The position numbers and the translations under genes were made by a program. Source: Actinokineospora baliensis (GTDB lineage: Bacteria > Actinomycetota > Actinomycetes > Mycobacteriales > Pseudonocardiaceae). From it: a DNA stretch of 64,000 nt. Location: positions 4,080,001 through 4,144,000 of the forward strand of contig NZ_JAFBCK010000001.1 of NCBI RefSeq assembly GCF_016907695.1, written 5' to 3'. The notes under the pieces were generated by a model. The model was not told where the DNA came from and made no database searches. It worked only from the letters and a program-made list of their open reading frames with translations. Positions 1 through 64,000 of this stretch are shown piece after piece (positions within the stretch are counted from its first letter, which is position 1; each line of letters starts with the position of its first letter).

Positions 1-2662
<2,662 letters not shown>

Positions 2663-2777
2663 GAAGAGGCTACGCATCCACTGTACGGTGTCTGAGACAC
2701 CAACCACCCCACCAGGGGCAGACCACACGACACTGTGTGGGCGCCTGGGTGGGTTGAGGTTGAGTTTGTTTCATAGT

Positions 2778-2896
2778 GTTTCGGCGGTCATAGCGGTGGG
2801 GAAACGCCCGGTCCCATTCCGAACCCGGAAGCTAAGCCCACCTGCGCCGATGGTACTGCACTCGTGAGGGTGTGGGAGAGTAGGACGCCGCCGGAC
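2778..2896 (+). rRNA. rrf: 5S ribosomal RNA
   Basis: A 119-nt 5S gene follows the 23S gene after a spacer of about 115 nt. The ends GTTTCGGCGGTC and GACGCCGCCGGAC pair as helix I. The loop blocks CCCATTCCGAACCCGGAAG and CCGATGGTACTGCACT are typical of bacterial 5S rRNA. The 23S-5S spacer (2663-2777) contains no tRNA. The order 23S-5S followed directly by a terminator marks the end of an rRNA operon. Confidence 0.96.
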
Positions 2897-2909
2897 AATC
2901 ATTCGAGAA

Positions 2910-2934
2910 CCCCCACCAGGATCCCTGGTGGGGG
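2910..2934 (+). terminator. Intrinsic terminator of the rRNA operon
   Basis: A perfect 11-bp stem (2910-2920 with 2924-2934; arms CCCCCACCAGG / CCTGGTGGGGG) with a 3-nt loop lies 13 bp after the 5S gene. It is followed by a T-rich stretch (ATTTCTCGTTTT), the classic factor-independent form. Confidence 0.93.
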
Positions 2935-2992
2935 ATTTCTCGTTTTCCGGCTCGCCTGCGGCATTGCGACCGGGTCCGTGGTGGTGCGGTGG

Positions 2993-3136
2993 GCTCGATG
3001 GGGCGAACCTGTTTTGCGCGGGGCCCCTGCGCCGCCCGTGGCAGGACCGCAAAGCTGGGGCCGAAAAGCATGGCCCTGCAGCGCACAACGCTACGGGCAC
3101 CGCCACCCCACACAAAACAGGTCCACCCCATCGAGC
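2993..3136 (-). repeat. 144-bp long-hairpin element, copy A
   Basis: The sequence begins GCTCGATGGGG and ends CCCCATCGAGC. Its terminal arms (about 31 bp each: 2993-3023 and 3106-3136) are fully complementary when G-U pairs are allowed. Read on the minus strand it aligns along its whole length with the plus strand of 33596-33740 at close to 90% identity, including the inner blocks CATGCTTTTCGGCCCC and GCTTTGCGGTCCTGCCACGG. It sits between two convergent transcripts (5S rRNA and the first SEFIR gene). No ORF in it is plausible. It could be a MITE-like element, a bidirectional terminator or a structured RNA. Confidence 0.85.
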
Positions 3137-3168
3137 ATTGGGTGGGCTGGCTCTTGGCTGGTCCGGTC

Positions 3169-4140
3169 TCACAACACGGCTCGCCCGCCGAACGGGTTGG
3201 TGATCCCGAGCAGCCTGCACTGGTGGTCGAACTTGTTGAGCGCCTTCAGCGATCGCACCTCGCCCCAGGCGGCGAGCAGCAGCGGGCCGACCAGGAACAG
3301 GCTGCTGGGCCGGTTCGCGATCCCGCCGACGTTCAGGGCGATCACGCGCAACGAGACGACGAGGCCCAGGTAGGTCTCCTGCCACTGGCGAACCCGCCGG
3401 CGGTCTTCCTCACTGGTGGGCAGTCGCACCGCGCTGAGCCGCCACCAGCCCGCCTCCGCGGCGTCGTGGAAGCGGCGGATCGTTCGCGCGTGCTCGACCC
3501 AGCCCGCCTTGGTGATCAGCGGTTTGCGCACGTCCTGTTCGCGCGCCCTGGCCAACTCGGCGCGGATCGCCAGGCAGTGCGGGGAGACCTCCGCCGCGTA
3601 CCCCACCAGGTCCCTCGGCGCTTGCGACCGGTGTCGCTCGGGCTCGGGTTCGGGCGGCAGCGGCGGGACCGCGCCGGGAGCGGGTTTGATCCGGCGCCGC
3701 TGGTGGGTGATGACGCGGACCAGGTCCTCGATCCCCGGGCTGCTCAGCTCCGAGATGGCGAAGTGGCTGGTCAGCGCGGGCATCAGGAACCGCGGCAGAT
3801 CGGCGGGGGAGTGGGTGGGCAGGACCACGGGGAGGATCTTGGCGGTCCACGTGCGTGGGGCGCTGTGCAGCAGGTCGCGCAGGATCGTCGTCTCGGCGAA
3901 TACCCGGTCGGCGCGGCCGGTCCCGCCCGCCGCGGCGGCATAGCGGGGTGAGGCGACGGCGATGACGCGGTCAGCGGACAGGATCGCCCCCGTCGCCCAC
4001 GCCTGCCAATCCAGGCGTTCGTGCTCCCACTGGTCCAGGACCACGTCGATACCCGCGGCGACCAGGAGACGGGCGAGGAAGCGCACGTCGTCCTCGTGGT
4101 CGGCCGAGTCGTGGGCGTAGCTGAGGAACACCTGGGGCAA
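3169..4140 (-). CDS. SEFIR-domain protein, copy 1
   Basis: Encodes about 323 aa. Residues roughly 3-155 resemble the SEFIR branch of the TIR superfamily: VFLSYAHDS at the first strand, GIDVVLDQWEHE at about residue 40, then VIAVASPRY. The C-terminal half holds a shared motif (RLPTSEEDRRRVRQWQETYL) found in the two neighbours but not recognised. I prefer the TTG start at 4140 over the GTG at 4167, because GGAGGGGA lies about 8-10 nt upstream of the TTG; the same arrangement recurs in all three copies. Known: bacterial SEFIR and TIR proteins act in phage defence, often by depleting NAD. Inferred: an effector here. No separate sensor domain is recognised. Last gene of a three-gene tandem array. 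Confidence 0.8.
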   Translation of the reverse strand: MPQVFLSYAHDSADHEDDVRFLARLLVAAGIDVVLDQWEHERLDWQAWATGAILSADRVIAVASPRYAAAAGGTGRADRVFAETTILRDLLHSAPRTWTAKILPVVLPTHSPADLPRFLMPALTSHFAISELSSPGIEDLVRVITHQRRRIKPAPGAVPPLPPEPEPERHRSQAPRDLVGYAAEVSPHCLAIRAELARAREQDVRKPLITKAGWVEHARTIRRFHDAAEAGWWRLSAVRLPTSEEDRRRVRQWQETYLGLVVSLRVIALNVGGIANRPSSLFLVGPLLLAAWGEVRSLKALNKFDHQCRLLGITNPFGGRAVL

Positions 4141-4195
4141 GATCGCGTCCCCTCCGGCCGGTGCCACGGGCGTCGAAGATCATCCCACGTGCCCC

Positions 4196-5143
4196 CTACC
4201 CGGACGCAGCCTTCTCGAGCAGTTCGCTCTGGTGCTTGAACTCGGAGAGCCGCTTGGCCACCCGGGTCGCCGCGTGGCTGACGACGAACGGGTCCGCCAG
4301 GGCCAGCAGGGTGGGCTTGCTCGCCCACTCCTCGCACGCCGCCGCGAGCTGGCCCGCCGCGGTCGTGAACCGCAGGTAGGACTCCTGCCACCGGCGCACC
4401 TGACGGCGATCTTCTTCGGCGGTCGGCAGCCGCACCGCGGCCAGGGCGGACCACCCCGCGTCGAACGCCGCGTGGTGGCGGCGAATCCTCTCCGCGTTGG
4501 CCCTGCGGCCCGCCTTCGTCAGCAGCGCGAGGTCGCCCTGCTCCCAGGTTTCCGGGGTGAGTTCGGCCTGCAGCGCGTTCCCGAGCGGGGCCACGTCGGC
4601 GACGTAGGCCGCTAGGTCGCGGGGCTCCTCCCGCAGCTGCGGTTCGGGGGTCGGTGGCAGCAGCGGGATCTCGCCGAGGGCGGGCTTGAGGAGGCGCGGC
4701 TGCCCGGTGATCACGCGGACCAGGTCCTCGATCCCGGGGCCGCTGAGCTCGGTGATCGCGAAGTGGCCGGTCAGCGCCGGGAGCAGGAACCGCGGCAGGT
4801 CGCGGCGGGAGTGGGTGGGCAGCACCACGGGGAGGATCTTGGCTGTCCACTCCGCTGGGGCCTCTTGCAGCAGGTCGCGCAGGATCGTCGTCTCGGCGAC
4901 TGCCCGCCCATCGACCTGGCTCGTCCCGTCCGCCGCCGCCGCGTACCGGGGCGACGCGACCGCGATGACCCGGTCAGCCGTGAGGATTGCCCCGGTTGCC
5001 CACGTGTGCCAGTCGTGGCGCTCGTGTTCCCACTGGTCGAGCACCACGTCGATTCCCATCGCCACCAGGAGGCGGGAGAGGAAGCGCACGTCGTCCTCGT
5101 GCTCGGTCGAGTCGTGCGCGTAGCTGACGAACACCTGGACCAA
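4196..5143 (-). CDS. SEFIR-domain protein, copy 2
   Basis: Encodes about 315 aa and is paralogous to both neighbours over its whole length: SEFIR-like N-terminal domain (VFVSYAHDS, GIDVVLDQWEHERHDW, VIAVASPRY) and the same C-terminal region with RLPTAEEDRRQVRRWQESYL. The TTG at 5143 is preceded by GGAGGGGA; the GTG at 5170 is an alternative start. The gene lies about 30 bp from the next copy on either side and all three run the same way, so one transcript is likely. Its 5' 160 bp are almost identical to copy 3, while the rest has diverged. It could act alone or in a complex with the paralogues; the sequence does not decide. Confidence 0.8.
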   Translation of the reverse strand: MVQVFVSYAHDSTEHEDDVRFLSRLLVAMGIDVVLDQWEHERHDWHTWATGAILTADRVIAVASPRYAAAADGTSQVDGRAVAETTILRDLLQEAPAEWTAKILPVVLPTHSRRDLPRFLLPALTGHFAITELSGPGIEDLVRVITGQPRLLKPALGEIPLLPPTPEPQLREEPRDLAAYVADVAPLGNALQAELTPETWEQGDLALLTKAGRRANAERIRRHHAAFDAGWSALAAVRLPTAEEDRRQVRRWQESYLRFTTAAGQLAAACEEWASKPTLLALADPFVVSHAATRVAKRLSEFKHQSELLEKAASG

Positions 5144-5173
5144 GATCGCGTCCCCTCCAGCGGGTGCCACGGG
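5011..5173. repeat. Near-identical patch shared with 6020-6182
   Basis: These 163 bp cover the start region and first 40-odd codons of SEFIR copy 2. By eye they differ from 6020-6182 at only about five or six positions, although the remainder of the two genes has drifted far apart. The patch includes the ribosome-binding site and leader. Confidence 0.85.
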
Positions 5174-5201
5174 TGCGAGATCATCCCACTCGGCACGGAG
5201 T

Positions 5202-6152
5202 TCAGGTCGTCGGGTTGGCGATGCCCAACAGGGTGCTGCGGCGGCTGAGCTCTGAGTAGGCGTTGTTCGCGCGCATCATGGACCAGCCGGTGGCGAGCGA
5301 GGCGCCTGGCAGCAGGGCGAGGAGCGGGCTCTTCGCGATCTTCGTGGTCCTGCCTGAAGCCTCGTCGAGCAGTTGTACCAGGCGAAGGTAAGCCTCCTGC
5401 CAGTGGCGGACACTGCGTCGGTCGTCCTCACCGGTGGGCAGTGGCACCGCGCTCAGGTCGTGCCAGCCCGCCTTGAGGACATCGTGGAACTGGTGGAGTC
5501 TGCGGGCGCTCGCGCCCCAGCCCTCGGTCGTACGGCTCGCCTCGTCCATGTAGCTGCGGATCCTCAGGCACACCAGCGACACGTCCGCAGCGTAATCTTC
5601 CATACCCCGGTGCACCTGCTTCTCGGAGCGTCGCTCGTCGAGGTCCGCCTCCGGCTCCGGCGGGAGGTGTGGAATCCCCCCTACCGCGGGGCGGACCCGC
5701 TTCGGCTGCTTGGTGATCACGCGAACCAGGTCTTCCACCCCAGCACTGCTGAGCTCGGTGAGCGTGTAGTAGTCCGCGATCGAAGGGGTCAGGAAGTCGG
5801 GGAGATCGCATGGGCCGTACTGGGGGAAGACGACGGGGAGGATCTTGGTTGTCCACTCCGCCCAGGAGCTGACCAGCCGGTCGCGCAGTGCTTTCGCCTC
5901 GTGCACCACTGTGCGGTCCGCGTAGGTGCCGTTCCCGTTGGCCGCAGCGACATAGCGGGGCGAGGCGATCACGATGACGTGATCCGCGTCGTAGATTGCC
6001 CGCATGACCCACTCTGACCAGTCGTGGCGCTCGTGCTCCCACTGGTCCAACACCACGTCGATTCCCATCGCCACCAGGAGGCGGGCGAGGAAGCGCACGT
6101 CGTCCTCGTGCTCGGTCGAGTCGTGCGCGTAGCTGACGAACACCTGGACCAA
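5202..6152 (-). CDS. SEFIR-domain protein, copy 3
   Basis: Encodes about 316 aa and is the most upstream gene of the tandem trio. The N-terminal domain carries VFVSYAHDS, GIDVVLDQWEHERHDW and VIVIASPRYV. The C-terminal half keeps PLPTGEDDRRSVRHWQEAYL and ends with a hydrophobic segment (LLALLPGASLATGW) that could touch a membrane. The TTG at 6152 has GGAGGAGA about 8-10 nt upstream, better placed than the two upstream GTGs (6179, 6200). The C-terminal region diverges more than the N-terminal one, as expected if that part recognises different triggers. This is inference from family behaviour. Confidence 0.8.
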   Translation of the reverse strand: MVQVFVSYAHDSTEHEDDVRFLARLLVAMGIDVVLDQWEHERHDWSEWVMRAIYDADHVIVIASPRYVAAANGNGTYADRTVVHEAKALRDRLVSSWAEWTTKILPVVFPQYGPCDLPDFLTPSIADYYTLTELSSAGVEDLVRVITKQPKRVRPAVGGIPHLPPEPEADLDERRSEKQVHRGMEDYAADVSLVCLRIRSYMDEASRTTEGWGASARRLHQFHDVLKAGWHDLSAVPLPTGEDDRRSVRHWQEAYLRLVQLLDEASGRTTKIAKSPLLALLPGASLATGWSMMRANNAYSELSRRSTLLGIANPTT

Positions 6153-6182
6153 GATCGCGTCTCCTCCAGCGGGTGCCACGGG
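6020..6182. repeat. Near-identical patch shared with 5011-5173
   Basis: Partner of 5011-5173 at the 5' end of SEFIR copy 3. The equivalent part of copy 1 (about 4010-4168) is clearly more divergent. Confidence 0.85.
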
Positions 6183-6269
6183 CGTCGAAGATCGTCCCAC
6201 GGGCCGCGGGGAGAAAGGGGATCGCGCCCCCAGCCAGGCTTGAGGACGCGATCGTCGAGCGAGAACCCC

Positions 6270-7205
6270 TTATCCGATGGGCAGTTCCGCCCGAACGTCG
6301 TCCCCCCGGTGGGTCAGCGTGGCCCCGCACGTGCGCAGGGCCCCGAGCGCGGCCGCGTTGCCCGTTGAGGTGTCCGCGACGATGGTGCGGACCCCCGCGG
6401 CGGCGGCTTCGGCGACCAGGGCTCGCAGGGCGGCCGTTCCGATGCCCTTGCCTCGGGCGGAGCGGCCGAGCCACATGCCGGTTTCGGCCTCATCTTGCGA
6501 CAGGCGGGCCATGCGGATCATGCCGGTGAAGCTGCCCTCGGACTCGACCGCGTACATCACCGTCCCGTTCGCGCCGTGGAAGTGGGCGCGGTGGAACTCG
6601 CGGAAGGCGTTCTCCGTTGCCGGGGTCCAGGTGCTGGTGCCGTCCTGGACCGGCATGACGTCGATGGGGCGGGCCTCGTGCACCGCCACGCTCAGCAGCC
6701 GTTCGGTGGTGGCCTCGTCGAGGGGCACCAGCCGGACGCTGGGGTTGGTGGGTTTGTCGGCCCGCACGACGTCGTGGATGCGGTCGAGGAAGCGGCGGGC
6801 CATGGCCAGCTCGGCTCCGTCGAACTCGCGCATCGCGTCGACCATGTCGGTGATCAGGCCGCCGTAGAAGGACCAGCCGAGCCGGATGGCGTCGTCCTGG
6901 ACCGTGAGCAGGACCCGTCTGCGGTCGCGGTTGTCCCGGGTTCTGCGCACGTAGCCCGCGCGGACCAGGCGGTCGACCAGTGCCGTGACCGAGGCCGAGT
7001 TGAGCGCCAGCTTGCCGCTGAGCCACCCCGGCGTCGCCGGGACCTCTTCGCGCCGCGCGTCGAGCAGGTGCATGAGCGCGCGCAGGTCCGTCGGATGCAG
7101 GCCGTTGGCGGCGGCGAACTCCGCGGCCATCAGGTCGAGTCTGCCGGTGATCCGGCGCAGCAGGTGTACCAGCTCCAGTCCCGCGTCCCCGTCGTCCACG
7201 TCCAC
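6270..7205 (-). CDS. MarR-type regulator fused to GNAT acetyltransferase
   Basis: Encodes about 311 aa. The first 145 residues form a MarR-like winged helix (LRALMHLLDARREE, then SGKLALNSASVTALVDRLVRAG, and the wing RTRDNRDRRRVLLT). The second half is a GNAT domain with the acetyl-CoA loop GRSARGKGIGTAALRALV. The GTG at 7205 is chosen because GGAGG lies 6 nt upstream; an open frame extends to 7313 without such a site. Known: fusions of this type form an established actinobacterial family whose substrate is usually unknown. The protein is cytoplasmic. It probably regulates its own region or a neighbour, but no operator was identified. Confidence 0.88.
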   Translation of the reverse strand: MDVDDGDAGLELVHLLRRITGRLDLMAAEFAAANGLHPTDLRALMHLLDARREEVPATPGWLSGKLALNSASVTALVDRLVRAGYVRRTRDNRDRRRVLLTVQDDAIRLGWSFYGGLITDMVDAMREFDGAELAMARRFLDRIHDVVRADKPTNPSVRLVPLDEATTERLLSVAVHEARPIDVMPVQDGTSTWTPATENAFREFHRAHFHGANGTVMYAVESEGSFTGMIRMARLSQDEAETGMWLGRSARGKGIGTAALRALVAEAAAAGVRTIVADTSTGNAAALGALRTCGATLTHRGDDVRAELPIG

Positions 7206-7321
7206 GTGGCACCTCCGCGTGAGCGCCGCCTCGTGGGCGAGCGCGCCGAGTGAGAAGAAGTCAACCAAGGGGCGGACCGGCGGTCCGCCCGCGAAAGAAA
7301 CACCCGGCCGCAACGGGCTGA

Positions 7322-7353
7322 GCGGCTGCCCGGGGGTTGACCCGAGCAGCCGC
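7322..7353 (-). terminator. Hairpin terminator of the chitinase gene
   Basis: The stem is 13 bp with a single G-T wobble (7322-7334 with 7341-7353; outer arms GCGGCTGC / GCAGCCGC) and the loop is 6 nt. It starts 28 bp beyond the chitinase stop codon. No T-run follows, as is common in actinobacteria. Confidence 0.75.
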
Positions 7354-7380
7354 CCACATCCGGCCCGTCCCAGCCGGAGA

Positions 7381-9024
<1,644 letters not shown>

Positions 9025-9063
9025 TTGTTCACCTCGGAAGGGAGCAGGGATAACACTGTCTAC

Positions 9064-9079
9064 CGTGGTCCAGACCAAT
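9064..9079. promoter_or_regulatory. DasR-type dre box 1 upstream of chitinase
   Basis: CGTGGTCCAGACCAAT agrees with 12 of 16 positions of the published dre consensus ACTGGTCTAGACCACT. It lies 40 bp before the chitinase start. A dasR gene is present at 13983. Confidence 0.8.
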
Positions 9080-9088
9080 TCTTCGGGA

Positions 9089-9104
9089 CAAGGTCTAGAC
9101 CAAT
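9089..9104. promoter_or_regulatory. DasR-type dre box 2 upstream of chitinase
   Basis: CAAGGTCTAGACCAAT has a perfect palindromic core GGTCTAGACC. It lies 25 bp (centre to centre) from box 1. Paired boxes suggest tight repression by DasR. Confidence 0.85.
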
Positions 9105-9173
9105 AGTCTCACTCGAATGGAGCAGTGGCGCCAATCGAACGGACCGTCTGGGTGCGCGTGCGGACACGCGCGG

Positions 9174-10676
9174 TCACCGATCGGTGAGACCGGTGGGGTT
9201 GGTGTGCCTGGCTCGTCCGGACACCGCGGCCGCGCTGATCACCTCCGCCGCCGCGCGCAGGCTCGAGCGCGAGCCGCCGAACGTGTCGATCCGGCCCAGG
9301 GCGCCCAGTTCGGGCCCCGGGGTGCCGGTTTCCACGTGCACGACCGCCGTGGCGGCCCGGACGAGGCCAGCCACCAGTTCGAGCACCGCGGGGTGCCGGT
9401 GCGCGTCACGGGTGGTCACGACGACCTCCCGCCCGCGCGCCAGCTCGAACAGCTCGCCCGGCTCCGCCGCGGTCACCCGCAGGGCCCTCGTGCCGGGGAG
9501 CAGTTCGACCAGGTGCGGGCCCAGTCCCCAGGGGACCGGACCGGCGGCGATGGTCGGCTCGACTTCCACGTCGACCACCACCAGTTCAGGGGACAACGCT
9601 GGGAGGTGGGTGGTCCGCGTGGCCTTGCGCGCCACGGTCATGCCCAGGTCCACCTCGTCGCGCGCGGCGACGCCACCGGTCGGCGGCACACCAAGCGAGC
9701 GGGTGCGCTCGGCCGCGTGCGCCAGCCTCTCCTCCGACAGCGTGCCCGCCACGACCTCGGCCACGATCCGCTCGACGATCACCGCGACCGCGTCGGCGTC
9801 GGCGATCTCGCCGCCGATGCACAGCGCGTCCGCCCCGGCCCGCAGCGACCGCACCGCGGCGTCGGCCAGACCGGCCGCGTTGCCCAGGTGCCCGGCCACC
9901 GCGCCCATCTCCAGCGCGTCGGTGACCACCGCCCCGGTGAAGCCGAGTTGGCCGCGCAGCACGTCCTGGATCGCCGTCGGGTTGACCGTCGCGGGGTCCT
10001 CGCCCCACCCGGGCACCACCAGGTGCCCGGTCATCACCGACCGCACCCCCGCGGCGATCGCCGCGCGGAACGGGACGAGCTCCACCGCGTCGAGCTCCTC
10101 CGGTGTGCGCGGCAGCACCGGCAGGGTGAAGTGCGAGTCCGAAGTGGACGCACCGTGCCCCGGGAAGTGCTTGGCGCAGGCCGCGACGCCCGCGCTCTGC
10201 ATGCCGCGCACGTAGGCGGCCACGTGCGCGGCCGCGGCGTAGGGGTCCGCGCCGAAGGCGCGCACCCCGATGATCGGGTCGTCCGGGGTCAGCGTCAGGT
10301 CCGCGCACGGCGCGAGGTCCAGGGTGACCCCGCAGGCGGCGAGCCTGGCGCCCAGCGCGGTGCCGACCTCGGCGGTGAGGCCGAGGTCGGCGGCCGCGCC
10401 GAGCGCCAGCGGTCCGGGCAGCGTGGAGCCGGTGGCGGCGTCGAGCCTGGTGACGTCGCCACCCTCCTCATCGATGCCGATGACCACGTCGGCGCGCTCG
10501 GCCCGCAGTTGCGCGGTCAGCGCGGCGACCTGCTCGTCGTCGACGATGTTGCGCCCGAACAGCACCACCCCGCCCAGGCCCTCGGCCAGCCGCTCCCGCA
10601 CCCAGTCCGGGGCGCTGGTGCCCGCGAATCCGGGCAGCAGCACACCCTCGGCGAGCGCGTGTAAGCGCGAGGCCAT
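9174..10676 (-). CDS. dasD: GH3 beta-N-acetylglucosaminidase (DasD/NagZ type)
   Basis: Encodes about 500 aa without a signal peptide, so it is cytoplasmic. The GH3 N-acetylglucosaminidase signature KHFPGHG lies near residue 168, followed by the SDSHF loop that holds the Asp-His acid/base dyad. The nucleophile motif is VVTDALEM near residue 252. The ATG at 10676 overlaps the dasC stop by one base (TGATG), showing translational coupling. In Streptomyces the dasABC genes are followed by dasD, an intracellular enzyme that releases GlcNAc from imported chito-oligosaccharides. Synteny and motifs support the same job here. Recycling of peptidoglycan sugars, as for NagZ, is an alternative. A 12-bp palindrome (9175-9186) overlaps the stop codon. 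Confidence 0.9.
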   Translation of the reverse strand: MASRLHALAEGVLLPGFAGTSAPDWVRERLAEGLGGVVLFGRNIVDDEQVAALTAQLRAERADVVIGIDEEGGDVTRLDAATGSTLPGPLALGAAADLGLTAEVGTALGARLAACGVTLDLAPCADLTLTPDDPIIGVRAFGADPYAAAAHVAAYVRGMQSAGVAACAKHFPGHGASTSDSHFTLPVLPRTPEELDAVELVPFRAAIAAGVRSVMTGHLVVPGWGEDPATVNPTAIQDVLRGQLGFTGAVVTDALEMGAVAGHLGNAAGLADAAVRSLRAGADALCIGGEIADADAVAVIVERIVAEVVAGTLSEERLAHAAERTRSLGVPPTGGVAARDEVDLGMTVARKATRTTHLPALSPELVVVDVEVEPTIAAGPVPWGLGPHLVELLPGTRALRVTAAEPGELFELARGREVVVTTRDAHRHPAVLELVAGLVRAATAVVHVETGTPGPELGALGRIDTFGGSRSSLRAAAEVISAAAVSGRARHTNPTGLTDR

Positions 10677-11509
10677 CAGCCCTTCACCGCCCCGGCCGTG
10701 GAACCGGAGACCAGCTTGCGCTGCACCAGCAGGAAGAAGATCAGCGCGGGGATCGCGTAGATCACCGAGGCGGCCATGATGCCGCCCCAGTCGGTGCCGA
10801 ACGCGGTCTTGAACGAGGAGAGCCACACCGGCAGCGTCTGCTTGTCCTTCTCCCGCATGAACACCAGCGCGTAGAGGAACTCGTTCCACGCGGTGATGAA
10901 GCTGAACACCGAGGTGGCGACCAGGCCGGGGCCAAGCAGCGGCAGCGTGACGCGGGTGAACACGCCCCAGCGCCCGCAGCCGTCGACCATCGCGGCCTCT
11001 TCCAGCTCCAGCGGGATGCCCTTGACGAAGCCGCGCAGCGTCCACACCGTGAACGGCAGCGTGAAGGCCACGTAGACCAGCAGCAGACCCCACAGCGAGT
11101 TGAGCAGGTCGGCGTCGCGCATGATCAGGTACATCGGCACGAACAGCGCTTCCAGCGGCGCCAGCTGCGCGATCAGCACCAGCAGGATGAAGCCCTTGCG
11201 GCCCCGGAAGCGCAGCCGCGCCAGCGGCACCGCGGCCAGCAGCCCGGCCGCCAGGGCGCAGGCGACCGCGCCGAGGGTGACGATCAGGCTGTTGGTCAGG
11301 AAGGTCGTGAAGTCGGGCTTGGTGATGGCGTTGACGAAGTTCTTCAGCGTCGCCGTGGTCGGGATCAGGTCGTAGGCGGGCGAGAGGATCTGCGCCGGTG
11401 TCTTGAGCGCGGTGGTGAACATCCAGTAGGTCGGGAACAGGAAGAACCCGGCCAGCACCAGGCCGAACACCGCGAGTGCCACGCGCTGGGCGGGCGACTT
11501 GTGCAGCAT
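10676..11509 (-). CDS. dasC: DasC, ABC sugar permease
   Basis: Encodes 277 aa with six predicted membrane segments. The first follows a short cytoplasmic N-terminus (VALAVFGLVLAGFFLFP). The cytoplasmic EAA loop that contacts the ATPase reads LELEEAAMVDGCGRWGVFTRVTLPLLGPG. It belongs to the MalG-like inner-membrane components of carbohydrate ABC importers. It lies 4 bp downstream of dasB and overlaps dasD by one base. No ATPase gene is present in the operon, consistent with the known use of the shared MsiK ATPase by Das systems. Confidence 0.92.
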   Translation of the reverse strand: MLHKSPAQRVALAVFGLVLAGFFLFPTYWMFTTALKTPAQILSPAYDLIPTTATLKNFVNAITKPDFTTFLTNSLIVTLGAVACALAAGLLAAVPLARLRFRGRKGFILLVLIAQLAPLEALFVPMYLIMRDADLLNSLWGLLLVYVAFTLPFTVWTLRGFVKGIPLELEEAAMVDGCGRWGVFTRVTLPLLGPGLVATSVFSFITAWNEFLYALVFMREKDKQTLPVWLSSFKTAFGTDWGGIMAASVIYAIPALIFFLLVQRKLVSGSTAGAVKG

Positions 11510-11513
11510 GGCT

Positions 11514-12491
11514 CTACAGCTCCGTTTCCGGTGAGCGGACCAGCAGTCGCATGTACCGCCAGGTGACCGCGACCAGCACCACCAGCATCAGCACCGCCAC
11601 CGCGGCGGACACGCCGAAGTGGCTCGCCGCGATGCCCCGCAGGTACAGCAGCACCGGCAGGGTCGTGCTCTCCCCGTCCGGGCCGCCCTGGCGGATCGCC
11701 CAGACCTGGGTGAAGACCTTGAAGTCCCACAGGACCGACAGGAACGTCACCAGGGTCAGCAGCGGGCGCACCGAGGGCCAGCTCACCGCGCGGAAGGCCG
11801 CCCACCCGGACGCGCCATCGATCGCGGCGGCCTCGTAGAGGTCCCTCGGGGTGTTGACCAGTCCGGCGTAGAGGGTGAAGGCGATGAACGGCACCGCCTG
11901 CCAGATCACCAGCAGGCCGATCACGGCCAGCGTCGAGGTGCCGCTGGTGAACCAGGAGTAGCCCTTGAAGGAGTCGAACCCGATCAGCACCAGGGTCTTG
12001 TTCAGGATCCCGTACTGCTGGTCGAAGATCCACTGGAACACGGTGGTGGTGGCGATGATCGGGGTGGCCCAGGCCAGCACCAGGCAGACCTGCAGCACGC
12101 CGCGCACCCAGCCGCTCAGGTGTCGCATCAGCACCGCGATGCCCAGGCCCAGCAGCAGCGTGGTGAGCACGACGGCGGCGGTGAACAGCACGGTGCGCAG
12201 CCCGATGACCCAGAACTCCGGGTCGGTCAGGATCGCGGTGTAGTTGTCGAAGCCGACCCACTTGACCTCGCCGCGGACGAGTTCACCGAGGTCGAGCTTG
12301 CGCAGGCTGATCGCCAGCACCTGCAGCGCTGGCCAGGCCAGCAGGGCCAGCATGATCAGCACAGCGGGGGCGAGCATCAGGTAGGGGAGGGCTGTCTCGG
12401 ACAGGGGGCGACGGGCCCGGCGCCGCGCGCCGGGCCGCGCGGCCGGCGGGGGAGTCCCCGCCGACCGCGCGGTGTCCACGGTTGAGGTCAT
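11514..12491 (-). CDS. dasB: DasB, ABC sugar permease
   Basis: Encodes 325 aa. A basic, Pro-rich N-terminal tail (about 35 residues) precedes six hydrophobic segments. The EAA motif is DLYEAAAIDGASGWAAFRAVSWP. It is a MalF-like partner of DasC. The start ATG lies 9 bp after the dasA stop codon, so the genes are probably co-transcribed. It forms the other half of the chitobiose/GlcNAc channel. Confidence 0.92.
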   Translation of the reverse strand: MTSTVDTARSAGTPPPAARPGARRRARRPLSETALPYLMLAPAVLIMLALLAWPALQVLAISLRKLDLGELVRGEVKWVGFDNYTAILTDPEFWVIGLRTVLFTAAVVLTTLLLGLGIAVLMRHLSGWVRGVLQVCLVLAWATPIIATTTVFQWIFDQQYGILNKTLVLIGFDSFKGYSWFTSGTSTLAVIGLLVIWQAVPFIAFTLYAGLVNTPRDLYEAAAIDGASGWAAFRAVSWPSVRPLLTLVTFLSVLWDFKVFTQVWAIRQGGPDGESTTLPVLLYLRGIAASHFGVSAAVAVLMLVVLVAVTWRYMRLLVRSPETEL

Positions 12492-12500
12492 CGTGTCCCG

Positions 12501-13799
12501 CTAGCCGGCGAACGCCTTGTTCAGCGCTTCGTTGGCGTCCTTGGTCGCCTGGTCGACCGGCTTGGCACCGGTCAGGAAGGCGGTCAGCAGGTCCTTGATC
12601 GGGTTCTGCCCGGCCTCGATGGTCGCCCAGCCCGGGGTGGCCGGGACGGCCTTGCCGTTGGCCGACGCCTTGGCCATCGCGGCGTTGATCGGGTCGGCCT
12701 CCAGGGCGCTGACGTCCTTGGAGGTGCCGGGGATCATGCCGACCTTGGCGAACTCACCCTGGTACTTGTCGCTGGAGATCAGCTTCAGGTAGTCGCGGGC
12801 GAGGTCCTTGTCCTTGCTGTTGGCCGGGACGGCCAGGTTCGAGCCGCCCTGGAAGACCGGCGCGGTCTTGCCAGCGGTCTTCGACGGGATCGGGAACGCC
12901 GAGGTCTTGTCCTTGATGGTCGGGTCCGACTTGGCCGCGGTCGCGACCTCCCACGGCAGACCGATGAACATCGCGACCTTGCCGCCGCCGTAGATGCCCG
13001 CCTGCTCCGGGGTCTGCTCGTCGGCGTCCTTGGGCGCCTTGGTGCCCGACTCCTCGACCAGCTTCTTGTAGAAGTCCAGGCCCGCCTTGGCCTCCGGGCT
13101 GTCGAGCGTGGCGGTGAACTTGGTGCCGTCCTTCTTGGCGATGTCGCCGCCCTCGTCCCAGATGAACGACAGCAGGGTGTACCAGTTCTGGCCGGGCAGG
13201 TACAGCGCCTGGAAGTCCGGGTCGCTGCCGAACTTGGCCTTCAGCTTGCCGATCGCGGCCAGCCACTCCTCGCGGGAGGTCGGCGCCGCGGTGATGCCCG
13301 CCTGCTCGAACAGGTCCTTGCGGTAGAGCACCTCGCGGTTGGCGGCGTAGAACGGGATGGCGTACTGCTTGCCGTCCCAGGAGCCGGACTCCTTGAGGCT
13401 GCTCAGCCAGTTGGCGCCGTTGAAGTCGCCCGTGTTGGCGGTGAGGTCCTCCAGCACGTTCTCGCTGGCGAACTTCGGCGCCTGGGTGTTGCCGATCTCG
13501 ATCACGTCAGGCGCGTCGTTGCTGGCCAGGGCGGTGGTCAGCTTGTCCTGGATGCCGTTCCACTGCTGGATCTCGTACTTGACGGTGACGTCCTTGTGCG
13601 AGCTCTCGAACTCCTTGTGCAGCCCGTCGGTCAGCACGGTGGGAGCCGACCCGTTCATCAGCCACACGGTCAACGTGCGCGGACCGGACGGCGCGGGAGC
13701 CGAGGAGGAGGTCCCCGTCTCACCCCCGGATCCGGCGCACCCCGCGACCGCGAGCGCGACCGCGAACCCCCCGACCAAAGCCTTCGACCAACTTCTCAC
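12501..13799 (-). CDS. dasA: DasA, chitobiose-binding lipoprotein
   Basis: Encodes 432 aa. It has a lipoprotein signal with lipobox LAVAGC (Cys near residue 20), then a Ser/Gly-rich spacer and a family 1 extracellular solute-binding fold. Known: Streptomyces DasA binds N,N'-diacetylchitobiose and delivers it to DasBC. The GTG start at 13799 has GGAAGGA about 8 nt upstream. It is the first gene of dasABCD. A dre box lies about 58 bp upstream, in the region shared with the divergent dasR. A perfect TTGACA occurs on this strand (13904-13909), but the nearest TCTAAT is 21 bp further, so that promoter assignment is uncertain. Confidence 0.93.
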   Translation of the reverse strand: MRSWSKALVGGFAVALAVAGCAGSGGETGTSSSAPAPSGPRTLTVWLMNGSAPTVLTDGLHKEFESSHKDVTVKYEIQQWNGIQDKLTTALASNDAPDVIEIGNTQAPKFASENVLEDLTANTGDFNGANWLSSLKESGSWDGKQYAIPFYAANREVLYRKDLFEQAGITAAPTSREEWLAAIGKLKAKFGSDPDFQALYLPGQNWYTLLSFIWDEGGDIAKKDGTKFTATLDSPEAKAGLDFYKKLVEESGTKAPKDADEQTPEQAGIYGGGKVAMFIGLPWEVATAAKSDPTIKDKTSAFPIPSKTAGKTAPVFQGGSNLAVPANSKDKDLARDYLKLISSDKYQGEFAKVGMIPGTSKDVSALEADPINAAMAKASANGKAVPATPGWATIEAGQNPIKDLLTAFLTGAKPVDQATKDANEALNKAFAG

Positions 13800-13856
13800 G
13801 GTGATGCATTCCTTCCGGACGCTGCTCCCCCCGGCACGAGAGGAGCGAAGGACTTG

Positions 13857-13872
13857 AGTGGTTTAGACCATT
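13857..13872. promoter_or_regulatory. dre box between dasA and dasR
   Basis: AGTGGTTTAGACCATT matches the DasR consensus closely (core GGTYTAGACC). It lies in the 183-bp divergent dasA/dasR region. A weaker half-site, AGTGGTCC, follows at 13881-13888. Confidence 0.82.
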
Positions 13873-13982
13873 GCGATTAGAGTGGTCCGAGCTTCTCCGG
13901 CTTGTCAAGATAAATGCTTAAACGTGACATCAGATGTCCGTCTCGACACGGGTCGCCGACGCATGGGCGAGCAAGGAACAAC

Positions 13983-14771
13983 ATGGGTGAGAACCTGCCT
14001 GGCGATGCCGTGGAAAACGGGAAGAAATCGCCTCGAACACCGAAGCACTGGGAGCTCAAGGAGCGCCTGGCCGAGCTGCTGCGCGCGGTCTCCCCCGGGG
14101 GGTCGCTGCCCGGCGAGCGGGCGCTGGCCAGCGAGTTCGGCGTCTCCCGCACGACCGTGCGCAAGGCGCTGGCCGAGCTGACCGCCGAGGGCAGGCTGAC
14201 CAGGGTGCACGGCAGCGGGACCTTCGCAGGCGAGGGCAAGGTGACCCAGCGGCTGCAGCTGTCCTCCTACACCGAGGACATGCGCTCGCTCGGCCGCCGC
14301 CCCACGTCGTCGCTGCTCGACGCCCGGATCGGGGCCGCTGACCCGGAGTTGGCCGCCCTGTTGGGCATCCGCTCCGGCGACGACGTGCTGCGCCTGCGCA
14401 GGCTGCGCAGGGCCGACGGCGAGCCGATGGCCATCGAGACCTCCCGGCTGCCGCTGCCGCGCTTCCCCGGCCTGGACCGCTACGTCGGCGACGGCTCGCT
14501 CTACGGCGTGCTCTACCAGCACTACGGGGTCGAACTGGGGCACGCGGAGGAGACCATCGAGACCGCGCTGGCCACCCCGGCCGAGGCCGCGCTGCTGGGC
14601 AACGAGGCCGGTGCGCTGATGCTGCTGCTGTCCCGCCATTCCTTCGACACCGAGGGCCGACCGGTGGAATGGGTGCGGTCGGTATACCGGGGCGACCGTT
14701 ACAAGTTCGTTGCGACCTTGGTCTCGCCGCAATCGTCGGATGATTCGGTCGAACACCGGTTGGAGCGCTGA
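13983..14771 (+). CDS. dasR: DasR, GntR/HutC-family regulator
   Basis: Encodes 262 aa. An N-terminal GntR winged helix (PGERALASEFGVSRTTVRKALAELTAEGRL, then HGSGTFAGEG) is followed by a UTRA effector domain ending in a VRSVYRGDRYKF strand typical of HutC members. Known: DasR senses GlcN-6-P (GlcNAc catabolism) and controls chitinolysis, GlcNAc uptake and, in streptomycetes, development and antibiotic production. Divergent placement from dasABCD and dre boxes in this region support the identity. ATG 13983 has AAGGA about 6 nt upstream; the longer frame from 13914 has none. Confidence 0.93.
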   Translation: MGENLPGDAVENGKKSPRTPKHWELKERLAELLRAVSPGGSLPGERALASEFGVSRTTVRKALAELTAEGRLTRVHGSGTFAGEGKVTQRLQLSSYTEDMRSLGRRPTSSLLDARIGAADPELAALLGIRSGDDVLRLRRLRRADGEPMAIETSRLPLPRFPGLDRYVGDGSLYGVLYQHYGVELGHAEETIETALATPAEAALLGNEAGALMLLLSRHSFDTEGRPVEWVRSVYRGDRYKFVATLVSPQSSDDSVEHRLER

Positions 14772-14777
14772 GCGACG

Positions 14778-14809
14778 ATTCCGGTTCGGCGGGTGCGCCG
14801 GGCCGGAAT
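14778..14809 (+). terminator. Hairpin terminator after dasR
   Basis: A 13-bp stem (14778-14790 with 14797-14809; outer arms ATTCCGG / CCGGAAT, two T-G wobbles) with a 6-nt loop begins 7 bp after the dasR stop. It could serve both dasR and the convergent GH20 gene. The rest of 14810-14959 shows no gene. Confidence 0.8.
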
Positions 14810-14959
14810 GCATTCCCAGACCACCCCCGGGCACCGGGCGCGCTTTGTCGCGGCCGCGGTTTTCCCGGCGGGCTCCGGAGCGTTCTGGTGCGGGGGTGGC
14901 GGGGTGCTCTCCTCGGGTCGGGGGCGGGGTGCTCATCGGTGGGGACGACGTCGCGCGGG

Positions 14960-16480
14960 TCACCGGTCCGGGTAGGGACGGCCGGGCACGCCGGGTCTGC
15001 GCTGCCAGGGTCGGGGACCGGTCAGTGGCCGGTACTCCACCCCCAGCGCGTCCAGCCGGGGCAGGTGGTGGGTGGCCACCCGCTCGACGAACTCCTCGGT
15101 GTCCACCGGACCGGGTGCGGTCCGCGGGCTCCAGACCACCTCGGCGAACGCGGCGAGGCGGGGGAAGGCAGCGTAATCGACGCGCCGCGGGTTGTCGAAG
15201 TGCTCCGACCACAGCTGCGCCTGCGCGCCGAGCACCCTGGCCGCGGCCGACTCGGGCAACTCGGCGGGGACCGGCTCGTAGGCCCGGATGTCGGCCAGGG
15301 TGCGCACGTGCCCGACCGGGATCGGCTCGCCGGGGTCGGCCGACTGCCGGTGGTCGAGGTAAACCCGCTGCTCAGGGCACATGACCACATCGTGCCCCGC
15401 CAGCGCCGCGCGCACACCCGCTGCCTCGCCGCGCCAGGACGCCACGATCGCGCCCTCCGGCAGGTCACCGGCGTCGAGGATCTCGTCCCAGCCCAGCACG
15501 CGTCGCCCGTTCGCGGCCAGGTGCCCGGCCATCGTGCGGATGAACCAGGCGTGCAGGTCGTCGGGGGAGTCCAGGCCCAGTTCCGCGACGCGGGCCTTCA
15601 CCGCCGCGCTCGCGTGCCACTGGGTGGTGGGCACCTCGTCGCCGCCGAGGCAGACCACCGGCGAGTCGAAGATCGCCATCACGTGGTCGAGGACCGCGCG
15701 CAGGAAGTCCAGGGTGGACTCCGCCGGGTCCAGCACGTACTCGCTCACGCCCCAGGCGTGCCACACCTGGACCGGCTCCTTGGTGACGCCCAGGTGCGGG
15801 TAGGCGGCGATCGCGGCCTGGCTGTGCCCGGGGATGTCGATCTCGGGCACCACCGTGATGTGCCGCTGCCGTGCGTAGGCGACGATCTCGCGCAGGTCTT
15901 CGGTGCTGTAGAAGCCGCCGTGCGGGCGGTTGTCGTGCGTCTGGTCGCCGTCGGGCTGCCTGCCGACCCAGGACCCGGCCCGCCACGCGCCGACCTCGGT
16001 CAGCAGCGGGTAGCCGGGCACCTCGACCCGCCAGCCCTGGTCGTCGGTCAGGTGCAGGTGCAGCACGTTGAGCTTGTGCGCGGCCAGCAGGTCCAGCATC
16101 CGCAGCACCCCGGCCTTGGGGATGAAGTGCCGCGCCACGTCCAGCAGCACCCCGCGCCAGCCGAACCTCGGGTGGTCCTCGACCTCACCGCAGGGCAGTT
16201 CCCACCCTCCCGTGTGGATGTCCGCCGCGCGGAAGGCGTCGGGACCCAGCAACTGGCGCAGCGTCTGCACCGCGTGGAAGGCGCCTGCCGGGTCGTGCGC
16301 GCGGGCGTCGACACCGGTGGGCGATATGGAAAGTCGGTATCCCCCGGGAAGTGGCACGGCGGCCGGGTCCAGCGCCACTGTGGAGGGGTCGAGCACCGCG
16401 GCGGGGGAGTCGACCTTGAGCGCGCCGGGGTCCCGCCTGGCCGAGACCGGCCGGGGGAGCAGGGTCTCGAAGCCGGTCAT
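14960..16480 (-). CDS. GH20 beta-N-acetylhexosaminidase
   Basis: Encodes 506 aa with no signal peptide, so intracellular. A GH20b-type N-terminal domain precedes the TIM barrel, which contains FGWRGVLLDVARHF, HLHLTDDQGWR and the catalytic CLGGDEVP pair (Asp-Glu near residue 280). It removes terminal GlcNAc or GalNAc residues from oligosaccharides. It complements the GH3 enzyme 5 kb away and completes the chitin route: GH18 outside, DasABC import, GH3/GH20 inside. It faces dasR tail to tail. Its upstream region carries a 17-bp palindrome like the one in the kinase/deacylase promoter, so it may belong to both regulons. Confidence 0.93.
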   Translation of the reverse strand: MTGFETLLPRPVSARRDPGALKVDSPAAVLDPSTVALDPAAVPLPGGYRLSISPTGVDARAHDPAGAFHAVQTLRQLLGPDAFRAADIHTGGWELPCGEVEDHPRFGWRGVLLDVARHFIPKAGVLRMLDLLAAHKLNVLHLHLTDDQGWRVEVPGYPLLTEVGAWRAGSWVGRQPDGDQTHDNRPHGGFYSTEDLREIVAYARQRHITVVPEIDIPGHSQAAIAAYPHLGVTKEPVQVWHAWGVSEYVLDPAESTLDFLRAVLDHVMAIFDSPVVCLGGDEVPTTQWHASAAVKARVAELGLDSPDDLHAWFIRTMAGHLAANGRRVLGWDEILDAGDLPEGAIVASWRGEAAGVRAALAGHDVVMCPEQRVYLDHRQSADPGEPIPVGHVRTLADIRAYEPVPAELPESAAARVLGAQAQLWSEHFDNPRRVDYAAFPRLAAFAEVVWSPRTAPGPVDTEEFVERVATHHLPRLDALGVEYRPLTGPRPWQRRPGVPGRPYPDR

Positions 16481-16505
16481 CGGAGCGGCGTCCCTTCCAC
16501 GTCAG

Positions 16506-16522
16506 GTTGCGCTCTGTGCAAC
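16506..16522. promoter_or_regulatory. 17-bp palindromic operator candidate before GH20
   Basis: GTTGCGCTCTGTGCAAC lies 26 bp before the GH20 start. It matches 20647-20663 (GTTGCGTTGTGCGCAAC) at 14 of 17 positions. An IclR-family gene at 21750 is the obvious candidate binder. This is inference. Confidence 0.55.
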
Positions 16523-16590
16523 CTTCGTTTCACTGGCGGCAATGGTGAGGATGGTAGGGCCGCCGCCCCGGTGGCACAAGCACCGCCGGA

Positions 16591-17592
16591 TCAGGCGAAG
16601 GTGACCCAGCAGGCACCACGCACGGTGACCTCTCCCGCGACCGGTCCGGGTAGCCCGGTCGCCGGGTCGAGCGGCAGCCAGGCGACCGTGCCGGAGTGCT
16701 GGTTGGCCACGTACAGCCAGGTCCCGTCCGGTCCGAGTGAGCAGTGCCTCGGCCAGGCGCCGCCCGATGAGGAGGTCTGGACCAATTGTGGCGCACCGGG
16801 GCCGATCCGCAAAACCCCCACCCCGTTCTCACCGCGCGTGGTCACGTAGAGGAACCGCCCGTCGGGGCTGATGACGATCTCCGCCGGGTAGGTCGGGTCC
16901 GGCGCCCCCGGTCCGGTGACGGTCACCGACTCACCGCGCCGCAGCACCCCGGCCGCCGGGTCCCACGCCGCCGCGGTGACCGTCGGGGTCAGCTCGCCGA
17001 GCACGAACACCCGGGTGCCGTCCGGGTGGAACACCAGGTGCCGCGGGCCGGTCTTGGCGGGCAGGTCCATCCGGGAGTGCTCGGCGAGCGCGCCGGTGGC
17101 CCGGTCGAACCGCAGCACGAACACCGCGTCGAGCCCGAGCGCGGTCGCCAGCAGCCACTGGCCGCTCGGGTCCGGCACCACCTGGTGCGCGTGCGGGGAC
17201 GCGCCGCTGGCCGGGTCCTCCAGCAGCAGCGCCGACCCCAGCGGGCCCGGCGAACCGTCCGGGTCGAGCGGGTGGCTGGTGACCACGCCGTCGCTGTAGT
17301 GCGCGGTGACCAGGTGCCCGCCGACGACCTCCAGGTGGGTCGGACCGGCACCGCCCGAGAGTTGCTCGGCCAGCACCGCGGGGCGCTGCGGGTCGGTGAT
17401 GTCCACCGCGGTCAGCACACCCTCGGGCAGTTCCGACACCGCGTAGAGGGTGGACCGGTCCGCGCTGAAGGCCAGCGCGGAGGGCTCCCGGACCTGGCGG
17501 AGCGCGCCGGTGACGGTGAGCGGTCCACCGTCTTCGGTGGCCACCACGAGCCCGTCGCCGTCGAGGGTGCCGATGTAGGCGGTTCTGGTCAT
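16591..17592 (-). CDS. Lactonase-family (Pgl-like) beta-propeller protein
   Basis: Encodes 333 aa. It is built of repeated strands with YAVSE, HAHQVVPDPSGQWLLATALGLDAVFVL, GPRHLVFHPDGTRVFVLGEL and PAEIVISPDGRFLYVTTRGENGVGVL, the pattern of the seven-bladed lactonase (YbhE/6-phosphogluconolactonase) family. ATG 17592 is used; it lies one base after the stop of the upstream deacylase gene, so the two are co-translated. The substrate is unknown. In this context it may hydrolyse a lactone formed from a sugar acid, consistent with the nearby ketodeoxygluconokinase-like enzyme. It ends 110 bp before the GH20 start. An internal dre-like sequence occurs at 16772-16787. Confidence 0.85.
   Translation of the reverse strand: MTRTAYIGTLDGDGLVVATEDGGPLTVTGALRQVREPSALAFSADRSTLYAVSELPEGVLTAVDITDPQRPAVLAEQLSGGAGPTHLEVVGGHLVTAHYSDGVVTSHPLDPDGSPGPLGSALLLEDPASGASPHAHQVVPDPSGQWLLATALGLDAVFVLRFDRATGALAEHSRMDLPAKTGPRHLVFHPDGTRVFVLGELTPTVTAAAWDPAAGVLRRGESVTVTGPGAPDPTYPAEIVISPDGRFLYVTTRGENGVGVLRIGPGAPQLVQTSSSGGAWPRHCSLGPDGTWLYVANQHSGTVAWLPLDPATGLPGPVAGEVTVRGACWVTFA
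16772..16787. promoter_or_regulatory. Intragenic dre-like sequence
   Basis: GAGGTCTGGACCAATT lies inside the lactonase gene, about 290 bp upstream of the GH20 start. It keeps the GGTC-N2-GACCA arrangement of DasR boxes. It may be chance in coding DNA. Confidence 0.35.
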
Positions 17593-17593
17593 C

Positions 17594-19201
17594 TCAGGCA
17601 CCTGTCCGTCGGATCGAGTGGCCGGGCAGCGCGCCGGTCGGCTCGCCGCCCTCGAGCACCGCGACACCGTTGACCAGCACGTGCTCGATGCCGGTCGCCC
17701 GCTGCCTCGGCTCGGGGTAGGTGGCGGTGTCGCCGACCGTGCCGGGGTCGAACACCACCAGGTCCGCGGCGTGGCCCACCCGGACCAGGCCGCGGTCGGT
17801 CAGCCGCAGCCTGCGCGCCGCCCGCCCGGTCAGGTGCGCCACGCACTCCTCCAGGCCGAGCACCCCCGCCTCGCGCACGTAGTGGCCCAGGTAGCGCGGG
17901 AAGGTGCCCCACGCCCGGGGGTGCGGCCGGTCGCCGACCAGCAGCCCGTCGCTGCCGCCGGTGTGCGCGCGGTGGCGCATGATCGCCCGCACGTTGTCCT
18001 CGTGGCCCACGTGCATCAGGCACGAGGTGCCCAGCCGCTCGGCGAGCAGCGTGTCGGCGAACAGGTCGAACGGGGCCAGGCCCGCCGCCGCGGCCGACTC
18101 GGCGACGGTGCGGCCGACCAGGTGCCGGTGGGCGGCCAGGCGCACCCCGTTGATCTCGATGGTGGTCCAGTCCACCGGGACGCCGTGGCACCCGTCGGAG
18201 CCGCGCACCTCCAGGTCCACCCTGACCAGCTCCCTGGTGTCCACATCGGACAGCCGGGCCAGCGTGGCCTCGACGCCGCCCGCGGCCGCCCAGCTCGGCA
18301 GCAGCGCGGACAGGTAGGTGGCGCCTGCCAGGTACGGGTAGCTGTCCAGGGTGATGTCCGCCCCGCGCGCCATCGCGTCGTCGAGCAGGGCGAGGAGGTC
18401 GTCTGCCTTGCCCGCGTTCTCGGGGAAGTTCATGGTGGCGTGCGCCAAGTGCAGAGGGCAGCCCGTGCGAAGGCTCAGCTCCACCATCTCTCTATAGGCG
18501 TCCAGCGCACCGGCCCCGTAGCTGCGGTGGTGCGGGCTGAAGTACCCGTCGTGCGCGGCGACGACCTCGCACAACGCCTCCAGTTCCGCCATGTCCGCGT
18601 ACATGCCGGGCGTGTAGGTCAACCCGGCGGACAGGCCAACCGCGCCCTCGCGCAACCCGGCCGCGGTGACCTCGCGCATCCGCTCCACCTCGGCGGGTGT
18701 CGCGGGCCGGTCGTCCAGGCCCATCACCAGCATCCGCACCGTCCCGTGCGGCACCAGGTAGGCGGCGTTGACCGCGATCCCCTTGTCCAGCCTGCCCAGG
18801 TAGCAGCCGACGTCGCGCCAGTTCCAGTCGAACCCCTCGGGGTCGCCGTTCCAGCCCGCCAACTGCTCGCGCAGCACCTCGATCGTGCGGTCGTCGACCG
18901 GGGCGTAGGACAGCCCGTCCTGGCCGAGCACCTCCAGGGTGACCCCCTGCGACACCTTGGCCAGGTGGTCGGGCTCGGCCAGCAGCCGCAGGTCCGAGTG
19001 CGAGTGCATGTCGATGAACCCCGGCGCCAGCACCAACCCGTCGGCGTCGACCACCACGCCCGGCTCCGGCCGCGCCAACTCCCCGGCCGGGTCGATCGCG
19101 GCGACGCGACCCGCGCTCACCAGCACATCGGCCCGGTAGCCGGGGGAGCCGGTGCCGTCTACGACTGTTGGCCCTCGGAAGAGGACGTCCGGTGCGGTCA
19201 T
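17594..19201 (-). CDS. N-acyl-D-amino-acid deacylase (D-aminoacylase)
   Basis: Encodes about 535 aa, an amidohydrolase-superfamily enzyme. Metal ligands are seen in GFIDMHSHSDL near residue 66, LHLAHATM mid-chain and the C-terminal GHAADLVVFDP strand typical of D-aminoacylases. It hydrolyses N-acyl-D-amino acids to free D-amino acids, the likely substrate of the PLP enzyme encoded just upstream. The ATG at 19201 lies one base after that gene's stop codon; an in-frame extension to 19240 would overlap it. The protein is cytoplasmic and part of the operon 20504 to 16591 on this strand. Confidence 0.9.
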   Translation of the reverse strand: MTAPDVLFRGPTVVDGTGSPGYRADVLVSAGRVAAIDPAGELARPEPGVVVDADGLVLAPGFIDMHSHSDLRLLAEPDHLAKVSQGVTLEVLGQDGLSYAPVDDRTIEVLREQLAGWNGDPEGFDWNWRDVGCYLGRLDKGIAVNAAYLVPHGTVRMLVMGLDDRPATPAEVERMREVTAAGLREGAVGLSAGLTYTPGMYADMAELEALCEVVAAHDGYFSPHHRSYGAGALDAYREMVELSLRTGCPLHLAHATMNFPENAGKADDLLALLDDAMARGADITLDSYPYLAGATYLSALLPSWAAAGGVEATLARLSDVDTRELVRVDLEVRGSDGCHGVPVDWTTIEINGVRLAAHRHLVGRTVAESAAAAGLAPFDLFADTLLAERLGTSCLMHVGHEDNVRAIMRHRAHTGGSDGLLVGDRPHPRAWGTFPRYLGHYVREAGVLGLEECVAHLTGRAARRLRLTDRGLVRVGHAADLVVFDPGTVGDTATYPEPRQRATGIEHVLVNGVAVLEGGEPTGALPGHSIRRTGA

Positions 19202-19202
19202 G

Positions 19203-20504
19203 TCAGAAGAAGGTACGGACCAGGTCCACCACGGTCTCACCGTCGGTCCCGGTGAGCGGCAGCAGTTGCCACTTGTCGAACACCGTGCACGGGTGCGACA
19301 GGCCGAGACCGACCCAGTCGCCGACCGCGATGCGGGTGTGCGACCCGACCGAGAGGAACGCGTGCTGGTCGTTGAGCGCGGTCACCCTGGCGTCGTGCAG
19401 CCCGTGCGTGCCGGTCGCGGTCCGCAGCACCTGCGGCTCGGGCAGGTCGATGTCGTAGGGCACATCCCGCTTGCCCACCGCCAGCAGCGCCAAGCCCGGC
19501 TCCGGCCGGGACACCACCTGCGCCCACGCCCGCAACGCCGACCGCAGCGGCGGGACCGACGACACCCTCGGGTGCGCGCCCAGCGGGGAGATGTCGCGGT
19601 AGAAGCCGTCGTCGTGGGTGATGTAAGCGCCGCTGCGCAACACCGGCAGCACGGGCAGCCCCGCGGGCCACGGCGCGGTGAGCGCGTCGGCGACCCGGTC
19701 GAAGAACGCGCTGCCCCCGGCGGTGACCAGCACGGTGTCGGTCTCGAACCGGCCGCGCAGCATCGCCACGGTCTCGCGCACCCTGCCCAGGTACGCGTCC
19801 ACCGCGGCCAGGCTGCCCTCGCCCGCGTCCGGCCCGGCGGGCCCCTCGTAGCCGCCCACCCCGGCCAGCCGCAGCGCCGGGCTGGCGGTGATCGCCTCGG
19901 CGACCGCGCGGGCCGTGGACTGGTCGCGCACCCCGGTGCGCCCGCCCGCCATCCCGACCTCCACCAGCACGTGCACCGGCCGGGCCAGCGGCACAGTGGT
20001 CAGCGCCTCGGTCATCAGCTCAACGCCGCGCACCGAGTCCACCCAACAGGTGAACTCGAAGTCCGGGTCCGCGGCCAGCTCCCCGGCCAGCCAGGCCAGG
20101 CCACCCGGGTCGAGGAACTCGTTGGCGAACAGCACCCGGCTCACCCCGAACGCCCGGTACACCCGCAGCTGCCCGACCGTGGCCGCGGTGATGCCCCACG
20201 CGCCGTGCTGGAGCTGGCGGGCGAACAGCGCGGGCGCCATCGTCGTCTTGCCGTGGGGGGCCAGCGCCAGCCCGCGCTCGGCGCACCAGGCGGCCATGGT
20301 CGCCAGGTTGTGCTCCACGGCCTCGTTGTCCAGCGCCACCACCGGTCCGGTGAACCCGTCCCGGAACAGGCCGGGCCGCTTGGCCAGGGCCTCGCCGACG
20401 GTCAGCCCGAACAGCGCGTGCGGGACGGACTTGAACCGCCAGTCCAGCCGCTCGTCGGCCAACCCGGCCACCGCGTCCTGGTCGATGCGCGCCGCAACCG
20501 CCAC
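19203..20504 (-). CDS. D-threonine aldolase/D-amino-acid deaminase-like PLP enzyme
   Basis: Encodes about 433 aa with an alanine-racemase-type N-terminal barrel: the PLP lysine lies in LAPHGKTTMAP near residue 82, and GITAATVGQLRVYRAFGV follows. The C-terminal D-serine-dehydratase-like domain has SHPCTVFDKW. The family covers D-threonine aldolases and amino-acid deaminases; the exact substrate is not decided by sequence. Its product would include an enamine intermediate if it is a dehydratase, which fits the linked ridA gene. GTG 20504 with GAGGGGG 7 nt upstream is the preferred start; the open frame continues upstream across the divergent promoter to 20912 without support. Confidence 0.85.
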   Translation of the reverse strand: MAVAARIDQDAVAGLADERLDWRFKSVPHALFGLTVGEALAKRPGLFRDGFTGPVVALDNEAVEHNLATMAAWCAERGLALAPHGKTTMAPALFARQLQHGAWGITAATVGQLRVYRAFGVSRVLFANEFLDPGGLAWLAGELAADPDFEFTCWVDSVRGVELMTEALTTVPLARPVHVLVEVGMAGGRTGVRDQSTARAVAEAITASPALRLAGVGGYEGPAGPDAGEGSLAAVDAYLGRVRETVAMLRGRFETDTVLVTAGGSAFFDRVADALTAPWPAGLPVLPVLRSGAYITHDDGFYRDISPLGAHPRVSSVPPLRSALRAWAQVVSRPEPGLALLAVGKRDVPYDIDLPEPQVLRTATGTHGLHDARVTALNDQHAFLSVGSHTRIAVGDWVGLGLSHPCTVFDKWQLLPLTGTDGETVVDLVRTFF

Positions 20505-20646
20505 CCGTGCCCCCTCGTTGTCCGGGGCGTCGGTCGCCCCCGCCGGTGAATCCACCACAACCCAACCGTGCGGTGGTGGCGGCGTCACCCGCCGACCAGG
20601 CACTCTGGCGGATCTCACCCCCGGGACGGATCCCGGCCGGACACCA

Positions 20647-20663
20647 GTTGCGTTGTGCGCAAC
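20647..20663. promoter_or_regulatory. 17-bp palindromic operator in the divergent promoter
   Basis: GTTGCG-TTGTG-CGCAAC is a perfect 6-bp inverted repeat with a 5-nt spacer. It lies between the divergent deaminase-like gene (start 20504) and kinase gene (start 20749). Its size and position suit an IclR-family regulator, one of which is encoded at 21750. Confidence 0.65.
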
Positions 20664-20748
20664 GGCTAGTGCGCCATGTGATACGCAGTGTGTAGCATCT
20701 GCCGGGTACCGGTCAACGGCGCCGGATGCTCTGTGGTGTGGAGGCTGG

Positions 20749-21753
20749 GTGGGCGACTCTGGTGGCTCGTTGTCCGGGGGCGTGACCGGGGCGCGGGTCG
20801 TGTGCCTCGGCGAGACCATGGCCGTGTTCGTGCCCGCCGAAGCGGGGCCCGCCGAGGCGGTCACCGCCTGGACCCGCACCGTCGGCGGCGCCGAGTCCAA
20901 CGTGGCCAGCACGCTGGCCCGCCTCGGCGTCCGCTCGGCCTGGGTGAGCGCGGTCGGCGCCGACCCGTTCGGCAGGGCCGTGCTGGCCGCGGTCGGGTCC
21001 GCGGGGGTGGACGTCAGCGGCGTGCTGGTCGACCCGAGCAGGCCGACCGGCCTCTACGTCAAGGAGAGCGACGCCGCCGGGAGCCCGGTCCGCTACTACC
21101 GGCGCGGGTCGGCCGCCTCGGCGATGGGGCCCGACACGCTCGACCGGCTCGACCTCGCGGGCGTCGAGGTCATCCACATCAGCGGCATCACCGCCGCGCT
21201 CTCACCGGACTGCCTCGCCCTGCTGTGGGCCGTGGTGGACCTGCCGAGGACCACCCACCAGGTGAGCTTCGACCTCAACTGGCGTCCCGCGCTGTGGGCA
21301 GGCGCCGACCCTGCCGTGCTGCGGGAACTGGCCGACCGCGCCGACACGGTGCTCGTTGGCGCGGACGAGGCGGAGACCGTGTGGGGCGCCAAGAGCCCTG
21401 CCGAGGTCCGTGCGGTCCTGCCGACGCCGCGGACCCTGGTCGTCAAACAGGGCGCTGTCGGGGCGACCCTGCTGCGCCATGGCCTGCCCGAGGTGTTCGA
21501 GCCCGCGCTCGCGGTCGAGGTGGTCGAACCGGTGGGCGCCGGGGACGCCTTCGCCGCGGGGTACCTCGCCGCGGAGCTGGCGGGCTCGTCGCCGGCCAGG
21601 GCCCTGCGCTGCGGCCACGTGCGCGCCGCGACCGTGCTGCGCACCCACCACGACGTGGCCGAGCCGCTGGCCGCCGACGTCGTCGACCGGCTGGTCGACG
21701 TCGACGCCGCGACCTGGGCCGCCACCGAGCTGACCGGGTTCGGTGACCGGTGA
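20749..21753 (+). CDS. PfkB-family sugar kinase (2-keto-3-deoxygluconokinase-like)
   Basis: Encodes about 334 aa. It is a ribokinase-fold enzyme: VVCLGETMAVFVP at the N-terminus, GGAESNVASTLARLG, the phosphosugar loop YYRRGSAAS, and the catalytic VGAGDAFAAGYLAAEL near residue 263. Similarity to 2-dehydro-3-deoxygluconate kinases is suggested by the YYR motif and the GG-AE-NVA segment. The GTG at 20749 has GGAGG 4 nt upstream; a GTG at 20782 (324 codons) is an alternative. The last four bases overlap the IclR gene (GTGA). Confidence 0.87.
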   Translation: MGDSGGSLSGGVTGARVVCLGETMAVFVPAEAGPAEAVTAWTRTVGGAESNVASTLARLGVRSAWVSAVGADPFGRAVLAAVGSAGVDVSGVLVDPSRPTGLYVKESDAAGSPVRYYRRGSAASAMGPDTLDRLDLAGVEVIHISGITAALSPDCLALLWAVVDLPRTTHQVSFDLNWRPALWAGADPAVLRELADRADTVLVGADEAETVWGAKSPAEVRAVLPTPRTLVVKQGAVGATLLRHGLPEVFEPALAVEVVEPVGAGDAFAAGYLAAELAGSSPARALRCGHVRAATVLRTHHDVAEPLAADVVDRLVDVDAATWAATELTGFGDR

Positions 21754-22508
21754 GCCAGAGCCTCGACCGCGCGCTGGTCCTGCTCGACGCCCTCGCCGAG
21801 GGGCCGCGCACCCTCGACCAGCTCGCCGAGCACGCGGGCGTGCACAAGACCACCGTGCTGCGGCTGCTGCGCACCCTGGAGTCCCGCCGGTTCGTCCAGC
21901 GCGACGGCGCCCGCCACTACCGGCTCGGCACCGCCCTGTTCGACCTGGCCAACCGCTCCCTCGACAGCCGCGACGTGCGCCGCTGCGCCGAACCGGCGCT
22001 GCGCGAGCTCAACGAGCTCACCGGGCACACCGTGCACCTGGCCAGCTACGAGGGCGGCGAGGTCGTCTACATCGACAAGTACGAGAGCCGCCACCAGGTC
22101 CGGATGTACTCCCGGGTCGGCAAGCGGGCCGCGCTGCACTGCACCGCCGTCGCCAAGGTGCTCGTCGCCGCACTCGACCCCGACCGCCGCCACAAGGTCG
22201 CCTCGGAGATCGACTACGTGCCGATGACGGCCAACACCATCACCTCGGCCGAGGTGTACCTGGCCGAGCTCGAGGAGGTCGCCGCGCGCGGGTACGCCCT
22301 CGACGACTCCGAGCACGAGGACTTCATCCACTGCGTCGCCGCCCCGGTGCGCGGACAGCGCGGCGAGGTCATCGCCGCGGTGTCGGTGTCGGTGCCGCGC
22401 GTGCTGCTCGACCATGACGGCCTGCTCGCCCTGGTTCCGGACCTGCTGCGCGCCGCGCGGCTGGCCTCGGAGGCGTGCGGGCACAGCCAGCCACAACCGC
22501 ACCAGTGA
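21750..22508 (+). CDS. IclR-family transcriptional regulator
   Basis: Encodes 252 aa. The N-terminal winged helix reads TLDQLAEHAGVHKTTVLRLLRTLESRRFVQR. The C-terminal IclR ligand domain includes YIDKYESRHQVRMYSRVGKRAALHCTAVAKVLVAA and ends with a ISVSVP-like strand. The GTG start overlaps the kinase stop codon. It is likely the local regulator of the flanking divergent operons, acting at the palindrome 20647-20663 and perhaps 16506-16522. Whether it represses or activates cannot be read from sequence. Confidence 0.92.
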   Translation: MSQSLDRALVLLDALAEGPRTLDQLAEHAGVHKTTVLRLLRTLESRRFVQRDGARHYRLGTALFDLANRSLDSRDVRRCAEPALRELNELTGHTVHLASYEGGEVVYIDKYESRHQVRMYSRVGKRAALHCTAVAKVLVAALDPDRRHKVASEIDYVPMTANTITSAEVYLAELEEVAARGYALDDSEHEDFIHCVAAPVRGQRGEVIAAVSVSVPRVLLDHDGLLALVPDLLRAARLASEACGHSQPQPHQ

Positions 22509-22533
22509 TCCGTGAAACCGTGAAGAGGAACCC

Positions 22534-22911
22534 ATGCCCAGGACCGCACTGACCCCCAACACCGCCCCGTCGGACATCCCGCTCTCGCCGGGGGTGCGCA
22601 AGGGCAACATCGTCCAGGTCGCGGGCCAGGTGGCCTTCCACCCGGAGACCGGGGCCGTGGTCGGCACCACCGTCGCCGAGCAGACCGAGCAGACCATGCG
22701 CAACGTGCTCGCCGTGCTCGCCGAGGCGGGCGCCACCGAGGCCGACGTCGTGATGTTCCGGGTCTACCTCACCGACACCGCGCACTTCGCCGAGATGAAC
22801 GCCGCCTACGCGGAGTTCCTGTCCGACCCGCGCCCGGCCAGGACCACGGTCTACGTCGGACTCCCAGCGGGCCTGTTGGTGGAGATCGACGCTTTGGCCG
22901 TGCTTGACTGA
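22534..22911 (+). CDS. ridA: RidA-family enamine/imine deaminase
   Basis: Encodes 125 aa, the usual length. The substrate arginine lies in RPARTTVYVGLPAG, and the following LVEIDALAVL carries the conserved Glu. RidA proteins hydrolyse reactive 2-aminoacrylate and related imines produced by PLP-dependent dehydratases. Its place 25 bp downstream of iclR, opposite a D-amino-acid deaminase-like gene, suggests it detoxifies that enzyme's intermediate. Confidence 0.92.
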   Translation: MPRTALTPNTAPSDIPLSPGVRKGNIVQVAGQVAFHPETGAVVGTTVAEQTEQTMRNVLAVLAEAGATEADVVMFRVYLTDTAHFAEMNAAYAEFLSDPRPARTTVYVGLPAGLLVEIDALAVLD

Positions 22912-22988
22912 GAGCAGGGGAACCACGGGGGCCGTGGCGCGTCAGTAGGGGCGAGGAACGGCTCCGGGTTGAGGGGAAAGGGTCAGGG

Positions 22989-23921
22989 ATGGTCTTCAAG
23001 AAGATGCTGCGGGCGCTGGGGGTCGGCGGTCCGTCGGTCGACACCGTGCTGTCGGACTCCCGCGTGCATCCCGGTGGGGTGCTCACCGGCGAGGTCCGCA
23101 TGCTCGGCGGTGACGCCGACTCCGACATCGACTACGTGGCGCTGTCGCTGGTCACCAGGGTCGAGCGCTCCGACGACAGCGTGGCGCCCGTGGAGTTCGA
23201 CCGCGCGGTCGTCGCGGGCCGCTTCAGCCTGCCTGCCGGGCAGCAGCGGTCCATCCCGTTCCAGCTGCCGGTGCCGTGGGAGACCCCGGTGACCGAGGTG
23301 TTCGGCCGCCACCTGCACGGCATGGCGCTGGGCCTGCGCACCGAGCTCGCGGTCGCCAAGGCCGTCGACAAGGGCGACCTCGACCCGGTGCACGTGGTGC
23401 CGCTGCGCTCGCAGGAGGCGGTGCTGGCCGCGTTCAGCCAGCTCGGCTTCCAGTTCAAGACCGCGGACCTGGAGGCGGGCCGCATCCACGGCGTGCACCA
23501 GCAGCTGCCCTTCTTCCAGGAGATCGAGTTCTACCCGCCCGCGCACCTGGCGCGCGGTATCACCCAGGTGGAGCTGACCTTCGTCGCCGAGCCCGGCGGC
23601 ATGGCCGTCGTGCTGGAGGCCGACAAGCGCGCGGGCCTGTTCACCGCGGGCGGCGACGTCTACGGCCGCTTCCACGTCAGCCACGCCGACGCCGAGCGCA
23701 CCGACTGGCGGGCCAACATCGAGCAGTGGCTCACCCAGGTCGCAGGCCGCCGCTCCGCCCACGGCTCGCACGGTGCCCACGGCTTCCACGGCGGCGGCCA
23801 CCACAGCGGCCCCGGCGTCGGCGGCGTCGTGGCCGGTGCCGCGGCGGGCATCGTCGGCGGCATGGTCCTCGGCGAGGTCTTCGACGAAATCGGCGACTTC
23901 TTCGGCGGCGACGAGGACTGA
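22989..23921 (+). CDS. Spo0M-like sporulation-control protein (arrestin fold)
   Basis: Encodes 310 aa. The first 250 residues match Spo0M/sporulation-control proteins: FKKMLRALGVGGPSVDTVL, PGGVLTGEV, and FQFKTADLEAGRIHGVHQQLPFFQEIEFYPP. The tail is Gly/His-rich (SAHGSHGAHGFHGGGHHSG), followed by a glycine-rich hydrophobic helix (GVVAGAAAGIVGGMVLGEVF) that could insert in or touch a membrane, and an acidic end. Known: Spo0M modulates sporulation and cell division in Bacillus; the actinobacterial function is less clear. The gene stands alone and is followed by a strong hairpin. Confidence 0.87.
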   Translation: MVFKKMLRALGVGGPSVDTVLSDSRVHPGGVLTGEVRMLGGDADSDIDYVALSLVTRVERSDDSVAPVEFDRAVVAGRFSLPAGQQRSIPFQLPVPWETPVTEVFGRHLHGMALGLRTELAVAKAVDKGDLDPVHVVPLRSQEAVLAAFSQLGFQFKTADLEAGRIHGVHQQLPFFQEIEFYPPAHLARGITQVELTFVAEPGGMAVVLEADKRAGLFTAGGDVYGRFHVSHADAERTDWRANIEQWLTQVAGRRSAHGSHGAHGFHGGGHHSGPGVGGVVAGAAAGIVGGMVLGEVFDEIGDFFGGDED

Positions 23922-23934
23922 GTCCGGTGTGGCC

Positions 23935-23963
23935 GGGGGGTGCGCGGTGTCCGCGCACCCCCC
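23935..23963 (+). terminator. Perfect 13-bp hairpin terminator
   Basis: GGGGGGTGCGCGG (23935-23947) pairs perfectly with CCGCGCACCCCCC (23951-23963), with a TGT loop. It starts 14 bp after the Spo0M-like gene and ends 15 bp before the next start, so it may also affect translation of the next gene. Confidence 0.85.
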
Positions 23964-23978
23964 GACTACGTTCGACCC

Positions 23979-24347
23979 ATGTCGCCCGAGTTCCTCGCCT
24001 TCTGGCAAGAGCGCCACCTGTGCACCCTCACCACCCTGCGCCCGGACGGCACTCCGCACGTGGTCCCGGTAGGCGCCACAGTGGACGGTTGCCTGGTCCG
24101 CGTGATCACCGACGGCGGATCGGCCAAGGTGCGCCACATCCGGGTCAACCCGTGGGCCGTTGTGTCGCAAGTGGACGGTCGCAGGTGGACGTCCATCGAG
24201 GGCCCCGCCCGCGTTCTCGACGACCCGGCGGAGGTCGAGCTCGCCGAGGCCCGCTACGCGACCCGCTACCGGGTACCCCGGGTCAACCCCAACCGGGTCG
24301 TCATCGAGGTGACCATCGAGCGGGTGCTCGGCACCGTCCAGCCCTAG
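23979..24347 (+). CDS. PPOX-class F420/FMN-binding oxidoreductase-like protein
   Basis: Encodes 122 aa, a small split-barrel protein: FLAFWQERHLCTLTTLRPDGTPHVVPVGATVDG, then KVRHIRVNPWAVVSQVDG and the GPARVLDDPAEV segment. This is the pattern of PPOX-class F420-dependent enzymes of the Rv1155 type. Substrates are generally unknown; reduction of quinone- or bilin-like molecules is known for relatives. ATG 23979 is preferred; an in-frame extension to 23940 runs through the terminator hairpin. Confidence 0.85.
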   Translation: MSPEFLAFWQERHLCTLTTLRPDGTPHVVPVGATVDGCLVRVITDGGSAKVRHIRVNPWAVVSQVDGRRWTSIEGPARVLDDPAEVELAEARYATRYRVPRVNPNRVVIEVTIERVLGTVQP

Positions 24348-24373
24348 GCCCGCTACTCCTTCGAGAGGGCGGA

Positions 24374-24601
24374 GCTGGTCTGCTGTTCTGGCTCGTGGAC
24401 GGTGGGGATCCGGACAAGTGGCCGGTTGTGTTGTCGGATCTCAACTACGACCACTGGGAGGAGTTCGACGGCACGGCGGTCGACATCCTCTCCGCGTTGG
24501 TGGCGGGTGAGCTACCCAGTCAGATCTTGTCGCGATCAGAGGGCGCTGAGCCCTATCGCCCGCGGCAGGCCCGATCGGATGCGCACGGGAGCCTGTGGTG
24601 A
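24374..24601 (+). pseudogene. 3' remnant of a SUKH/SMI1-type gene
   Basis: This frame lacks a start and reads AGLLFWLVDGGDPDKWPVV, then LNYDHWEEFDGTAVDILSALVAGELPSQIL, and stops at 24601. It looks like the C-terminal third of an SMI1/KNR4 (SUKH) immunity protein. The upstream 25 bp after the flavoprotein stop hold no initiation signal. An intact SMI1-type gene starts within its stop codon. I read it as a truncated duplicate or the relic of an older immunity gene. Confidence 0.55.
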
Positions 24602-25239
24602 GCGCTGTCGCGGAGTTGGCGAGAGTGGTGGGGTGGGACGGGGCGTCCTACGCCGTCACGGACTGGGACGTGGTGCACCAGGGGCTCGGGTTCGAGTTGC
24701 CCGAGGAGTACCTGGAGCTGCACCGGGTCTTCCCGCCGGGGGAGTTCTGGAGTCCTTCCGGTGACGGTGTGATCGTGCAGCCGCCGTACCGGGTTGATGG
24801 GGTTCCGGTGTTGCAGCGGCAGTTCCGCGTCGAGCTGGACGAGTTGCGGCAGTGGCGGGACGAGCATCCCGAGGACGTTCCGGATGCCGTGTTCCCCGAG
24901 CCCGGCGGGCTGGTTCCGTGGGCGCGGGGGAGCAGGCCGGTGCTGTTGTGGGACCCGTCGGCGTGGACGGTGGTTGTTTCCAGTGGCGGCATCTGGCGCT
25001 TCGACGACGACCACCCCGTTCTGGAGCGGTTCGCGATGAGCGCCGTGGAGTTCCTGGTCGGGTACCTGACCGGGGACATCCGCAGTGTGCTGCTCGACCC
25101 GGAACCGGGGCCTGGTGGGCAGCCCCGGTTCCGGCCGTTGCCGAGCGACGAGTGGGAGCGGATGTCGGCGGTGCGTGGGCCGACGGTGCGCAAGATCTCG
25201 TTGCGGGGAACTACTTCTTCGAGGTTCCCGCGGCCTTGA
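24598..25239 (+). CDS. SMI1/KNR4 (SUKH) family protein
   Basis: Encodes about 213 aa. The SUKH fold is suggested by YAVTDWDVVHQGLGFELPEEYLELHRVFPPGEF at the N-terminus, followed by LLWDPSAWTVVVSSGGIWRF and an aromatic C-terminal stretch (MSAVEFLVGYLTGDI). Known: SUKH proteins are common immunity proteins of polymorphic toxin systems. No cognate toxin is adjacent; the nuclease at 28353 is the nearest candidate. GTG 24598 has GGGAG 6 nt upstream; GTG 24595 is also possible. The last 29 bp overlap the convergent protease gene. Confidence 0.75.
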   Translation: MSAVAELARVVGWDGASYAVTDWDVVHQGLGFELPEEYLELHRVFPPGEFWSPSGDGVIVQPPYRVDGVPVLQRQFRVELDELRQWRDEHPEDVPDAVFPEPGGLVPWARGSRPVLLWDPSAWTVVVSSGGIWRFDDDHPVLERFAMSAVEFLVGYLTGDIRSVLLDPEPGPGGQPRFRPLPSDEWERMSAVRGPTVRKISLRGTTSSRFPRP

Positions 25240-25996
25240 GGCCCGCGAGGTCACCGGCGCCCAGGAGCCTGCGGGAGGTGTCGCAGGGCGCGCTGGATGG
25301 GGTCATGGTCTGCGCGGCGTTGCGGACCTGGTCCACGTGCGCCAGTCCCGCGGTGTGCAGGCGCTCGTGGGTCATCGTGGTCTCCAGGTCGTAGAGCTGG
25401 CCGGAGCAGTTGGCGGGCTTGGTGGTGAACCAGGTGTAGACCACGTTGTCGATCAGCGCGTCCGAGGCGATCACCACGCCCTTGGCGTTGAAGAACGTGC
25501 ACGTGTAGGCCAGCACCTTCGGCGGCAGCGCGCCCCAGCCGGTCACGCTCTTGCCGTCGTTGCCGGTGCAGGTCAGGTCGCTGGCGACCTGCGGCTTGAT
25601 CTTCTCGGTGCCCGCGTACTTGTAGGCGGTGGTCAGGCCGCTGGTGATCCCGCACCGGTTGAGGCCCTTGGCGACCGTGTCCCCCGAACTGGTGATCGCG
25701 GCCAGTGCATTGCTCGCGATCGCCGGTGGGGCGCCGTCGCCGTTGTAGTACCAGTTGTAGGTCCCGCTGACCTTCCACGTCTTGAGCGCGTAGCTGCTGT
25801 CGGAGCAGGCGGTGTCCTCCGTGGGCGCTGAGGCGCCCGCGTACTGCGCGTCGTCCTCGTCGGCGGCGTAGATCGCCTGCCCCACCACGAACACCTGCTC
25901 CTCTTCGACCCCGGGCGACCCGGGTGCGCTCGGTGCCGCCGCGACTCCGGCGGCGAGTACCACGGCGAGGGCGACGGTGACCTTGCTGCGGCGCAT
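25211..25996 (-). CDS. Secreted zincin-type metalloprotease-like protein, copy 1
   Basis: Encodes 261 aa with a signal peptide (MRRSKVTVALAVVLAAGVAAAPSA) and several cysteines, so it is exported. Near residue 209 it has HERLHTAGLAH, an exact HExxHxxGxxH zinc-binding motif, followed about 12 residues later by MTP, a plausible Met-turn. These are metzincin hallmarks. No named family was recognised for the surrounding sequence (TGNDGKSVTGWGALPPKVLAYTC, TTKPANCSGQLYDLE). It is paralogous to 27456-28247 along its whole length. ATG 25996 has AAGGA upstream. The activity is predicted, not shown; it could be a peptidase-fold protein with another role. Confidence 0.8.
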   Translation of the reverse strand: MRRSKVTVALAVVLAAGVAAAPSAPGSPGVEEEQVFVVGQAIYAADEDDAQYAGASAPTEDTACSDSSYALKTWKVSGTYNWYYNGDGAPPAIASNALAAITSSGDTVAKGLNRCGITSGLTTAYKYAGTEKIKPQVASDLTCTGNDGKSVTGWGALPPKVLAYTCTFFNAKGVVIASDALIDNVVYTWFTTKPANCSGQLYDLETTMTHERLHTAGLAHVDQVRNAAQTMTPSSAPCDTSRRLLGAGDLAGLKAAGTSKK

Positions 25997-26208
25997 GACA
26001 GTAGTCCTTCCTCGAAAATGTGGCGTGGGTCACTATGGCAGCCAGCTTGACACCGCTGGGGAGCGGGAGAGTTGAGCGGATAGTTGCCGTTCGGTTGCGC
26101 AACGTGGCCACCTGTGGGTGACAACCGTGTTGTGCGGGCCGGTTGGTGGGGAATTACCGTGGCTGACGCGGGCCCGTCGGGGAGCCCGCTGCGGAGGGGG
26201 TGAGCGCG

Positions 26209-26934
26209 GTGGTGTCCCGGATCCTCGCGGTTGACGACGACCCTGATTCCCTGGTGGTGCTGCGGGTGCTGTTCGACGGCGCCGGGTACGGCGTGCGGTG
26301 CGCCCGCGACGGGCGGACCGGGCTGCGCGCCCTGCTCGAGTACCGCCCCGAACTGCTGGTGCTCGACCTCGGCCTGCCCGGGTACGACGGCCTGGACGCC
26401 TGGAAGGTGCTGCACCGGGTGCGCGAGCTCGCCGACCTGCCCATCCTGCTGATCGCCCGCCACCACACCGTCGCCGACACCGTCCGCGCCCTGCGCGCGG
26501 GCGCCGACGACGTCCTCGCCACCCCGTTCGCCCCGCTCGAACTGCTCGCCAGGGTCGAGGCCCTGCTGCGCAGGACCGGCCGCGACACCACCACCCTCGA
26601 CGCCGTCTACGACGACGGCGACATCCGGGTGGACCCCAGGACCCGCCTGGTCACCGTGGACGGCCGCGAACTGGAGCTGACCGGGACCGAGTTCCGCCTG
26701 CTCACCGTGCTGGTGCGCAACGCGGGCGCCGCCCTCACCCTCACCGACCTGCTCGCCGCCGTCTGGGACGACCCCACCGGCATGGCCACCGACCGCGTCA
26801 AGTTCGCCGTCCTGCGCCTGCGCCGCAAACTCGGCTGGGCGGGCAACAACGCCCCCCTCAGCGCCGTCCGGGGTGTCGGCTACCGCTACCGCCCCCGCGG
26901 CGTCCGCCGCTACAGCCCCCTGACCTCCGTCTGA
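26209..26934 (+). CDS. OmpR/PhoB-type response regulator, atypical receiver
   Basis: Encodes about 241 aa. The receiver domain keeps the acidic pocket (VDDDPDS) and the phospho-acceptor Asp (LLVLDLGLPGYDGL). The switch Thr/Ser position reads Ala (PILLIARHH) and the conserved Lys of the KPF motif is Thr (LATPFAPLEL). The C-terminal winged helix is standard (LTGTEFRLLTVLVRNAGAALT ... VRGVGYRYRP). No histidine kinase is adjacent, so it is an orphan. The GTG at 26209 lies 8 nt after GGAGGGGG; GTG 26200 is less likely. It is divergent from protease copy 1 across about 210 bp that contain the palindrome GTTGCGCAAC (26094-26103). Confidence 0.88.
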   Translation: MVSRILAVDDDPDSLVVLRVLFDGAGYGVRCARDGRTGLRALLEYRPELLVLDLGLPGYDGLDAWKVLHRVRELADLPILLIARHHTVADTVRALRAGADDVLATPFAPLELLARVEALLRRTGRDTTTLDAVYDDGDIRVDPRTRLVTVDGRELELTGTEFRLLTVLVRNAGAALTLTDLLAAVWDDPTGMATDRVKFAVLRLRRKLGWAGNNAPLSAVRGVGYRYRPRGVRRYSPLTSV

Positions 26935-27020
26935 CCGCTTCCTTACGCCCGGCTCGCCCCGACTGTCTCCGCCGCGCGCTGAAACACCCGCCCCGGGAGC
27001 GCGGCTACCCTTCGCGCCGA

Positions 27021-27313
27021 CCGCGCCCACCGCGCCCACCGCGCCCACCGCGCCCACCGCGCCCACCGCGCCCACCGCGCCCACCGCGCCCACCGCGCCC
27101 ACCGCGCCCACCGCGCCCACCGCGCCCACCGCGCCCACCGCGCCCACCGCGCCCACCGCGCCCACCGCGCCCACCGCGCCCACCGCGCCCACCGCGCCCA
27201 CCGCGCCCACCGCGCCCACCGCGCCCACCGCGCCCACCGCGCCCACCGCGCCCACCGCGCCCACCGCGCCCACCGCGCCCACCGCGCCCACCGCGCCCAC
27301 CGCGCCCACCGCG
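27021..27313. repeat. Perfect 9-bp minisatellite, 32 copies
   Basis: The unit CCGCGCCCA is repeated 32 times without a single change (27021-27308) and ends with a 5-bp partial unit. It lies between the convergent ends of the response regulator (26934) and protease copy 2 (27456). It opens all reading frames (RPP, GGR, GAV or RWA repeats), but no frame has a convincing start or composition, so I do not call a gene. The remainder of 26935-27455 holds only a hairpin at 27411-27441. Confidence 0.97.
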
Positions 27314-27410
27314 GATGGGCAAACCCACATCGGCCGCGCTCGGCAGCAAGTGGTCCGAATCCCGTGTCCCGGCTCCGTTCAGCGGCGATCACAGCCCCCG
27401 GACATGGCTG

Positions 27411-27441
27411 TGGCCCACTCCCGAGCCGGGGGAGTGGGCCA
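27411..27441 (-). terminator. Hairpin terminator of protease copy 2
   Basis: TGGCCCACTCCC (27411-27422) pairs perfectly with GGGAGTGGGCCA (27430-27441); the loop is 7 nt. It lies 14 bp past the protease stop codon. Confidence 0.8.
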
Positions 27442-27455
27442 CGAGCCGTCAGGCG

Positions 27456-28247
27456 TTAGCGGGTCGCGCGGGCGGCGAGGGCCTTGAGGCCCGCGTAGTC
27501 ACCGGCGCCGAGGAGGCGGCGGGAGGTGTCGCAGGGGGAGCTGGCCGGGGTCATGACCTGGGCGGCGTTCTTGGCCTGGTCCACGTGCCCGAGACCGGCG
27601 GTGTGCAGGCGCTCATGGGTGAGGGTGGTCTGCAGGTCGTACTGCTGGCCGGTGCAGTTGGCGGGCTTGGTGGTGAACCAGGTGTAGGCCACGTTGTCGA
27701 TCAGCGTGTCCGAGGCCACCACGGCGCCGCGGGCGTTGTAGTAGGTGCAGGTGTAGGCGAGCATCTTCGCGGGCAGGGCGCCCCAGCCGGTGACGGACTT
27801 GCCGTCGTTGCCGGTGCAGGTGCCGTTGGTGGCGATCTGCGGCTTGACGGCGGTGGTGCCCGCGTACTTGAAGGTGCTGCCCGCGATCGTGGGCTGGCCG
27901 CAGCGGTTGGTGGCCTTGGCGACGGTGTCGGTGGCGGCGGTGATGGTGCCCAGCGCGGTGCTCGCGATCTTGGCCGGGACGCCCGCGCCGTTGTAGAGCC
28001 AGTTGAGCGAGTTCACCTTCCACGTCTTGAGCGCGTAGGTGCCGTCGGTGCACGAGGTGTCGGCGGTGGCCTTGGTGGTGGAGCCGGTGGCGGCGTCGCC
28101 GCTGACCGCCTCGTCGTAGGTGTAGGCGGTCGCGACCAGGTACAGCTCGCTGTCGTCGGCGGCGTCGGCGACCGGCTGCTCGGCGAGGATCACGGCGCAG
28201 GCAGCGAGAACGGTGGCCAGTGCTGCGGTCATCTTGCTGCGGCGCAT
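27456..28247 (-). CDS. Secreted zincin-type metalloprotease-like protein, copy 2
   Basis: Encodes 263 aa. The signal peptide (MRRSKMTAALATVLAACAVILA) is almost the same as in copy 1. The zinc motif HERLHTAGLGH lies near residue 209, followed by VDQAKNAAQVMTP as Met-turn candidate. Conserved blocks with copy 1 include TGNDGKSVTGWGALP and CDTSRRLLGAGD. ATG 28247 with AGGGGA upstream is used; a longer frame to 28283 lacks a ribosome-binding site. Both proteins probably act outside the cell. The pair looks like an old duplication, with the orphan response regulator and minisatellite now between them. Confidence 0.8.
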   Translation of the reverse strand: MRRSKMTAALATVLAACAVILAEQPVADAADDSELYLVATAYTYDEAVSGDAATGSTTKATADTSCTDGTYALKTWKVNSLNWLYNGAGVPAKIASTALGTITAATDTVAKATNRCGQPTIAGSTFKYAGTTAVKPQIATNGTCTGNDGKSVTGWGALPAKMLAYTCTYYNARGAVVASDTLIDNVAYTWFTTKPANCTGQQYDLQTTLTHERLHTAGLGHVDQAKNAAQVMTPASSPCDTSRRLLGAGDYAGLKALAARATR

Positions 28248-28352
28248 CTGAGGTCCCCTTCGGCTCTTGGCTTGATGGGACAAGCCTCAGCCGCGCGGGG
28301 AGCGCGCCGGTTGTGATCACGGGTGTGATTCGGGTGCCGCGAGAACCGCTGG

Positions 28353-29168
28353 TCAGGACCAGGAGATGTCGTCCGCCGAGTCCAGCGGCGGCCGTTCGTC
28401 GAGCCCGGCGGCGACCGGTGCCGCGGTGTCGGCGGCCACCAGCGCGGGCGGGAAACCCAGTGCCAGTCGGGGTTCCAGCTCCGCGAGCGGCACCTGGTAG
28501 ACCCGGAACTCGGCGAAGTCCAGGCTCTCCAACCGGTTCAGGCTCTGCGTCAGCACGAACGCGCTCGCTTTGAGCGCCCCGGCCTGCACCGACGCGATCA
28601 CCTTCCAGAACTCGCGCGGCAGCAGCACACCCCGGTAGGCGCGGTCGTCGTCGCCGAGCACCGGGCCGCCGAACACGCTGACCCGCAACCGGTCCACCTC
28701 GACGTCGGCGTAGAGCGCGTCCTCCAACCGGCCCCACAGGCCCGCGCGCACGCTCTGGTTGAAGTCGTCGACCTGCGGGGTGATGTTGGTGAAGTAGAAC
28801 GAGTCGCGGTTGGCCCGCTTGGCCTCCGCCTCGGTGCCCCACAGCAGGTCCGCCCGCCGCGCGAGGTGCCCGCGGTCGAGCCGGTTGCCCTGGTACACCT
28901 CGTCGCCGACCTGGGCGGCCTCGGGCAGCCGGGGGTCCTTGACGAACGGGATGCCGGTGCGGGCCAGTTTGCGCAGCCCGCCGCCGTCGACGTTCCACGC
29001 CACCCAGTACGCGAACCGCCGCGACGCGCTCAGCGCGAGCGAGAAGTGCGTGTAGTCCACCCGGGTCGACCCGTCGAGCCGCACCGCGTCGGCCTCCGGT
29101 CCTGGGCCGAGTTCGGGGACCGGCAGCGGTACGCCGAGGAAGTCGGGGTCGTAGCCGGGGGCTGCCAT
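28353..29168 (-). CDS. DNA/RNA non-specific endonuclease (EndoG/NucA type)
   Basis: Encodes 271 aa. The beta-beta-alpha-metal nuclease motif is LDRGHLARRAD (catalytic His) with FYFTNITPQVDDFNQ following, where an Asn binds the metal; YTHFSLALSASRRFAYWVAWN precedes it as in mitochondrial EndoG and bacterial NucA. There is no signal peptide, unlike most secreted members, so it either stays inside or leaves by another route. ATG 29168 has GGAAGGGAG upstream; the frame extends to 29423 without support. Possible roles are nucleic-acid turnover, programmed death during development, or a toxin. Confidence 0.87.
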   Translation of the reverse strand: MAAPGYDPDFLGVPLPVPELGPGPEADAVRLDGSTRVDYTHFSLALSASRRFAYWVAWNVDGGGLRKLARTGIPFVKDPRLPEAAQVGDEVYQGNRLDRGHLARRADLLWGTEAEAKRANRDSFYFTNITPQVDDFNQSVRAGLWGRLEDALYADVEVDRLRVSVFGGPVLGDDDRAYRGVLLPREFWKVIASVQAGALKASAFVLTQSLNRLESLDFAEFRVYQVPLAELEPRLALGFPPALVAADTAAPVAAGLDERPPLDSADDISWS

Positions 29169-29546
29169 CGGGGGCTCCCTTCCGCCGCGAGGGGGTGGGT
29201 GAACGGTCCCGCCGCCCGCCCCCGGTTGGCAAGACCCGGGGATCACCGGCGCCCGCCAGGCCGCCCGGGTGGGCAACCCTGCGTGCCCGCCCGGCGGGAT
29301 TGGTCCACCGCCCCGCCGCGGCCGGGGGACGCCGTACGCCCCGACTACCTGCTGTTCGCCGGGCCCGCCATCCCAGGACACGGACCGGTCACGTCCGCTT
29401 TCGGGTGAACCGGTACGCTCCAATCTTGCGTACCGCGTGTGATCGCTGGCGCTGAGTTAGATTGATCTTGTTTGGATCGGGTCTGTCACTCGCCGGGGCG
29501 AAACCCGCCTGGTGGCGTCAGTGGCAGCCGACAAGTGTGGAGAGCT
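29169..29546. other. 378-bp region before cvnA, with inverted repeat
   Basis: No gene is seen in this divergent region. It contains the inverted repeat CGGTACGC-N9-GCGTACCG (29411-29435), 112 bp before cvnA, and a less GC-rich stretch (29430-29475) that may hold the promoter. Confidence 0.6.
29411..29435. promoter_or_regulatory. 8-bp perfect inverted repeat upstream of cvnA
   Basis: CGGTACGC (29411-29418) and GCGTACCG (29428-29435) are separated by 9 nt. Size and position suit a dimeric regulator; the binder is unknown. Confidence 0.5.
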
Positions 29547-32012
29547 GTGAAGCGGAACAGCGGGTCGCCCGCGAAGTCGACCACGACGATCCGGTCCCGC
29601 CTCACCGGCGTCGTGGTGGTGCCCAGCGTCATCCTGCTGGTGATGTGGGCGGTGTTCTCGTCCTACACCGTGTTCGACGGCATCTACCTCAAGGCCGTCA
29701 CCAGCGGCGTCAAGGACGCCTCCATCCCCGCGGTCGACACCTTCGCCGCGCTGCAGCGCGAGCGGCAGCTGACCATGACCGTGCTCAGCTCGGCCAACCC
29801 CGACACCCTCGCGCTCAAGACCCAGCAGCAGACCACCGACAAGGTCGTCCAGGAGCTGCGGGTGGCCCTCGACGGCCTCTCCGCCAACGCCCCCGCCGAG
29901 GTCAACGCCCGCGTGCAGGCGCTCAACCAGGCGCTGGCCCCGCTGCCGCAGCGGCGCGCCCAGGTCGAGTCGGGCCGCGCCAACTCCGCGGAGATCTACA
30001 GCTACTACAACGGCGTGCTCGACGCCGGTACCGCGCTGTTCGACACCCAGGCGCGCATCGTGCCCGACCCGGTCGTCGTGCAGGCCGGTCTGACCGCCAC
30101 CGACATCTTCCGCGCCGCCGACCGCATGTCTCGGGCCTCGTCGCTGGGCGCCGCCGCGCTGACCGCAGGCGCGTTCACCGCCGACCAGCACGTCGAGTTC
30201 GCCAACCTGGTCGGCTCCTACCGCGCGACCGTCGCCAACGCCGCCTCCGTCGGCACAGACGACGTCAAGGCGCACTACCAGCGGCTCACCGGCGCCGAGT
30301 CCTGGCTGCGGTTGACCGCCGCGGAGAACGCGCTGATCGGCGCCGCGCCCCGGCTGGGCGACACCGGTGGTCGCCGCGCCGAACCGGTCGCCATGCCGGT
30401 CGCGGCCGCGGAGTGGGAGGCGATCACCCAGAGCGCCTCGGAGGAGCTGATCAAGCTCGCCGTCGAGCAGGCCACCGGCGGTGTCGAGCTCGGCCTCGAC
30501 CGCGCCGACCAGAAGTTCTTCGAGGTGATCATCGGCAGCCTGATCGCGCTGCTGGCCGTGGTCACCGGCATCGTGCTCGCCGTGCGCATCTCGCGCAGGC
30601 TGGTCAACAAGGCCCTGGTCACCCGCCTCGACCAGCTCAAGAACGACTCGCTGCAGCTCGCGCACGAGAAGCTGCCCGGCATCGTCGACCGGCTGCGCCA
30701 GGGCGACCGGGTGGACGTGGGCGCCGAGGTGCCGCCGCTGGACTACGGCACCGACGAGATCGGGCAGGTGGCCGACGCGTTCAACGCCGCCCAGTACACC
30801 GCCATCGCCGCGGCGGTGAAGGAGAGCCAGGCGCGCGAGGGCGTCAACCGGGTCTTCCTCGGCATCGCCCACCGCCACCAGGGCCTGGTGCACCGCCAGC
30901 TCAAGATCCTGGACAAGATGGAGCGCGAGGAGGAGAACCCCGAGCACCTCGACTCGCTGTTCCAGCTCGACCACCTCGCCACCCGCGCCCGCCGCAACGC
31001 CGAGAACCTGATCATCCTCGCCGGTGAGCAGCCCGGTCGGCAGTGGCGCAAACCGGTGCGGCTGCTCGACATCCTGCGCGCCGCGGTCGCCGAGACCGAG
31101 CAGTACGTCCGGGTCAGGGTGCGCCAGGTGCCCGATGTCGCGCTCAACGGCGTCGCCGTCGCCGACACCATCCACCTGGTCGCCGAGCTGGTCGACAACG
31201 CGGCCTCGTTCTCCCCGCCGCGCTCGCAGGTCGAGGTGTACACCAGCCAGGTCTCCGGCGGGGTCGTGGTGGAGATCGAGGACCACGGGCTGGGCATGAC
31301 CGCCGAGGACCGCGAGCAGCACAACCAGATGCTCACCCACCCGCCGGAGTTCGACGCGATGGCGCTGCGCGGGGAGTCGCGCCTGGGCCTGTTCGTGGTC
31401 GCCCGGCTCGCCGCCCGCCGCGCGATCCGCGTCGAGCTGCGCGAGTCGCCCTACGGCGGCACCGTCGCGCTGGTGTTCATCCCCTCCGACATCGTCGCCG
31501 ACACGCCCGACTTCGTGCCGGAGTCCGACGCGCCGAGCCCCCGGCCGCGCAAGGCGCTCGACCGCGCCCCGGCCCCGGTGCTCGACAGCGAGGCGGTGGT
31601 GGCGCCGCCGCAGCGCGGCATCGACAAGTTCTGGTCCGACGCCGGTGACGACCTCACCCGCGCGGAGGCGGAGGTGGCGGCGCAGTGGCCGCTGACCGAC
31701 GAGGAGGCGCCGGAGCACCCGGCCGCCGTGGCCGGGAACGGGGTGGGGGACTCGCCGCACACGGACAACGGGCACCGCGACGGCGCTCGCGCGGACGGAG
31801 CCGGGACCGAGGGGGAGCGGCCGGTCCTGCCGCGCAGGCAGCGCCAGCAGAACCTGGCCCCGCAGTTGCGCGACGACCCGCTGCTGCCGGACTGGGAAGC
31901 CGACGCCGAGCCGGAGCAGAACGAGCAGACCGCGAAACGGGTCCGCGACACGATGGCCGCCTTCCAGCGCGGGACCAAGCAGGCGCGGCGGACCGATGGA
32001 GCGCAGCAGTGA
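29547..32012 (+). CDS. cvnA: CvnA, nitrate/nitrite-sensing (NIT) histidine-kinase-like protein
   Basis: Encodes 821 aa. A first membrane helix at about residues 22-42 (VVVVPSVILLVMWAVFSS) is followed by a large extracellular NIT-type sensor region, a second helix near 325-347, a HAMP-like linker, and an HATPase domain (VAELVDNAASFSPP near 544; EIEDHGLGM; SRLGLFVVARLA). The last 160 residues are Pro- and acid-rich and disordered-looking. The usual H-box is not evident; His residues occur in FLGIAHRHQGLVHRQL. Known: such proteins head conservons, G-protein-coupled-receptor-like complexes of actinobacteria. The GTG at 29547 has GGAGAG just upstream. Confidence 0.88.
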   Translation: MKRNSGSPAKSTTTIRSRLTGVVVVPSVILLVMWAVFSSYTVFDGIYLKAVTSGVKDASIPAVDTFAALQRERQLTMTVLSSANPDTLALKTQQQTTDKVVQELRVALDGLSANAPAEVNARVQALNQALAPLPQRRAQVESGRANSAEIYSYYNGVLDAGTALFDTQARIVPDPVVVQAGLTATDIFRAADRMSRASSLGAAALTAGAFTADQHVEFANLVGSYRATVANAASVGTDDVKAHYQRLTGAESWLRLTAAENALIGAAPRLGDTGGRRAEPVAMPVAAAEWEAITQSASEELIKLAVEQATGGVELGLDRADQKFFEVIIGSLIALLAVVTGIVLAVRISRRLVNKALVTRLDQLKNDSLQLAHEKLPGIVDRLRQGDRVDVGAEVPPLDYGTDEIGQVADAFNAAQYTAIAAAVKESQAREGVNRVFLGIAHRHQGLVHRQLKILDKMEREEENPEHLDSLFQLDHLATRARRNAENLIILAGEQPGRQWRKPVRLLDILRAAVAETEQYVRVRVRQVPDVALNGVAVADTIHLVAELVDNAASFSPPRSQVEVYTSQVSGGVVVEIEDHGLGMTAEDREQHNQMLTHPPEFDAMALRGESRLGLFVVARLAARRAIRVELRESPYGGTVALVFIPSDIVADTPDFVPESDAPSPRPRKALDRAPAPVLDSEAVVAPPQRGIDKFWSDAGDDLTRAEAEVAAQWPLTDEEAPEHPAAVAGNGVGDSPHTDNGHRDGARADGAGTEGERPVLPRRQRQQNLAPQLRDDPLLPDWEADAEPEQNEQTAKRVRDTMAAFQRGTKQARRTDGAQQ

Positions 32013-32071
32013 ACCCCCCGGGTGCGGCCGCGGGGTTGATGGTGGGGACGACGGGGAAGGAACAGCCGAAG

Positions 32072-32506
32072 GTGAACGACAAGATCGGTCAGGACCACCA
32101 GCTGAACTGGCTTTTGGACGACCTGGTCCGCCGGGTCGTGGGGATCCGCCACTCGGTCGTGCTGTCCGCGGACGGGCTGCTGCTCGGCCGCTCCGCCGAG
32201 CTGTCCAAGGACGACTCCGAACACCTCTCCGCGATGGCCTCGGCGTTCCAGAGCCTGGCCCGCGGCACCGGCAGGCAGTTCGGCGGCGGCCAGGTGCGCC
32301 AGACCATCGTGGAGATGGACCACGCGTTCCTGTTCGTCACCGCCGCCGGTCGCGGCGCCTGCCTGGCCGTGCTCGGCGAGGAGGACGCCGACGTCGGCAT
32401 GATCGCCTACGAGATGAACATGCTGGTCAAGCGGGTCGGTGCCCACCTGGCGTCCGCCCCGCGCGGCGGCGCCCCGGTCACCGTGCCCGGCCGTCGGCCC
32501 TCGTGA
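32072..32506 (+). CDS. cvnB: CvnB, roadblock/LC7-domain protein
   Basis: Encodes about 144 aa. The roadblock fold shows in LNWLLDDLVRRVVGIRHSVVLSADGLLLG and the final MIAYEMNMLVKRVGAHL. Known: in conservons CvnB acts with the GTPase, like MglB with MglA. GTG 32072 lies 10 nt after GGGGAAGGA. The frame is open to a GTG at 32009 that overlaps the cvnA stop (GTGA) and may be the true start, giving 165 aa. Confidence 0.9.
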   Translation: MNDKIGQDHQLNWLLDDLVRRVVGIRHSVVLSADGLLLGRSAELSKDDSEHLSAMASAFQSLARGTGRQFGGGQVRQTIVEMDHAFLFVTAAGRGACLAVLGEEDADVGMIAYEMNMLVKRVGAHLASAPRGGAPVTVPGRRPS

Positions 32507-32877
32507 TGTCCGGCGAGGCGGACTGGTGGTTCGACGAGGCGGCCGGACCCCTGGTCCGCCCGTACGCGATGACCAGGGGGCGCACCCGGCCCAACGCGCC
32601 CAACCTGAACCTGGTCACCCAGGTCCGGGTAGCCCGCCCGCCGTCGGACCCCTCGACGCTGAGCCCGGAGCACCTGCAGATCATCGATCTGTGCACGGTC
32701 CCGCTCTCGGTCGCCGAGGTCGCCGCCTACCTCAACGTCCCGCTCGTGGTGGTCAAGGTCCTGCTCAGCGACCTGATCGAACGCGGCGACGTGCAGGCGG
32801 GCGCGCTGTTCCAGACCACGGAGATCAACGACACGAAGTTGCTGCAGGCGGTACTCGATGGCATTCGGAGGATCTGA
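32506..32877 (+). CDS. cvnC: CvnC, DUF742 protein
   Basis: Encodes 123 aa. DUF742 features are LVRPYAMTRGRTRP near the N-terminus and a winged-helix-like C-terminal half (LSVAEVAAYLNVPLVVVKVLLSDLIERGDV). The ATG overlaps the cvnB stop by one base (TGATG). Third gene of the conservon. Members are thought to bridge the sensor and the GTPase, or to bind DNA; this is not settled. Confidence 0.92.
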   Translation: MSGEADWWFDEAAGPLVRPYAMTRGRTRPNAPNLNLVTQVRVARPPSDPSTLSPEHLQIIDLCTVPLSVAEVAAYLNVPLVVVKVLLSDLIERGDVQAGALFQTTEINDTKLLQAVLDGIRRI

Positions 32878-32881
32878 ACAG

Positions 32882-33454
32882 GTGAGCGACACCCCGGTGG
32901 TCCCCACCTCAATCAAGATCGTCGTGGCAGGCGGCTTCGGCGTCGGCAAGACCACCATGGTCAACTCGGTGAGCGAGATCCCCCCGCTGCGCACCGAGGA
33001 AGTCCTCACCGAAGCCAGCGTCGGCGTCGACGACATGCGCGGCATCGAAGGCAAGGAGACCACCACGGTCGCCCTGGACTTCGGCCGCATCACCATCAAC
33101 CCCCAGGTCGTGCTGTACCTGTTCGGCACCCCCGGTCAGAACCGCTTCTGGTTCATGTGGGACGAACTGGCCCACGGCGCCCTGGGCGCCATCGTGCTGG
33201 TCGACACCCGCAGGCTCGACTCCAGCTTCCCCTCCATCGACTTCTTCGAACGCCGCGACATCCCGTTCATCATCGCGGTCAACGGCTTCGAGGGCTCCTG
33301 GGAACACACGGCGGACGAAGTCCGCCAAGCCCTGGACATCGCCCCCACCGTCCCCATCATCAACTGCGACGCCCGCCTCAAGCAGTCCAGCAAGGACGTC
33401 CTGGTCGAGCTGGTCCAGTACACAATGGACCTCCTCAACAAAGCCCCCGTCTAG
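32882..33454 (+). CDS. cvnD: CvnD, Ras-like small GTPase
   Basis: Encodes 190 aa. The P-loop is GGFGVGKTTMVNSV, the switch II region is LFGTPGQNRFWFMWDEL, and VNGFEG stands where classical GTPases have NKxD, as is usual for this subfamily. It is the signalling output of the conservon. GTG 32882 has GGAGGA about 10 nt upstream; an ATG at 32858 would overlap cvnC by 20 bp and is less likely. Confidence 0.92.
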   Translation: MSDTPVVPTSIKIVVAGGFGVGKTTMVNSVSEIPPLRTEEVLTEASVGVDDMRGIEGKETTTVALDFGRITINPQVVLYLFGTPGQNRFWFMWDELAHGALGAIVLVDTRRLDSSFPSIDFFERRDIPFIIAVNGFEGSWEHTADEVRQALDIAPTVPIINCDARLKQSSKDVLVELVQYTMDLLNKAPV

Positions 33455-33457
33455 CCG

Positions 33458-33580
33458 CACCCACCCCGGCCCCCGAACCCGGCCCACCGAGCCAACCCAC
33501 CAAAGCAACCACCCGAGTCAGCCCACCCAAACCCAACCCACCGAGCCAGCCCCGCCAGCCCGACCACTGGACACTCGGAG
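33458..33580 (+). terminator. C-rich, G-poor trailer, candidate Rho-dependent terminator
   Basis: The 120 bp after cvnD are strongly C-rich with A and few G or T (CCAACCCACCAAAGC and similar runs), unlike the flanking coding DNA. Such unstructured C-rich RNA is the known loading site for Rho. No hairpin is present before the element at 33596. Confidence 0.5.
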
Positions 33581-33595
33581 TCGCTGGTGCCAACT

Positions 33596-33740
33596 GCTCG
33601 ATGGGGTGGATCTGTTTTGTGTGGGGGTGCGGCGTCCGTAGCGTTGTGCGCGGACAGGGCCATGCTTTTCGGCCCCGGCTTTGCGGTCCTGCCACGGGCG
33701 TCGTAGGGGCCCCACGCAAAACAGGTCCACCGCATCGAGC
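33596..33740 (+). repeat. 145-bp long-hairpin element, copy B
   Basis: Inverse-oriented homologue of 2993-3136. The terminal arms (33596-33626 and 33710-33740) form 31 pairs with one mismatch. Inside them GGCGTCCGT (about 33631) can pair with ACGGGCGTC (about 33695), and CAGGGCC with GGTCCTG, so the whole element can fold as one rod. It lies between the convergent cvnD and CBS genes, as copy A lies between convergent transcripts. No target-site duplication is obvious. Confidence 0.85.
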
Positions 33741-33800
33741 CTGCACTTAAATCGCGGATCCAGTGCAAGGCGCGAAGCGACGAGCCGACCCCCAAGCGCC

Positions 33801-34832
33801 TCAAGCGTCCGTCTCGTCCTCAAACTCCCCGAGGATCTCCTCCAGCAGATCCTCCAACGCCGCCAACCCCACAACCTCCCCACCAGCCGCCACCAACGCC
33901 AACTGCGCCCGTTCCCCCCGCATCCGCCCCACCGCGTCCGCCGCGCTCAACTCCGCGCCCAGCACCAGCGATGGCGTCATCAACTCCTCAGCCGTAGCCG
34001 AAGCCGCTGACATCGTCGCCCGCACCGCGTCCCGCACGTGCACCAACCCAACAGGTTCCCCGCGCGCGTCCAGCACGAACAACCGCGACCGCCCGCTCGT
34101 CCGGCACACGTCCTCGATCTCGCCGACCGACGCCGTCGAGTGCACCGCGACCATCGCCGACCGGGGCGCCATGACCTGCCGGACCGTCGTCTGCTGTGCT
34201 TCGAGCACGCCGGAGAGCATCTGGTGCTGTTGTTCCGGCAGCAGCCCGTGTTCCCGCGATTCCCGCAACAGCATCCGCAGGTCGTCCGGCCCGTGCGCTT
34301 GGGCGACCGTGTCCTGCGGCTCGACCTTCACCGCGCGCAGCGTCGCGTTGGCGAGTCCGTTGAGGACGGTCAGCACCGGGCGGAACACCCGGGTGAACGC
34401 GCGGAACGGCAGGGCCAGCCACTGGGCCGACCGTTCCGGGTGGGAGATCGCCCAGGACTTCGGGGCCATCTCGCCGATCACCATGTGCAGGAACACCACG
34501 ATGGCGACCGCGAGGACGAAGGCGATCGGGTAGCTCCAGGCCTCCGGCAGGCCCAGTGCGGTGAACAGCGGGTCGAGCAGGTGCGCCACCGCGGGTTTCG
34601 CGAGGGCGCCGAGGCCGAGGGTGCACAGGGTGATCCCCAGTTGCGCGCCCGCCAGCATCACCGACAGTTCGCGGGTGCCCGCGACGGCCGCCCGCGCGGC
34701 GCGGCTGCCCTCCGCGGCGGCTTCCTCGAGCCGGTGGCGTTTGCTGGCGACCAGGGCGAACTCGGCCGCCACGAAGAACGCGTTCGCGACCAGCAGCACG
34801 AACGACACGAGAAGAGCGGGTCCGGTGCTCAC
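33801..34832 (-). CDS. CNNM/CorC-type CBS-domain membrane protein, short
   Basis: Encodes 343 aa. The N-terminal DUF21 membrane domain has four hydrophobic segments (VSFVLLVANAFFVAAEFALV ... GAQLGITLCTLGLGALAKP ... VIGEMAPKSWAISHPE). A CBS pair follows (VMAPRSAMVAVHSTASVGEIEDV; PVGLVHVRDAV). The C-terminal CorC/HlyC domain of the partner gene is missing. Known: CNNM-type proteins transport or sense Mg2+ and other divalent cations. Its GTG start overlaps the upstream partner's stop codon by 4 bp, so the two are co-translated and probably form a complex. Confidence 0.88.
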   Translation of the reverse strand: MSTGPALLVSFVLLVANAFFVAAEFALVASKRHRLEEAAAEGSRAARAAVAGTRELSVMLAGAQLGITLCTLGLGALAKPAVAHLLDPLFTALGLPEAWSYPIAFVLAVAIVVFLHMVIGEMAPKSWAISHPERSAQWLALPFRAFTRVFRPVLTVLNGLANATLRAVKVEPQDTVAQAHGPDDLRMLLRESREHGLLPEQQHQMLSGVLEAQQTTVRQVMAPRSAMVAVHSTASVGEIEDVCRTSGRSRLFVLDARGEPVGLVHVRDAVRATMSAASATAEELMTPSLVLGAELSAADAVGRMRGERAQLALVAAGGEVVGLAALEDLLEEILGEFEDETDA

Positions 34833-36172
34833 GCCGACACCTCCGAGCGGACCGACACCAGCACCGTGCGCGGGACCCGGCGGTGCACCTCGGTGACCGA
34901 CACGACCGCTGTGCGCGGGCCGTCGTCGAGGTCGTCGGCGGCCAGGGCGACCTCGACCTCCACGTGGTCGCCGGGCCGGGGGACCCGGCCGAGGTGCTGC
35001 ATGACCAGGCCGCTGACCGTGTCGTAGCCGGTGCTCTCGGGCAGTTCGATCCCGGTGACCTCGGCGACCTCGTCGACCCGCCAGCGGGCGGGCACCGACC
35101 AGGACCCGTCGGCGTGCGCCACGGCCTGCACCTCCATGTGGTCGTCCTCGTCGAGGATCTCGCCGACGACCTCCTCGGCGACGTCCTCGAAGGACACCAC
35201 GCCGGCGAAGCCGCCGAACTCGTCAACCACGCAGGCCAGTTGCCGGTGTTCGGCGCGCAGCCGCTCGAGGACCTCGGGCAGCGGGAGGCTGTCGGGCAGG
35301 AACAGCGGGGCGACCGCGATGTCGCGCACCGGGGTGCTCGCCCGGTCGCCGGGCGCCACGGTCAGCACCTCGGCGATGCCGACGACCCCGATCACGTCGT
35401 CGACGTCGGAGCCGACCACCGGGAACCGGGAGCGACCGGTGTCGAGCAGTTCGACCACCCGGACCGTGGGCTCGTCGGCGCGCAGCAGGTGCACGTCCAC
35501 GCGCGGCGTCATCACCTGACCCGCGGTGAGCGCGCGGAAGTCGAGGCCGCCCTCCAGCAGCCGCGTGGTCCCGGCGTCGAGGTGCCCGCCCTGGCGGGAC
35601 TCGCCGATGATGCCGCGCAGGTCCTCGGCGGTGGCGCCCTGCGGCAGCTCCTCGATCGGTTCGATGCCGACCGCGCGCAGCAGGCGCGTGGAGACCGTGT
35701 CGAACAGCCGGATCAGCGGGCCCGCGACCGCGAGGTAGATCAGAGTGGACCGGCTCAGCGAGCGGGCCAGCGCCTCCGGCTTGGCGATCGCCAGGTTCTT
35801 CGGCGCGAGCTCGCCGAAGACCATCTGCACCGCCGTGGAGAACAGCAGGGCCACCACCAGCGACAGCGCGGTGCTGACCCCGGCGGGCAGCCCGGTGAGG
35901 CCGAGCAGCTCGGCGGTGCCGTCGCCGAGGAAGGGCTCGGAGACGTAGCCGACCAGCAGCGCGGTCACCGTGATGCCGAACTGGGCGCCGGAGAGCACGA
36001 ACGACAGCCGCTGGGTGACCCGGTAGGCGCGTTCGGCCGCCTTGTCGCCGTCCTCGGCGAGCTGGCGCAACCGGTTGCGGTCCACGGCGACGTAGGCGAA
36101 CTCCTGGGCGACGAAGTAGCCGGTCGCCGCGGTGAGCAGCAGGACGGACAGGACGCCGATGAGGATCAGCAC
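34829..36172 (-). CDS. CNNM/CorC-type CBS-domain membrane protein, long
   Basis: Encodes 447 aa: DUF21 membrane domain (LLTAATGYFVAQEFAYVAVDRNRL ... MVFGELAPKNLAIAKPE), two CBS domains (VMTPRVDVHLLRADEP; VVDEFGGFAGVVSFEDV) and a C-terminal CorC/HlyC domain (YDTVSGLVMQHLGRVPRPGD). It is a full-length member, upstream of its shorter paralogue, an arrangement common in actinobacteria. The start is GTG at 36172. Confidence 0.9.
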   Translation of the reverse strand: MLILIGVLSVLLLTAATGYFVAQEFAYVAVDRNRLRQLAEDGDKAAERAYRVTQRLSFVLSGAQFGITVTALLVGYVSEPFLGDGTAELLGLTGLPAGVSTALSLVVALLFSTAVQMVFGELAPKNLAIAKPEALARSLSRSTLIYLAVAGPLIRLFDTVSTRLLRAVGIEPIEELPQGATAEDLRGIIGESRQGGHLDAGTTRLLEGGLDFRALTAGQVMTPRVDVHLLRADEPTVRVVELLDTGRSRFPVVGSDVDDVIGVVGIAEVLTVAPGDRASTPVRDIAVAPLFLPDSLPLPEVLERLRAEHRQLACVVDEFGGFAGVVSFEDVAEEVVGEILDEDDHMEVQAVAHADGSWSVPARWRVDEVAEVTGIELPESTGYDTVSGLVMQHLGRVPRPGDHVEVEVALAADDLDDGPRTAVVSVTEVHRRVPRTVLVSVRSEVSA

Positions 36173-36810
36173 CGGCCCTCCGGGGTGGTCACGGTCGGGC
36201 GCGGGGCTTGGCGAGTCGTGAGCCGGGCGTGACCCGGCTCGGGACTGCAGCCATCAGTCGAACTCATGCCCGCCACGCTAACACGGTGTCCGTTTCGGCG
36301 GGCGCCACCGGCGGGCCGCGCCACCGTCCACCATGGACTTACGAGGAGTCCGCCCCGGCCGCGGTGTCCACGCGCACCCCGATCGGACCATCGGAGGGCC
36401 CACGTGACGAAGATCGCTCCTCGCGCGCCCGTGCGTACGCACGGTCACCGGGGCACGCGGGCGCACGCGCCCCCGTTGATCACCGGTGGACCGGTCCGCC
36501 TCGTCCACCGCGGCTGTCGACACTGCTCAGTGGATCGCGCACGCGGTACGGCAAAAGTGGTGAGTTGTTCACAAAGTGAATTGCTTCACAGGTGCCCCGC
36601 CGCTTTCCGGCGACCCTCCGTGGTCAGCGCATTGTCACTAGCATGGTGCACACAATACGGCAACAGCGGATGTCGGATCCTTTCCTCATTTACGCTCAGT
36701 CAGTGCGTGTTGGAAGTGGATCACCGCGTTGGCGGTAGTGGCTGGTTCGTATTCACCCGTACGTTGCCTGAAGTCGTCGGTGTCGTGAATGGCTGGGTAG
36801 GGGTCTGCGA
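36173..36810. other. 638-bp divergent intergenic region
   Basis: No gene is seen. The half nearer the prenyltransferase (36540-36800) is distinctly less GC-rich than its surroundings. It contains nested GTGA/TCAC inverted repeats (36560-36589) and a repeated TACGGCAA-type word (36547 and 36657). Confidence 0.6.
36560..36589. promoter_or_regulatory. Nested GTGA/TCAC inverted repeats
   Basis: The order is GTGA, TTCAC, AAA, GTGAA, TTGC, TTCAC. Two overlapping palindromes share a half-site (TTCAC-AAA-GTGAA and GTGAA-TTGC-TTCAC). This looks like a double operator for the prenyltransferase-tryptophanase operon; no cognate regulator gene is nearby. Confidence 0.45.
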
Positions 36811-37911
36811 GTGAGGATCACGCGGTCGGGAGCGGTCTCGCTCAACGAGCACACCGGGGCCCAACTGCGCCGGTTGTGTGCGGTTGTGGGCTTGGCCGAG
36901 CGCGCCGACGAGGTGGCCTCGGTGCTCGCCGACATCCTCGGCCCCTCCGGTGACCGGTCGCTGGCCGACCCGGTGCCGTGGCGCTCCGATGTGGCCGATG
37001 ACCACACCCCGGTCGAGTACTCCATCGCGTTCGAAGAGGACGGTTCGCACACGCTGCGGCTGCTGGTGGAAGCGGGCGCGCGCGAGCCGAGCCCCTCGGC
37101 CAACCTGCTCGCCGCACTGGCCGCGCTGGACCGGTTGGCGCAGCGCTACCCGTTGTCGTTGGACCGTTTCGCCGCGGTGCGCGAGCTGTTCCTGCCCGCC
37201 GAGCCGCGCGGGGTGTTCGCGCTCTGGTTCTCCGTCGTGGTCACGAAGGCGCGGGTCGCGGTCAAGGTCTACCTCAACCCGCAGGTGCACGGCCGCGCCG
37301 CGGCGCCCGGTCTGGTCGCCGCGGGCCTCGAGCGGCTCGGCCTGACCACCGCCTGGTCCGACCTCGGCGCGCACGCACCCCGGCCGGGGTCCACATTGGA
37401 CCGGTTCTCCTTCTTCGCGCTCGACCTCGACGACACCCCGCGGTCGCGGGTCAAGGTCTACCAGAGCCACTTCCGCGCCGGGCAGCGCGAACTGGGTGTG
37501 CTCGGCGCCGCGTGCCCGCTCACCGACGCCGACGTGCTGGCCCACTTCACCGCGACCATCGGCCGCCGCGACCGCTACGACGGGCGCCCGCTGGTGACCA
37601 GCCACATCTACCTCGCCGGCCACGAGCGGCCGCGCGGGTTCTCCGTCTACCTGCCGGTGCGCGACTACGTGCGCGACGACGTGGTGGCCCTCGCGCGGAC
37701 CAGGACCCTGTTGTCCGCGCACGGTTTCGACGCGACCGTCCTCGACGACGCGGTCGCCGCGGTGACCGGCAGGCCGCTCGCGGCCGGGGCCGGTCTGATC
37801 GCGCACGTGTCGCTGCGCATGGGCAGCCCGCGCCCGGGGGTGACCGTCTACCTCTCGGCCGAGGCGTACGCGGTGCCCGTGCCGTGCGTCGCGGCGGTCG
37901 GTGCCGCGTGA
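36811..37911 (+). CDS. Aromatic prenyltransferase (DMATS-type, indole/tryptophan)
   Basis: Encodes 366 aa. It resembles bacterial dimethylallyltryptophan-synthase-type ABBA prenyltransferases: PVEYSIAFEEDG near the N-terminus, ARVAVKVYLNPQVHG in the middle, RVKVYQSHFR, and the late strands TSHIYLAGHERPRGFSVYLPVRDYV and GVTVYLSAEAY, where alternating Lys/Arg and Tyr residues bind the diphosphate. It transfers a dimethylallyl group to an indole ring. The adjacent tryptophanase suggests indole or tryptophan as acceptor. The start is GTG 36811 with a weak GGGG site. Confidence 0.85.
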   Translation: MRITRSGAVSLNEHTGAQLRRLCAVVGLAERADEVASVLADILGPSGDRSLADPVPWRSDVADDHTPVEYSIAFEEDGSHTLRLLVEAGAREPSPSANLLAALAALDRLAQRYPLSLDRFAAVRELFLPAEPRGVFALWFSVVVTKARVAVKVYLNPQVHGRAAAPGLVAAGLERLGLTTAWSDLGAHAPRPGSTLDRFSFFALDLDDTPRSRVKVYQSHFRAGQRELGVLGAACPLTDADVLAHFTATIGRRDRYDGRPLVTSHIYLAGHERPRGFSVYLPVRDYVRDDVVALARTRTLLSAHGFDATVLDDAVAAVTGRPLAAGAGLIAHVSLRMGSPRPGVTVYLSAEAYAVPVPCVAAVGAA

Positions 37912-37959
37912 GCCGTCGGAAGCAGGGGAAACCGCCGAGGAAAAGGACGTAAACAACAG

Positions 37960-39330
37960 ATGCCGCTCATGGAGCCGTACCGGGTCAAGGTCGTCGAACC
38001 CATTCCTGTCCTCACCCGGTCCGAACGCGAAGCGGCAATGGCCAGAGCCGGGTACAACCCGTTCAACTTGCGGGCCGAGGAAATCACCATCGACTTGCTC
38101 AGCGATTCCGGGACCGGTGCGCTCTCGGCCGCGCAGCAGGCCGGTGGCGCGCTCGGTGACGAGACCTACGCGGGCGCGGCGTCCTGGTTCCGCTTCCGCG
38201 GCGTGGTCGACGACCTGACCGGTTACCCGCACATCTTCCCGGTGCACCAGGGCCGCGCGGGCGAGCGGATCCTGTTCGGCGCGCTGCTCGAGCCGGGCCA
38301 GTTGTGCGTGAGCAACACCCACTTCGACACGACCAGGGCCAACGTGCTGCTCGCGGGCGGCACCCCCGTCGACCTGCCCTGCGCCGCGGCCGCCGACCTC
38401 GACAGCGACCACCCGTTCAAGGGCGACATCGACCTCGACGCCCTGCGCGACGTCCTCGCCGGACCCGAGTCGGTCGGCGTGGTCGTCATGACCATCACCA
38501 ACAACGGGGGCGGCGGCCAGCCGGTCTCGATGGCGAACCTGACCGCGGTGCGGGACCTGTGCCGCGAGCACGGCGTGCCGTTCTTCCTCGACGCGGCCCG
38601 CTTCGCCGAGAACGCGTGGCTGGTCGTGCAGCGCGAACCGGGCTGGGCGGACAAGACCCCCGCCGAGGTGGCCCGGGCCGCTTTCGAGTTGGCCGACGGC
38701 GCGGTCGCGTCGCTGAAGAAGGACGCCATCGCCAACATCGGCGGTTTCCTCGCCCTGCGCGACCCGGGTTTGGCGGCCAAGTGCGAGCTGGTGCTGATCG
38801 CGACCGAGGGCTTCCGCACCTACGGCGGCCTCGCCGGGCGCGACCTGGAGATGCTGGCGCAGGGACTGCGCGAGGTCGTCGACCCGCGCTACCTCGCCTC
38901 CCGCGCCGCCGCGACCCGCTACCTGGGTGACCTCATCAAGGCCGCGGGCGTCTCGATCGTGGAACCGGCGGGCATCCACGCCCTCTACCTCAACGCGGGG
39001 CGGCTGCTCACCCACATCCCGCCCGCCCAGTACCCCGGGCACGCGCTGGCCACCGAGCTCTACCTGGCGGGCGGTATCCGCTGCGCCGAGCTGGGCACCC
39101 TCTACCTGGGGGAGGAGGACGAGAACGGGGTCCTCACCAAGGCCGCACCCTACGAACTGGTGCGCCTGGCCATCCCGCGCCGCGTCTACACCCAGAGCCA
39201 CCTGGAGTACGTGGCCGAGGTGGTGGGGGAGATCGCCAAGAGCCCGGAGTCCGTGCCCGGCTACCGGATGGTGTCCGCCCCGCCGCTGCTGCGCCACTTC
39301 AACTGCCGCGTGGAGCCGATCCGCTCTTAG
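37960..39330 (+). CDS. tnaA: Tryptophanase (tyrosine phenol-lyase family)
   Basis: Encodes 456 aa, the normal length. Features are NPFNLRAEEITIDLLSDSGTGALS at the N-terminus, GDETYAGAASWFRF, ITNNGGGGQPVSM, and the PLP lysine in ASLKKDAIANIGG near residue 254. The beta-eliminating lyase splits tryptophan to indole, pyruvate and ammonia. A tyrosine phenol-lyase specificity cannot be fully excluded, but the neighbour argues for tryptophan. The ribosome-binding stretch GAGGAAAAGGA precedes ATG 37960; ATG 37969 is an alternative. Together with the prenyltransferase it may yield dimethylallyl-indoles; related actinobacterial loci add a flavin monooxygenase, which is absent here. Confidence 0.93.
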   Translation: MPLMEPYRVKVVEPIPVLTRSEREAAMARAGYNPFNLRAEEITIDLLSDSGTGALSAAQQAGGALGDETYAGAASWFRFRGVVDDLTGYPHIFPVHQGRAGERILFGALLEPGQLCVSNTHFDTTRANVLLAGGTPVDLPCAAAADLDSDHPFKGDIDLDALRDVLAGPESVGVVVMTITNNGGGGQPVSMANLTAVRDLCREHGVPFFLDAARFAENAWLVVQREPGWADKTPAEVARAAFELADGAVASLKKDAIANIGGFLALRDPGLAAKCELVLIATEGFRTYGGLAGRDLEMLAQGLREVVDPRYLASRAAATRYLGDLIKAAGVSIVEPAGIHALYLNAGRLLTHIPPAQYPGHALATELYLAGGIRCAELGTLYLGEEDENGVLTKAAPYELVRLAIPRRVYTQSHLEYVAEVVGEIAKSPESVPGYRMVSAPPLLRHFNCRVEPIRS

Positions 39331-39363
39331 CCCTGGTCTCACACCGGCTCTGGGAGCTGATCG

Positions 39364-40311
39364 TCAGAGGCGTTCGACGCGGTCGGCCTGCGGGCCCCGG
39401 TCGCTCTGGCGCACCGCGTACCGGACCCGGTCACCCTTCTGCAGCGGCTCCGACCCCATGATCACGGACACGTGGGCGAAGAGGTCGTCGCCGCCCGCGT
39501 CCGGGGTGATGAACCCGAAGCCGCGGTCGGCGTCGTAGCGCGCGACGACGCCCTCGCCGCCTCGTGCGGGCACGTCCCGCGCGGCAGGCCCCGCTGCCGC
39601 GGCGGGTGCCGACCGCTTCGGCGCCGTCTGGGGCTCGGCGCCCCGGACCAGGTGCACGTCGCGGGCCTGCGGGCCCTTGTCCCCACTGGTCACCTCGTAG
39701 GCGACGCGGTCGCCCTCCGCGAGCCACGTCAGCCCTTCGACCAGGGCCCGGGCGTGGACGAAGATGTCCCCGGCGCCGGAGTCGGGGTTGATGAAGCCGA
39801 AGCCCTTGTCCTCGTCGTACCAGGCCACCGTGCCGTCGGCACCGTCCGCGGTACCGGCCGCAGCGGGTGCCCCCGCCCCTGCTCCCAGCGGGATCACGTA
39901 CCCGGCCTGCGGGCCGCGCTCGCCGTCGACGATCAGGAAGGCCACCCGCTGACCCTCGGTGACCACGCCGCCGGTCACGATGGCGGAGCTGTGCACGAAG
40001 ACGTCGACGCCGCCGCCGTCCGGCGACGCGAAGCCGTACCCCTTGCCCGGCTCGTACCAGTTGACGGTGCCGAGCAGGCCCACGGCGCTGCCGGTGGCCA
40101 CATCGGCGGTGACGCGAACGCGCAACGCCTGGGGCCCGCGGTCGTTCTCGCCGACCTCGAACACGACGGCCTGACCCTCGCGGAGCACCTTCCCGCCACC
40201 GTCCTCAACGATCTCGGAGGCGTGCACGAACACGTCCGGCGAGCCGTCCTCGGGCGCGAGGAAGCCGAAACCCCGTTCGACGTCGAACCAGCGGACGGTC
40301 CCTTGCGGCAT
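39364..40311 (-). CDS. Protein with four tandem cold-shock domains
   Basis: Encodes about 315 aa, more than four times the size of an ordinary CspA-type protein. Four cold-shock domains are visible, each with RNP1 and RNP2: [60 protein letters not shown] and [21 protein letters not shown] Pro/Ala linker (about 30 residues) separates domains three and four. Expected to bind single-stranded RNA or DNA, with avidity from multiple domains. ATG 40311 is chosen because domain 1 begins there; the longer upstream frame (to 40740) runs antisense to the next gene. Confidence 0.92.
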
Positions 40312-40405
40312 CAAAGACTCCAGGTCGAGAGAGCGGGCACTGGCCCCCAGTCTCTCTGACAGGCTTCTTAGGGCACCCACAGGGTCCGCACCTACCCTGG
40401 CCGTC

Positions 40406-41053
40406 ATGACCCTGACGGCGACAACCAGACGAACCGGACCGCTGGTGGCGCTCGTGGGCCTGCTCGGTGGTGTCGTGCTGCTGCTGTCGTTGCACGTCCT
40501 GCCGCCGACCGACCAGATCAGCCCGGTGCGGCGGACGATCAGCGAGTACGCGCTGAGCACCAACAAGTGGGTGTTCGACGCGGCCGTCCTGCTGATCGCC
40601 GCCGCGTCCGCGGCCGGGTTCTTCCTGCTGTGGCGTCGGCGGGCGCACCTGCCGACCGCGGTGTTCGGCGCGATCTGGACGCTGAGCCTGCTGGCCGTGG
40701 TGGTGTTCACCAAGAACAACTGGGCGGTCGGACCCAGCACCGGCGGGATGGTCCACCGCTACGCCAGCGTCGCGGCGTTCCTGTCGCTGCCGTTGGCCGT
40801 CCTGGTCGCCGCGGGGTGGGTGTTCCCGCGCGAGCGGGCGTGGCGGTGGGCCGCGCGCGGGTTCGGGGTCGTGTCGCTGCTGTGGTTCGGCACGATCGTG
40901 GTCGGCGCGGTCAACATGCTCGCCGGTGGGCCGCCGTGGTGGCGGTTCGTGCCGCTGGGGCTGGTCGAGCGCGCGATCGCCGGGTTCGCCGTGGCGGGCC
41001 TGGTCGTGCTGCTGCTCGGCCTGCACCGCGCAGGCCGCCGCGGGGTCCACTGA
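40406..41053 (+). CDS. DUF998-family membrane protein
   Basis: Encodes 215 aa with six hydrophobic segments. The DUF998 signature [24 protein letters not shown] is present after the first helix, and [24 protein letters not shown] later. Function unknown. It is divergent from the multi-cold-shock gene, with 94 bp between starts. Confidence 0.82.
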
Positions 41054-41122
41054 TCCATCCCGCCCAAGGTCCCGGCCTGCTTGTGGTGTCACATCCGGCG
41101 TCCGGTTGGCGATACGGTCTGC

Positions 41123-41926
41123 GTGATCGATGTCTGTACCGATGAAGGCTGGTCACTCCCGACCGTGGGGACGTATCCCTTCGGTCGCCCCGCCCTCCGC
41201 CGGGCTCCCCGCCTGCCGGAGACCGACCGCGCCGCGGCGTTCGTCCTCGGCGTCTACCCGGGTGCGCTGCGCGTGCGCTGGCACCGCCCCGGGTGCCCAC
41301 CGATCCCGGCCTTGGCCGTGGACGACGAATCCCCGACCGACGCCGAACGGGCGCTGGACGCCTGGCGCGACACCGTGGGCTGGCGCCCCGAGTGGGGCTC
41401 GGTGGAACTCCCTGATCCCCCCGACGCCGCCCGGCTCGTCGTGAACGAGGTCCTGGCGCCCCTCGGCCTGGACCCCCGAGCCGTCTACGCCACCCACTGC
41501 GTCCCCAACTACTTCGTCAAGTCCGGCGACCGCCAAGCCAACGCCATCGCCGCCTACGACCGCTTCGCCAGCAAAGCGGGCCTGCCGCCCGCCGCACTGC
41601 ACCGCCGCCCCGAACGACGCGAACTGGTCCACCTAGCCCTCCGCCGAGAAGGCCGAAACCTCCTCCGACAACTGAAAGACGCCGACGCGCCCCTGGTCAT
41701 CACCCTCGGCCAAGAGGCAGCCGACGTGTTCGCAGGCCTCGCGGGAATGGACCGCGTCCCCTTCCGCCTGACCGGCAGCTACGGCTCCACCCACCCGGTT
41801 CCCCTCGGGGCCCGCGAACTCCACTGGATCCCCCTCATCCACCCCGCCACCCGCCGAGGAGCCGGCTGGCGCAACACCCACGCCCGATGGGCCTTGGAGC
41901 GAAGCCGCGTTTTGCCGAGCAGATGA
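41123..41926 (+). CDS. Uracil-DNA-glycosylase-fold protein
   Basis: Encodes about 267 aa. It shows the UDG-superfamily layout: FVLGVYPGALRVRW (first active-site loop), THCVPNYF, PLVITLGQEAADVF, and WIPLIHPATRRGAGWRNTHARWA with the C-terminal HP motif. The usual catalytic Asp/Asn of motif A (GQDPY) is not evident, so activity on uracil is uncertain. GTG 41123 is preferred because it lies after the promoter-like stretch. Its last 4 bp overlap the topoisomerase gene, which suggests a joint role in DNA repair. Confidence 0.65.
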   Translation: MIDVCTDEGWSLPTVGTYPFGRPALRRAPRLPETDRAAAFVLGVYPGALRVRWHRPGCPPIPALAVDDESPTDAERALDAWRDTVGWRPEWGSVELPDPPDAARLVVNEVLAPLGLDPRAVYATHCVPNYFVKSGDRQANAIAAYDRFASKAGLPPAALHRRPERRELVHLALRREGRNLLRQLKDADAPLVITLGQEAADVFAGLAGMDRVPFRLTGSYGSTHPVPLGARELHWIPLIHPATRRGAGWRNTHARWALERSRVLPSR

Positions 41927-42948
41927 CCGGGAACCTCCGCCACGTCAACTCGGCGGGAAGGGGTCTGGTGCGACTGCGGCGTAGTGACTGTGCATCTCCC
42001 GGGATCCGCCGCCGCAAGGTCGGGCGAGGGTTCTCCTATAGGTCCGACGACGGGAGCCCCGTCACCGAGGGCGAGAAGGACCGTATCCGGCAGTTGGCCA
42101 TACCTCCCGCTTGGCGGGAGGTATGGATCTGCCCCCAGCCCAACGGCCACATCCAGGCTGTGGGGCTCGATGACGCCGGGCGCAAGCAGTACCTCTACCA
42201 CGGCCAATGGCGTGAGGAGCGCGACGCGGAGAAGCACGAGCGCGTACTGGTGCTCGCCCAGCGCCTGCCGCGCGTGCGTGACCGGATCGAGCGCGACCTC
42301 TCCACGCCCGGGCTGACCCGTGACCGCGTCTTGGCGGGGGCCTTGCGCATCCTGGACCGGGGCGTCTTCCGCATCGGGGGCGAGGAGTACGCCGAGGAGA
42401 ACGACTCCCGCGGCGTCGCGACCCTCTTGCGCCGCCACGTGACCCAGGCCAAGGGCGAGCTGCACTTCGAGTTCCCCGCCAAGAGCGGGCAACACCGCGT
42501 CGCCACCATCCGCGACCCGCTGCTCGCCAAGCTCGTCGTTGCCCTCCGCAGGGGCCGCCGCGACGATGACCGCCTCTTCCACTACCGCGACAAGACGGGC
42601 GAAGGCGAGATCCGCGCCGACGACGTCAACGAGCGCTTCAAGGAGTTCGCGGGCGACGACTTCACCGTCAAGGACATGCGCACCTGGACGGCCACGGTTC
42701 TGGCCGCCACGGAGTTCGCCGCCTATGACGGTCCGCCGACCAAGCGGGCCGAAGCGGCCGTGATGCGCACGGTGGCCGAGCAGTTGGGCAACACGCCCGC
42801 CATGGCCCGAAAGTCCTATGTGGACCCCAGGGTGGTGGCGGCGTTCACCGAGGGGCGGACCATCCGGGCGGCGTTCAGCCGGATCGCGGGGGAGGAGCCA
42901 GTGCGCGAACCGCTGGAGCGGGCCGTGCTACGGCTGCTCCGGGCCTGA
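41923..42948 (+). CDS. DNA topoisomerase IB (viral/bacterial type)
   Basis: Encodes 341 aa. Features: AIPPAWREVWICPQPNGHIQAVGLDDAGRKQYLYH, RILDRGVFRIGGEEYAEEN, FPAKSGQHR, RRGRR near the catalytic Arg, KDMRTWTATVLAA, and NTPAMARKSYVDPRVV with the active Tyr at about 299. It relaxes supercoils by a 3'-phosphotyrosine intermediate. ATG 41923 overlaps the upstream stop (ATGA). The 3' end overlaps the convergent GH65 gene by 21 bp. Confidence 0.93.
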   Translation: MTGNLRHVNSAGRGLVRLRRSDCASPGIRRRKVGRGFSYRSDDGSPVTEGEKDRIRQLAIPPAWREVWICPQPNGHIQAVGLDDAGRKQYLYHGQWREERDAEKHERVLVLAQRLPRVRDRIERDLSTPGLTRDRVLAGALRILDRGVFRIGGEEYAEENDSRGVATLLRRHVTQAKGELHFEFPAKSGQHRVATIRDPLLAKLVVALRRGRRDDDRLFHYRDKTGEGEIRADDVNERFKEFAGDDFTVKDMRTWTATVLAATEFAAYDGPPTKRAEAAVMRTVAEQLGNTPAMARKSYVDPRVVAAFTEGRTIRAAFSRIAGEEPVREPLERAVLRLLRA

Positions 42949-45315
42949 GTCGGGGTGTGCGTCGCCCGCCTTCGTGCGGCGTCGAGGTGCGCGGCCCGCG
43001 GGGGTTTCCGGTGTCGGGAACTCCGGGGCGGCCGGGATCGGGAGGGTTACCTCGCCGTCGATGAGGATCTCGGTGCCGTGGTGGGCGGCGGGGATCGGTT
43101 CGCCGGAGATGAGCCGGTAGGTGGCCTCGGCCGCGGTGATCTCCACTTGGAGGCGGGTGCCGCGGAAGCACATCCGGAACGCGACCCGGTCCAGTGCCGA
43201 GGGCAGCCTGGGGGCGAACGTCAGCTTCCCGTCGTGGTCCCGCATTCCGCCCAGGCCCGCGACGACCGCCTGCCACGCCCCCGCCAACGACGCCATGTGC
43301 AGGCCGTTGGCCACGTTCTGGTGCAGGTCGTTGAGGTCTGTCAGTGCCGCCTCGGCCAGGTAGGCGTAGGCGAGGTCCAGGTGCCCGCACTCCGCGGCTA
43401 CCACGGCCTGCGTCCCCGCCGACAGCGAGGAGTCGCGGACCGTCCTGGCTTCGTAATACGCGAAGTCGCGCGCCTTCTGCTCCAGGTCGAAGGCGTCGCC
43501 GCGCAGGTGTAGGGCCAGGACCAGGTCCGCCTGCTTGACCACCTGTTTGCGGTAGAGCTCGAAGTACGGGTAGTTCAGCAGCAGCGGGTAGTGCTCCGCG
43601 GGCGTGCCCTCGAAGTCCCACTCCTCGTGCGCGGTGAACCCCTCGGCCTGTTCGTGCACCTGGAGCATGTCGTCGTAAGGAATGCGCATCCGCTCGGCGG
43701 CCAGTGCCCACTCCGCGGTCTCCTCTTCGGTGACCCCGAGGCGCTTGGCCACCTCCGGGTTGCGACCGCACGCGGCGATGGCTTCCCGCAGGTTCTTCTG
43801 CGCCATCAGGTTGGTGTAGACGTTGTTGTCCACCACCGCCGAGTACTCGTCCGGCCCGGTGATGCCGTCGATGCGGAACCCGTCGTGCGGGTCGTGGTGC
43901 CCCAGGGACCGCCACAGCCGCGCGGTCTCCACCAGCAGTTCGGTCCCCGCCGCCCGGTCGAACTCGGCGTCGAGGGTCGCCGCGTGGTAGCGGGCGACCG
44001 CGTCGGCGATGTCCGCGCTGACGTGGAACGCCGCCGTTCCCGCAGGCCAGTACGCCGAGCACTCCTTGCCGTTGATCGACCGCCACGGGAACGCCGCGCC
44101 CCGCTTGCCCAGCACCTGCGCCCGTTCCTGGGCCAGCGGCAGCGTCGAGTGCCGCCACCGCAGCGCGTCCCGCGCCGCCTCCGGCATCGTGTAGGTCAGC
44201 ACCGGCAGCACGAACGTCTCGGTGTCCCAGAACGCGTGCCCGTCGTAGCCGGGACCGGTGAGGCCCTTGCCCGGGATGGCCCGGCTCTCCCCGCGCGCGC
44301 CCGCCTGCAGGATGTGGAACAGCCCCAGCCGCAGCGCCTGGTGCAACTCGTCGTCGCCGTCGACCTCGACGTCGGCGGCCTCCCAGAAGTCGTCGAGGAA
44401 CTCCCGCTGCTCCGCGAGCAGCCCGTCCCAGCCGGTCTGCAGCGCCCCGGCCAGCGCCGCCTCGACCTGCGCGCGCAGCGCGGGCCCGGAGCGGCTGCTC
44501 GACCAGCCGTAGCCGACGTACTTGGTCAACCGCAACGCCTCGCCGACCGGGATGTCGGCCGCCACGGTCAGCCGCGCCAGGTCCTCCTCAGCGGAGATCT
44601 CGGTGCGCAGCCCCGGGGTGTCGGCCACCTCGTGGTCCATCCCGGCGGCGATCCGCAGCCCGGACTCCCTGGTCCGGTGCACCAGCACCGCGCGCAACCC
44701 CGTGCTGGCGTGCGCCTCGGCCGCCAAGGGCGACTTCAGCGCCAACGCCACCCGCGGGTCCCTGGTGCGGCTCTCGATCGGCTCGTTGGCCAACAGGTCC
44801 GACTGCACGACCAGCTGGGTCGGCCGCGACTCGCCGTCGGCCACCGGTTCGACCTCGTAGCGGATGGCCGCGACAGCGCGCTGGGTGAACGACACCAGCC
44901 GCTTGGTCCTGACCCGCACCGTGCGGCCGGTCGGCGACTCCCACAGCGTTTCCCTGGTCAGCACCCCGGTGCGGAAGTCGAGCGTGCGGTGGTGCTCCAG
45001 GGCCCGGCCGTAGCGCATGTCCAGCGGCTCGTCCTCGACCAGCAGGCGGATGATCTTGCCGTCGGTCACGTTCACGACGGTCTGGCCCGCCTCCGGGTAG
45101 CCGTACCCGGCCTCGGCGTAGGGCAGCGCGTGCTCTTCGTAGAACCCGTTGAGGTACGTGCCGGGCAGCCCGACCGGCTCACCCTCGTCCAGGCTGCCGC
45201 GCATCCCGATGTGCCCGTTGGACAGGGCGAACACCGACTCGGTGCGGTGCAGCTGGTCCACCGCGAGCCCGGACCACCGCAGCTCCCACGGCGCGACGTC
45301 GAACCCGCCGCTCAC
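42928..45315 (-). CDS. GH65 disaccharide phosphorylase
   Basis: Encodes 795 aa. Family GH65 features: N-terminal beta-sandwich (ESVFALSNGHIGMRGSLDEGEP), the FWDTETFVLPVLTY motif, KGAAFPW-type segment with YWPAGTAAFHVSADIADAV, and the general acid Glu in GITGPDEYSAVVDNN near residue 488. These enzymes use phosphate to cleave maltose, trehalose, kojibiose or similar disaccharides to glucose and beta-glucose-1-phosphate. The coupled beta-phosphoglucomutase supports phosphorolysis. The exact disaccharide is not decided. The GTG start overlaps the pgmB stop by 4 bp. Confidence 0.92.
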   Translation of the reverse strand: MSGGFDVAPWELRWSGLAVDQLHRTESVFALSNGHIGMRGSLDEGEPVGLPGTYLNGFYEEHALPYAEAGYGYPEAGQTVVNVTDGKIIRLLVEDEPLDMRYGRALEHHRTLDFRTGVLTRETLWESPTGRTVRVRTKRLVSFTQRAVAAIRYEVEPVADGESRPTQLVVQSDLLANEPIESRTRDPRVALALKSPLAAEAHASTGLRAVLVHRTRESGLRIAAGMDHEVADTPGLRTEISAEEDLARLTVAADIPVGEALRLTKYVGYGWSSSRSGPALRAQVEAALAGALQTGWDGLLAEQREFLDDFWEAADVEVDGDDELHQALRLGLFHILQAGARGESRAIPGKGLTGPGYDGHAFWDTETFVLPVLTYTMPEAARDALRWRHSTLPLAQERAQVLGKRGAAFPWRSINGKECSAYWPAGTAAFHVSADIADAVARYHAATLDAEFDRAAGTELLVETARLWRSLGHHDPHDGFRIDGITGPDEYSAVVDNNVYTNLMAQKNLREAIAACGRNPEVAKRLGVTEEETAEWALAAERMRIPYDDMLQVHEQAEGFTAHEEWDFEGTPAEHYPLLLNYPYFELYRKQVVKQADLVLALHLRGDAFDLEQKARDFAYYEARTVRDSSLSAGTQAVVAAECGHLDLAYAYLAEAALTDLNDLHQNVANGLHMASLAGAWQAVVAGLGGMRDHDGKLTFAPRLPSALDRVAFRMCFRGTRLQVEITAAEATYRLISGEPIPAAHHGTEILIDGEVTLPIPAAPEFPTPETPAGRAPRRRTKAGDAHPDSGPEQP

Positions 45316-46046
45316 TTCGCCCCGTCCAGCAGCTCCGCCAGGTCGTCGACCACGACGTCGGCGCCGTGCTCGCGCAGCTGGTCTGCCTGATCCGCCCGGT
45401 TGACCCCGACGACGTACCCGAACCCACCCGCCCGACCGGCCTCGACACCCGACAGCGCGTCCTCGAACACGGCGGCCTCCCCCGGGGACACGCCCAACGC
45501 GCGGGCTCCCGCGAGGAACGAATCCGGGGCGGGCTTCCCGCGCAACCTTTGGTCGACGATGGTGACCCCGTCGATCCGCGCCTCTATGAACGGGGTCAAG
45601 CCCGCAACCTCCAACACGTGCTCGCCATTGGCCGACGACGTCACGACCCCGATCCGCTTCCCGGCTGCGCGCGCGGCCTCCAAGTAGGCCACCGAACCCG
45701 GGTAGGGCTCGATCCCGCGCTCATCGATCAACCGCAGCAGCAGGTCGTTCTTGCGGTTGCCCACGCCGTTGATCGTCGCCAGGTCCGGTGCGTCGTCCGG
45801 CTCGCCTTCCGGCAACCGGATCGCCCGCGACGCCAGGAACGTCCGCACCCCGTCCGCCCGGGGCCGCCCGTCCACGTAGGCGTTGTAGTCGTGGTCGGTG
45901 AACGGTTCGCGCTCGCCCTCGGTCCAGGTGGCCAGGAAGCCGTCGAAGGTCTGCTTCCACGCGATCCGGTGCAGGGTCGCGGTGCTGGTGAGCACACCGT
46001 CGAGGTCGAACAAGCAAGCCGTGACACCCGCGGGCAGCCCGATCAT
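45312..46046 (-). CDS. pgmB: Beta-phosphoglucomutase (HAD superfamily)
   Basis: Encodes 244 aa. The nucleophile motif is FDLDGVLTSTATLHR (Asp14 and Asp16). VTSSANGEHVLEVAGL, GKPAPDSFLAGARALGV and FEDALSGVEAGRAGGFG complete the HAD core. It converts beta-glucose-1-phosphate from the adjacent GH65 phosphorylase to glucose-6-phosphate. ATG 46046 is used; a TTG two codons upstream is possible. Confidence 0.92.
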   Translation of the reverse strand: MIGLPAGVTACLFDLDGVLTSTATLHRIAWKQTFDGFLATWTEGEREPFTDHDYNAYVDGRPRADGVRTFLASRAIRLPEGEPDDAPDLATINGVGNRKNDLLLRLIDERGIEPYPGSVAYLEAARAAGKRIGVVTSSANGEHVLEVAGLTPFIEARIDGVTIVDQRLRGKPAPDSFLAGARALGVSPGEAAVFEDALSGVEAGRAGGFGYVVGVNRADQADQLREHGADVVVDDLAELLDGAK

Positions 46047-46135
46047 GCCCAAACGCTACCGGCGCCCGCCCGCCGCGGCAGGCCAACCGGGTGCTCGTTC
46101 TGCCGCGGTGCGCGCGCTGCTGGGAGAATGCCCCC

Positions 46136-46513
46136 ATGTCGGTCCCCACCCCCGACTCGGCCGCGGGCGCCGAGACCCTGTTCGAGATCGCCGTCGAGGA
46201 GCACCCCGGCGGCGCGGTCGTCGTCCGGGCGCGGGGGGAGATCGACCTGCTCACCGCCCCGCGCTTCGCCGAGGGCGTGGTCGGCGCCATCGACGCGGGC
46301 GCCGGGTTGGTCGTGCTCGACCTGGACCGGGTGACGTTCTTCGGGTCCGCCGCGGTGGCGAACCTGGCCAGGGCCGCCGAGCGGGCCGACGCCGCGGGCA
46401 CCGACTTCCGGCTGGTGGTCGGGGCGTCGATGGCCACCCGCGTCCTGGAGATCAGCGGCCTCGCCGACCTGCTGGAGCTGCGGGCCACGGTGGCCGAGGC
46501 ACTGGCCGGGTAG
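46136..46513 (+). CDS. STAS-domain anti-anti-sigma factor
   Basis: Encodes 125 aa, the size of an RsbV/SpoIIAA-type protein. GEIDLLTAPRF and LDLDRVTFFGSAAVANLARA are typical; the Ser in FFGSAAV is the expected phosphorylation site. It would release a sigma factor by binding an RsbW-type kinase, such as the one at 47971. Confidence 0.9.
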   Translation: MSVPTPDSAAGAETLFEIAVEEHPGGAVVVRARGEIDLLTAPRFAEGVVGAIDAGAGLVVLDLDRVTFFGSAAVANLARAAERADAAGTDFRLVVGASMATRVLEISGLADLLELRATVAEALAG

Positions 46514-46563
46514 TTACCACCGGGTTACTCCGGAGAGTGACCGACGCCACCCTGGGCCGGGAA

Positions 46564-46603
46564 CGCGGCGACCCCCTCGCGCGTTGAACCGGGTGTCGCC
46601 GCG
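46564..46603 (+). terminator. Possible hairpin after the STAS gene
   Basis: CGCGGCGAC (46564-46572) and GTCGCCGCG (46595-46603) are perfectly complementary, 50 bp after the STAS stop codon, with a 22-nt loop. No T-run follows. It could be a terminator or part of the whiB leader. Confidence 0.4.
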
Positions 46604-46800
46604 CGGAGGGGATCCGCGGTCGTTTCCCGGAGATGTTCCCCCCAACGTCGCTGGACGCACACCGTGCGCCTCCGCGGCGGCGACGTGAAAGCCGCCGGCC
46701 GGACATACCCCCACCCCAGTCCGGTCGGCGGCACACCCCACTACGGTGCGTACTCGCCGCGGAGGTTTCCCGCGCCACCGCACCGGGTATCGCGCTCGTC

Positions 46801-47106
46801 GTGAGAGCCACCGCGAACATCCCCCAGCCCAGAACGCCCGCGCCGAGAACGGGCGAGCCGTGGCAGGACCACGGTGCCTGCCGGGGCGTGCCCTCGGAGA
46901 AGTTCTTCAGCCCCGACAACGAACGAGGCCGAGCCCGAGACCGCCGCGTCCTGGCGGCCAAACTCGTCTGCGCCCGCTGCCCCGTCCTGCGCCCCTGCCG
47001 CGACCACGCCCTCCGCACCGCCGAACCCCACGGCATCTGGGGCGGCCTCGACGAACGCGAACGCGCCGAACTCCGCGCCCGCGGCACCACCCCCGCCGCC
47101 CACTAG
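46801..47106 (+). CDS. WhiB-family iron-sulfur regulator
   Basis: Encodes 101 aa. Four cysteines at about 27, 57, 60 and 66 (C-X29-C-X2-C-X5-C) would hold a [4Fe-4S] cluster. GIWGGLDERERAELRARG is the Wbl turn and basic tail. It acts with a primary sigma factor at selected promoters and senses redox state or NO. Which WhiB paralogue it is cannot be told. The GTG at 46801 gives a typical Wbl N-terminus, though no good ribosome-binding site is seen; the leader of nearly 290 bp is free of genes. Confidence 0.92.
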   Translation: MRATANIPQPRTPAPRTGEPWQDHGACRGVPSEKFFSPDNERGRARDRRVLAAKLVCARCPVLRPCRDHALRTAEPHGIWGGLDERERAELRARGTTPAAH

Positions 47107-47414
47107 CCCCGGGCCGCCAGCCGAACAGTCGCACTGCCGCCACCGCGTAGCGCACGGCTGCGGTCCCCGCTTTCGCCGACTGCTGGCTCCTGGGTCGCGG
47201 GGTGGAGTTAGTTGGCCTGTTGCCACCGCGTCCCGCGGCCGCGACCCCACTCTCGCCGACCGCCAGCCCCCGACCGCTGGCCGCAGCTGTCGGCCTGTTG
47301 CCACCGCCTCGCGCGCGACCGCAGCCAGTCCGGCCCTTGCTCGAGCCACAAACGGCCGCCCGCCACGCACCAGCCGCCTTGCGCCACCCAGACGGCCCCG
47401 CACCCCGCCCACTG

Positions 47415-47566
47415 CCGCCGCCTCGCCCGCGGCCGCAGGTCTCACGCCGACCGGCGCCCCGAAACCGCTGCCGCCGCCTCGCCCGCGACCGCAGGCCTCA
47501 CGCCGACCGGCACCCCGAAACCACTGCCACTGCCTCGCGCGCGCGACCGCAGCCCCCACCCTCACC
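47415..47566. repeat. 56-bp tandem repeat, about 2.7 copies
   Basis: Units start at 47415 (CCGCCGCCTCGCCCGCGGCC), 47471 and 47527. The first two differ at only four or so positions. The third is partial and diverged. Confidence 0.8.
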
Positions 47567-47650
47567 GGGGGGCTGCCCCGATTCCAGTGTATCGGGTCTG
47601 GCCTGCGAAAAGCGGGCGCGCGGAAATCTGTGGACAACTCGGCCGTTGTG

Positions 47651-47690
47651 GACAAGTGGGCCATGGTGAAGACAAGTGGGCCATGGTGAA
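47651..47690. repeat. Perfect 20-bp tandem duplication
   Basis: GACAAGTGGGCCATGGTGAA occurs twice head to tail (47651-47670 and 47671-47690). A related GTGGACAACTCGG word precedes it. Confidence 0.95.
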
Positions 47691-47970
47691 ACAGAGGGCG
47701 GGTGCGCCACGAGCCATCAAGAGCTCTGCGAACACGGGCAGGCCACGAGTCGAGGCGGCGATCACCGGTGGGCGGCCGATCGCGGCGGCTGGCTGGGCTC
47801 TGATGCCCGATGCGGGTCCCAGCCACTCACGGAGGAACGCAACGACTTCGGGCGGCGGTCACTGGGAGTCCGCGAACAGCGAGCAGCCGCGACAAGCAAT
47901 GCGCGGCGGCCTGCTCGCCACCGAGCGCGGCGCCGATGCGACCGACAGGTGCCGATGAGAGGCGCCGCAA

Positions 47971-48402
47971 TCAGGCGCGGGCGCGGCGGGCCATGGAGAA
48001 CTCGATGACCAGGTCGGCGAACACCTCTCCCGGCCGCAAGCTGCTGTGCGCGTGTTCGGCCAGCGCCGTCACCAGGGTCCAGCCCAGTCCGGCTTCCTCC
48101 AGCGGCGCGTCGTCCAGTACTGGGACCCAGCAGCGGACCGCGACCGCGTCCTGGTCGATCTGGAAGCGGACGCTGAGCATGCCGAACGGGACCGCCCGGG
48201 CGAGCAGCATCGTGCAGGCCTCGTCGACCATCAGGCGCAGGTCGTCGATGGAGTCGATGTCGTAGTCGCGCCGCATCGCCACCGCTGTGGACACCGTGCG
48301 CACCAGTGGCAGTTGTCCGAGCGCGGCGTCCACCCGCAGTTCCACCACCTCGCCCAGTCTGGTCCTCCTAGCCGCCGCGGTGTCCTGTCGGGGATCGGTC
48401 AC
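47971..48402 (-). CDS. RsbW/UsfX-like anti-sigma ATPase domain protein
   Basis: Encodes 143 aa. It is an HATPase-fold protein: DIDSIDDLRLMVDEACTMLLARAVPFG and GLGWTLVTALAEHAH. The Asn of the usual N-box is replaced by Met (DEACTML), as in the actinobacterial UsfX-like branch. It is likely an anti-sigma factor for a SigB/SigF-type sigma factor. The start is GTG 48402. No sigma gene is adjacent; the STAS protein at 46136 is the nearest possible antagonist. Confidence 0.8.
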   Translation of the reverse strand: MTDPRQDTAAARRTRLGEVVELRVDAALGQLPLVRTVSTAVAMRRDYDIDSIDDLRLMVDEACTMLLARAVPFGMLSVRFQIDQDAVAVRCWVPVLDDAPLEEAGLGWTLVTALAEHAHSSLRPGEVFADLVIEFSMARRARA

Positions 48403-48496
48403 GGGGCTCGGATACCCATCGGCCCGCCGCCCACACCCACCCGGGGCGAGGAACCGGGCAGGAGTAACCGCACGTGATCGGGGGTAGCTCCAGGGT

Positions 48497-48901
48497 ATGA
48501 ACGAGGCGAAGCAGGGGAGCGAGCCGTCCGCGGGCGAGCTGGTCGGCAGGCTGGGGGAGCAGGTGTCCCGGTTGGTGCGCGACGAGTTGGCGTTGGCCAA
48601 GGTGGAGTTGCGGGACAAGGCCAAGCAGGCCGGGCTCGGCGCGGCGTTGGGTGGGACCGCCGGGATCCTCGCGTGGTTCGCGGTGGGGACGCTGGTCGCC
48701 GCCGCGGTCGCAGGCCTCGCTGTCGTGCTGCCGGTGTGGGCGGCGGCGCTGGTCGTCGCGGGGGCGTTGTTGGTGTTGGCCGCCGTCGCGGGTGCGGTGG
48801 CGGCGAGCAAGGTCCGCCACGCCACGCCGCCCATCCCGGAGCAGGCGATCAAGAGCACCCGCCAGGACGTGGCCACCGTGAAGGAGAGCGCTCACCGATG
48901 A
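48497..48901 (+). CDS. Holin-X/DUF1469 family membrane protein
   Basis: Encodes 134 aa. An amphipathic N-terminus (VGRLGEQVSRLVRDELALAKVELRDKAKQAG) is followed by two membrane helices (GILAWFAVGTLVAAAVAGLAVVL; ALVVAGALLVLAAVAGAVAA). This is the actinobacterial holin superfamily III pattern. Despite the name it is usually a chromosomal stress-related membrane protein. It overlaps the DUF3618 gene by 4 bp. Confidence 0.88.
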   Translation: MNEAKQGSEPSAGELVGRLGEQVSRLVRDELALAKVELRDKAKQAGLGAALGGTAGILAWFAVGTLVAAAVAGLAVVLPVWAAALVVAGALLVLAAVAGAVAASKVRHATPPIPEQAIKSTRQDVATVKESAHR

Positions 48902-49182
48902 GCAAGCAGACCGAGCAGGAGGCGCTGCGCGCCGACATCGAGCAGGCCAGGGGTGACCTCGCCGAGACGGTGGACGCGTTGGTGGCCAAGACCGACATCA
49001 AGCGCAAGGTCGGCGACAAGACCGAGCAGGTGCGGGACGCGCTCGTCGAGCGTGCCCATGAGGCGAAGGCCAAGGCGGGTGACGCGGTCGTCATCGCGCG
49101 GCACAACCCGGTGCCAGTGGCGGTAGCCGCCGCCGTAGTGGCCGGGCTGGTCGCCTTGCTCGTCCGACTGATCGGCAGGTGA
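48898..49182 (+). CDS. DUF3618 family protein
   Basis: Encodes 94 aa. DUF3618 signature: ALRADIEQARGDLAETVDALVAKTDIK, followed by a charged helix and one C-terminal membrane segment (VPVAVAAAVVAGLVALLVRLIGR). The ATG overlaps the upstream stop. It is conserved next to holin-X proteins; the function is unknown, with an envelope role likely. Confidence 0.88.
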   Translation: MSKQTEQEALRADIEQARGDLAETVDALVAKTDIKRKVGDKTEQVRDALVERAHEAKAKAGDAVVIARHNPVPVAVAAAVVAGLVALLVRLIGR

Positions 49183-49186
49183 CGGC

Positions 49187-49453
49187 GTGCGACTGCTCTA
49201 TAGGCCGCTGAGTCTGCTCATCAGCGTTCTCGGCGGACTACTCGCTGGCACCCTGTTCAAACGGATCTGGCGCGGGGTGACCGGTGACGATGAGGCGCCC
49301 GAGGCCACGTCACCGGAACACTCCACGCGCGAGGTGCTACTCGCGGCCTTGCTGCAGGGCGCGATCTTCGGGGTGGTGAAGGCCGGGGTGGACCGCGCGG
49401 GCGCCAAGGGGTTCCGCAAGCTCACCGGCGAGCACCTGGACAAGAAGGACTGA
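49187..49453 (+). CDS. DUF4235 family membrane protein
   Basis: Encodes 88 aa. LYRPLSLLISVLGGLLAGTLFKRIWRGVTGDDEAPEA and LLAALLQGAIFGVVKAGVDRAGAKGFRKLTG match the DUF4235 layout of two membrane segments. The GTG start is 5 bp after the DUF3618 stop; third gene of the small envelope operon. Confidence 0.88.
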   Translation: MRLLYRPLSLLISVLGGLLAGTLFKRIWRGVTGDDEAPEATSPEHSTREVLLAALLQGAIFGVVKAGVDRAGAKGFRKLTGEHLDKKD

Positions 49454-49473
49454 CGATCGGCACGCGGTGCGGG

Positions 49474-49680
49474 TCAGTCGGGCGGCTCTTGGGCCTGCGG
49501 CTCGGGGGCGGGTTGATCCGCGTCGGCCGGGTCGGCGTCGGCGTGGTCGACGGTGATCGACTCGTGGGTGTGCTTGCTGGCGTAGTCCTCCAGCGGCTCG
49601 GTGCTGCGGTCGAGCAGCTCGTCGGCGTTCTCGTCGTTTCGGGTCACCGGCGTGGGGTATCCAGCGGTGGCGTTGTCCAC
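49474..49680 (-). CDS. Small acidic hypothetical protein
   Basis: Encodes 68 aa, rich in Asp, Glu, Pro and Ala, with no membrane segment. GTG start, with no clear ribosome-binding site. It resembles short acidic proteins often found near DUF4235 genes, but I cannot assign a family. Codon-position GC pattern fits coding DNA better than the opposite strand. Confidence 0.45.
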   Translation of the reverse strand: MDNATAGYPTPVTRNDENADELLDRSTEPLEDYASKHTHESITVDHADADPADADQPAPEPQAQEPPD

Positions 49681-49748
49681 ACCGGTGGTGACGATGTTGC
49701 GCGGCGCTCGCCGGGGGTAGAGGCTGGCCGTCGAGCACCGGCGGCCTG

Positions 49749-51683
49749 ATGGGGGGCATCGAACTGCACCAGGACGACGCCGCTGCCCTCGCGTTCGAGG
49801 CAGCCCCCGCGATCATGTGGATGTTCGCCGGTCCCGATCACCGCATCGTCGCGGCGAACCGGCTGGCCAGGGCCAGCGTGGGCGACCGGGCCGGTCTCCT
49901 CGGCGCCCCGGTCCGGGAGGCTGTCCCCGAGGCCGCTGACCAGCAGGTGTTCGAGCTGCTCGACGAGGTGGCCCGCACCGGCGAACCGCAGTTGGGGGTC
50001 GAGCGCCGGGTCGAGGTGGACCTCACCGGCACCGGTGAGCTCGTCGAGGGGTTCTTCACCTACAGCGTTGTCCGGTTGATCGCGCCTGATGGCACTGCCG
50101 TGCTCGTGGCGCACGTCATCGATGTCTCCGAGTCGGTCCGACAACGCCGCGCCGCGCAAGCGGAAGTAGCCGACGTACGGCAACGGTTGGCCATAGAGCG
50201 CACGGTGGTGCTCCAACTCCAGCGCAGCCTTCTTCCGGCGGGCCTGCCGCTGCTCCCGGATCTCGGCCTTAGTGCGGTGTACATGCCCGCGGGGGAGTGG
50301 ATGACCGCGGGCGGTGATTGGTACGACGTTGTCCCTATGCCTGGCGATCGCGTAGGGCTCGTTCTCGGTGACGTGGTCGGTCACGGCCCCACGGCCTCTG
50401 GTGCGATGGGGCAACTGCGCGCCGTCGCCGCTGAACGCCTTGTGCGAGGGGGCACGGTCGTCGAGGTACTGCGGGCGTTGGACACCGTTGCCAGGGTGTC
50501 GCCGGATGCTCGCGGCTCGTCTGTGTGCGTAGCTGTGTTCGACCGCCTCACAAGGGTCCTGGAGTGCGGCGGTAGGGGACATCCCCAGCCGCTATTGCTA
50601 AGCGCAGATGGCGAGCCGCGATTCCTCGATGGACCTATAGGCCCGCCGTTGGCGTTCACCGATGCGGACTCGCCGGTCACCTACACAACTCTTGGGGCGG
50701 GAGAGTCCCTGATCCTCTACTCGGACGGCCTGGTCGAGGCCCCTGGGCGCGGGTATACGGAGTCCCGCGCCCGCCTCCTCGACTGCGTCGCCCACGTGGC
50801 CGCCCGCAACACCGACACCGAACCCCGCGACCTCCCGGACCGCCTCTGCTCCGCGCTGGCCGCGATGGTCGACAACCAAACCTCCCGCGACGACGTCAGC
50901 GTCCTGGCCGCGACCGTGCTCTCAGGCCCGTCCCCGCGCCTGGACCTCGCACTCCCCGGCGTCGCCGAACAACTGGCCGTCCTGCACCGAGAACTCAACG
51001 TGTGGCTGAACGCCTTGTCCGCCCACCGCGACGACCGCACCGCGATCGCCCTGTGCGTCGTGGAGGCGGTCACCAACTCGATCGAACACGGCTACCGCGA
51101 CCACAGCGGCACGGTGACGGTCCTAGGCGAACTCGACGGCATAGGCGGCGTGACGGTGACCGTGGCGGACACGGGAATCTGGCGCGACCCCGTGGAACGC
51201 AGCCCTTACCGCGGCCGGGGCATGCTCATGATGCGCGAGTGCAGCGACACCCTCCACGTCGACACCAACGAGTCGGGAACGACCGTCTACATGCGCCGGA
51301 CGATCCGACACCCCCCGGTGCCGCTGCCGGAGTTCGACACCCCCCACCGCGTCACCGTCCCGCACTCGGTGACGGTCAAGACGGAGGTCGAGGGCAAGAC
51401 GGTCCGCGTCTTCGTATCGGGGATCGTGGATTCCTCCAACGCGAACGAGCTCCGCTCGGCGTTGCAGGAGGCATCCCGCAGTGGTGTGGGGGAGTGCGTC
51501 CTCACCCTGGACGCGGTGGACTTGTTGACCAGCGCGGCCCTGAGGGTGTTGTTCGAACAGGTAGCGGACCTGCGCGCGGCGGGCCGCGAACTCAAGCTGA
51601 TCGCCACACCAGACAGCCCCGCCGCCGCCGCGTTCAGCGCCAGCGGGCTCGACCAGATCCTCCCCTTGCACGCCACCGAGTGA
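49749..51683 (+). CDS. PAS-PP2C(SpoIIE)-HATPase-STAS multidomain regulator
   Basis: Encodes 644 aa. Domains in order: PAS-like sensor (about 10-125), a short coiled linker (RQRRAAQAEVADVRQRLAIER), PP2C/SpoIIE phosphatase (about 160-390; GDWYDVVPMPGDRVGLVLGDVVGHG, LILYSDGLVE, SRDDVSVL), RsbW-like ATPase (about 400-520; ALCVVEAVTNSIEHGY, RGRGMLMM) and a STAS domain (about 540-640; TLDAVDLLTSAALRVLFE, Ser present). The protein thus carries phosphatase, kinase and substrate modules of a partner switch in one chain. It is soluble. Input is unknown; output may be a sigma factor elsewhere. Confidence 0.92.
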   Translation: MGGIELHQDDAAALAFEAAPAIMWMFAGPDHRIVAANRLARASVGDRAGLLGAPVREAVPEAADQQVFELLDEVARTGEPQLGVERRVEVDLTGTGELVEGFFTYSVVRLIAPDGTAVLVAHVIDVSESVRQRRAAQAEVADVRQRLAIERTVVLQLQRSLLPAGLPLLPDLGLSAVYMPAGEWMTAGGDWYDVVPMPGDRVGLVLGDVVGHGPTASGAMGQLRAVAAERLVRGGTVVEVLRALDTVARVSPDARGSSVCVAVFDRLTRVLECGGRGHPQPLLLSADGEPRFLDGPIGPPLAFTDADSPVTYTTLGAGESLILYSDGLVEAPGRGYTESRARLLDCVAHVAARNTDTEPRDLPDRLCSALAAMVDNQTSRDDVSVLAATVLSGPSPRLDLALPGVAEQLAVLHRELNVWLNALSAHRDDRTAIALCVVEAVTNSIEHGYRDHSGTVTVLGELDGIGGVTVTVADTGIWRDPVERSPYRGRGMLMMRECSDTLHVDTNESGTTVYMRRTIRHPPVPLPEFDTPHRVTVPHSVTVKTEVEGKTVRVFVSGIVDSSNANELRSALQEASRSGVGECVLTLDAVDLLTSAALRVLFEQVADLRAAGRELKLIATPDSPAAAAFSASGLDQILPLHATE

Positions 51684-51972
51684 CGGCAGCGAGACGCCGC
51701 TCATGCACGCTCAACGCGATGCAGCCGCATCCCGCAGCTGACGACCTCTAGGGCGGCCCGGTGCCCTCACACGCGCCGAATGCCCGGCCTGTCAAGCGCC
51801 AGACACGTGAGGCGCGTTCTCGACCCGCCCACTCGGCTGCAGTCGCATCATGTGCTGGCTGCCACTCGTGGCCGTCTGCCGCGCCCAGCGTTGAGCGTGT
51901 GACTGCCATTGGGCCCAAGATGCGAACCCGGGGCATCCGAGACCCAGCCTGCTCGTCCTCCGGAGTGGTCCG

Positions 51973-52368
51973 TCAGCCTTCCCGTAGCGCCTCCGCCACC
52001 GACCCACCGGCCTCGTCCGCGGCCTGGCCGTTGCGTTCGGCCTCGCTGTGCCTGGGGTGGGCAGGCTCCGGCGGTGCCGGGTCGTCGAGGTCGTCGCGGG
52101 GGTGATCGATGCGGTCGTCCACCGCCGCCAGCGGGGTCGAGGGGCCTGGGCGGTCGGCGTCGTCCGCGCTCACGTCGGGTTCCTCTTCGGCCAGGCGCTG
52201 GTCGAGGGACTCGCCTTCGCGTTGTTCGGCCGGGGTCATCCCGTGCCGGTCGGCTTCGGCCCAGTGTTCGGCGGGGTCGACCCCCTCCTCCAGGGGGTCG
52301 ACGCGCAGGTTGTCCTCGTCCAGGGTTTCCGCCTGGCTCAGGTCCGAGTCGTAGCCGTGGGTGGTCAT
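51973..52368 (-). CDS. DUF5709-like acidic protein
   Basis: Encodes 131 aa, very acidic and without hydrophobic segments. The N-terminus THGYDSDLSQAETLDEDNL and HWAEADRHGMTPAEQREGESLDQRLAEEEPD match DUF5709 proteins as I know them. The ATG at 52368 overlaps the stop of the upstream ligase gene (ATGA). Function unknown. The 289 bp beyond its end (51684-51972) show no gene. Confidence 0.8.
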   Translation of the reverse strand: MTTHGYDSDLSQAETLDEDNLRVDPLEEGVDPAEHWAEADRHGMTPAEQREGESLDQRLAEEEPDVSADDADRPGPSTPLAAVDDRIDHPRDDLDDPAPPEPAHPRHSEAERNGQAADEAGGSVAEALREG

Positions 52369-53471
52369 GCGCTCGTCGTACCCCGCCTGCCTGAACGACA
52401 AACCGCGCTGGTCTGCGTCGCCAGCATCGTTGTCACGGCGTCGACACCGCCGTTCTTGTGCGCTTCGCGCTGTCGGTGCGCTCCGTCGCCGTTGTGGTCG
52501 AGCCAGGTCATGGTGGACCGGACGAACTCGAGTTCTCCGCTAGCGCGCAGTTCGTCGGTGTGCGCGCTGACCAGGTCACCGATGACCGAGGTCGCCTCGC
52601 GCAACGCGCCGGTCGCCGGGTCGGGTACCGAGGCGGACCGGCCGCCCTTGGCCGCTCGCCACTGCGCGGCCCGGATGATCTCCGTCGGCACCCTCGGTGG
52701 CGGTTCGGTCGAGCGCAGCGCGTCGGACACCAGCAGTCGCACGAGCACCGCCACGAACGCGGCTTCCTCGACCGTGCCCATGACGTCGGACACCCGGACC
52801 TCGACGGTCGGTTGGGCTTCGGAGGGCCGCACGTCCCAGTAGACCATCTTGCGGTCCATCGCCGCCCCGGACGCCAGGAGCCCGTTGACGATCTCCTCGT
52901 ACTCGTCCACCGAGTCCACATAGGGTGGCGCGCCCGCTGTCGGCCACCGGTTCCACAGCACGTGCCGCGCGGAGGCGTAGCCGGTGTCGGTGCCGTCGTG
53001 GAAGGCGGAGTTGCCCGACATGGCCAGCAGCGCGGGCAGCCAGGGCCGCAGGGAGTTGGCGACCCGCAGCGCGGTGGCCGTGTCCTCGACCCCGACGTGC
53101 ACGTGGCACCCGCACGTCACGCCGCTGAAGATGAACGGCCCGACGTGGCGGGCGATCCGGTGGTAGCGGGTGCCCGGCCCGATCAGCGAGATGTCCCGCT
53201 GCTGGTGCGGGGCCGTCCCGGCCGCGATGAGCAGCGCGTCCTGCTCGGCGGCGCCCGCGGCCAACCTGGCCCGCAGCGCGGCGAGCTCGTCGCGGATCTC
53301 CTCCGCGTACCGCAGGATCCCGGTAGCGGACTCGACCTGGCAGCGCAGCAGCTCCGGCTTGAGGTCGACGTCGGTCACCCCGGCCACCGCCTCCGGGCCC
53401 TGGTTGACCAGTGACCCGTCCGGCCCGACCAGGAGGAACTCCTCCTCAACCCCCACGGTCAACTCGGTCAA
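52365..53471 (-). CDS. YbdK-type carboxylate-amine ligase (GCS2 family)
   Basis: Encodes 368 aa. Features: LTVGVEEEFLLVGPDG (Glu-rich metal site), CQVESATGILRYAEEI, CGCHVHVGVED and EVRVSDVMGTVEEA. It belongs to the glutamate-cysteine ligase 2 family. Members of the YbdK branch have weak glutamate-cysteine ligase activity in vitro; true substrates are unknown, and mycothiol-making actinomycetes do not need glutathione. The tail beyond residue 335 is variable. The 3' end overlaps the DUF5709 start by 4 bp. Confidence 0.9.
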   Translation of the reverse strand: MTELTVGVEEEFLLVGPDGSLVNQGPEAVAGVTDVDLKPELLRCQVESATGILRYAEEIRDELAALRARLAAGAAEQDALLIAAGTAPHQQRDISLIGPGTRYHRIARHVGPFIFSGVTCGCHVHVGVEDTATALRVANSLRPWLPALLAMSGNSAFHDGTDTGYASARHVLWNRWPTAGAPPYVDSVDEYEEIVNGLLASGAAMDRKMVYWDVRPSEAQPTVEVRVSDVMGTVEEAAFVAVLVRLLVSDALRSTEPPPRVPTEIIRAAQWRAAKGGRSASVPDPATGALREATSVIGDLVSAHTDELRASGELEFVRSTMTWLDHNGDGAHRQREAHKNGGVDAVTTMLATQTSAVCRSGRRGTTSA

Positions 53472-53547
53472 GAGTCCTCCTCCTCGGCGCCGATTGTCCC
53501 CTTAGTACCCAGCCGCGTGAACGCTCACGCGGTGACATAGTTGACAG

Positions 53548-55035
53548 GTGGCTACCAGAGTGCGCGAGACCGAACGCAAGTACGAGGCCCCCGCCGACTT
53601 CACCCTGCCCGACCTGACGTCGGCGGGTCCGGTGAGCGCGACAGCGGGTCCTCGCAGTTCGGACCTGGATGCCACCTACTTCGACACAGTCGACCTGCGG
53701 TTGGCCCGCGCGGGCATCACCCTCCGCAGGCGGACCGGCGGTGACGACGCGGGCTGGCACGCCAAGCTCCCGGTCGCGCCGGATGTGCGCGACGAGATCC
53801 GGTTCCCCCTCGGGCGGGCCAAGACGAAGGTCCCCGCGGAGTTGGCCGCTCTGGTGCGCTCGCACACCCTCGGTGCGCCTCTTGCGCCGGTCGTCCGCAT
53901 CGCCACTCAACGTGACGAGTGGGAACTGCGGGACGCGGACGGCACCACCATCGCCCTCCTGGCCGACGACAAGGTGACTGCCCACCCGCTCGACGGCACA
54001 CCCCACTCGTGGCGTGAGCTGGAGGTCGAAGCCACCGATCTGGATGTCCTCGACGCCGTGGGCGCCGCTCTGGGCGCCACCCCGGCGAAGTCGACGTCCA
54101 AACTCGCCCAGGCCCTGGGTGACCGGGCGCGGCCGCGCAAGCGGGTGGAGTTGTCGGCGAACCCGTCCGCGGGCGATGTGGCCCTCACCTATCTGCAGGC
54201 CCAGACGTCCGCGATTCGTGCCAACGACACCGGCATCAGGCTGGACACGGATGACTCGGTGCACCAATTCCGTGTCGCGTCCCGGCGGTTGCGCAGCGCG
54301 CTGCGCGCGTTCCGACCGCTGCTCGACGCGGACCGGGTCAACGCGCTGCGCGAGGAACTCAAGTGGTTGGGCGGCGTGGCCTCACCCGCGCGCGACGCCG
54401 AGGTCTTGGCCGAGCACTTCGCCGGTGAACTCGAGGCGCTGCCGAGCGAGGACGTGCTGGGCAAGGTCCCCGCCCAGATTGACGCTGAGCTGAGCCGCGC
54501 GTTGGCCGATGGGCGCGCGGAGATCCTGTCGACATTGGACAGTGACCGCTACCTGGCTCTGCTGACTGATCTCGACGCTTTCCTCGCGGACCCGCCGTGG
54601 ACCAAGCGCGCGCGTCGTCCTGCGGTGCAGGAACTGCGAAAGCCCGTAGTGAAGGCTTGGCGGACTCTAGAGGCATCCGTGCGGGCCGTGGACGAGTCCA
54701 GCAACAGGGATGCTGCCCTTCACCAAGTGCGTAAGGACGCGAAGAAGGCGCGGTACGCGGCCGAGGCAGTAGCGCCCGTGTTCGGTAAGAGGCTGGACCG
54801 GTGGGGCAAGAAGGTCAAGAAGGCGCAGACTGTCCTCGGTGTGCGGCAAGACGCGGCAGTAGCGCGAGAGGCTGTGCGGGAGATGGGCGTGCGCGCTCAC
54901 CTCGCCGGTGGCAACGGGTTCACCTACGGAGTCCTCTACGCGCGTGAAAGCGAGCGCGGAGCTCGCGCGGAAGAGGACTTCGCCCGGGTGTGGCGCAAGC
55001 TGCTGGGCGTGAAGGGACCCCGTTGGCTCCGTTGA
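53548..55035 (+). CDS. CYTH-CHAD domain protein
   Basis: Encodes 495 aa. The CYTH domain (residues 1-200) begins RETERKYE (ExExK) and has DATYFDTVDLRLARAGITLRRR; CYTH members bind triphosphates or polyphosphate. The CHAD domain (about 210-495) is helical and His/Arg/Lys-rich (DDSVHQFRVASRRLRSALRAFRP; ALHQVRKDAKKARYAAEAV), and is known to bind polyphosphate. The protein probably attaches to or processes inorganic polyphosphate. GTG start at 53548. Confidence 0.93.
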   Translation: MATRVRETERKYEAPADFTLPDLTSAGPVSATAGPRSSDLDATYFDTVDLRLARAGITLRRRTGGDDAGWHAKLPVAPDVRDEIRFPLGRAKTKVPAELAALVRSHTLGAPLAPVVRIATQRDEWELRDADGTTIALLADDKVTAHPLDGTPHSWRELEVEATDLDVLDAVGAALGATPAKSTSKLAQALGDRARPRKRVELSANPSAGDVALTYLQAQTSAIRANDTGIRLDTDDSVHQFRVASRRLRSALRAFRPLLDADRVNALREELKWLGGVASPARDAEVLAEHFAGELEALPSEDVLGKVPAQIDAELSRALADGRAEILSTLDSDRYLALLTDLDAFLADPPWTKRARRPAVQELRKPVVKAWRTLEASVRAVDESSNRDAALHQVRKDAKKARYAAEAVAPVFGKRLDRWGKKVKKAQTVLGVRQDAAVAREAVREMGVRAHLAGGNGFTYGVLYARESERGARAEEDFARVWRKLLGVKGPRWLR

Positions 55036-55113
55036 CACCTTCTGCATGCGGTTTCACGGTGCGGGGGCGGTGGTACACCCAGGGTGACCGGTTGGGTGTG
55101 GAAGGGGCCTGTC

Positions 55114-55758
55114 GTGGACGACAGTACGTACGTCTTGTTCTTGGTCCTAGGTATCGCGCTCGTCCTACTGGACGGGCAGATCATCTATAGGAGCGGGCTG
55201 CGGTACCTGGCCGACTCTTACGGTGAGGCCGAGTCGGCGCGGTCGATGGCGCGGTTGGTTTCCGTGCTGTTCCACTTCGCCGTACTGGGCGTCCTGCTGC
55301 TGATCTCCGCCGTCGACATCGGCGGTGACACGCAACTCGAGGCGATGGTGCGGCGCTTGGGCGTCGTCCTGCTCCTGCTGGCCGTGTCACACTTCCTGGC
55401 GATCAGGATGCTGACCAGGATGCGCGACCGGCTGGACGCGGAGAACCTCACCAAGCAGCGGATGGACCACATGCAGCAGCACGGTGTGCCGACCCCGCCG
55501 CAGGGGCTCGCCACCGGCCCGGCGGCGGGTCAGATCGACTCCGAGGACATCGCCCGCGCCAACGGCACCGCCGAGACCCGCCTGTCGCGGGCCCCGGGCG
55601 CCGAGCCGGGTATCGGGACCGTTCCGGCCCGCGCCGACGGCACCGTTCCCGAGCCGAGGGGCCAGGCGGTCCCCGGCCAGGAGGTGCCGGTTCGGCCGAA
55701 CCTGGGCTCCGAGGCGGTCGCCCGCCGGGGTGGCGCGGTCGGGCCGGACGGGCATTGA
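55114..55758 (+). CDS. Three-helix membrane protein with disordered tail
   Basis: Encodes about 214 aa. Three hydrophobic helices are visible (YVLFLVLGIALVLLDGQIIY; VSVLFHFAVLGVLLLISAV; LGVVLLLLAVSHFLAIRML), then a Gly/Pro/Ala-rich acidic tail of over 100 residues. No family recognised. GTG 55114 with GGAAGGGG upstream is preferred over GTG 55084. The stop overlaps the exchanger gene start (TTGA), so the two are coupled. Confidence 0.75.
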   Translation: MDDSTYVLFLVLGIALVLLDGQIIYRSGLRYLADSYGEAESARSMARLVSVLFHFAVLGVLLLISAVDIGGDTQLEAMVRRLGVVLLLLAVSHFLAIRMLTRMRDRLDAENLTKQRMDHMQQHGVPTPPQGLATGPAAGQIDSEDIARANGTAETRLSRAPGAEPGIGTVPARADGTVPEPRGQAVPGQEVPVRPNLGSEAVARRGGAVGPDGH

Positions 55759-57074
55759 TCTCCAACCCACCGCGGCCCGCCACCAAGCGGGCCGCGGTGC
55801 CGTTGGTCGTCACGGCCGCGGCCACCGCGCCCGGGGTGTACCTGGGCCTCACCGGCACCCACCTCAGCCCCGCGCTCGCGGCCCTGCTCTTCGGCATCGC
55901 CGTGGTGGGGGCCGCGTTCGTGTTGTCCTGGGTCGCCGAGGCGGTCCAGGTGGACATCTCCGCAGGTCTGGCGATCACCGTGCTCGCGCTGATCGCGGTC
56001 CTGCCCGAGTACGCCGTCGACTTCGTCTTCGCGTCCGAGGGAGGTCGCGCGTTCGCCGAGTACGGCCCGTCTTGTGTGCCACCCGGTTCCACGGACCAGT
56101 CCAGCTGCGGCTTGGCGCTGGCGAACATGACAGGTGCCAACCGGATCCTCGTTGGCGTCGGCTGGGCCGCGGTGGTGCTGCTCGCGGCCTGGAGGATCCG
56201 CCGCAATGGCCAAGACAAGAGCCAGGAGAAGCCGCGTAAGGCAGGCGTCACCCTCGAGCGCACCGACGCGGTTCCCTTGGCGTTCCTCGGTGTCGCGACC
56301 CTGTACTCGTTGACGCTGCCACTGCGCCACAGCATCACGCTCATCGACGCCGTCGTGTTGGTGGGAATCTTCGTCCTCTATGCGGTGCGAGTCGCTAAAG
56401 CACCGCCAGGCGACCCGGACTTGGAAGGCGTCGCGAAGGTCTTGGGGGAGCAGCCGAAGCTCCGCCGCAGGCTCGCGTGCGCTGGGCTGTTCGCCTTCGC
56501 CGCCGCGGTCATCTTGCTGGTGGCGGAGAACTTCGCGCACGCACTCGTCGAGACCGGCACGCAGGTCGGCATCAGCCAGTTCTTCCTCGTGCAGTGGGTC
56601 GCACCACTCGCCTCGGAGGCACCTGAACTGCTGGTGGCGTGCCTGTACGCGTGGCGGCTCAAGACCACCGACGCCCTGGCGACCCTGGTCTCCTCCAAGG
56701 TGAATCAGTGGACCCTGCTCGTCGGCACGCTGCCGGTCGTGTTCGCGGTGGCCTCCGCCTCGACCTCAGGCCTGCCGATCGACGCGGCCCAGCGCGAGGA
56801 ACTCCTGCTCACCGCCGCGCAGTCGCTGTTCGCGGTGTCGCTGCTGCTGAGCCTGACGATCACCGTGCGCGGTGCCCTCGTGCTGCTCGGTCTGTTCATC
56901 GCCCAGTTCGTGCTCGCTGGGGTGCTCCCGCAGTCGATCAAGGGCATCGAACTGGTCGCCCTGTCGATCGCCTACCTCGTGGCCGCCGCGGTCGTCACGG
57001 TCCGTTCCCGGCGCCACCTCGTCACCCTGGCCAGGGACGGGTTCCGCACCCCCTACCGGGAACTCGCTGACTGA
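55755..57074 (+). CDS. Sodium/calcium exchanger-family membrane protein
   Basis: Encodes 439 aa with about ten membrane helices in two homologous halves. The alpha-repeats are ITVLALIAVLPEYAVDFVFA with NMTGANRILVGVGWA, and VQWVAPLASEAPELLVACLYAW. These are CaCA-superfamily signs (acidic residue and GN-type motif in each half). It probably exports Ca2+ or a similar cation against H+ or Na+. The start is TTG 55755, overlapping the upstream stop. The 3' end overlaps the convergent STAS gene by 22 bp. Confidence 0.88.
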   Translation: MISNPPRPATKRAAVPLVVTAAATAPGVYLGLTGTHLSPALAALLFGIAVVGAAFVLSWVAEAVQVDISAGLAITVLALIAVLPEYAVDFVFASEGGRAFAEYGPSCVPPGSTDQSSCGLALANMTGANRILVGVGWAAVVLLAAWRIRRNGQDKSQEKPRKAGVTLERTDAVPLAFLGVATLYSLTLPLRHSITLIDAVVLVGIFVLYAVRVAKAPPGDPDLEGVAKVLGEQPKLRRRLACAGLFAFAAAVILLVAENFAHALVETGTQVGISQFFLVQWVAPLASEAPELLVACLYAWRLKTTDALATLVSSKVNQWTLLVGTLPVVFAVASASTSGLPIDAAQREELLLTAAQSLFAVSLLLSLTITVRGALVLLGLFIAQFVLAGVLPQSIKGIELVALSIAYLVAAAVVTVRSRRHLVTLARDGFRTPYRELAD

Positions 57075-57475
57075 CGGTGCGGTTCGAGCGGATCGTCGGC
57101 CGCGCTGTGCAACCGGAACGTGCGACGCAGTCCGGTGACGTCCAGCAGGCGCGGCACGGCACGGCCACCGACCACCAGCCGCAGGTCCACCGCCCGCGCC
57201 CCCGCCAGGTCGCGCAGTTCGACCAGGGCGCTCAACCCCACCGCGGCCAGGAAGTCCACTTCGGACAGGTCGACCACCAGCAGCAGCGGCTCCGGCACGG
57301 CGAGTCCGGCCAGCAGCGCCCGCCGGGTCGCGGCCACGGTCGCCAGGTCGATCTCCCCGCGCACGGTCACCAGCACCGCCCACGGCCCCACCCGCTCGAC
57401 CTGGAGCCGCTCGCGCGCGCTCGGCGGTCTTGGTGCGGGGATGGGGATAGCCGGGGTGCGGCTGCGAGGAACCAT
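57053..57475 (-). CDS. STAS-domain protein lacking the phospho-serine
   Basis: Encodes 140 aa. A basic, Pro-rich N-terminal tail of about 25 residues precedes a STAS domain (GEIDLATVAATRRALL; LLVVDLSEVDFLAAVGLSALVELRDLA). Where active anti-anti-sigma factors have FLDSSGL, this protein has FLAAVGL, so it cannot be switched by phosphorylation at that site. It may bind its partner permanently or sense something else. ATG 57475. Confidence 0.82.
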   Translation of the reverse strand: MVPRSRTPAIPIPAPRPPSARERLQVERVGPWAVLVTVRGEIDLATVAATRRALLAGLAVPEPLLLVVDLSEVDFLAAVGLSALVELRDLAGARAVDLRLVVGGRAVPRLLDVTGLRRTFRLHSAADDPLEPHRQSASSR

Positions 57476-57638
57476 GGCGGCCTCGGTTCGTGCCGTCGGG
57501 AAGTCCTCGAAGCATAGAGCACCGTTTTCCCCGGGCAAGGGCCTCTGTGGCGCTTCCCCCGATGGGCGCAGAACAGCGCGATTGGGACTGCCCGAACAGG
57601 GGTAGCTCACCGGTGGGCTGGTCACCTGAGGAGGACAC

Positions 57639-58175
57639 GTGCTGCGACGGAACCTGGTGCGCTCCTACCGACTCGCTGTGACCGCGCTGTCGGCACTTGT
57701 CGCATTCACGGGCGTGTGCGCGGGCATGTCGTTGCTACGTTCGTGGACTCTGGTTTTCCTAGCGGTGACCGCGGTCTGCCTGGGGCTCGCCCTGTCAGCC
57801 GCTCTTACAGGCAACACGAGCCTTAACGGCCTCGCGCTGTCGGCACTCGTGTTCGGAGCGTTGATCGGGACGACCGGGCTGTTCCTGCTCGTCGACTGGG
57901 TCGCTTTCGCTCTTGCGGCGGCCTTGGTCGTGGCCGCCATCCCCCTGCGCGGGGGCAGGGGGCACAGCACCGCGCACCTCTGCACCCGTTGGCAGGAAAC
58001 TCTGATCGCTCTGCGTCAGGCCACCAACCCGGCCCAGGCCGCCGCCCTCCTCCGCGACCGACAACGCTGCCTCGACGAGTTGGAGCGGCGCCACCCAGAG
58101 GCGTTCCTCCGGTGGCTCGCCACCCCCGACGCCGATCCCGCGAGCGTCCTGGCTCCCCGGCAGGCCTCTCGCTGA
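57639..58175 (+). CDS. Four-helix membrane protein of unknown function
   Basis: Encodes 178 aa. Four hydrophobic segments occupy residues about 12-105 (LAVTALSALVAFTGVCAGMSLL; WTLVFLAVTAVCLGLALSAAL; LALSALVFGALIGTTGLFLLV; FALAAALVVAAIPL), followed by a soluble C-terminal domain with CTRWQETLIALRQATNPAQ. Not recognised. GTG start with GAGGA upstream. Confidence 0.75.
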   Translation: MLRRNLVRSYRLAVTALSALVAFTGVCAGMSLLRSWTLVFLAVTAVCLGLALSAALTGNTSLNGLALSALVFGALIGTTGLFLLVDWVAFALAAALVVAAIPLRGGRGHSTAHLCTRWQETLIALRQATNPAQAAALLRDRQRCLDELERRHPEAFLRWLATPDADPASVLAPRQASR

Positions 58176-58204
58176 CACGCGGGCCCGTGGTGAACCGGGG
58201 AACA

Positions 58205-59551
58205 ATGGGGGTCGTGCCCACCTGTCTCGTCCTCGGCGCCGGGGGCTACATCGGCGTCCACCTCACCGCCGCCCTGGCCTCCGCCGGGCACCGGGTCCGC
58301 GCGCTCGGCAGGTCCCTCGAAGCCGGGCCGGACGTCATCCGCGCCGACGTGCTCGACGAGACGGCCCTGCGGGACGCGATGGCAGGCGTCGACGTCGTCT
58401 ACCACCTCGTCCACTCGATGACCGGCGCCGACTTCGCCGCCACCGACCAGAAGATCGCCGTCGCGGTGGCCGCGGCCGCCGCCGAGGCGGGCGTTCGGCA
58501 GGTGGTCTACCTCGGCGGGCCGCGTCCCACCGACGGCCCGATGTCGGCCCACCTGGCGTCCCGTGCCCAGGTGGGGGACGTTTTCCTGGCCGCGCGGACC
58601 CCGGCCCTGGTCCTGCAGGCGTCGATGATCATCGGGGCTGGCTCGGCGAGCTTCGAACTCCTGGCCAAAGCGGCTCGCGGCGGACCTGTCCTGCCGAACC
58701 CCTCTTACATGAGCAACCGAAGTCGCCCGATCGCCATCCGCGACGTCTTGCACTACCTCGTGGAGGCCGCCGAGCGAGAACCGGTCAACTCCGTCGCCGA
58801 CATCGCGGGCCCCGACACGGTCACCTACCTGGACCTGGTCCAGCGTTGCGCGCGTATCGCGGGTCTGCCGAAGCGCCTCGCGGTCCCTGTGGCACTACCG
58901 CCTGCCGTCGTCGCTGCCGTCACTCCCGAGCCACTGGTCCGATCCTTGGTCGAGTCCTTGCAGCACGATCTGGTTCCCGCCGAGGTACTGCCACCACCGC
59001 CAGGCGGTGCCACCAGTGTCGACAGGGCGCTAAGAGAGGCATTGGGCGTGCCAACGCCGGAAGGTCCACCTATCGATTCGCCGGACCTCCTACGCGACCA
59101 CAAGACCACGCGCGTAAGAGCCACACGGGACAGGCTCTGGCAAGTCATCACCGACATCGGAGGCTCCAGCGGGTGGCACACCGTTCCCGGCGCGTGGTCG
59201 CTAAGAGGCGCGTTGGACCACCTGGTTGGCGGTGTTGGCCTACATAGAGGCAGGCCCACCCACCTCAACTCCGGCGACACCGTCGACAGTTGGTCCGTGG
59301 TCGAGCGGTCCGACGCGACAACCGAACTCGTCCTACGCACCGACATGCGCCTGCCAGGCCGCGCCTGGCTCTCGCTCCGCGCGACCGACAGCGACAGGCC
59401 GGGGGAGAGCGGCCTCGAACAAACCACCTGGTTCGAGCCTTACGGCCTCGCGGGCAAGCTCTACTGGTACGCCCAGAAGCCCGCCCATGACGTCGTGTTC
59501 GGGTTCATGGGCAGCGGGATCGCCCGCACGGCCGAATCGGGCACCGGGTGA
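58205..59551 (+). CDS. NAD(P)-binding protein with C-terminal DUF2867/SRPBCC domain
   Basis: Encodes 448 aa. The N-terminal Rossmann fold starts VLGAGGYIGVHLTAALASAGHRVRAL (GxxGxxG) and is an NmrA/atypical SDR type; VYHLVHSMTGADFAATDQ and VVYLGGPRPTDG follow. From about residue 300 a DUF2867-type SRPBCC domain reads DRLWQVITDIGGSSGWHTV and ends QKPAHDVVFGFMGSGIAR. The combination is a known fused family, with unknown substrate. ATG 58205 is used; GTG 58214 is possible. Confidence 0.87.
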   Translation: MGVVPTCLVLGAGGYIGVHLTAALASAGHRVRALGRSLEAGPDVIRADVLDETALRDAMAGVDVVYHLVHSMTGADFAATDQKIAVAVAAAAAEAGVRQVVYLGGPRPTDGPMSAHLASRAQVGDVFLAARTPALVLQASMIIGAGSASFELLAKAARGGPVLPNPSYMSNRSRPIAIRDVLHYLVEAAEREPVNSVADIAGPDTVTYLDLVQRCARIAGLPKRLAVPVALPPAVVAAVTPEPLVRSLVESLQHDLVPAEVLPPPPGGATSVDRALREALGVPTPEGPPIDSPDLLRDHKTTRVRATRDRLWQVITDIGGSSGWHTVPGAWSLRGALDHLVGGVGLHRGRPTHLNSGDTVDSWSVVERSDATTELVLRTDMRLPGRAWLSLRATDSDRPGESGLEQTTWFEPYGLAGKLYWYAQKPAHDVVFGFMGSGIARTAESGTG

Positions 59552-59621
59552 GCCGACGTGGACGGCGCGACCGCCGCCGTTCCGGTTGAATGGGGGCAGC
59601 CCCCTCCCGAAAGGCTCCCTT

Positions 59622-61481
59622 GTGGACGATCGACTTGCCGAGTTGGCCGCCGCCCACGGTGTCGCGTTGGAGTACGAGAACGGCGAGCGGCAACGCGTGC
59701 GGGTGGACCCCGCGGTGGTCCGGGCGATCCTGGACGAACTCGGCGACCCGCCGACCCGCGCCGCGCTGCCTTCGGTCATCCGCCAAGGCGAGCGCGTCGA
59801 GGTCGGCAGGGGCGAGGTCGAGCTGGAGGACGGCAGCTCTGTCGCCGTCAACGGGGCCCTGCCCGATCTGCCCCTGGGGTGGCACAAGCTGCGCGTAGGC
59901 GATCGGGAGACCTCCCTCGCCGTCACCCCCACCCGCCTCCCGGACCTGGAACGCACGTGGGGCTGGATGGTCCAGCTCTACAACCTGCACACCCCCGACT
60001 CCTGGGGCATCGGCGACTACCGCGACCTGCGGACCTTCGTCACCCACGCGGCCACCGACGAAGCCGCCGCCATCCTGGTCAGCCCGGTCGCGGCGGGTGC
60101 GGTGACGAAACCGGTGCGCAAGTCCCCGTACTCGCCGTCGAGCAGGCGGTTCCTCAACCCGCTGCACCTGGCGGTCACCGACACCCCCGAGTTCGCCGCC
60201 GCCGACGCGGACACCCGCGCCAAGGTGCTCGGCCTGCGGCCCGCCCTCGGCGAGCAGATCGACCACGACGCCGTCTGGGACGCCAAGACCGCCGCGTTCG
60301 CCCTGCTCAACCCCCTCCTCCCGGACCTGTCGGCGCTCGATCGGACACTGCTCGACTTCGCCACCTTCAGCGCGCTCGCCGAACGCCACGGCCCCGATTG
60401 GCGCACCTGGCCTCCCGAGTTGCGCCACCCCGGCAGCACCGACGTGATCCGCGCCCGCGAGGAGCTCGCCGACAGGGTCGCCTTCCACGCATGGCTCCAG
60501 CAGCGCTCCGCGGCCCAACTCGACGCCGTGCGCTCCGCGGCCACCGGAATGCGCGTAGGCGTGATCCACGACCTGCCGGTCGGTGTCGACCCGGGCGGCG
60601 CGGACGGCTGGTCGCTGCAGGACGTCCTCGCCTCGCGGGTCACGGTCGGAGCGCCTCCCGACGCGTTCAGCCCCCTCGGGCAAGACTGGGTGCTGCCCCC
60701 GCTGCGCCCCGACAAGCTCGCCGACCAGGGGTACCGCCCGTTCCGCGACATGATCCGGGCTGTTCTCACCCACGGCGACGGCATCCGGGTCGACCACGTC
60801 GCCGGACTCTGGCGGCTGTGGTGGATCCCACCGGGCGAATCCCCGGACCGCGGCACGTACGTGCACTACGACGGCGAGTCCATGCTGGGCGTCTTGGCCC
60901 TAGAGGCGCACCGCGCGAACGCGGTCGTCATAGGCGAAGACCTGGGCACAGTGCCGGAGTACGTCACCGAACAGCTGCAAGAACGCGGTGTGCTCAGCTG
61001 CGCGGTCGCCTGGTTCCAGCGCGACCGGGACAACCGGCCGCTCCCCGCCAACCGCTACCCCCGACAAGCGGCCGCCAGCATCTCCACCCACGACCTCCCC
61101 ACGGCCACGGGGTTCCTCTCCGGTGAGCACGTCCGGGTCCGCACCGACCTCGGCCTGCTGACCGACCCCGAAGCCGAGCGCGAGACCGCGGCCGCCGAAC
61201 GCGCGGCGATCCTGCGGTCGTTGGTCGAAGAAGGCCTGCTCGCGAGTGTGGACGCCCCGGTGGAGGAGATCGTGCTCGCACTCCACCGGTTCATCGCCAA
61301 GACCCCCTGTGCCTTGGTGTTCGCCGCTCCCCAGGACCTGATCGGCGAGAAACGCCAACCGAACTTGCCCGGCACCGTCGACCAGTACCCCAACTGGCGG
61401 CTTCCGCTGCCCATGACGGTGGATGAGGTGATGGGCCACCCCGCGGTGCGCGCGGCGGTGGCTGCCCTGCGAACCCGGTAG
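59622..61481 (+). CDS. malQ: 4-alpha-glucanotransferase (GH77, amylomaltase)
   Basis: Encodes 619 aa. An N-terminal beta-rich domain (150 residues) precedes the GH77 barrel: WMVQLYNLHTPDSWGIGDYRDLRTF, KSPYSPSSRRFLNPLHLAV, nucleophile region GDGIRVDHVAGLWRLWW, acid/base VIGEDLGTVPEYV and THDLPTATG. It transfers maltodextrin units in maltose/glycogen metabolism and links with the GH65/pgmB genes 14 kb away. GTG 59622 follows GAAAGG. A GGGGGC-AG-CCCCC hairpin lies just upstream (59592-59605) and could dampen read-through. Confidence 0.93.
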   Translation: MDDRLAELAAAHGVALEYENGERQRVRVDPAVVRAILDELGDPPTRAALPSVIRQGERVEVGRGEVELEDGSSVAVNGALPDLPLGWHKLRVGDRETSLAVTPTRLPDLERTWGWMVQLYNLHTPDSWGIGDYRDLRTFVTHAATDEAAAILVSPVAAGAVTKPVRKSPYSPSSRRFLNPLHLAVTDTPEFAAADADTRAKVLGLRPALGEQIDHDAVWDAKTAAFALLNPLLPDLSALDRTLLDFATFSALAERHGPDWRTWPPELRHPGSTDVIRAREELADRVAFHAWLQQRSAAQLDAVRSAATGMRVGVIHDLPVGVDPGGADGWSLQDVLASRVTVGAPPDAFSPLGQDWVLPPLRPDKLADQGYRPFRDMIRAVLTHGDGIRVDHVAGLWRLWWIPPGESPDRGTYVHYDGESMLGVLALEAHRANAVVIGEDLGTVPEYVTEQLQERGVLSCAVAWFQRDRDNRPLPANRYPRQAAASISTHDLPTATGFLSGEHVRVRTDLGLLTDPEAERETAAAERAAILRSLVEEGLLASVDAPVEEIVLALHRFIAKTPCALVFAAPQDLIGEKRQPNLPGTVDQYPNWRLPLPMTVDEVMGHPAVRAAVAALRTR

Positions 61482-61649
61482 CTAAGGCCGGGCCAGTTCC
61501 GGCTCTGGCAGCGGTGCGCTGATCGGCTCCTCGGCCAGGCCCTGCTCCAGCAGCAGCGCGGTGTAGATCGGGTTCGGGTCGACGTCGCCCACGATGGTTC
61601 TGCTTTCGCTCGCGTGTACTCGGACGGTAGCGGTGTATCCAGCTGCCAC
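61482..61649 (-). CDS. Small hypothetical protein
   Basis: Encodes about 55 aa: AAGYTATVRVHASESRTIVG, then DVDPNPIYTALLLEQGLAEEPIS. GTG 61649 lies 10 nt after GGAGG; starts at 61658 or 61691 are possible. It ends directly against the malQ stop codon. No family is assigned; the well-placed ribosome-binding site supports a real gene. Confidence 0.5.
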   Translation of the reverse strand: MAAGYTATVRVHASESRTIVGDVDPNPIYTALLLEQGLAEEPISAPLPEPELARP

Positions 61650-61704
61650 CAGTCTCACACCTCCGTTCGGGTGACGGTTGCCAGTTCGCATTACCCGGAA
61701 GGCG

Positions 61705-62289
61705 CTATTTGATCACATCGAGTAGGTCCAGGTACCCGGCACTGGCCTGCCACAGCGCGTCCGAGACCGGCTCCAGCTTCCCCGGCTTCCACCGCCGCCG
61801 CTCGTACTCGTCGGTACCGCCGCGCAGCGCGCGCAGGCTCAGCGCCAGTTCCGCCGCCAGCCGCTCGGCCAGTTCGTCCGCGCTGGGTGCCTGCGGGCGC
61901 AGCGCTTCGCCCTCGCCGTCGCCGATCGCCGCGAGCGCCGCCTCGTCCACCCCGCCGTCGACCGACCACACCAGCACCGGCCGCTCCAGCACGTGGTTCC
62001 ACACCGGCGCGTGGTTCGACCGCCAGTACGCGGTGGCCGGGGTCTGCGGCAGCCGCGCCGCCGCGGCCCAGTGCCGGGAGCCCGACGGCTCGGTGCGCCA
62101 GGGCACCTCCTCCACGTCCACCGACAGCGCCACTGTGATCGTCTCCAGCTCGCGGGGCCGCCCCAGCACACCGCCCGCCGCCCACAGCCGGTCCACCCGC
62201 AGCGGGAAGATCGACGCCGGTCGGGTCGCCATGTCGGCGCAGGTCGTGGCCAGGGTGGTCAGGTGGTGCACCGCACGCGTCCAGTTCAC
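61705..62289 (-). CDS. DUF7711-like protein
   Basis: Encodes 194 aa, soluble. WTRAVHHLTTLATTCADMATRPASIFPLRVDRLWAAGGVLG and ETITVALSVDVEEVPWR are a conserved pattern that I associate with an uncharacterised actinobacterial family (probably DUF7711). The C-terminal half is Arg- and Glu-rich. GTG 62289; the frame continues upstream only across the P450 promoter. Function unknown. Confidence 0.7.
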   Translation of the reverse strand: MNWTRAVHHLTTLATTCADMATRPASIFPLRVDRLWAAGGVLGRPRELETITVALSVDVEEVPWRTEPSGSRHWAAAARLPQTPATAYWRSNHAPVWNHVLERPVLVWSVDGGVDEAALAAIGDGEGEALRPQAPSADELAERLAAELALSLRALRGGTDEYERRRWKPGKLEPVSDALWQASAGYLDLLDVIK

Positions 62290-62412
62290 GCGGCAATCCT
62301 GCCGTACCCGACCGGTGGTCACCGTCCGCGACTGATCGTTGACGGTCCGACGTCGACCGTCGTACGTTGGAGGCAGGTGACCGGAGTGGGTGTCCCACGA
62401 AGGGGGATCGCG

Positions 62413-63612
62413 ATGACCGCCGCGCCCGAACGCGTCCACGACTACCCGTTCAACCGCCCGGAGGGCCTCGACCTCGCGCCCGCGTACCGCGCCGCGCGCA
62501 CGAGCCCCGGGATGATCCGCGTGCAGCTGCCCTTCGGCGAGCCCGCCTGGCTGGCCACCCGCTACGAGGACGCCCGGTTCGTCCTCGGCGACCGGCGGTT
62601 CAGCCGCGCCGAGGCCGCCGAGCACGACGAGCCCCGGGTGCAGTACCACCGCGGCAGCGGCGGCATCCTCGCCATGGACCCGCCCGACCACACCCGGCTG
62701 CGGGTGCTGGTGGCCAGCGCGTTCACGGTCCGCCGCGTCGAGCGGCTGCGGCCCAGGGTTCGCGAGATCGCCGAGGAACTCATCGCCGACATGCGGGCGG
62801 GCGGCACCACCGCCGACCTGGTCGACTCCTTCGCGCTCCCGCTGCCGGTGCGGGTGATCTGCGAACTGCTCGGCGTCCCGGCCCGCGACCAGCACCTGTT
62901 CCGCGAGTGGAGCGACGGGCTGCTGTCCACCGCGGCGCTGACCGCCGAGGAGTTCAGCCGCAACGACCAGGAGCTCTCGGCCTACATGGCGGGCCTGGTC
63001 GCCCAACGCCGCGAAGAACCGGCGGACGACCTCATGTCCGCCCTGATCGCCGCCCGCGCCGACAACGTCGACCGGCTGACCGAGCGCGAACTCGTCGAGC
63101 TGTGCGTCGGGGTGCTCGTCGCGGGCCACGAGACGACCGCGACCCAGATCCCCAACTTCGCGCACGTCCTGCTCAGCCAGCCCGACCGGTTCGCCGAACT
63201 GCGCGCGGACCCCGACCTCATCCCCGCCGCCGTCGAAGAACTCATGCGGTTCGTGCCTCTAGGCGCGACCTCGGCGTTCGCCCGCTACGCCACCGAAGAC
63301 GTGCAGGTCGGCGAGGTGGTCGTGCGCAAGGGCGAGGCCGTGCTCGCCGCGATCGGCTCCGCCAACCACGACGAAACCCGCTTCCCCGACGCCGACCAAC
63401 TCCGCTTCGACCGCGGCGGCACCGGCCACCTCGGCTTCGGCCACGGCGCCCACCACTGCCTCGGCGCCGCCCTCGCCCGGGTCGAGCTGCAGGAGGCGCT
63501 GCGCGCGCTGCTGGCACTGCCGGGTCTGCGTGAGGCCGGGCAGCCGGAGTGGAAGACGCAAATGCTGGTCCGCGGCCCCCGCAAGATGCCCGTCACCTGG
63601 GAGGCCCAATGA
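62413..63612 (+). CDS. Cytochrome P450
   Basis: Encodes 399 aa, a soluble bacterial class I P450. I-helix: GVLVAGHETTATQ; K-helix ExxR: EELMRFV; heme loop: FGHGAHHCLGAALAR with the Cys ligand. ILAMDPPDHTRLRVLVASAF is the C-helix region. ATG 62413 has AGGGGG upstream. It is translationally coupled to a ferredoxin. The oxidised substrate is unknown; no biosynthetic gene cluster is visible up to the window end. Confidence 0.95.
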   Translation: MTAAPERVHDYPFNRPEGLDLAPAYRAARTSPGMIRVQLPFGEPAWLATRYEDARFVLGDRRFSRAEAAEHDEPRVQYHRGSGGILAMDPPDHTRLRVLVASAFTVRRVERLRPRVREIAEELIADMRAGGTTADLVDSFALPLPVRVICELLGVPARDQHLFREWSDGLLSTAALTAEEFSRNDQELSAYMAGLVAQRREEPADDLMSALIAARADNVDRLTERELVELCVGVLVAGHETTATQIPNFAHVLLSQPDRFAELRADPDLIPAAVEELMRFVPLGATSAFARYATEDVQVGEVVVRKGEAVLAAIGSANHDETRFPDADQLRFDRGGTGHLGFGHGAHHCLGAALARVELQEALRALLALPGLREAGQPEWKTQMLVRGPRKMPVTWEAQ

Positions 63613-63827
63613 CCTGGTCGATCGCCGTTGACGAAACCGCCTGCCTCGGCTCCGGCATCTGCGCAGGCTCCCGCCCCGACGTCTTCGCCTTCCACGGCAC
63701 CCACGCCGTCCCGGTGGCCGAAGGGATAGCGCCGGACGAAGACGTGCTGGACTTGGCCGACACCTGCCCGGCAGCGGCCATCCTCATCCGGGACGAATCA
63801 GGGGCGGAGCTGGCACCCCGCCCCTGA
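63609..63827 (+). CDS. [3Fe-4S] ferredoxin
   Basis: Encodes 72 aa. The cluster ligands are CLGSGIC near residues 12-18 and a late CP (DTCPAAAI). One position of the classical four-Cys motif is missing, as in P450-linked [3Fe-4S] ferredoxins. The ATG overlaps the P450 stop codon, so it very likely supplies electrons to that P450. Confidence 0.93.
   Translation: MTWSIAVDETACLGSGICAGSRPDVFAFHGTHAVPVAEGIAPDEDVLDLADTCPAAAILIRDESGAELAPRP
63798..63827 (+). terminator. Hairpin overlapping the ferredoxin stop codon
   Basis: TCAGGGGCGG (63798-63807) and CCGCCCCTGA (63818-63827) form a perfect 10-bp stem that includes the stop codon. The following 173 bp to the window end hold no gene that I can support. 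Confidence 0.65.
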
Positions 63828-64000
63828 CCGGTTCACGCCGCGGCCGGATTCCCAGCGCAGGCCCCGCACGAGGCTCATATCCGGCTGGACTCCAGCGGCG
63901 TGAGGATCGTCTTTGCCTGGAGTGCCTAGGCCCGCTCATTGGGGAACGGTGCCCGGTCCTGGGACTGGCGGACCGCACGGCCGTTCAGCCCTTCGCGGCC

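Follow-up and report, generated by a model that had tools for sequence, protein, structure and literature searches.

Bacterial genomes commonly contain small palindromic repeats, whose mover is known mainly for the REP/RAYT system. BOX elements are hairpins inside modular intergenic arrays. ERIC sequences are described as intergenic, single long stem-loops of 127 bp present in tens to hundreds of copies (PMC2267715, PMC10969869), and REPINs and REPs as miniature non-autonomous hairpin units with compensatory changes and tandem clusters (PMC3116915). According to one account, REPs are palindromes of 20-40 nt with GTAG or CGTC as a terminal tag (PMC3733652); their doublets are inverted. Prokaryotic MITEs (Correia/NEMIS, QMITE2) are characterized as being shorter than 500 bp, intergenic, bounded by terminal inverted repeats of ~30 bp and capable of giving a folding transcript (PMC10969869).

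The element described here, from Actinokineospora baliensis, resembles each of these systems in part. Like ERIC it is an intergenic long stem-loop of similar size and many copies, but it belongs to another bacterial lineage, has another sequence (it is set apart from ERIC by description), and possesses a second stem, a conserved apex and a fold that is kept despite near-total change of the letters in the arms. With REPINs and REPs it shares the non-autonomous hairpin, compensatory changes and tandem clustering; however, the unit is one hairpin of 145 bp rather than two short inverted REPs, and Y1_Tnp (PF01797, RAYT-type) was found in none of four core genomes (G000, the host, plus G244, G236 and G220). 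Its ends are not REP tags: core-clade copies have GCTCGAT there and copies elsewhere have other words, and a GTAG inside core-clade copies is not conserved among divergent species. Size (139-150 nt across the elements examined), intergenic position and terminal inverted repeats (31-bp arms) are those of a MITE, whereas adjoining target duplications, which a MITE would show at least in its young copies, are absent (0 of 178 copies), the element is not AT-rich (GC of the two copies studied 0.67-0.69; surrounding window 0.71), and an end-word search of ~759 kb of core-clade sequence found no parent insertion sequence. As with BOX, the hairpin lies within modular intergenic arrays, but what is copied here is only the hairpin, amid modules that vary. 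The U-tract that follows the GC-rich hairpin of an intrinsic terminator is missing from nearly all copies. In behavior, then, the element appears to be a structured, genus-specific mobile repeat resembling ERIC, REPINs and MITEs, but without the target duplication of MITEs and, in the core genomes, without the RAYT and end tag of REPINs; to its being a non-autonomous structured mobile repeat of ~140-150 bp with ERIC/REPIN-like behavior we assign a probability of roughly 0.6.

Two copies in the window and a family in one genus

The window analyzed is a stretch of 64,000 nt, positions 4,080,001-4,144,000 of the 7.68-Mb single-contig genome of A. baliensis. Alignment and folding define two copies of the element: copy 1 at 2993..3136 on the minus strand and copy 2 at 33596..33740 on the plus strand (the plus strand of the element is the one carrying GCTTTTCGGCCCC, which for copy 1 is the minus strand of the window). 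An initial annotation, made from the sequence alone, had described two copies aligning end to end at close to 90% identity, with 31-bp arms and several differences that keep pairing, each between converging genes. This description holds in full: the coordinates are correct, 131 of 145 alignment columns are identical with a single 1-nt gap, the pair-keeping differences are present in the alignment, and both gaps are convergent by gene calls. In the palindrome register the arms of the outer stem (P1) lie at 3106..3136 (5' arm) and 2993..3023 (3' arm) in copy 1, on the minus strand, where they form 27 Watson-Crick and 4 G.T pairs, and at 33596..33626 (5' arm) and 33710..33740 (3' arm) in copy 2, on the plus strand, with 28 Watson-Crick pairs, 2 G.T pairs and one mismatch. 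Folding of the stated strand gives one long hairpin in each case (-103.4 kcal/mol for copy 1, -99.6 kcal/mol for copy 2; z-scores -7.61 and -8.67), and none of 200 shuffles was equally stable.

Copy 1 is bordered by an rRNA operon (5S at 2780-2896, plus strand) and a TIR/SEFIR-domain gene (3169-4131, minus strand); the operon's conventional terminator hairpin, followed by a T run, lies between 5S and copy 1 (2904..2942, plus strand), outside the element. Copy 2 is bordered by an ATP_bind_1 family gene (32882-33454, plus strand) and a CNNM/CBS gene (33801-34832, minus strand). Its left flank is a module (CTGGACACTCGGA plus GTCGCTGGTGCC; 33564..33595, plus strand) that is common to many other copies and interchangeable; its right flank (33741..33791, plus strand) consists of ATCGCGGATC followed by a small hairpin module. 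The TIR/SEFIR-domain gene is the first of three related genes in a row at the end of the rRNA operon (3169-6143), with matches to TIR_2/SEFIR; four matches of this type occur in the host and one in A. diospyrosa, its stop beside its own contig end. Elsewhere in the window (27013-27313) there is a 9-bp tandem array (CGCGCCCAC) of 33.4 copies with 99% matches.

In the host genome the core word of the element has 166 matches and the reversed-pattern control none. Under a stricter arm pattern there are 64 matches on the forward and 65 on the reverse strand, which are the same places on both strands because the pattern is near-palindromic; 14 copies in a contiguous 359 kb of the host extrapolate to ~300 genome-wide. 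The element is a discrete, fixed-end unit that occupies well over a hundred host sites. The outcome against which the initial annotation had set its proposal (only two copies genome-wide and no covariation in relatives) did not occur, covariation being present as well.

The exact core word was found in four of 297 genomes of the family Pseudonocardiaceae, all four from one genus. A scan of named genomes with the same word returned 92 stretches, 89 of them from Actinokineospora diospyrosa, A. globicatena or A. terrae; the other three (Pseudomonas, a Clostridia MAG and another MAG) have no match to the family profile and are put down to chance. A covariance-model search, a kind of check that the annotation had proposed, detected the family in 13 of the 16 genomes of Actinokineospora: there were at least 150 matches each in the host, G244 and G078, and 134, 123, 111, 103, 103, 89, 32, 20, 12 and 7 in ten others, counts that may include some elements twice since the palindrome allows a match on each strand. 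Three genomes of the genus (G201, G211 and G228) gave no match to the model. Nine of the 13 carriers were recovered in a second model search, and 37 divergent members from the genus score 68 to 114 bits. By comparison, the model did not find the family in 40 stretches from 40 other genera of Pseudonocardiaceae (33 of 20 kb, five of less than 2.2 kb, one of 5.3 kb and one of 17.8 kb), the best match in 738 kb (these stretches and 12 loci of the genus) reaching 20.4 bits (E 0.048). A sample of 296 genomes of the phylum, with 10 candidates per genome and strict filters, returned only the window's own, and distant blastn plus one exact core word gave no match in phage, plasmid and viral collections. 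As far as tested, the element is confined to Actinokineospora, a genus of soil bacteria.

The initial annotation knew of no named family with this sequence, and none was recognized here. In the window only 23S and 5S rRNA exceeded the Rfam thresholds, and in five divergent loci only tRNAs; a match to mir-2545 (34 bits, threshold 94) was rejected as generic hairpin likeness. Searches of an open-access library listed no description of this repeat family. In genome G167 many of the listed matches begin 24-300 bp from the start of a contig (C2, C42, C43, C55, C60, C70, C74, C81 and others), from which it follows that the assembly breaks at these repeats: the repeat marks assembly break points in Actinokineospora.

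Fold, covariation and strand

The outer stem of the hairpin, P1, spans 30-31 bp and leads into an internal loop of unequal sides, the 3' one of which mostly reads (U)AGGGG ahead of P1's CCCC. Beyond this loop come a second stem, P2 (~10-14 bp), and a conserved apex of ~50 nt that includes a 7-13 bp helix. Across the core clade (81 distinct sequences, 47 pairs) 98.7% of cells are paired. Cells in which both partners have changed number 161, against 45.4 (sd 8.3) after shuffling, and none of 500 shuffles reached this value; sliding the partner by 1-3 columns left at most 37, although the structure was derived partly from the same sequences and the test therefore favors it. The genus-wide set (44 sequences, 25 outer pairs) is 99.3% paired, with double changes in 23 of the 25 pairs. 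Here 219 double-change cells compare with 47.0 (sd 7.6) in shuffles, and covariation is 0.655 vs 0.200 (slid controls: 0.106 at most); kinship among sequences inflates double-change counts, but the slid controls come nowhere near the observed values. The arms still match even though identity, 0.916 within genomes, drops to 0.67 between them (16 elements, 6 genomes): the fold is conserved while the letters differ between species.

A bistable apex, in which one strand pairs with either of two downstream strands, was considered as a general feature and rejected. It is clear in some elements: in 12 of 42, five or fewer of 200 mononucleotide shuffles did as well, whereas in 10 of 42 more than 100 did. 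At four loci (L254, L265, L274 and L282) the apex strand can pair with either of two tandem complements separated by a T-rich spacer.

If selection acted on double-stranded DNA alone, imperfect pairs would be G.T and A.C equally often on a given strand. This is not what the arms show. In the plain palindrome register, G.T outnumbers A.C by 362 to 10 in the outer arms of 166 distinct sequences from the core clade, although 344 of the 362 G.T cells fall at five positions, all five G.T-leaning, which leaves few independent cases. A set of 42 elements, of which 37 are divergent, contains 63 G.T against 1 A.C. The plus strand has the more stable fold in 38 of these 42 elements, by a margin of only a few kcal/mol in many divergent species, and consensus folding of the core set gives -74 for the plus strand and -32 for the minus strand. 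If the pairs are instead drawn from the opposite strand's fold, the balance is reversed (31 G.T vs 173 A.C), because those pairs were selected for that strand; the conclusion on strand rests on the palindrome register, which is neutral between the two. Since G.T greatly exceeds A.C on one strand, a single-stranded fold of the plus strand, whether RNA or ssDNA, seems to be preserved, and the simplest reading is that this single-stranded form would be the one selected.

How copies arise

The difference in identity within and between genomes also bears on the origin of copies: each tested species has its own close-knit set of copies, and amplification is species-specific. At single loci presence varies. 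The gap that holds copy 2 is syntenic in four species, three of which have an element in the same orientation; it is absent from A. globicatena. A. diospyrosa has an element in a gap of 831 bp that measures only 28 bp in the host, and it lacks a counterpart to one host cluster of three copies; these differences span whole repeat arrays, so none provides a clean empty site for a single unit. The three copies in the shared gap are 80-88% alike, which is no more than unrelated copies are, and gene conversion could account for unlike copies in the same gap and orientation.

Comparison of 98 host copies (4753 pairs) shows what is copied. Identity reaches 98% or more in 81 pairs and is complete over the hairpin in 10. 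Of these 10, at least two lie in flanks that differ in type on both sides, others have a partly common flank, and one is a pair of array neighbors with shared flanks. Identical hairpins in unrelated flanks imply that copying can involve the hairpin by itself, with its ends fixed. Flanks fall into several left and several right types, freely combined, and exact 12-mers detected no left-right junction without a hairpin at the loci examined. Beside the ends of the 81 closest pairs the flanks have mean identities of 0.72 and 0.70 (~0.6 in less similar pairs), and 6-mers shared within 16 nt of both ends number 20, against 9.2 in shuffles (largest shuffle, 15). Together these suggest that flanks are sometimes copied along with the hairpin; the excess of displaced 6-mers may be explained by the pairing of flank types. 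Flanking duplications, which the initial annotation had proposed to map, did not materialize: direct repeats of at least 3 nt adjoin none of 178 copies, where shuffling predicts 1.8, and adjoining 2-nt repeats number 12 against 6.9 expected.

Copies are often grouped. Among 100 listed of the 166 core-word places there are 73 clusters (52 single, 15 double and 6 triple), many clustered copies recur at a period of 237-241 bp, and 27 neighbor gaps are shorter than 1 kb where 2.2 are expected. Other short modules are arrayed in the intergenic flanks of core-clade copies (e.g. L144, L113 and L160), with GACGACGTTGGCC units of ~30 bp on the upstream side and small hairpins of the GCCGAAGGC type on the downstream side. 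Such clustering, the short modules around the displayed copies, the free recombination of left and right flank types and the unlike copies in orthologous gaps are all what one would expect if no mover were involved, the repeat spreading passively by homologous recombination, tandem duplication and gene conversion in repeat-rich gaps, with arms kept matched by hairpin-templated repair. However, identical hairpins in flanks of another type require copying into unrelated DNA, and arm repair predicts no strand preference, yet G.T far exceeds A.C; passive spread is for these reasons unlikely.

The one-strand wobble, together with the strong covariation of the stem on one strand and the conserved apex, would also suit a multi-copy structured RNA: the plus strand would be transcribed and its fold would function in the cell. 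Against this, 7 to at least 150 matches per genome and species-specific amplification better suit a mobile element; copies in the core clade have no orientation bias to neighboring genes (18 same and 19 opposite in tandem gaps of the host, 12 and 11 in relatives); three genomes of the genus have no element; and no Rfam family reached its threshold. We consider a structured RNA of this kind decidedly unlikely.

If the element is a mobile repeat, a trans-acting enzyme would recognize the folded single strand (ssDNA or RNA) and copy the unit to new places, and being recognized would be what selection acts on. A more specific version, possible but tentative, is that the repeat moves as a folded single strand by means of an enzyme other than Y1/RAYT, without target duplication, co-evolution between enzyme and fold rewriting the arms in each species but leaving the fold intact. 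If this were true and the intermediate were RNA, the repeat would be a bacterial counterpart of a SINE. PF01797 is present in two of the 16 genomes of the genus, one with 20 element matches (G190) and one without the element (G201). Copies show no replication-strand bias, 51 of the first 100 of the 166 core-word places being on the leading strand when the origin is set at dnaA (1.386 Mb) and the terminus assumed to lie past 4.5 Mb, which gives no support to ssDNA movement of the IS200/IS605 type. Outside elements the end word occurs at 11 places in the ~759 kb searched, mostly coding; among the 11 are one IS4-family insertion inside a copy and two short end fragments. The mover is searchable by comparing the 13 carriers with the three genomes of the genus that lack the element.

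The IS4-family insertion (Nterm_IS4, DDE_Tnp_1) lies within the 3' arm of a hairpin copy (L188, ~8420-9897, equivalent to ~4,332,420-4,333,897 of the host genome), with a 10-bp repeat, GCGCAAAACA, at its ends.

Position between genes

Genes were predicted by a custom script (coding fraction 0.75-0.85; some genes were missed), and gap statistics are based on one count per gap, for gaps of up to 1500 bp. No copy overlaps a predicted gene, either in the core clade (0 of 198) or in divergent species (0 of 37). The 90 gaps with an element comprise 59 convergent, 30 tandem and 1 divergent, against 28, 89 and 52 among 169 element-free gaps of 150-1500 bp: the enrichment of convergent gaps (59/90 vs 28/169) is highly significant (Fisher's exact test, P = 3e-15). 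Divergent species behave likewise: of 20 gaps, 15 are convergent and the remaining 5 tandem, while a further gap, divergent and 1511 bp long, narrowly exceeded the size limit. The repeat is thus an actinobacterial example of repeats crowded into convergent gaps, although the initial annotation, in supposing that a mobile element of this kind tolerates only such sites, went too far, given the 30 tandem gaps.

A role in termination is not supported. Five or more T in the 8 nt past the foot were found in only 2 of 179 copies per strand. At the two sites inspected, the rRNA operon and position 4,283,800 of the host (the latter with an orthologue of 97% identity in A. diospyrosa), the gene is separated from the element by strong hairpins of the conventional terminator type. 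In convergent gaps the frequency of a post-stop hairpin with z of -2 or below does not differ with and without the element (28/105 and 18/56; P = 0.58). The near-absence of a U-tract, the genes' own terminators and the equal post-stop signal led us to reject termination as the main explanation, and the element seems to occupy space left over past termination. That the long hairpin has been domesticated as a bidirectional terminator or insulator, ending or blocking both converging transcripts, is very improbable: its great stability and the convergent bias, seen also in divergent species, would fit, but to the three observations just given is added that the copy-2 gap of A. globicatena works without the element. 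Of the alternatives offered by the initial annotation, the structured terminator is therefore disfavored, while the mobile element gains from the many copies, the exact unit, the differences in presence and absence, the amplification and the convergent bias itself. For a mobile repeat that bias would mostly reflect sites at which insertion is harmless, past terminators and away from promoters.

In the core clade, orientation relative to the nearest gene end is not clearly biased (P = 0.049 in a single bin out of twelve). The divergent sample has a 9-to-2 antisense lean at 60-100 bp, largely from one species. Five copies at loci L258, L273 and L281 of genome G179 (L273 and L281 assigned to it by likeness) lie 61-77 bp from a stop codon and are antisense to the gene that ends there.
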